Shown in pieces: positions 1 through 26,729 of a stretch of 26,729 nucleotides of DNA. The DNA is from a virus, in the IMG/VR virus record IMGVR_UViG_3300042154_000896, positions 1 through 26,729 of that record; one strand, given 5' to 3'. Under the pieces are notes generated by a model. That model had not been told where the DNA came from. It saw nothing but the letters and a program-made list of their open reading frames with translations, and made no database searches. Position 1 is the first letter of the stretch. The number at the start of each line of letters is the position of its first letter. A program made the translations under genes and the position numbers.

Positions 1-475
1 TGTGTTTAAAAAAATGATCAAAATCCACGATAATCCAATCACCGTGTTTTTGTGAGGTGTAGTACATAAATTGATCAGTGATCCAAGTGTACTTAGATTG
101 CAGTGCAATAAACTTGCCTTTTCTAGTAACTTTAATAAACAATACGTTTAAGTCATTAGTATCAGCAACAGCCATTAACTGGTCTAGCCAAGCATCAAGT
201 TGCTTGCAGTCACCAGTTAAAACTAAATGAAACGGAAAATCAGCATAGTTTTTTGCTTCAGCATTAAAATTACTCCAAGAATCAGGGGGAACAATGTCTC
301 CCTTGAAGTTTTTAATTTGATTTTCACTAAGTGATTGTTTACGATGTGTATTAGCACCACCTATAAATGCACCTGAGTTAGGTACTCTTACAAAATGGTC
401 TTGGTATAAGTCAGACATATACTTAGCAACATCGCGTTCCCACGAACTTCCTTTAGATTTACTTTTTGATGGCAT
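1..475 (-). CDS. PD-(D/E)XK nuclease, Holliday-junction-resolvase-like (3' end cut by window edge)
   Basis: Reading leftward from the ATG at 475-473, the frame stays open for 158 codons to the window edge, so the C-terminus is missing. The N-terminus has the layout of archaeal Hjc/RecU-type resolvases and related phage nucleases: a basic Lys/Ser start, then SSWERD with Glu13, an R-x-P-x-SGAF segment (about 30-37), GDI with Asp60, and E-x-K at Glu73/Lys75. Glu13, Asp60, Glu73 and Lys75 would form the metal-dependent active site. Such enzymes cut branched DNA. Lying 37 bp downstream of gp46 on the same strand, it probably resolves the joint molecules made by gp46/gp47-dependent recombination, the job of endonuclease VII (gp49) in T4. 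The ribosome-binding site is weak, so translation may follow from gp46. The nuclease fold is well supported by motifs; the exact substrate is inferred. A more general phage PDDEXK endonuclease is the alternative. Confidence 0.72.
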   Translation of the reverse strand, partial: MPSKSKSKGSSWERDVAKYMSDLYQDHFVRVPNSGAFIGGANTHRKQSLSENQIKNFKGDIVPPDSWSNFNAEAKNYADFPFHLVLTGDCKQLDAWLDQLMAVADTNDLNVLFIKVTRKGKFIALQSKYTWITDQFMYYTSQKHGDWIIVDFDHFFKH

Positions 476-512
476 ACTGTTAATTATCTTATTTCACACT
501 GTCCAAATTATT

Positions 513-2588
513 TTATACATCTTCACTGCTTGTATCAAACGTTGTAAATCCATTTTCTTTTACTACTTTTAATACGTTGTTTACTCGGCTTATTAAATCA
601 TCTTTATGACTAATTAACCAAATTGATTTATTTCTTGTTCTATTCATATCTTTTAAGACTGATAATGAGTTTTCAACACCTGCACCATCTGTGCCATTAT
701 CAAGCAATTCATCAATAAACATTACGTTAATAGGAGAGTATAAGTTTTCCCACACATCTCTAAATGCCCATGACAATGCTAAGATAACTCTGTTCATTTC
801 TCCCCTGCTTAAATTATGAAAGTCAAGGTCTCTTCCAAGTTCAGTAATTTCTACACTTAAGTCGTTTTTGAACACAACTTGATGAGGCAATCCAATCTTG
901 TCAAGATAATGCGTCAATCTGTTGTTAAGATACGACAAGTTCTGATCTATGATCTTTTTACGAACAAATGAGTCCTTACTAGTTAACAAATCAATCAAAA
1001 ACTTTAAATGATCGTAATTTTTAGACAAATTATTGATTGTATCAAACTTGATTTCTTGTAAAGCACTTTTCTTCATATCTATAATTTGATCAGCATATGG
1101 ATCAATTTCTTCTGCTTTCTTTTCTAATTGTTCTAATAAACTACCAATCTTGGATTTGTGTTCAATTGCTTCTTGTTCAGTATCATAATAAGTTTTAGGC
1201 ATAGTGCCTAATTCTTCTACTACAAATTCATTTATTTGTTCAACATAAGGATCAACTTCACTTTGTTTAGCATTAATCAAATTCAAAATACTTTCTAACT
1301 CAGAGTTATGCTTAAAAGCTTCTGTTTCAGTTTTGTAATAAGTTTTAGGTTCCAAATCCAATTCAAATACTAAATTTTTATTTTTTTCTAATTCATTTTG
1401 AGTTTGGGCAACATCTTCTTGTGCAGACAAAAGCAAAGCTTCTTTTTGACTTAAAACTTCATCATGCTTTGTATCATGTAAATCTTGTCCGCAAGCATAG
1501 CATTTATGATCTTTAAGGGTTTCAACTTCTTTTAATAGCTTGTCTACTAGCTTTTCTTCTTTGGTTAGAGTAGCTTGTAATGAAACAATTGTTTTGTTTA
1601 CGAGAGCTAGTTCTACTGTTTTCTTTTTAAATTCAGCTAAGTCTTTATGAAGTTGTAGTTCTTCAACAATATCAATATGGCTTAACAAGTCATATGATCT
1701 AACTAACGCAGCAATTTCACTTTCGTTCTTTTCTTTCCAAAGTGATTGTCTAGCAACCAATCCATTATAAACGTCTTGTTTCTTTTTCTTTTCACTGTAA
1801 ATGGCTAATGACTTATGGGCAGTTAATTCTGACTCAATATCAATTTTGCTTAAATCTTCATAAGTAATAGCAAGTTTACTTAAGTCTTCTTCGTGCTTTG
1901 TTGTCCATAGTTTTTGTCTGCGGATTAAACTTTCAATTTGTTCTTGAACACGTTTGTTGGCTTCTTCAATTGCCTTAACTTTAAACTCTTCTAGTTGAAT
2001 TTGATCTTTTGTTTCTTTAGCTTGGATCTTTAACTTTTCTGCCTTTTCAGACAATAAAGTAATACCCAACAGTTGTTCAATAATATTACGTTGATCATTA
2101 GCTTTCATAGCTAAAAATGGTTCAGTATAGGTATTTAACGCAACTATGTGCTTAAACATATCACCTGACATGTTTAATGTTTTTTCTATTTGAACTTGAG
2201 TCTCTTTGTTTTCGCCCTGAGCAGAATCTTCGCTTTCTTTAACTGCTTCGCCGCCGATATAAAACTTTAATAAGTTGGGTTTTCTACCGCGTTCAATTTT
2301 ATACTCAGTACCGTTAACATCAAATTCAAGTGTAACTAACATTGCTTTTGCGTTAGTTCGGTTGATTAGATTATCTTTTCTGATATTGTTAATAGGTGAT
2401 CCAAACAAAGCATAAGACAGTGCTTGAATTAGCGTAGTTTTACCTACACCATTTCTGTTATCTAACCCACCCAAATCTAAGTTTTCACCTAGAATAAGAG
2501 TAAGTTCTTTGTTGTCAAAGTTTACGGCTTGGGTGATATTTCCTACTGATAAAAAATTGCGTATGGTGATATTCTTAAGTGTAATCAT
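513..2588 (-). CDS. 46: gp46-like recombination endonuclease subunit (SbcC/Rad50-type ATPase)
   Basis: This is the ATPase subunit of the phage Mre11-Rad50-type complex, which with gp47 resects double-strand ends for recombination-dependent replication and host DNA breakdown. The Walker A region runs from GEN (34-36) to GVGKTT (47-52). A long Lys/Glu-rich coiled coil spans about 180-530 and is broken by a zinc-hook C-x-x-C at Cys363/Cys366. The ABC signature LSRGE is at 593-597 and the Walker B hydrophobic strand ends in Asp626-Glu627. At 691 aa it is longer than T4 gp46 (about 560 aa), and the extra length is in the coiled coil. The start codon overlaps the stop of gp47 by 4 bases (ATGA), so the two are translationally coupled. 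All ATPase motifs are intact and the order 47-46 is the usual one. The identification is firm. Confidence 0.95.
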   Translation of the reverse strand: MITLKNITIRNFLSVGNITQAVNFDNKELTLILGENLDLGGLDNRNGVGKTTLIQALSYALFGSPINNIRKDNLINRTNAKAMLVTLEFDVNGTEYKIERGRKPNLLKFYIGGEAVKESEDSAQGENKETQVQIEKTLNMSGDMFKHIVALNTYTEPFLAMKANDQRNIIEQLLGITLLSEKAEKLKIQAKETKDQIQLEEFKVKAIEEANKRVQEQIESLIRRQKLWTTKHEEDLSKLAITYEDLSKIDIESELTAHKSLAIYSEKKKKQDVYNGLVARQSLWKEKNESEIAALVRSYDLLSHIDIVEELQLHKDLAEFKKKTVELALVNKTIVSLQATLTKEEKLVDKLLKEVETLKDHKCYACGQDLHDTKHDEVLSQKEALLLSAQEDVAQTQNELEKNKNLVFELDLEPKTYYKTETEAFKHNSELESILNLINAKQSEVDPYVEQINEFVVEELGTMPKTYYDTEQEAIEHKSKIGSLLEQLEKKAEEIDPYADQIIDMKKSALQEIKFDTINNLSKNYDHLKFLIDLLTSKDSFVRKKIIDQNLSYLNNRLTHYLDKIGLPHQVVFKNDLSVEITELGRDLDFHNLSRGEMNRVILALSWAFRDVWENLYSPINVMFIDELLDNGTDGAGVENSLSVLKDMNRTRNKSIWLISHKDDLISRVNNVLKVVKENGFTTFDTSSEDV

Positions 2589-3604
2589 AAGTTTTTATAA
2601 ATATCCAGGAGTATCTTTGTATCATAAAATTCACTTTCAATGTTAGTGATTTCTTGTAATATAATTTGGTCTACTGACTCAAACTTTAACTCATTTTGAG
2701 CATTGTCTTGTGAAACACTATCGCCTTTAATTGAAATTAGCGTCATTTCTCTAAGATCGTGCTGAGGGATTAATGTTTCTTTGATAAAACTAGCTTCTTC
2801 AAAACTAATATCAATGTCAAGATGTACTCTAACATGTGAACGAGGTAACAGCAATCCTTCTGGATTATCTAAGATTTCACTTAGCTTATACACTCTATAA
2901 GTTGGTTGTTTGGGCCAAGCATGAAATTCGGGTTCTTGATCCCATTCTAGAATCATCATTCCCCTAGCATCATCACCAGCATCTGCGTAGTTGTGAGGGA
3001 ATGCATTTCCAATATACCAAATGTTTTTTCTAGCTTGTCGCTTGTGAAAATGCCCTGAGAATACTTTTTCAAACCCACTAACGTGAGTATCATTAAGTTC
3101 TCCGTGATCGGGCATCTCGACCATTGCGTTCATCTTAAAGAATGGCAATTCAAAATGTCCAAATAAGTATTTGCCCTTCATTTTTGCTAGCTTTTTAAAG
3201 TCATCTCCGATCAACCACGGAGCGATAACAACATCCCCGTGTTTGAACCAATCGTTAACAATTATGATATTGGGTAGATGCTTAGCCCATTCAACTGAAC
3301 TGATATCTCTACGATCTCTAAAGAAAAGATCGTGGTTGCCTGGAATAAAGTATACTTTTTCAAACGCATCGTTCAATTTTTCTAATGCTCTTAGCCCAAA
3401 TTGTAGTGTTTGAATGTTAATACTTGCTCTATGATGATTCCAATCACCTAAGAAAAAACAAGTTTCACAACCCTCTTGTTTGGCTTGTTGAATAAACCAT
3501 TCAACAAAGTCTAAGCAATCTTGATTGTGAATCGTGCTATTGCTCTTTAATCCATAATGAATATCTGTAAAAACTGCTGCTTTTTTAAATAAATTGTTAG
3601 TCAT
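2585..3604 (-). CDS. 47: gp47-like recombination endonuclease subunit (SbcD/Mre11-type phosphoesterase)
   Basis: This is the metallophosphoesterase (nuclease) partner of gp46. All five phosphoesterase motifs are visible: D-x-H (Asp14, His16), GDWNH (Gly53-His57), GNHD (Gly89-Asp92), GHFE (149-152) and GHFH (Gly184-His187). These ligate the two catalytic metals in Mre11-family enzymes. The length, 339 aa, matches T4 gp47 (about 340 aa). It follows the sigma factor gene by 50 bp and overlaps gp46 by 4 bp, so 47 and 46 form one translational unit. The chosen start is the first in-frame ATG, six codons before the FTDIH strand, and no clear Shine-Dalgarno sequence precedes it. A sigma70-like promoter immediately upstream would start transcription almost at the ATG. 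The family assignment is firm; the promoter is a prediction. Confidence 0.95.
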   Translation of the reverse strand: MTNNLFKKAAVFTDIHYGLKSNSTIHNQDCLDFVEWFIQQAKQEGCETCFFLGDWNHHRASINIQTLQFGLRALEKLNDAFEKVYFIPGNHDLFFRDRRDISSVEWAKHLPNIIIVNDWFKHGDVVIAPWLIGDDFKKLAKMKGKYLFGHFELPFFKMNAMVEMPDHGELNDTHVSGFEKVFSGHFHKRQARKNIWYIGNAFPHNYADAGDDARGMMILEWDQEPEFHAWPKQPTYRVYKLSEILDNPEGLLLPRSHVRVHLDIDISFEEASFIKETLIPQHDLREMTLISIKGDSVSQDNAQNELKFESVDQIILQEITNIESEFYDTKILLDIYKNL

Positions 3605-3611
3605 AGACCGT

Positions 3612-3640
3612 AGTATAGTATGTTATTTGAATGTTATCAA
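3612..3640 (-). promoter_or_regulatory. candidate sigma70-type promoter for genes 47-46
   Basis: On the minus strand a -35 box TTGATA (3640-3635) and a -10 box TATACT (3617-3612) are separated by exactly 17 bp, each matching 5 of 6 consensus bases. It sits in the 50-bp gap between the sigma factor gene and gp47. The predicted start is about 3605, one base from the gp47 ATG, so transcripts would be nearly leaderless. A host-polymerase promoter would fit early or middle expression of recombination genes. Chance matches are common in AT-rich DNA. Confidence 0.45.
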
Positions 3641-3654
3641 CTAGAACGGTAACA

Positions 3655-4551
3655 TTAACCCTGATAGTCTTTGTCAGAGTTTTCACCCTGTCTAGTCCAA
3701 CTTGGGGCTAATCCATTCATTTCTAAAATATCATCTCTGATATGTTGTACTCGTTTTTCGGTATTCAATACTCTACAAAAAGAATTGGTTACCGCTGCGG
3801 TATAATATGCGAATGGATTAGCTGATTTTGCTTCATTAAAACGTAGTCCAACATAAGTTAGCTGTAAAATCGCTGCCCCTTTCATTTCATCATTATAAGT
3901 ATATCCACGCCAGTTAAACTTCATAGCATACTTTTCACATAACATAATGTACATTCTAGCAAGCTTATCAGTAAGATTGCCGTGATCTTTAGAAAACTCA
4001 CCGGTTTCCAAATCGCCTTTCCAATGTGACTTGCCCACACATATAAAACTGTTGTTTTCGTCTAGTTTAAAATGTTGGAATGGGGGAAAGTTTACTTTGA
4101 CATGTACCATGTCGTCTACTTCAGCTTTAGTTACTGGGTCTTCTAAATCTGCGAAGGCATCAGATAAATCAGTATCTTCAAAATCAAAAATATCTTTAGC
4201 AGTTTTCTTTACTACAGTTTTTCTAGGTTGTTTTATAGAAACAGGAACGTGGTCCCAAGTCATTACCCTAAAGATAAGATCGGTTGCGGGTATTGATTCA
4301 GGAAGAATTTTTTCTCCCAATTCATACGACAGTCTAGTAGCTCTAGTTTCTTTTGCTTGCTGAATTTGTTCAGGGTTGAAAGCATACTCTAAACTTGTTT
4401 CAATGCTTTCTGTAGGTTTATCAATAATAATGTCATATCTGTGATACTCTTTTTGAACGAACGAACAGTATGAATTTTTACTTTCATGAATCTGTTTTAA
4501 AATATCTTTGTTGTTTAAATAATTAACTTTTTTTACTGGTGTGATAATCAT
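3655..4551 (-). CDS. 55: gp55-like late-transcription sigma factor with a large internal insertion
   Basis: This is a phage sigma factor that directs host RNA polymerase to late promoters with a TATAAATA-like -10 box. The N-terminus has the YLNNKDIL motif (11-18), close to YVNNKELL in T4 gp55. Residues about 192-285 form the sigma region-2-like core: a helical stretch, NWRGYTYNDEM (213-223), then NPFAYYTAAVTNSF (245-258) and EKRVQ (265-269). Between them lie about 150 residues absent from T4 gp55 (185 aa), including a very acidic stretch IFDFEDTDLSDAFADLED (121-138). The C-terminus lacks the hydrophobic-acidic tail with which T4 gp55 binds the sliding clamp. AAGAGGT at 4561-4555 precedes the ATG. 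It is the first gene of the leftward unit and faces the late genes. GATAAATA boxes in this window support the role. The insertion's function is unknown. Confidence 0.85.
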   Translation of the reverse strand: MIITPVKKVNYLNNKDILKQIHESKNSYCSFVQKEYHRYDIIIDKPTESIETSLEYAFNPEQIQQAKETRATRLSYELGEKILPESIPATDLIFRVMTWDHVPVSIKQPRKTVVKKTAKDIFDFEDTDLSDAFADLEDPVTKAEVDDMVHVKVNFPPFQHFKLDENNSFICVGKSHWKGDLETGEFSKDHGNLTDKLARMYIMLCEKYAMKFNWRGYTYNDEMKGAAILQLTYVGLRFNEAKSANPFAYYTAAVTNSFCRVLNTEKRVQHIRDDILEMNGLAPSWTRQGENSDKDYQG

Positions 4552-4554
4552 AAT

Positions 4555-4608
4555 ACCTCTTAATGGTTGTAGAAGTTAAATTCTATATAATTCAAGTGTT
4601 TATTGCAA
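4555..4608 (-). promoter_or_regulatory. sigma70-type promoter and ribosome-binding site for the late sigma factor gene
   Basis: On the minus strand TTGCAA (4608-4603, -35, 4/6) and TAGAAT (4585-4580, -10, 5/6) are 17 bp apart. Transcription would begin near 4573, giving a leader of about 22 nt that contains AAGAGGT (4561-4555) just before the ATG at 4551. Spacing, position and ribosome-binding site agree, so this is a credible early/middle promoter used by the host polymerase before late sigma exists. It was found by eye only. Confidence 0.5.
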
Positions 4609-4640
4609 GCACAAAGGGAAAATTTGGTGATTTTTTGAAT

Positions 4641-4648
4641 GATAAATA
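4641..4648 (+). promoter_or_regulatory. T4-type late promoter (GATAAATA) for the rightward baseplate genes
   Basis: GATAAATA differs from the T4 late consensus TATAAATA in the first base only. It lies 32 bp before the ATG at 4681. With a start about 6-7 nt downstream, the leader is about 26 nt and includes AAAGGA (4666-4671), 9 nt before the ATG. No sigma70-like -35 box is evident, as expected for gp55-dependent promoters. This would drive the unit 4681-11700. Confidence 0.65.
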
Positions 4649-4655
4649 TAATTAC

Positions 4656-4663
4656 TATTTATC
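4656..4663 (-). promoter_or_regulatory. opposed late -10 box facing the late sigma factor gene
   Basis: The minus strand reads GATAAATA here. A transcript from it would start near 4650 and run about 100 nt, across the sigma70-like promoter, into the gp55-like gene. If active, the late sigma factor would boost its own synthesis and that of genes 47-46 late in infection. Position and sequence are seen directly; activity is inferred. Confidence 0.4.
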
Positions 4664-4680
4664 ATAAAGGATAAAACTAC

Positions 4681-5589
4681 ATGAGTTTATTGACGGACAG
4701 TCTTGCGGGACTAGCAAGAAATGCAGCTAGGGGGTTAGTAGGAGAGATAGCTAGAACCATAATTTCTCCTACTCAACAAGCACAAGAACCCTCTACAGAC
4801 GATTGGAGAGTACGACTATCACTAGCACCCGGTGCAACTTATTTATATAAGGATAAAACAAACGCTTTGTTAGCGCCTTTAAGAAATACTGAAGGAGTAA
4901 TATTCCCTTACACTCCTACGATAAATGTTACTTATCAGGCTAATTATAATGATACTGAGATAGTTCATTCTAATTATAAGATTTATCAATACAAAAATAG
5001 TTCAGTAGACAATATAACCATAACATGTGATTTTACTGCGCAAGATACGTATGAAGCTAATTATATGTTAGCAGTTATACATTTTTTTAGAAGTGCAACA
5101 AAAATGTTTTATGGACAAGATCAAAATCCATTAGCGGGAACTCCCCCTCCTTTATGTTTTTTATATGGTTTGGGAGCATATCAATTTGACAAGCATCCGT
5201 TAGTTATTAGTAACTTTACATACACGTTACCTAACGATGTAGATTATATCAGAGCAGGAATAACTAGTTCACCTGCAGGTGTATTGTCACCAAATCAGGA
5301 TGAGGATAAAGACCCGCCTAATTTATTAGAAAGAATAGGAAATATAGGAAGTATTATTCGTTTAGCAGGAAGAATATTACCCGGCGGTAATCCGGTTCCT
5401 CCTGTGTTTTCACCGCCCACTCCGGGATCAGGTGAAGGAACTTATGTACCTACAAAAATCACTATGACAATAACTGCTTTACCGGTAGTAAGTAGAAATG
5501 AGATCAGCACTGAGTTTAGTCTTAAAGATTATGCTTCAGGTAAGTTATTAAGAGGATCCCAGCGTCCCAATGGCGGAGGAATGTGGTAA
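4681..5589 (+). CDS. baseplate tail-tube cap/initiator protein (gp48/gp54 type)
   Basis: The 302-aa protein has a short helical N-terminus, the segment DDWRVRLSLAPG (about 40-51), VIFPYTPTINVTYQANY (about 74-90), then FTAQDTYEANYMLAVIHFFRS and KMFYGQDQNP, with TYTLPNDVDYIRAG further on. I recognise this pattern from T4-like aquatic phages, where the protein is placed in the baseplate as the gp48 or gp54 equivalent. In T4 these cap the central hub and nucleate the tail tube. The C-terminal third has a Pro/Gly-rich linker (about 240-260) and a final beta segment. It is the first gene after the late promoter, with AAAGGA at 4666-4671 as ribosome-binding site, and its stop overlaps the gp53 start. 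I cannot decide between gp48 and gp54. A baseplate/tube-end role is likely from both sequence and position. Confidence 0.65.
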   Translation: MSLLTDSLAGLARNAARGLVGEIARTIISPTQQAQEPSTDDWRVRLSLAPGATYLYKDKTNALLAPLRNTEGVIFPYTPTINVTYQANYNDTEIVHSNYKIYQYKNSSVDNITITCDFTAQDTYEANYMLAVIHFFRSATKMFYGQDQNPLAGTPPPLCFLYGLGAYQFDKHPLVISNFTYTLPNDVDYIRAGITSSPAGVLSPNQDEDKDPPNLLERIGNIGSIIRLAGRILPGGNPVPPVFSPPTPGSGEGTYVPTKITMTITALPVVSRNEISTEFSLKDYASGKLLRGSQRPNGGGMW

Positions 5590-5900
5590 TGCCTAACAAT
5601 ATATATCCAGCTACTAGCCCTTATTATAATACAAAAATTACTGATGCTAAATTTTTAGATGTTTTAGAATATAGATTTATTCCAAAAGATCAGTCGGATG
5701 TTCTATTCACACTAACCGCAGTTTATCAGTATAGACCAGATTTACTAGCATTTGACTTATATAACGATCCTAAGTTATGGTGGGTGTTTGCAGAAAGAAA
5801 TCCCAACAAATTAGGATACGATCCATATTTTGATTTCGTAGAAGGTTTAGAAATATACATACCTAAAATGAGTACGTTACAAGAAGCATTGGGAATATAA
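5589..5900 (+). CDS. 53: baseplate wedge protein gp53
   Basis: In T4, gp53 joins neighbouring wedges to the hub during baseplate assembly. This 103-aa protein has the family's hallmark LWWVFAERNP (about 60-69) followed by YDPYFDFVEGLEIYIP, which ends in the LysM-like G-x-x-I-x-I-P signature. The N-terminus is YPATSPYYNT, ahead of a conserved beta-hairpin. I place the start at the ATG 5589, not at the in-frame GTG 5583: the ATG shares one base with the TAA stop of the preceding gene (TAATG) and GGAGGA at 5575-5580 lies 8 nt before it. The family's usual N-terminus is longer in T4 (196 aa), so this is a compact form. The next gene begins after a single base. Confidence 0.9.
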   Translation: MPNNIYPATSPYYNTKITDAKFLDVLEYRFIPKDQSDVLFTLTAVYQYRPDLLAFDLYNDPKLWWVFAERNPNKLGYDPYFDFVEGLEIYIPKMSTLQEALGI

Positions 5901-5901
5901 T

Positions 5902-8055
5902 ATGGTAACTAGAGCAGTAGATGATGATAATGGATTTAGAATGCAGGGAGTTATGCCTGCCTCTTCTAATAATACCTCGTCTAGAAGAACTAATAACGGA
6001 CCAGGAAAAAGAACAAAAAATCCTCTTGGTTATTTTACTAGTCACACTTATCAGTTAAGTTTATACATGATCACTCCTGATGCATATGACGCATTTGTTC
6101 AGTCGGGTAGACGAGATATAAATGCGGTAAACAATGTTGAAGGTAATCAAACAGCAGGAGCATTGTTAATTGCTCAAAGCGGAGGTATTAACAACACTAA
6201 TTCTAAACGTGCCCCGGGATTTGATCTAGACTATTATATAGATAATCTTAGTTTAAAAACTTTTACTGGTCCAAAACAAACTGGTTCAGAAACTAATACT
6301 ACTTCTGTAAGATTTCAAATCATAGAACCATATGGATTTTCTTTTATTACCAAATTAAAACTTGCGTCTGACGAAATACAAAATTATAGTAAGACTCTTG
6401 GAAATAGTGAATATCTTATACAAAATCCTTCTAAACAATTTTTTGTACTGGGTATCAAGTTTTTAGGTTATGATGAAAATGGTAATATAATGACGGGCAA
6501 CAAAGTCTATGACGGTAATCAATTAGATTCAACCGCGCAAGATAGTTCGGCGATATTTGACCGATATTATGACATATTCATTACTGGTATAAAGTTTAAA
6601 ATAGATGGTAACGCAACAACTTATAACATAGAAGCTAATTCAATTCCTCCTAGGGCTGCGTTTGGTGTTAAAAGAGGAATGATAAAAACCAATACAACAA
6701 TAACGGCTGCAAATGTACGCACAGCCATAAATAAAATACTTGCTACTATGACTGATTTAGAAAAACAATTAGCAGAAAACAAGGCGTGTGTTCACCCTAA
6801 TACTTATGAAGCAATATACGTAGGTGATGGTGTAAGTGATATAGAAACAGCAAGTATAGATATTCCTGAAGATTATTTACTATATAACTGGGAAGGAAGT
6901 CAAGCACAAAACACAACGCAGTCAACTATTGCTGTAGAAGCATCTGCCGACCCTAATAACACAGAACGACAAATAACATTTAAAAACGACACTCCTATAA
7001 TACAAGCTATATCACAAATTATATCTCAAAGTAAGTATTTGAGAGATGCGCTAAAAAAAGTATATGATAACGATTTGCAAGCTAAGTCAGGAACTTATCC
7101 AGGTGACGATCCAGGCAACAGTAAAAGTATAGCTTGGTTCAATATAAGTGCAAAAGTAGAAAATCCTAAATGGGATCCTATAAGAAAAGATTTTGCATAT
7201 AATATTAAATATTATATCACGCGGTATGAAACTCCTATTGTACAAAGCATATACTCAAATGATGGAGTAAATTATTACGGTCCTCACAAAACATATGAGT
7301 ATTGGTATTCAGGGCAAAATTCTGAAATAATTTCATATGAACAAACTCTTAACAATAGTTATTATAACGTTGCTTTATCAGACTTACCTATTGATAGAAC
7401 AGAACCAACTGAAAACAATTCTCTAGTAGGTGCTGAAGCATTGAATAATGGTTCAGGAGTAACCGGTACCGGTTCAATAGGACCTGAGGGAAAGGCTGCT
7501 CAAAACAATTATCTTACTAGTTTATTTGATCCCGGTTCTTTTGCTACCGCTAAAATAACTATCTTAGGGGATCCTGATTTTCTAGCACAAGACTCTCCTG
7601 GATCTATTGATGAACTATATAGCAGATTTTACGGAGATGATGGATTTACTATAAATCCAGCCGGTGGTCAAGTTTTCATAGAAATATCTTTTAAAGAAGC
7701 TATTGATTTAGATTATGAAAAAGGCTACTTAGATATCAATGATAGAATTTTATTTTGGAAATATCCTGATTCTATCGCAAAACAAATCAAGGGAGTGATT
7801 TACTTGGTTACTGTTGTTGATAGTACATTTGCCGGAGGAGTGTTTAAACAAGTTTTAACTTGTGTGATTGAAACATTAGGTGAGTTCAAAAATGAACTAC
7901 CGAATGACCGAGAACCCTCTACTACCCCTGCTACTAGTTCACCTACTGGGTTAGTAGAAGACAGATTTAATATACTTTCTCCTCTAGGGGTTACTGCTAC
8001 CACTAGACCCGGATACCCCGGCTTGCCATTAAGGCAACCAGCACAAGATGATTAA
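5902..8055 (+). CDS. probable baseplate hub protein (gp27-like position and features)
   Basis: This 717-aa protein lies between gp53 and gp5, where a hub subunit is expected. In T4 the hub gp27 forms the ring that holds the gp5 spike. After a Ser/Asn-rich start, there is a beta-rich region with FQIIEPYGFSF (about 136-146) and a hydrophobic strand FFVLGIKFLGY (about 177-187). A middle domain has TYEYWYSGQNSEI (about 467-479), and a C-terminal domain has ILGDPDFL (554-561), VFIEISF and YLVTVVDSTFAGGVFKQVL (about 633-651). The last motif recalls hub-type proteins that form the G-x-F-x-Q-x-L strand. Gly/Ser-rich linkers separate the parts and the last 50 residues are a Pro/Thr-rich tail. T4 gp27 is 391 aa, so this would be an enlarged form. 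Neither a membrane segment nor an enzyme motif is seen. The hub role rests on context plus a few motifs. Confidence 0.55.
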   Translation: MVTRAVDDDNGFRMQGVMPASSNNTSSRRTNNGPGKRTKNPLGYFTSHTYQLSLYMITPDAYDAFVQSGRRDINAVNNVEGNQTAGALLIAQSGGINNTNSKRAPGFDLDYYIDNLSLKTFTGPKQTGSETNTTSVRFQIIEPYGFSFITKLKLASDEIQNYSKTLGNSEYLIQNPSKQFFVLGIKFLGYDENGNIMTGNKVYDGNQLDSTAQDSSAIFDRYYDIFITGIKFKIDGNATTYNIEANSIPPRAAFGVKRGMIKTNTTITAANVRTAINKILATMTDLEKQLAENKACVHPNTYEAIYVGDGVSDIETASIDIPEDYLLYNWEGSQAQNTTQSTIAVEASADPNNTERQITFKNDTPIIQAISQIISQSKYLRDALKKVYDNDLQAKSGTYPGDDPGNSKSIAWFNISAKVENPKWDPIRKDFAYNIKYYITRYETPIVQSIYSNDGVNYYGPHKTYEYWYSGQNSEIISYEQTLNNSYYNVALSDLPIDRTEPTENNSLVGAEALNNGSGVTGTGSIGPEGKAAQNNYLTSLFDPGSFATAKITILGDPDFLAQDSPGSIDELYSRFYGDDGFTINPAGGQVFIEISFKEAIDLDYEKGYLDINDRILFWKYPDSIAKQIKGVIYLVTVVDSTFAGGVFKQVLTCVIETLGEFKNELPNDREPSTTPATSSPTGLVEDRFNILSPLGVTATTRPGYPGLPLRQPAQDD

Positions 8056-8069
8056 TATTAAGGTTATAT

Positions 8070-11000
8070 ATGCCACAAGATTATGAAAAGTTTAGAGGTC
8101 CCACAAAAAGAAGTAGACCCGAAGCAGGCGGAGCCAATACCAGAACCGTTCCTGTTTTTGGTATAGTAAAAGACAATATAGACCCTAATAGATCGGGAAG
8201 ACTAAAAGTTTATATTTCTGATTTTGGTGGGTTAAATCCAGATGACTCTTCAAATTGGGTTTCTGTGGGGTATATGTCTAGTTTTTTCGGTAGACTAACC
8301 GGTGAAGACGCAGGATCTAACCCCGATAATTTTGGAAAATATATTCAAAATCCCTCATCTTATGGCGAATGGCATGCTCCTCCCGATATAGGCACTGTTG
8401 TAATTTGCGTATTTGTTAATGGTGACATGAACTATGGTTTTTATATAGGGGCAGTACCCGAACCACAAACATTACAAATGGTTCCTGCTATTGGCGCAGA
8501 AGAAACAGTAGTACCCAATGAAGGGGAAGCTAATTCATATGGCGGTGCCACTGTTTTACCTGTAACAAATATGAATATTAATAACTTTTCGGCTGCGTAC
8601 AGTTCTGATTTTATAAAAACTCCTAAACCAATTCACAGTTATGCCGCTGCTATCATGGCACAACAGGGTATTATTCGTGATCCAATACGCGGGCCTATTA
8701 CATCAAGTGCGCAAAGAGAACCTGCAAGCCGTGTAGGTTGGGGCGTAAGTTCCCCTGGGAGACCTATTTATGAGGGCGGGTATGATGATCAAACAATAGA
8801 AAGTAACTTATCCGCTAATCCTGAACGATTGCGAGTCGTTGCAAGAAGAGGAGGTCATTCTATTGTTTTAGATGATGGTGATGCTCTTGGAAATGATGAT
8901 CTAGTAAGAATTCGTACTGCTAGAGGTCATCAGATATTAATGAGTGATAATGGTCAAACATTAATGATCTTGCATTCTAATGGTCAATCATATATTGAGT
9001 TGGGTAAAGAAGGAACTGTAGACATTTACGCTACTAATTCTATTAACTTACGAACTCAGGGTGACTTAAATTTACACGCAGATAATAATGTTAATATTCA
9101 TGCTAAAAAAGATATGAATTTTTATGCGGAAAACATGAATTTCACTACTGAAAAAGAATTGAATCAAAGAGTGGGTTCAGATTACAAAGGCTTTACAGTA
9201 GGAACACATACAGAAAAAGTAACAGGAGCCATGAGTTTTGAATCGGCAGGTGAATCTTCTTTTGCAAGTTCTAGCGATACTTATATTAACGGTGCAAAAA
9301 TAAATCTAAATTCAGGAAAAGCATCAACTAAACCAGAAGAAGTAGAAGCTATTACTATCACAGCACATACAGATACTTTATTTGATCAAGAAAAAGGATT
9401 TACAGCAGCACCCGGTAAACTTAACAGTATAACTTCACGGGCTCCTGCTCATGCGCCGTGGTCAAATGCCGGTCAGGGGGTAGACGTTCAAACAGATTTA
9501 AGTGCATCTTCACAATTACCCAGCCCGCCTTCTTTGGCTTTAGGTAATGCAACTACGGCAGGTATAAGCACTGGAGTAAATCCAGTAGCCGCAGCAACCG
9601 CAGCGTCTGTTCCTAATTTGTCTGCTGCTAGTCAGAATCTTGATATTAATACTACTGGAGCAGTTTTGGGATCCATTGCACAAAATACGCAGAATGGTCC
9701 GTTTAGAGTAGCACAACAACAAGGCGCAGCTATAGTAGAATCAAGTACCGGTCAGTCAGTGTTGGGTGTTGGTGCCTTTGGACAAACTCCTGACAAACTT
9801 GAAAAAGCGGGAGTGTTAAAACCTGGATCAAATAGATTAATTAACTCATTAGTACAATCAGGGGCAAATACTTCTCAGTGCATGCCTGATGCTTTATTTT
9901 CTGGTCAAACAGGAGCAGAAAATTTAACTAACTTAACTAGAAATGTTACCGCTCAAGCCAATGTTGAAGTTATTAATTTACAAAAAACTCAAACAGAACT
10001 TACAAATGCAGGAGTGTTAACAGGTAGAGAATCCGCCGGTGAAGTAGCGGGAGTAGTGTTGGCAGGTTCTACTACTGGAGTACAGAACACAATAGATGCA
10101 GTAAAAAACACATCGTCAGGAGAATCATCAGGTGCTAGTGTTCCTAATGAAACTATAAAACAAATAGGATTTGGAGCCGCCGCAGCTAGGGTAGCATCAG
10201 TTGTAACAGGAGTATTTGGTGGGTTAACTCAATCATTAGCAGCTATGACTGGGTTTTCAAGTCAGCGTTCTGGAGTAGAATCGTCTGCGTTTTCATCTAT
10301 ATCACAAAGTTTTGCAAAAATGAAACCAAATCAACCTCAGAATTTAAAAACAATAAACAATACTAGTGCAGAAAAAACGCAATTATTATCTAATCAAAAT
10401 TCTCAAACTAATACAAATATTGTATCAACTATTGTAGGTGGTGTAGCAGGTGCTGCTATTGGCAATCAAGTGGGTGGAGGATCAGGACGAGTTGTTGCAA
10501 CGGCTGCTGGGGCAGTAGCTGGATCATTGATAGGCTCCAATTTAACAAGAAAACCTAGAAAGTCTGCGGTACCCTCTGAGGCAAGCGGAGTATCTAACTT
10601 GCCAGGAGGAGAAAAAGTACTTTCTATGGTTAAAGAAGGAACCGATGCTGCTAAGAATGCACTACCAGGCACCACTCAACTAAAGAGCGCGATAGATTCT
10701 CAAACTACTGACAAAGTAAATAACTTAACAACTTCTACTTCTGGTAAATTTAGTTCTGTTAAGGATGCGGTAACCGCTAAGCTATCCGTAGCTGAAAAAG
10801 CGCAACTAGCATCCGGGCTATCATCTATCGCAACACAAGGAAAGCAAAAAATTAAATTGCCTACAGTAGCTACTAACACAGTTGACAGAAGTAAGATAAC
10901 CTTATCAACTAAATCTTTGTTAGGTGATAATAAGATTCCTGAACCTGACTTTACTGGAGAACCCAATCGTAGACCATCCGTTAATACTAGTACCGCTAGT

Positions 11001-11243
11001 ACCCAATATGATGCTAGGATAGAACAATTAAGAGCAGAAATAAGTGTAATAGATGCAGAAATCGTTACAGTAACGCAACAGTCTCAAGAAGCATTTAATT
11101 TGCGACAAAACTCTTTACCAGGAGACGTTGAGTGGAGACAAAAGTTTAATGATTCTGAAACAAAACGAAGGGCATTAGTAACAGAACGAATTAGTAAAGA
11201 AGGAAATCTTAATATGTTGATTACTAATAGGGATAGGGGATAA
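8070..11243 (+). CDS. 5: gp5-like baseplate central spike, no lysozyme domain, with glycine-zipper segment
   Basis: The protein forms the needle that pierces the host envelope. Residues about 28-130 are the gp5 OB-fold: VFGIVKDNIDPNRSGRLKVY and DIGTVVICVFVNGDMNYGFYIG. Residues about 131-250 link directly to the spike; the lysozyme domain found in T4 gp5 is absent. Residues about 255-415 are a triple-beta-helix-type region of short alternating strands (GHQILMSDNGQTLMIL, VDIYATNSINLRTQGDLNL). Then come about 580 residues unlike T4 gp5: a Ser/Thr/Ala/Gln-rich low-complexity stretch, a glycine-zipper pair at 788-825, and a charged probable coiled coil from about 1000 to the end. At 1057 aa it is nearly twice T4 gp5 (575 aa). 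AAGG at 8060-8063 lies 6 nt before the ATG. The family call is firm for the first 415 residues; the C-terminal half is described only. Confidence 0.85.
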   Translation: MPQDYEKFRGPTKRSRPEAGGANTRTVPVFGIVKDNIDPNRSGRLKVYISDFGGLNPDDSSNWVSVGYMSSFFGRLTGEDAGSNPDNFGKYIQNPSSYGEWHAPPDIGTVVICVFVNGDMNYGFYIGAVPEPQTLQMVPAIGAEETVVPNEGEANSYGGATVLPVTNMNINNFSAAYSSDFIKTPKPIHSYAAAIMAQQGIIRDPIRGPITSSAQREPASRVGWGVSSPGRPIYEGGYDDQTIESNLSANPERLRVVARRGGHSIVLDDGDALGNDDLVRIRTARGHQILMSDNGQTLMILHSNGQSYIELGKEGTVDIYATNSINLRTQGDLNLHADNNVNIHAKKDMNFYAENMNFTTEKELNQRVGSDYKGFTVGTHTEKVTGAMSFESAGESSFASSSDTYINGAKINLNSGKASTKPEEVEAITITAHTDTLFDQEKGFTAAPGKLNSITSRAPAHAPWSNAGQGVDVQTDLSASSQLPSPPSLALGNATTAGISTGVNPVAAATAASVPNLSAASQNLDINTTGAVLGSIAQNTQNGPFRVAQQQGAAIVESSTGQSVLGVGAFGQTPDKLEKAGVLKPGSNRLINSLVQSGANTSQCMPDALFSGQTGAENLTNLTRNVTAQANVEVINLQKTQTELTNAGVLTGRESAGEVAGVVLAGSTTGVQNTIDAVKNTSSGESSGASVPNETIKQIGFGAAAARVASVVTGVFGGLTQSLAAMTGFSSQRSGVESSAFSSISQSFAKMKPNQPQNLKTINNTSAEKTQLLSNQNSQTNTNIVSTIVGGVAGAAIGNQVGGGSGRVVATAAGAVAGSLIGSNLTRKPRKSAVPSEASGVSNLPGGEKVLSMVKEGTDAAKNALPGTTQLKSAIDSQTTDKVNNLTTSTSGKFSSVKDAVTAKLSVAEKAQLASGLSSIATQGKQKIKLPTVATNTVDRSKITLSTKSLLGDNKIPEPDFTGEPNRRPSVNTSTASTQYDARIEQLRAEISVIDAEIVTVTQQSQEAFNLRQNSLPGDVEWRQKFNDSETKRRALVTERISKEGNLNMLITNRDRG
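10431..10544 (+). other. glycine-zipper two-helix segment encoded inside gp5
   Basis: Codons 788-825 of the gp5-like gene read as two glycine-spaced hydrophobic helices, GGVAGAAIGNQV and VVATAAGAVAGSLIGSNL, joined by GGGSGR and followed by the basic stretch TRKPRK. The spacing and linker are those of the glycine-zipper 2TM family seen in Gram-negative outer-membrane lipoproteins such as SlyB or the rickettsial 17-kDa antigen. Membrane insertion during envelope penetration is an inference. Confidence 0.6.
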
Positions 11244-11250
11244 ATACACT

Positions 11251-11700
11251 ATGCCAACATATATCGGATTTAGTACAATCAACGCAGACAAACCAAAAAC
11301 TACTAATGCTAAACCGGGCGGTGCTGCCGGTACCGGCGGCATAACCAATCCTATAGTATTTGGTAAAAAGTTTAGAATGGTAGACAGTCAACTAGTTATC
11401 CAAGACTTGATAAATGCTTTAAACATACAGTTAGGGCAAAAAGTAGGTCAACCGGGCTATGGCACGACAGTTTGGTCTTATGTTTTTGAACCTAATACTG
11501 TGGACACACAACGTCAAATTGAAAATGAAATAAGACGAGTAGCTAATCTGGATCCCAGAATACAGTTAAATTATGTACAAGTTTATCCTAGAGATAATGG
11601 TATATTAGTTGAAGTAGAAATGGCAGTTAGTCCGTTCAATGAAGCATCAGTGTTAAGTATGTTTTTTAATCAGGATACATCAGTAGTATCACCTATATAA
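11251..11700 (+). CDS. 25: baseplate wedge protein gp25
   Basis: gp25 (GPW/gp25 family) is the wedge protein that contacts the first sheath ring and helps trigger sheath assembly and contraction. The 149-aa product has a Gly/Ala-rich N-terminal arm (about 18-32), then the family core: VIQDLINALNIQLGQKVGQP (about 49-68), YGTTVWSYVFEP (about 70-81), a helix QIENEIRR (about 88-95) and a final strand pair ending ILVEVEMAVSP. T4 gp25 is 132 aa, so the size fits. The ATG follows the gp5 stop by 7 bp, with AGGGG at 11235-11239 as a somewhat distant ribosome-binding site. It closes the first late unit; a hairpin-rich 58-bp gap separates it from gp6. Confidence 0.92.
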   Translation: MPTYIGFSTINADKPKTTNAKPGGAAGTGGITNPIVFGKKFRMVDSQLVIQDLINALNIQLGQKVGQPGYGTTVWSYVFEPNTVDTQRQIENEIRRVANLDPRIQLNYVQVYPRDNGILVEVEMAVSPFNEASVLSMFFNQDTSVVSPI

Positions 11701-11703
11701 TCT

Positions 11704-11719
11704 AAAAACTCGGTTTTTT
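11704..11719 (+). terminator. weak hairpin with T-tract after gp25, possible partial terminator
   Basis: AAAAAC (11704-11709), loop TCG, GTTTTT (11713-11718) plus one more T form a 6-bp stem with a single G-C pair, starting 4 bases after the gp25 stop. It is too weak for a confident intrinsic terminator. Its 3' arm shares bases 11709-11715 with the larger hairpin, so the two folds exclude each other. Confidence 0.25.
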
Positions 11720-11751
11720 AATAATGATAAATATATCATATATTAACCGAG
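11709..11751 (+). promoter_or_regulatory. hairpin sequestering the gp6 ribosome-binding site
   Basis: CTCGGTT (11709-11715) pairs exactly with AACCGAG (11745-11751). Inside, AATA (11720-11723) pairs with TATT (11741-11744) and ATGATA (11724-11729) with TATCAT (11734-11739), closing a 4-base loop AATA. Unpaired bases are TTTT on the 5' side and one A on the 3' side. The 3' arm contains CGAG, the best Shine-Dalgarno-like sequence for the gp6 ATG at 11759, so folding would block gp6 translation. The pairing is seen in sequence; stability was not calculated. Confidence 0.55.
11726..11733 (+). promoter_or_regulatory. T4-type late promoter (GATAAATA) for gp6 and the giant protein
   Basis: The same GATAAATA box as at 4641, again preceded by AT, ends 25 bp before the gp6 ATG. 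The predicted start is about 11739-11740, after the 5' arm of the surrounding hairpin, so late mRNA would keep only the 3' arm and leave the gp6 ribosome-binding site open. Confidence 0.65.
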
Positions 11752-11758
11752 ACTTATT

Positions 11759-14700
11759 ATGGCAACCTCATCAAGACAAAGCGGACTTTTTGGAGTCAAC
11801 GACTGGAAACAAATATACCAGACATTTAGAGAAGCAGATTTTAGAAGTTTTGATTATGAAACTTTACGAAAAAGTTTTATAGACTATCTGCGTTTATATT
11901 ACCCTGAAACGTTCAATGATTATATTGAAAGTTCAGAGTTTATCGCTTTATTAGACGTTATGGCCTATATGGGTCAAGGTCTTGCTTTTAGAAACGATTT
12001 AAATTCTCGTGAAAACTTTATTGACACTGCTGAACGCAGAGACTCTGTAATAAAATTAGCTAACTTAGTAAGTTATACTCCTAAAAGAAACTTAGCCGCT
12101 CAAGGCTATTTAAAAGTTACTAGCATTCAAACTACTCAAAATTTACTTGATATAAATGGAGTAAATTTAAATAACACTCCTATACTTTGGAATGATCCTG
12201 CTAATCCAAATTGGTTAGAACAATTTAACACTATTATCAACGCTACATTAGTTGATACTCAAAGAATAGGTAGACCAGGCAATACAGCAGAATTGTTAGG
12301 GATAACTACTAACGAATATGCGATACGCATACCAGACAATAGCTTGCCAATAGCTCCATTTAACTCAACAGTAGATGGACAAAACATGAACTTTGAGTTA
12401 GTTTCTGTTACCACATTGGGTGAAGATTATGTTTATGAAATTCCACCTGCACCTAGTACTAGATTTAACATTCTATATCGTAACGACAAGTTAGGATTTG
12501 GTAGTCCAGAAACAGGGTTCTTTTTCTACTTTAAACAAGGCAACTTACAAAACTTTGATTTTAATTTAGAACAACAAATTTCAAATCAAACAGTAGATAT
12601 AGGAAGTATACAAGGTGTTAATAATACAGATACTTGGTTGTATCAGTTAAACAATAACAATGGTGATAGAACACTTTGGAGAAAAGTTGATAATGTTTAT
12701 GCTGATGCTTACTTACAAACAGAATTTTCTGATAAAAAAATATTTTCAGTAAACTCTAGATTTAACGATCAAGTTACATATATATTTGGCGATGGTGTAT
12801 TTTCAGAAGTTCCCGTAGGCGCTTTTAGAGCATATGTTCGTTCAAGTAACGCGCAAACTTATGTAATTGAACCTTCGGAAATGCAAGGAATAACAGTAGC
12901 GTTTACTTATGTAAACCGTCAGGGTAGAAATGAAACACTAACTGTTGGTTTAGAATTACCTTTAACTGTTTCTAACGCATTAGCTAGAGAACCATTAGCT
13001 GAAATCAAGCAACGCGCACCTACACGTTACTATACTCAAAACAGAATGGTAAATGGTGAAGACTATAACAACTTCCCTTATACTCTTTATAGTTCTATCA
13101 TAAAAAGTAAAGCTATTAATCGTAGTTCTGTGGGCATATCTAAAAACTTTGATTTGTTAGATCCTACAGGAAAGTATTCAAGCACTAATTCTTTTGGATC
13201 AGATGGCGCGCTTTATCAAAATGAGAATGATGGATTTTTAACTCTTACGATTAATAACATAAGTGATATTATTGCGTTCTTTAATAATACACTTGCTTCT
13301 GTTCTAGCAGATAATAAAGCTAATCAGTACTATATTCAGAATTATCCTAGATATAACGTTACCTCTGATATTGGTAACGGTACTGTATACTGGCAAACAA
13401 GTTCAGTAGAAGCTTCAAGCGAAACAGGTTATTTTTACAGCATATTAGGCAGTAACAACACTCCTGTTTCTTTAGGTACATTTTCTACTGACACTACCAA
13501 GTATGTAACCACTGGCGCGATATTAAAATTTGTTCCGCCGAATGGTTTCTATTTTGACTCAAACAATAGACTAGTAGCAGGTATCGCACCTAACGTTAGT
13601 CAAACTTATATTTGGGTAACCGTATTAAATGTAGTAGGAGATGGGAGCAATAACAATCAAGGTAGTTTCGCCAATGGTACCGGGCCAGTAACGTTAAACG
13701 GTTATGTGCCTTCTGGCGTAACATTAACACAAGTTATCCCTGTGTTTGACAATTCATTATCTGCTACACTAATTAATGAATGCGTGGAGCGTATGGAACT
13801 ACAACTACCGTTTACGCTAGTGTTCAATAACTCACTTACTATTAACGAAGAACGCTGGTCTATTCGTCCCATAACTGATACAAATTATTTTGTGAAATTT
13901 GAAAGCTTACCTAATGCAAACAGATACAATATTACTTACAAGTCATTAACTTATTACTTTGGCAGTGTAGCAGATACTAGATTTACTTTTTCAAGAAATC
14001 AATTAGTATATGATCCATTTACTGGAAAAGTAATTCAAGATTTTATCAATGTACTACAAGTAAATTCACAGCCAAATTCTTCACAAAGTTTAGGAAAAGA
14101 TATTAAAGTTAATATTTTAGGACAAACAGTTGAGTCAGATGGTTATGTAAATGATTTCCAAGTTGAAGTTGCGGCAACTGATGTTAATAATAGACAATTA
14201 ATACTTAACCCAGATTTCTTTGAACAAATTACTGGTTATCAGACAGATACAACAAATATAGGTATATATGTATTCTTTAGAGAAGTTCAAGATGCTATTA
14301 ACTTAACCAGAGAACTTATAGTCCCAACAACAGATGTTGTGTTTCAGTTTGCTACTAAAACACAAGTAGAAGTTGTAAAATATGATTATCCATTGGGACA
14401 GTTATTTTATGCTTATAGTGAAACTAACAGTGAAGGGTTGAACAATGTGTTCTATAAAACAGTACAAGATCAAACAGTAACTACGCCTTCTTATATTCTT
14501 GTAGTACAGCCTGAGTATTTTGTAAGACCCGGCAGACAAGGATTGTCTTTCCAGTACAGGCATAATTCTAACAATAGCACAAGAATAGACCCAGCAACTA
14601 CTAATATTATTGATCTTTATGTAGTTACTCAAGCATACTATACTGCTTATCAAAACTGGATTCAAGATTCAACTAATACAATACCTATGCCAGATATGCC

Positions 14701-15157
14701 AACGATCAATCAACTAAATCAAGAGTACAGCCAAGTTCAAGATTTCAAAATGTTGTCGGATTCAGTAGTGTTAAATAGTGTTGTATTCAAACCGTTATTT
14801 GGTCCTAAAGCAGATTCTGCGTTAAGAGCTACTATAAAGGTGATTAAACAAAGCAGAACAAATGCTAGTGACAGCGAAATTAGAAGTGCAGTGCTAACAG
14901 CAATGAACGAATATTTCAATGTTAATAATTGGAACTTTGGAGATACGTTCTTTTTCTCAGAACTAAGTGCATATCTACATGCTGAATGCGGAGAGTTAAT
15001 TAGCTCTGCTGTGTTAGTTCCAAATGATCCTAGCAAACGCTTTGGTGATTTGTATGAAATAAAATGCATGCCTTACGAGATTTTCGTAAACGCAGCGGTA
15101 GCAAATGATGTATTGGTTGTAGCGGCGTTAACGCCCGCAGAGTTACAAATTAGGTAG
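11759..15157 (+). CDS. 6: baseplate wedge protein gp6
   Basis: gp6 dimers form the inner ring that links the six wedges around the hub and hold the baseplate together during its switch. The 1132-aa product has the recognisable N-terminus of aquatic T4-like gp6: NDWKQIYQTFREADF (about 15-29), the helix ALLDVMAYMGQGLAFRNDLN and LANLVSYTPKRN (about 96-107). The C-terminus carries IIDLYVVTQAYYTAYQNWI, VFKPLFGPKADS, NWNFGDTFFFSEL and VLVPNDPSKRFGDL, matching the conserved gp6 C-terminal domain. T4 gp6 is 660 aa; the surplus is beta-rich sequence in the middle, roughly residues 480-700. The ribosome-binding site is weak (CGAG at 11748-11751) and lies in a hairpin. It ends 8 bp before the next gene, so both form one late unit. 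Confidence 0.9.
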   Translation: MATSSRQSGLFGVNDWKQIYQTFREADFRSFDYETLRKSFIDYLRLYYPETFNDYIESSEFIALLDVMAYMGQGLAFRNDLNSRENFIDTAERRDSVIKLANLVSYTPKRNLAAQGYLKVTSIQTTQNLLDINGVNLNNTPILWNDPANPNWLEQFNTIINATLVDTQRIGRPGNTAELLGITTNEYAIRIPDNSLPIAPFNSTVDGQNMNFELVSVTTLGEDYVYEIPPAPSTRFNILYRNDKLGFGSPETGFFFYFKQGNLQNFDFNLEQQISNQTVDIGSIQGVNNTDTWLYQLNNNNGDRTLWRKVDNVYADAYLQTEFSDKKIFSVNSRFNDQVTYIFGDGVFSEVPVGAFRAYVRSSNAQTYVIEPSEMQGITVAFTYVNRQGRNETLTVGLELPLTVSNALAREPLAEIKQRAPTRYYTQNRMVNGEDYNNFPYTLYSSIIKSKAINRSSVGISKNFDLLDPTGKYSSTNSFGSDGALYQNENDGFLTLTINNISDIIAFFNNTLASVLADNKANQYYIQNYPRYNVTSDIGNGTVYWQTSSVEASSETGYFYSILGSNNTPVSLGTFSTDTTKYVTTGAILKFVPPNGFYFDSNNRLVAGIAPNVSQTYIWVTVLNVVGDGSNNNQGSFANGTGPVTLNGYVPSGVTLTQVIPVFDNSLSATLINECVERMELQLPFTLVFNNSLTINEERWSIRPITDTNYFVKFESLPNANRYNITYKSLTYYFGSVADTRFTFSRNQLVYDPFTGKVIQDFINVLQVNSQPNSSQSLGKDIKVNILGQTVESDGYVNDFQVEVAATDVNNRQLILNPDFFEQITGYQTDTTNIGIYVFFREVQDAINLTRELIVPTTDVVFQFATKTQVEVVKYDYPLGQLFYAYSETNSEGLNNVFYKTVQDQTVTTPSYILVVQPEYFVRPGRQGLSFQYRHNSNNSTRIDPATTNIIDLYVVTQAYYTAYQNWIQDSTNTIPMPDMPTINQLNQEYSQVQDFKMLSDSVVLNSVVFKPLFGPKADSALRATIKVIKQSRTNASDSEIRSAVLTAMNEYFNVNNWNFGDTFFFSELSAYLHAECGELISSAVLVPNDPSKRFGDLYEIKCMPYEIFVNAAVANDVLVVAALTPAELQIR

Positions 15158-15165
15158 GTTAGTAA

Positions 15166-18100
15166 ATGACAACAAGAGTTAGAACTTTAAATTTTCTTCC
15201 AGAAATTTTTCAGACAAAAACAAACACTGAGTTTTTGTCAGCAACACTAGACCAACTAGTTAATCCCCCTATCATTAAAAAGATACAGGGATATGTTGGT
15301 AGTAAAGTTGGATATGGTGTTAATGCTAATGACTATTACGTAACTGAACCTACTAAAACACGAACAGACTATCAACTTGATCCTGGTGTAGTTTTCACAA
15401 AAACTAATCAAACAACTGCTCAAGATTTTATCAGCTATCCAGGTATGCTAGACGCACTAGAATTGCAAGGCGGTATAACTAATAATAACTCAAGACTATT
15501 TGAAAGTCAAATTTATTCTTGGGATTCATTTACTGATTTAGATAAAGTTGTAAACTATAACCAGTACTACTGGATACCAACTGGTCTTCCTGCTGTTACT
15601 GTATCATCCGCGTTAGTTTATTCAACCAATGAGTACATTGTTACCGATTTAGCAAACGGGTATAACATTAGAGAAGCAGGATCATCAGCCGGCAGCACCA
15701 ACCCTACTATTACATTATTGCGTGGCGGTGTTTATCGTTTTATTGTAAATCAACCGTCACAGTTTTGGATTCAAGGTGAGCCTGGAGTATCAGGCTTTAG
15801 TCCTATTCAGCCTAACTTACCTGTAAGAGATGTATATGGTGTAAGCAACAACGGAGCAACTCAAGGTGCAGTTACGTTTACTGTGCCTAACAAAGACGCA
15901 CAAAACGAATTCATATTCCCGGGTAATAACCAAGTTGATTTAGTAACATCAACCCCATATGGTTCAATAAGTGGTTTGTTACTAAGTCAAATAACAGCTA
16001 ACGGCGGCATTGATGGTGTTACCGCAATTGAAGGGTTGTCTGTATTGTTTTACAACACAGGTATTGTAAATGAGCAAGCTAATTTAGGTGCATACGATTT
16101 ACAACAGTTTGATCAAGATCAACCAGGATTATCTTTATCATTTGATACTAATAATTTTATAACACAAGTTAATCAGTATTTTTATACAGTTACATACATA
16201 GATAATCCTAATGATCCTTTAGATCCTTTTGTAGTATTATTACCAGATACACTGATTCCTATTGAAGAAAAGATAACAGCTACTTTTGGTACTCAGTGGA
16301 TAAACCGACAATTTTATAGAAATACTCTAGGTGTTGTATCTTTAGTACCTTATATTACTGCACCTCTTAATCAGCTTTATTACCAAGACGGTACTTCTGC
16401 TAACAAAGTAGGTTTGATTAAAATAGTTGAAAGTAATATTACCAACACAATAAATGTAGAAGTTGACATATTAGGTAAAAAGAATTACACTTCAACCAAC
16501 GGCGTTGTATTTACTAATGGATTAAAAGTTGAATTTGACGGCGATGTTATCCCTTCAAGTTATTTGTCAGGTGAGTATTACGTAGAAGGTGTGGGTTCAG
16601 CAATAGAATTAATACCAGTAGAAACATTAGTATCACCTGAAGATTTTACTACCGGCACGTTTATACCATTTGATACAACACCGTTTGATGCTTCAAACTT
16701 TGATAGTGATTTGTTTGTACCTGCTGAACTAGATTATATTACTATTGCTAGAAACGCAATAAACAAAAACGCTTGGTCTAGAAGCAATCGTTGGTTTCAT
16801 ACTCAAGTAATTAATCAAACTGCGGTTTATAACAACAACCCTAACATAACAACTGAATATGCTACCGCAGAAAACAAAGCAAAAAGACCTATTATAGAAT
16901 TTTATCCTAACTTAAAACTGTTTAACTCAGGTACCGTAGGAAAACAACCAGTAGACTTTATTGATCAAAGATCAACAGATGCGCTATCACAAATACCAGG
17001 ATTAGATAACTACTTTCCTGACGTAGAAGTTTATACACAGAATACAGCAAACATCACAGGTGTAACAGGAACTTCTACTACTATTACAGTTCCAACTCAA
17101 GATATCGTAGGTACTTTTCAAGTAGGCCAATATGTTAGTGATTATTTGAACATACTACCTATTAACACACAAATTACTGCTATCACTACAGCAAGTACTA
17201 ACACCGTATTAACAGTTTCTTGGGCAGTTAGTCAATCAGTTGGTTCGGTTTCTAATATAGCTATTATTGCTACTGATACTACTGTTAATAACTATGAAGT
17301 ATTTGATGGCGCAAGAATTATATTTGCTGCTGATACAGATTTAAACGTAAAAAACAAAATTTACGTAGTTAGTCTTTCACAATTAACTATTGGTTCTGAC
17401 CCGGTTATTACATTAACCGAAGCACTAGACGGTAATTGTGAAGAAAACGATCAAACAGTAATCTTACGAGGATATAACAATCAAGGTAATAGTTTTTACT
17501 TTGATGGTACTGAATGGATTTTAGCACAAGAAAAAGTTACTGTAAATCAAGCTCCTTTATTTGATGTATTTGATGAAAACGGAATCAGTTTTAGCGATCC
17601 AGTAAGTTATCCAGGTACTTCATTTACTGGATGTACATTATTTTCATATGGGCTTGGTGTAGGAATTGATGATCCTATTTTAGGATTTCCTATAAGATAC
17701 AGCGCGATAGACAACGTAGGTGATATTAGTTTTGATGTTTCACTTAACACCGATACTTTTGATTATGTTACTGGAACTACTCCTATAACTCAAAAAGTTA
17801 ATACTGGTTATGTGTTTAACTTTGATGACAGAACTGAATATACTAGAGAGTTAGGATGGCAAACAGCGATTGCCCCTAGCGAACAGTATCAAGTTTTCCA
17901 GTTTAACTATGAAACACCGAGTAGTACATCTGTTACTGCCGGGTCATTTGTGCTAGGGGTAACATACACTATTACAACGACAGGAACAACCGATTTTACC
18001 CTAATAGGAGCCTCGGATAGCAATCCAGGTACTGTGTTTACTGCTACCGGAGCTGGAACAGGTACAGGTACAGCGAAGGAGACCGTAACATTTGTTTGTG

Positions 18101-21100
18101 ACATTGCGGCATTACCTGAACAAGAAGGAACTTGGACTAGTATACAAGTATTTGTAAACAATGCTTGTCAGTGTGTTAGTCAGTATGAATATACTATAGG
18201 CACAAACACTACTACTATTGAGTTACTAGATCCTAGCAAACTAGAAAACAATACACCAATTGAAGTATTAATTTTAAGCAATCAAATTAGTAATCAAGCT
18301 TACTACACAATACCAGTTAACTTAGCTAACAACCCATTTAACCAAGATTTACAAACAGTAAACGTTGGTGATGTTAGACAGCAGTACAGAGACATTTATA
18401 TAAATGCTCCAGGTATTTTAGGTCCTGTATTTGGTTCTAACAACTACAGAGACTTAGGTAACTTAGTACCTTACGGCACAAAAATAATTCAAAACAGTGC
18501 GTCACTTGTATTGCCAGGAACATTCTTACGCAAAACAGAACACAACTTGTTTGATGCTTTAAAGTTTAACAGTAATGAGTATGTAAAATTTAAAAACTTG
18601 TTAGTAGACACTATTAACAATGCTGAATATGTTCAACAATATACTCCGTCTGAAATTTTAGATCAAGCAATGGATATTATAACCGCAGCTAAAAGTCAAT
18701 CACAAGCTTTCTTTTGGAGCGACATGATCCCTGCTAAAGCACCTCTAAGAAGCAACACGTATACGTTTGCTAATAACTTAGATACAAGCATTTATCCATT
18801 AACTACCACATATAACTTTGCTTCTGCTAACTACAATGGGGTTTTAGTTTACTTAACAAGAGTCATCAGCGGCGTAACTGTACAAAAACAATTAACTAAC
18901 GTACAAGATTATACTATAAGTCAAGATGCTCCTTCGTTAACTGTTACGTTAGACTTATTAGCAGGTGATCGTATTACTGTTAAAGAGTATAATCAAACTT
19001 ATGGCAGTTATGTACCAAACACTCCAACTAAATTAGGATTGTACCCTGCTTCTAAACCTGAAGTAGTGTTAGACACTGCTTACACACAACCAACTTACTT
19101 TATTAAGGGACATGATGGTTCTTATAACAAACTATATGGTTCTTACAATGTTAATTTAGGTGTGTTAGACGATTTTAGAGATCAAGGTTTATTAGAATTT
19201 GAACTAAGAGTTTATAACAATCTTAAATTAAGTAGTACAGTACCTATTCAAGCTTATGAAGTATTGCCTGGATTCTTTAGAGATACCGATTACACATACA
19301 GTGAATTCTTACAAATGTATAGTGAAAGTTTCTTGAACTGGGTAGGTCAAAATAGACTAGATTATAAGACTCAAGTATTTTCTAAAGTAAATGAATTTAC
19401 TTACAATTATACTAATGCGGCTAACAAACTAACTAATACACCTATTGAGCAAGGTTATTGGAGAGGAGTGTATCAGTACTTTTACGACACTACTACTCCT
19501 AACGCTACACCATGGCAAATGTTAGGATTTACTGATCAACCTTCTTGGTGGATTACACGTTATGGTCCTGCTCCATATACCAGTGATAACTTGATTCTTT
19601 GGAATGATTTAGAACAAGGTATTATTTGGAATAATGGAGTACCTATTACAGTTGAAGCAGTTGCTCGTCCTGGCTTAACAGATATCATTCCAGTAGACAG
19701 TGCAGGTAACTTAATTTCTCCGTTTGTATCAATCGTAGGTAATTATAACGCTAACACATTCCAACGAGATTGGAAAGTGGGTGACGATGCTCCTGTTGAA
19801 CTAAGCTATCGTAGAAGCTCAGCTTATCCATTTGATTTGATGAGAATATTTGCGTTAATGAAACCTGCTAACTTCTTTAACTTGGGAGTAGATTTAGACA
19901 ACTACAAATATAACGTTGAATTTAACCAGTATCTTGTAAATAACAGAAGTCATTTAGTAATCAGTGACGTTGAAATTTATGGTTCTGGAACAGCTAAAAC
20001 AAGTTATATTAACTGGATAGTTGATTACGAAAAACAACTAGGTATAAACGCTACACAAAATATTACTGATTTGTTAGATAACTTAGATGTAAGATTAGTA
20101 TATCGTTTGGCTGGTTACAGTGATAAAAATTTATTAAAGTTTTACGTAGAAAAAGGAACACCAAACAGCAGAAATGCTTCATTGTTAATTCCAGATGAAA
20201 GCTATTCGTTGCTTCTTTATGATAACCAACCATTTGATCGTATTGTATACTCAGGTGTTGTAGTACAAATTACTCAAAATGGTTATGCTGTGTTTGGTAA
20301 TTCACAAACTACCGCATATTTCAAAATACTAAAGCCAATAAACAATGGTAAGTATAATAACATTGAAGTAGAAAATGAAAGAGTACGAGTTGCTACTGAT
20401 TATTCTACACAAGAAGTAATAGTTCCTTATGGTACTAGATTTTTTAGTCTACAAGAAGTAGCACAATTCTTATCAAGTTACGGTGCGTACTTAACTTCAC
20501 AAGGTATGATTTTCAATGATATCATAGGTGGAATAGAAGTTACTTGGGATCAAATGGTTAGTGAGTTCTTATACTGGTCTCAAACTGGTTGGGAAGTGGG
20601 AAGTATTATTTTATTAAACCCTTCTGCTCAACAATTAAAAATAGACAAAGAAAGTTCTATTGTACAGCCATTAACAGTTCAAAATACTAACTTTGTATTA
20701 AATCAAAACTTGTATCCAATACAAGCAAAAGATTTGAGTGTGTTTAGAAACGGTACTGAGTTTAGTGTAACCGCACTTAACCAAGGCGACACTGTTTCTT
20801 ATGGACAATTTAATTTAAGCAACTTTGAACATGCTATTGTATTTGACAATGAAACACTATTCAACGATACAATTTACAACTTAATTACTGGATTAAGACA
20901 AAGCAGAATTTTTGTACGAGGTACAAAAACTGCTGAATGGAATGGTACAATAAATGCTTCAGGGTTTATATTAAACCAAGACAATATTCAAGAATGGTCA
21001 AGAGCAGTTAAGTACACCAAGGGATCAATCGTACTTTATAAAAACAAATACTGGACTGCACTAAAAGTTATTGAACCAAGTAATATATTCAATGAAAGAG

Positions 21101-24100
21101 ATTGGAAAGAAACTGATTACGATGAAATACAAAAAGGATTATTACCTAACTCATCAACTAGATCATATGAAAGTGCTTTGTACTATGATACCAACAAAGC
21201 TAACTTAGAAAATGATGCTGACTTATTAGGGTTCTCATTGATTGGTTACAGACCAAGAGATTATTTGGCATTAGTAGATTTAACTGACATTACTCAAATC
21301 AATGTTTATCAAAACTTAATCAAAAACAAAGGTACTCGCAACGCTGTTACCGCATTCAAAGGAGCTACTTTACCACAAGGTGGTATTGAGTATGATGTAT
21401 ATGAAAACTGGGCAATTAAAAGTGGTGAATATGGTGGCTTGTTAAATAAAAACTTTGTTGAATTTAAAGTTAACGAAACCAACTTAACAGGCAATCCTGC
21501 CATCGTTAGTTTAACTAATGGTGTATACACTCCCGGTTCTCAGCAAGAAGTACCTATATATAGTTTGTTCAACTATGCTAGACCAATAGACACACCTGAC
21601 ATTTTAAGTACAATTAATCCTTCTACACCTTCACAATTATATCCTGATGCTGGATATGTAAACTTTGATGATGTTAGAATGTCGTCTTACTTTTATTCAG
21701 GATTGCCGTTAGCTAGGGATAAAAACAACGAACTAACACCAATCAATGATTTTTATGTAAGAGACTACGCTTGGTTAGCAAACTACTTAGAAGATTGGGA
21801 CGTATTAACTTGGAAGCCGGTTGGAAGAGTAATCGCAGTAAGAAGCAATTTAAATAGCACTGCTACTGTAACGTTTGCTCAGCCGCACGGTTTATCAAGA
21901 TTGCAACCATTGTCTATTATAAATTATGCAACAAACGTAGACGGATATTATGTAGTTGCTAATATAGTTAACTTGAACGAAGTTATCATTAACTTGCCTG
22001 TAGCTACTGAAATAGTAAGCACTGGACAAGGCATTGGATTAACTTTTCAGTCACAACGAGTAGATAAGCCTTCTGATATTAATGAACTACCTTTACTTGA
22101 TACTGAGTTTGTTAAGAACACAGTGTGGGTAGATGAAAGTACTGACGGAAGTTGGGCAGTTTACAGAAAGAGTTTGAACTATCAGTATAATAATGAAGTA
22201 ACAAAAACTAACAGCACTACATTTGGTAGTGCAGTTGCATACACTGATCAAGCAGGATACTTAATAAGTGATGCTGGCTTAGGTGAAGTATACCGTTATG
22301 CAAAAAATTCTACTAACAATTACCTTATTGTAGAAACTTTAACTGGTGGAACTTCATTTGGATCACAGATCGTTTATGCAGGAAATACTTATATAATTTC
22401 TAAACCAACTAGTACTCCAATAGTTCGTGTTTACATAATTAATGATAGTCAACTATCAGATGACTTTTTATTATGTCAAACTATTGCGGCTCCAGGTGGA
22501 GTAAGTAATTGGGGCAGCGAACTAGCTATTTCCGGAGATCAAAACTGGCTTTATATTTCTGATACTGCTAACAACAAAGTACACACTTATCGCAAGCAGA
22601 ATATTTTGTTAAATGCTGGTTTCTTTGTCAACGGTGAAACTTATGTTATCAATGAGTTAGGTACAACTAACTTTACTTTAATTGGCGCAATTGAAAACAA
22701 AGTAGGTATTACATTTGTTGCTACTGGGGCAGGTACAGGCACAGGTAAAGCGACTCAAATTACTTATAAAGCATCTACAATAATTGATGGGCAAGCATTA
22801 AGCTTAGTGACATCAAATGATAATTTCAGTAAAGCAATTACTACAGACTATTACAGTGATGTATTAGTAGTAGGCGCACCTGATAAAGATTATGATGGTA
22901 ATATTGCTAACTGGGGAAGTGCTTTTGCATTTTCTAGAGCAGTACAAAATATAGAAGTTCAATCTAATACGTTTATTGGTTTGCCGCAAACTTTCCCGTT
23001 AGCTTGGGCACCAGTAACACACGATGCAAGAACAGGTAGTGCGGTATCAAGCAATTACATTACAGCTAACGCTTCAATGACTGGTTTTGCAGTAAATGAT
23101 CCTGTTATGTTCTCAGGTACAACTTTTGGTAGTACTGGCATTCAGCCTAATATAGTTTATTATATTCAGGATATTTCAGGTAGCACATTTACTATTAAAC
23201 AATCGCGTTCTATCTCAACGCCTATTACATTGATTAACGATTCTGGATTATCATTTAGTATTTTTGTACAAATAAATCCACTTTATGTATTCAAAAACGG
23301 TGTGCTTGTACAAGATAACAACTATGGTGTTGTGGGAACAAACACTTTTGTGTATTCAAATAACTTAGTAGCCGGTGATATTATCACAGTAAGCGATAGT
23401 AAGTTTACTTACGCGCAAACTTTTACATCAAATTATAATAATAGAGTAGGCACTCAGTTTGGTTATTCACTTGATACTATTCAATCAGGTTCTGAAATAT
23501 TAATAGGATCTCCTTTTGAAATTAGTGACGAAAATCAAGAAGGTGCAGCATATAGATTTACAAATGCAGGAGCAAAATTTGGTTTAGTAACTGGTGTAAA
23601 TGCTTGTACTGTTACTGCTGTTCGTCCTTTATTAATAAACGGATATTTGATTAATATACCTGTAGGAAACGCAACAGTTGTAGCTAACGCCATTAATGAT
23701 GCTAATAAGGCTAACATTATTACTAACATTCAAGCAGCAGCTACTGTAGATAATAAACTAATGATTCAAGTTATTAATACTGATCTAACTCAGGTTAATC
23801 AGAAACTAATAATAACAGCGGTTGATACCACTACATTAGTAGAATTAGGTATTCAAGTATATACAAACACACAAGTTATTACTTGTCCACACGTATTTGG
23901 TGCTACTCAGTTTGGTTCAGTTGTTCAATTCAACGAGCAAGATTCTGTAGTAATTAGTGCTCCTGTAGCTACTCGTTATGAAGGAACTACATTTGACTTT
24001 GTAGACGATGAGTTTTATCAAAATGATACTGTATTTGATAACAATGCTACACAGTTTATAGATACTGCACCAAACGCTGGCGCAGTTTATATGTTTGATT

Positions 24101-26729
24101 ACATTTCAAACTATAACGAGAACTTAACTAATATTGGTGAGTTTGTATACGCACAGTCTGTAAACAGCAAAGACAGAGAATATGGTTTCAATCCACTTTA
24201 TGGCACTGCTTTAGATTTTAACAGCAATGTAGTAATGATAGGAACACCTAACTTCTTACCAGAGTCTGTTGACGGTCAGGTAACTGTTTATGAAAACGAA
24301 ACAGGTATTAAAGACTGGTCAATATACAGAAATTCTGCGCCAGTAGTTGATATTGAAAGCATACAAAATGCTCAGTTATTCAGTGCTGAAACTAACAATA
24401 CACTAATCAATCTTGATTACATTGATCCATTACAAGGTAAATTGTTAGGTTCAGTAAGACAGAATATAGATTATGTTTCTTCAATTGACCCTGCTAACTA
24501 TAACAGTCAAGAAATTATAGATGCACAATCAGGATTATTATGGGGAGCAGAAAAAGTTGGAAAAGTATGGTTTGATACTGTTAACGTTCGTTTTGTAAAC
24601 TATCATCAAAATGACTTGGTGTACAATAGCAAATATTGGGGAACAGTATTCCCGGGCAGTGATGTAGCAGTGTATACTTGGATAACAAGTAATGTTCCTC
24701 CTAGTAACTATCAAGGTCCAGGAACACCAAAAGATGTTTCCGACTACACGGTATCTAGTGTACTAGATGCTTCTAATGTAGCAGTTCCAATTTATTACTT
24801 TTGGGTTAGAAACTCTAACATTATCTTTAGAAAAGAAGGCAAAACTCTTTCTGACACTATTATAGAATCTTATATTAGTAACCCTAAGAACTCAGGTATT
24901 GCTTTCTTTGCTCCTTTAAGACAAAATTCATTTGCGATTTATAACAGTACTGAATACTTTAACGCAAATGACACAGTGTTCCACATAGGATATGCTAACG
25001 GAACAAGTAACGATGAAGCACACGTAGAGTATACATTAATTAAAGAAGATTTTGCTGATGACTTTTTACCAGGCTTACCTAGACTAGGTATCAATGCAGA
25101 ACCTGAAGGTCTATATGACAGAATGCTAGACAGCTTAGCTGGTGTTGATGAGTTGGGAAGTGTAGTACCTAATATATTCTTACCAAAAGCTGTACAATCA
25201 GGTGTGTTAGCTAGACCAAGACAAAGTTTCTTCTACAACCGTTTCTTGGCGCTAAAGAATTATTTAACTTATGCTAATGAAATATTAGTTCAATATCCTA
25301 TCAGTGAAATTAGACCTGATATATCTTTCTTGTTTGCTGAAGGTGAGTTTTATAATACACCTGACTACTGGCAGTATATTAACTGGTGGGCACCAGGCTT
25401 TGATAACAATACTAGATCGGCGCTGCAAGTTCCACTATATGCCGACTTATCCACTTTAACAGTAGCAACAGATACTATCGTAACTGTGGAAAATAATGGT
25501 AGTGGTAAGTTTGAAGTGTACATATACAACGGTAGTAACATCTGGAGTAGAATAGGTTTAGAAAATGGAACTATTGAATTTAACTTAGCTCTTTGGGATT
25601 ATGCTGAAGCAAGACTTGGATTTGGTGACAATTTCTTTGACGCTAGCCCATATGACGAATATCCAAGTGAAGAAACTAGATATATCGTTCGTGCGTTAAA
25701 TGAACAAATTTATATTGAAGAACTATTAACTTTTAGAAACAAAAGTTTGATCTTGTTGTTTGAATACATTCAAAGTGAATCTACTGAGTCTCAAAATTAC
25801 TTACCATGGTTGAATAAAACGTCATTAGTTGATGTATCACATACCATAAGAGAATTGTTACCTATAGAAGTATTTCAAACTGATAATCAAGAATTTTTAG
25901 AAGGGTATATTAACGAAGTTAAACCATATCATGTGGTGATAAAAGAATTTGTATTCAAATACACAGGTACTGATACTTATGATGGTAATATAACTGACTT
26001 TGACTTGCCTGCTCAGTATGATAAATCAGTAAATCAGTTTATTACTCCTTCATTAGTATATACTAATCCAAGCGGTAGTAACGAATATACAGATACTGAT
26101 GATATTTGGCAAACTGCACCTTACACTCAGTGGTTTCAAAATAAAGGTGTAAGTTTAACCGGTCAGCCTAATTATGAAATAACATTATTAGATTCCTACA
26201 TGACTTTAGGATCTTCATTTATGTTTGTAGACAATGCTCAAGGCTTGCCTATTAACGGAGTTATCACAATAGGTAACGAACAAATAGGATATTCTTCAGT
26301 AGATAGAGCATTAAACTTGGTTCAGGGTTTGAGCCGAGGATTAAACGGAACTTCTATAACAGTACACTTCCCAGGAGAAAGAATATTTATTGACTTACCT
26401 GAAGTTGTAGTGTTAAACGGAGGAAAAGGATACACTGAACCTCCAAGAGTAACCGCGTATGTAGATTTAGAACTGTATCCTGCTCCTACTACAGAAGCAG
26501 TATTTGAAGCAGTAATGAGTTTAGATTCAGTTTTAAGTATTAACGTAATAGATCCTGGTCAGGGATATATGGTTCTTCCTGAAATTAGAATAGATCCTTC
26601 AGTAGTAATATCATTTACTAATGCTGATATTAACTCAACATTACACACAATAAGAGTTTATGGTCCTAACTTAGCTACCGGAGACTTAGTACTGTTTAAA
26701 CAAAGTGATGCTGGGGTCGGTCGTTTAGC
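15166..26729 (+). CDS. giant virion structural protein, baseplate-associated, in gp7 position (3' end beyond window)
   Basis: The frame opens at ATG 15166, 6 nt after AGGT, and runs without a stop for 3,854 codons to the window edge. The N-terminus (TRVRTLNFLPEIF, then YSWDSFTDLDKVVNYNQYYW at about 124-143) is a pattern I recognise from giant structural proteins of aquatic T4-like phages. Visible regions: a beta-sandwich, possibly cupredoxin-like (TLLRGGVYRFIVN, about 178-190); NKNAWSRSNRWFH (about 534-546) and RPIIEFYPNLKLFN; two copies of a 45-aa module (926-970, 2485-2529); a probable seven-bladed FG-GAP propeller (about 2346-3055); KVGKVWFDTVNVRF; INEVKPYHVVIKEF (about 3582-3595); and GGKGYTEPP repeats near the edge. 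No enzyme motif or membrane span was seen. Its place after gp6 matches gp7, the wedge initiator of T4 (1032 aa), but it is more than 3.7 times longer. The gp7 role is inferred from order only. Confidence 0.7.
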   Translation, partial: MTTRVRTLNFLPEIFQTKTNTEFLSATLDQLVNPPIIKKIQGYVGSKVGYGVNANDYYVTEPTKTRTDYQLDPGVVFTKTNQTTAQDFISYPGMLDALELQGGITNNNSRLFESQIYSWDSFTDLDKVVNYNQYYWIPTGLPAVTVSSALVYSTNEYIVTDLANGYNIREAGSSAGSTNPTITLLRGGVYRFIVNQPSQFWIQGEPGVSGFSPIQPNLPVRDVYGVSNNGATQGAVTFTVPNKDAQNEFIFPGNNQVDLVTSTPYGSISGLLLSQITANGGIDGVTAIEGLSVLFYNTGIVNEQANLGAYDLQQFDQDQPGLSLSFDTNNFITQVNQYFYTVTYIDNPNDPLDPFVVLLPDTLIPIEEKITATFGTQWINRQFYRNTLGVVSLVPYITAPLNQLYYQDGTSANKVGLIKIVESNITNTINVEVDILGKKNYTSTNGVVFTNGLKVEFDGDVIPSSYLSGEYYVEGVGSAIELIPVETLVSPEDFTTGTFIPFDTTPFDASNFDSDLFVPAELDYITIARNAINKNAWSRSNRWFHTQVINQTAVYNNNPNITTEYATAENKAKRPIIEFYPNLKLFNSGTVGKQPVDFIDQRSTDALSQIPGLDNYFPDVEVYTQNTANITGVTGTSTTITVPTQDIVGTFQVGQYVSDYLNILPINTQITAITTASTNTVLTVSWAVSQSVGSVSNIAIIATDTTVNNYEVFDGARIIFAADTDLNVKNKIYVVSLSQLTIGSDPVITLTEALDGNCEENDQTVILRGYNNQGNSFYFDGTEWILAQEKVTVNQAPLFDVFDENGISFSDPVSYPGTSFTGCTLFSYGLGVGIDDPILGFPIRYSAIDNVGDISFDVSLNTDTFDYVTGTTPITQKVNTGYVFNFDDRTEYTRELGWQTAIAPSEQYQVFQFNYETPSSTSVTAGSFVLGVTYTITTTGTTDFTLIGASDSNPGTVFTATGAGTGTGTAKETVTFVCDIAALPEQEGTWTSIQVFVNNACQCVSQYEYTIGTNTTTIELLDPSKLENNTPIEVLILSNQISNQAYYTIPVNLANNPFNQDLQTVNVGDVRQQYRDIYINAPGILGPVFGSNNYRDLGNLVPYGTKIIQNSASLVLPGTFLRKTEHNLFDALKFNSNEYVKFKNLLVDTINNAEYVQQYTPSEILDQAMDIITAAKSQSQAFFWSDMIPAKAPLRSNTYTFANNLDTSIYPLTTTYNFASANYNGVLVYLTRVISGVTVQKQLTNVQDYTISQDAPSLTVTLDLLAGDRITVKEYNQTYGSYVPNTPTKLGLYPASKPEVVLDTAYTQPTYFIKGHDGSYNKLYGSYNVNLGVLDDFRDQGLLEFELRVYNNLKLSSTVPIQAYEVLPGFFRDTDYTYSEFLQMYSESFLNWVGQNRLDYKTQVFSKVNEFTYNYTNAANKLTNTPIEQGYWRGVYQYFYDTTTPNATPWQMLGFTDQPSWWITRYGPAPYTSDNLILWNDLEQGIIWNNGVPITVEAVARPGLTDIIPVDSAGNLISPFVSIVGNYNANTFQRDWKVGDDAPVELSYRRSSAYPFDLMRIFALMKPANFFNLGVDLDNYKYNVEFNQYLVNNRSHLVISDVEIYGSGTAKTSYINWIVDYEKQLGINATQNITDLLDNLDVRLVYRLAGYSDKNLLKFYVEKGTPNSRNASLLIPDESYSLLLYDNQPFDRIVYSGVVVQITQNGYAVFGNSQTTAYFKILKPINNGKYNNIEVENERVRVATDYSTQEVIVPYGTRFFSLQEVAQFLSSYGAYLTSQGMIFNDIIGGIEVTWDQMVSEFLYWSQTGWEVGSIILLNPSAQQLKIDKESSIVQPLTVQNTNFVLNQNLYPIQAKDLSVFRNGTEFSVTALNQGDTVSYGQFNLSNFEHAIVFDNETLFNDTIYNLITGLRQSRIFVRGTKTAEWNGTINASGFILNQDNIQEWSRAVKYTKGSIVLYKNKYWTALKVIEPSNIFNERDWKETDYDEIQKGLLPNSSTRSYESALYYDTNKANLENDADLLGFSLIGYRPRDYLALVDLTDITQINVYQNLIKNKGTRNAVTAFKGATLPQGGIEYDVYENWAIKSGEYGGLLNKNFVEFKVNETNLTGNPAIVSLTNGVYTPGSQQEVPIYSLFNYARPIDTPDILSTINPSTPSQLYPDAGYVNFDDVRMSSYFYSGLPLARDKNNELTPINDFYVRDYAWLANYLEDWDVLTWKPVGRVIAVRSNLNSTATVTFAQPHGLSRLQPLSIINYATNVDGYYVVANIVNLNEVIINLPVATEIVSTGQGIGLTFQSQRVDKPSDINELPLLDTEFVKNTVWVDESTDGSWAVYRKSLNYQYNNEVTKTNSTTFGSAVAYTDQAGYLISDAGLGEVYRYAKNSTNNYLIVETLTGGTSFGSQIVYAGNTYIISKPTSTPIVRVYIINDSQLSDDFLLCQTIAAPGGVSNWGSELAISGDQNWLYISDTANNKVHTYRKQNILLNAGFFVNGETYVINELGTTNFTLIGAIENKVGITFVATGAGTGTGKATQITYKASTIIDGQALSLVTSNDNFSKAITTDYYSDVLVVGAPDKDYDGNIANWGSAFAFSRAVQNIEVQSNTFIGLPQTFPLAWAPVTHDARTGSAVSSNYITANASMTGFAVNDPVMFSGTTFGSTGIQPNIVYYIQDISGSTFTIKQSRSISTPITLINDSGLSFSIFVQINPLYVFKNGVLVQDNNYGVVGTNTFVYSNNLVAGDIITVSDSKFTYAQTFTSNYNNRVGTQFGYSLDTIQSGSEILIGSPFEISDENQEGAAYRFTNAGAKFGLVTGVNACTVTAVRPLLINGYLINIPVGNATVVANAINDANKANIITNIQAAATVDNKLMIQVINTDLTQVNQKLIITAVDTTTLVELGIQVYTNTQVITCPHVFGATQFGSVVQFNEQDSVVISAPVATRYEGTTFDFVDDEFYQNDTVFDNNATQFIDTAPNAGAVYMFDYISNYNENLTNIGEFVYAQSVNSKDREYGFNPLYGTALDFNSNVVMIGTPNFLPESVDGQVTVYENETGIKDWSIYRNSAPVVDIESIQNAQLFSAETNNTLINLDYIDPLQGKLLGSVRQNIDYVSSIDPANYNSQEIIDAQSGLLWGAEKVGKVWFDTVNVRFVNYHQNDLVYNSKYWGTVFPGSDVAVYTWITSNVPPSNYQGPGTPKDVSDYTVSSVLDASNVAVPIYYFWVRNSNIIFRKEGKTLSDTIIESYISNPKNSGIAFFAPLRQNSFAIYNSTEYFNANDTVFHIGYANGTSNDEAHVEYTLIKEDFADDFLPGLPRLGINAEPEGLYDRMLDSLAGVDELGSVVPNIFLPKAVQSGVLARPRQSFFYNRFLALKNYLTYANEILVQYPISEIRPDISFLFAEGEFYNTPDYWQYINWWAPGFDNNTRSALQVPLYADLSTLTVATDTIVTVENNGSGKFEVYIYNGSNIWSRIGLENGTIEFNLALWDYAEARLGFGDNFFDASPYDEYPSEETRYIVRALNEQIYIEELLTFRNKSLILLFEYIQSESTESQNYLPWLNKTSLVDVSHTIRELLPIEVFQTDNQEFLEGYINEVKPYHVVIKEFVFKYTGTDTYDGNITDFDLPAQYDKSVNQFITPSLVYTNPSGSNEYTDTDDIWQTAPYTQWFQNKGVSLTGQPNYEITLLDSYMTLGSSFMFVDNAQGLPINGVITIGNEQIGYSSVDRALNLVQGLSRGLNGTSITVHFPGERIFIDLPEVVVLNGGKGYTEPPRVTAYVDLELYPAPTTEAVFEAVMSLDSVLSINVIDPGQGYMVLPEIRIDPSVVISFTNADINSTLHTIRVYGPNLATGDLVLFKQSDAGVGRL
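17941..18075 (+). repeat. 45-aa Gly/Thr module, copy 1 (inside the giant protein)
   Basis: Residues 926-970 run from GSFVLGVTYTI through GTTDFTLIGA to TATGAGTGTGTA. The block aligns without gaps to copy 2 at 28 of 45 positions. By hand count it is about 48% G+C, whereas sampled flanking 60-base lines are 25-37%, and it uses codons such as GGG, GTG, ACG and TCG that are scarce around it. This suggests recent arrival. The module type recurs in phage structural proteins. Confidence 0.75.
22201..24300 (+). other. probable seven-bladed FG-GAP beta-propeller region of the giant protein
   Basis: Seven units of the form F/W-G-S, then a hydrophobic strand, then GxP/SxP and a closing aromatic strand begin near residues 2353, 2400, 2448, 2554, 2765, 2916 and 3012. 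Examples are TFGSAVAY, NWGSELAI, QFGSVVQF and YGTALDF, with VLVVGAP, ILIGSP, VVISAP and VVMIGTP as second strands. Unit 4 carries DKDYDG (2573-2578), the calcium-loop D-x-D-x-D-G of FG-GAP/integrin alpha repeats. Extra modules sit between units 3-4, 4-5 and 5-6. A binding or adhesion role is inferred. Confidence 0.6.
22618..22752 (+). repeat. 45-aa Gly/Thr module, copy 2 (between propeller units 3 and 4)
   Basis: Residues 2485-2529 run from GFFVNGETYVI through GTTNFTLIGA to VATGAGTGTGKA, aligning without gaps to copy 1 about 1,560 residues upstream. G+C is about 39% by hand count, nearer to its surroundings than copy 1, so it looks older or better adapted. It interrupts the propeller after the third unit. 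Confidence 0.75.

Follow-up and report, generated by a model that had tools for sequence, protein, structure and literature searches.

The window, that is, the whole 26,729-nt stretch of DNA that was analysed (positions 1 to 26,729 of the IMG/VR virus record IMGVR_UViG_3300042154_000896), carries the gene set of a T4-type phage: a gp55-like late sigma factor, SbcC/D-like genes, a hub/lysozyme-like gp5, gp25, gp6, and a giant ORF. The gp55-like late sigma factor, encoded at 3655-4551, matches the late sigma PHROG 12791 with an E-value of 2.4e-74. The gp6 protein shares about 32-35% identity with its counterparts in cultured jumbo phages (CBB, GAP32, 121Q, and Phosso among them), and DNA similarity to isolates is seen with PA5oct-like phages only, over part of gp6. 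Our subject is the 58-nt gap between gp25 and gp6, within and around which the following features lie:

11251-11700, plus strand: gp25-like baseplate wedge gene, an ORF with matches to baseplate wedge PHROGs
11698-11700, plus strand: gp25 stop codon, 8 nt before the 5' arm; gp25 is the presumed source of read-through RNA
11704-11719, plus strand: A-run/T-run mini-hairpin overlapping the 5' arm, a weak competitor (-0.4 kcal/mol)
11709-11715, plus strand: 5' arm, CTCGGTT, present in read-through RNA only
11726-11733, plus strand: T4-type late promoter box, GATAAATA, between the arms, its promoter role predicted from the motif
11739 (+/- 2), plus strand: expected late transcript start, about 6 nt after the box, placed from T4 late promoter geometry
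11745-11751, plus strand: 3' arm, AACCGAG, holding the Shine-Dalgarno (SD)-like GAG (11749-11751), 7 nt before the gp6 ATG
11759-15157, plus strand: gp6-like baseplate wedge gene, the putatively regulated gene, with its ATG at 11759 (PHROG 10646, E 2.5e-258)
15166-26727, plus strand: giant ORF of at least 3854 aa, 8 nt behind gp6, with no late box of its own and open at the window end

The giant ORF is probably co-transcribed with gp6 on the same late transcript. Giant structural genes occupy the same position behind gp6 in cultured jumbo phages.

A preliminary description of this DNA had proposed that CTCGGTT and AACCGAG pair exactly across the gap, with a late box inside the hairpin and SD-like letters in its 3' arm. 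The coordinates prove exact, and both box and GAG lie within the structure as described. A folding calculation of the kind that it recommended gives an 81-nt RNA from this region a minimum free energy of -13.3 kcal/mol, compared with -6.1 +/- 2.1 kcal/mol in dinucleotide shuffles (z -3.4, with 0 of 200 shuffles as good), and the predicted structure pairs 11709-11714 with 11746-11751, and 11719-11729 with 11734-11739 and 11741-11745. The T-tract hairpin that had been suggested as a competitor does exist and overlaps the 5' arm, but its energy, computed on a relative whose gap sequence equals that of the window (L006), makes it very weak. An A4 run is kept in 92% and a T4 run in 93% of the relatives' gaps, but the mini-hairpin is barely better than shuffled sequence and is rejected as a conserved attenuator or terminator. 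A pattern scan of the gp25-gp6 gap for a plus-strand intrinsic terminator (a GC-containing stem followed by a U-run) found none, and no Rfam covariance model scored above its gathering score in the window, the one snoRNA match (11832-11896, E 0.42, 19.2 bits vs 60) being at chance level.

Three scans of viral contigs yielded 231 loci in which the box could be read, with 100 distinct gp25-gp6 gaps, the relatives being uncultured contigs. A NATAAATA box, nearly always GATAAATA, is found in the gap at 231 of 233 loci (the exceptions are L162 and L163), and in nearly all relatives GATAAATA sits between the two arms. ATAAATA has been predicted as a late promoter motif upstream of structural genes in CBB (PMC5259590), and the late motif of T4-like cyanophages is NATAAATA (PMC2984593). 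The exact 7-mer arms of the window are confined to its closest relatives (L001, the L002 group, and L006). Compensatory changes in the two arms had been named in the preliminary description as a check on the pairing, and most relatives that lose CTCGGTT/AACCGAG indeed flank the box with a different matched pair: CTTTTTTGAT/ATCAAGAGAG (L014, L017), CTTTTTTAGGTAT/ATACTTAAAAGAG (L007-L010), GTGTTTTC/GAGAACAC (L016), GTTGTTTTC/GAGAACAAC (L252), GTGGTGTTTTC/GAGAATACCAC (L228), GTTTTTCC/GGGAAAAAC (L038 and others), and CCCTG/CAGGG (L071). At the position of the window's SD-like GAG, relatives have a purine-rich AGAG, AGGGA, or AGGA.

Because arm registers differ between lineages, the pairing was assessed by an arm-swap test, in which each 26-nt segment preceding the box was hybridised in silico with its own and with all other box-to-ATG segments. 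Across the 100 distinct gaps, own partners average -8.5 kcal/mol and permuted ones -5.7 +/- 0.2 kcal/mol (z -13.6, 0 of 20,000), and the effect persists after dereplication to 25 gaps (z -6.4) and to 10 gaps (z -4.8). Reversing either segment abolishes it (z about +0.9), and neighbouring coding segments show no effect (z about 0). On the gp6 tree, phylogenetically independent pairs with changed arms favour their own arms by 16 to 3 (sign test, p 0.002), with a smaller excess of 19 to 9 (p 0.04) among closest pairs when arm changes are not required. Column-wise covariation inside a single gap-free class is weak, and thus the evidence comes mainly from turnover between lineages. In addition, the helices are richer in G.U relative to A.C than permuted pairs, as expected for plus-strand RNA. 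Most relatives carry such a predicted lock on the SD, but about a quarter of the distinct gaps are without a good one: arm pairing is weaker than -6 kcal/mol in 27% of them, for example in L026, L058, L060, and L247.

T4 late transcripts start about 6 nt past the promoter box, and this geometry was used to place the expected start at 11739. Access to the gp6 SD was then modelled as the free energy needed to unpair the stretch from 14 to 6 nt ahead of the ATG, with late RNA starting, by the same T4 analogy, 6 nt after the box. For the window, opening is predicted to cost 8.4 kcal/mol in read-through RNA and 0.8 kcal/mol in late RNA, a result matched by 1% of shuffled upstream segments; this supports the initial claim that read-through RNA would block gp6 whereas RNA begun at the late box would be open. 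Over the 100 gaps the modelled mean cost is 5.65 kcal/mol for read-through RNA and 0.82 kcal/mol for late-box RNA; the difference exceeds 2 kcal/mol in 84 gaps and 5 kcal/mol in 47, the latter compared with 4.4 per 100 when the upstream part is shuffled.

The computations establish that the arms pair, that they co-vary across lineages, that the box keeps its place between them, and that SD opening differs in the model; together these results make it likely, in our view, that the gp25-gp6 gap acts as a promoter-of-origin translational lock. RNA reading through from gp25 would hold both arms, fold, and hide the gp6 SD. RNA begun at the embedded late box, the presumed start site (about 11739), would lack the 5' arm and expose an open SD in a leader of about 20 nt. 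If translation follows this difference in access, gp6 would be made mainly from its own gp55-dependent late transcripts, at any level of transcription from gp25.

This mechanism is already known from T4 e, soc, and 49 and from I-TevI; here, in a large family of T4-type jumbo phages, the layout is found in lineage after lineage, with pairing letters that change together. In T4 e (also soc and gene 49), a hairpin covers the SD in long read-through transcripts, whereas late transcripts, whose T4-type promoter is located in the DNA of the 5' strand, are made without this strand and are translated (PMC3014915). The promoter-in-hairpin layout is also found in hairpin-controlled homing endonucleases, namely I-TevI, I-TevII, I-TevIII, segB, and mobE of phage Aeh1 (PMC2988022). 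As in e, soc, and 49, a helix before gp6 is predicted to cover the SD in upstream-initiated RNA, and the late sigma factor gp55 is encoded; the box between the arms is a putative late promoter. The gp6 leader departs from those genes in its target, a baseplate wedge gene, in upstream RNA that is itself probably late, in sequences of no relation to theirs, and in arms that turn over from one lineage to the next. Moreover, the T4 lock was shown by experiment, whereas the gp6 lock is proposed from comparison and modelling. The T4 lysozyme and homing-endonuclease leaders are textbook cases resting on few sequences, and the roughly 100 distinct natural versions of one leader described here are comparative evidence that the T4 logic extends to a structural gene of uncultured jumbo phages. 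The T4 baseplate genes 25 and 26 are likewise named as being under the control of RNA structure at their ribosome-binding sites (PMC2988022), with a conserved stem in gene 25 (PMC3014915); their likeness to gp6 is that of a structured initiation region.

The probable timing of the upstream RNA would set gp6 further apart from these cases. In T4 e and I-TevI the lock design silences early or middle read-through RNA (PMC3014915; PMC2988022). The gp6 layout is like that of homing-endonuclease leaders, but homing-endonuclease genes sit inside early or middle units and gp6 in a late structural unit. Upstream plus-strand genes of the window carry late-type boxes at 4641 (a divergent promoter) and 11239 (gp25), and no early promoter was seen upstream of gp6 among the window's plus-strand genes; read-through RNA is therefore probably late too. 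Since the plus-strand genes start at the late-type promoter at 4641 and a further box belongs to gp25 itself, timing does not suggest itself as the purpose of the lock. The analogy with T4 e and soc drawn in the preliminary description is supported for the SD-lock design but probably does not extend to a switch from early to late. If read-through RNA is plentiful, a more likely role for the lock is to make gp6 dosage independent of upstream transcription than to tell early from late.

To place gp6 among other late promoters, two relatives of about 260 kb were surveyed, G001 (the contig of L004) and G002 (the contig of L021), with gene starts called mechanically. Together they contain 39 GATAAATA boxes 14-45 nt before a plausible start codon, and nine of these late promoters have the SD-lock layout (difference >5 kcal/mol), compared with 2.0 expected and a maximum of 5 in 50 shuffles. 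The lock is thus a selective feature, not general to late promoters. In both genomes gp6 is among the nine. An HNH-type homing-endonuclease-like gene of G002 also has a lock, in further likeness to the homing-endonuclease leaders, and its counterpart in G001 shows the same layout in a weaker form that is not significant (16% of shuffles). Others precede a 185-aa gene with weak baseplate matches, a 583-aa virion protein, and 355-aa and 568-aa proteins without a PHROG match. Counting pairing upstream of the box only misses promoters whose 5' arm is the box itself. The nine also include two related-looking 53/54-aa genes (L085:5048-5242 and L101:982-1177, minus strands), where the 5' arm consists of the late-box end plus CTC and AAATACTC pairs over the SD with GGGTATTT or GAGTATTT; these appear to be a second form of the same device. 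We tentatively suggest that in this family of T4-type jumbo phages SD locks with embedded late promoters recur on about one-fifth of late genes and separate structural-gene dosage by promoter of origin within a wholly late programme, their arms turning over while the architecture stays, and that the gp6 lock may in addition be sensitive to gp25 translation, through the competing A/T hairpin and the nearby gp25 stop.

Translational coupling has also been considered in its own right: ribosomes ending at the gp25 stop would disturb the base of the stem, such that read-through RNA yields gp6 only while gp25 is being translated. In the relatives, a median of 9 nt separates the gp25 stop from the 5' arm, and the edge of a terminating ribosome's footprint reaches about this far. 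However, so short a distance may merely reflect compact genes, and coupling needs neither a conserved late box between the arms nor an open late RNA. We regard it as unlikely, and as compatible with the lock if it is an added layer. A somewhat less probable alternative explains the conservation of the T-rich 5' arm and the A-run by a role as promoter DNA, namely an upstream AT element, and takes the SD pairing for a by-product of composition. The A4 and T4 runs are indeed kept in more than 90% of gaps, T-rich and purine-rich segments pair readily, and duplex tests that compare single gaps with shuffles often fail to reach significance (for the 5' segment of the window the figure is 16%). Nevertheless, the matching is specific in the arm swaps, the reversal controls, and the tree pairs, and A/T runs occur at only 2 of the same phages' 39 late boxes, one being gp6 itself, so that they are rejected as a general promoter element.

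It is very doubtful that the same arms serve as an intrinsic terminator of antisense RNA. The window's minus strand does read CTCGGTT...AACCGAG followed by TTTTT (the plus-strand A-run), and minus-strand pairing co-varies too (z -11.3), but the co-variation is stronger and G.U-biased on the plus strand, which disfavours this reading; in most relatives the stem and T-run are 3-5 nt apart and the stems AU-rich, and no minus-strand gene runs across gp6 and needs termination. A stem for processing or 3'-end protection of gp25 RNA, independent of the SD, would fit the stable stem found just after gp25 in most lineages, but it is hardly credible, since the 3' arm covers or abuts the SD in successive lineages despite changed sequence, which is not required of a processing stem.

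The promoter-of-origin lock may not be the only means of setting gp6 apart from gp25. CBB, GAP32, XbC2, and pEa_SNUABM_47 have the same gene order and a GATAAATA box before gp6, but differ from the window in a strong GC-rich intrinsic terminator right ahead of that box, by which gp6 would be insulated transcriptionally instead. The comparative evidence suggests that promoter-of-origin control of translation contributes to baseplate protein levels here, with a terminator in its stead in other jumbo phages. PA5oct (gap of 14 nt without a box), Atu_ph07 (9 nt), and Phosso (overlapping genes) are uninformative on the lock because the gap leaves no room for it. In the cultured jumbo phages CBB, GAP32, RaK2, XbC2, pEa_SNUABM_47, and 121Q (L264, L266, L267, L270, L271, and L265), gp25 is followed by a strong intrinsic terminator with a NATAAATA late box right behind it, and both are found again between gp6 and the giant gene. 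In 121Q, a gene for a group I intron-associated protein is inserted in the gp25-gp6 gap.

Two further promoters of the window have unusual geometry. At gp25, GATAAATA occupies 11239-11246 and the ATG lies at 11251; in about two-thirds of some 85 distinct relatives, the window included, a NATAAATA box starts 12-13 nt before the gp25 ATG. At this spacing a late transcript would start at or next to the ATG, giving a leaderless gp25 mRNA. Most of the other gp25 lineages either place the box at -23 to -27, an AGGATA-type SD lying in between, or have none within the 70 nt examined. At 4641-4663, the SD-opening model shows no lock on the plus-strand side. The late-type boxes there are divergent, GATAAATA-taattac-TATTTATC, and make up a perfect 8-bp inverted repeat that lies between the minus-strand gp55-like gene and the first virion gene on the plus strand; expression of the late sigma factor may thus itself depend on a late promoter.
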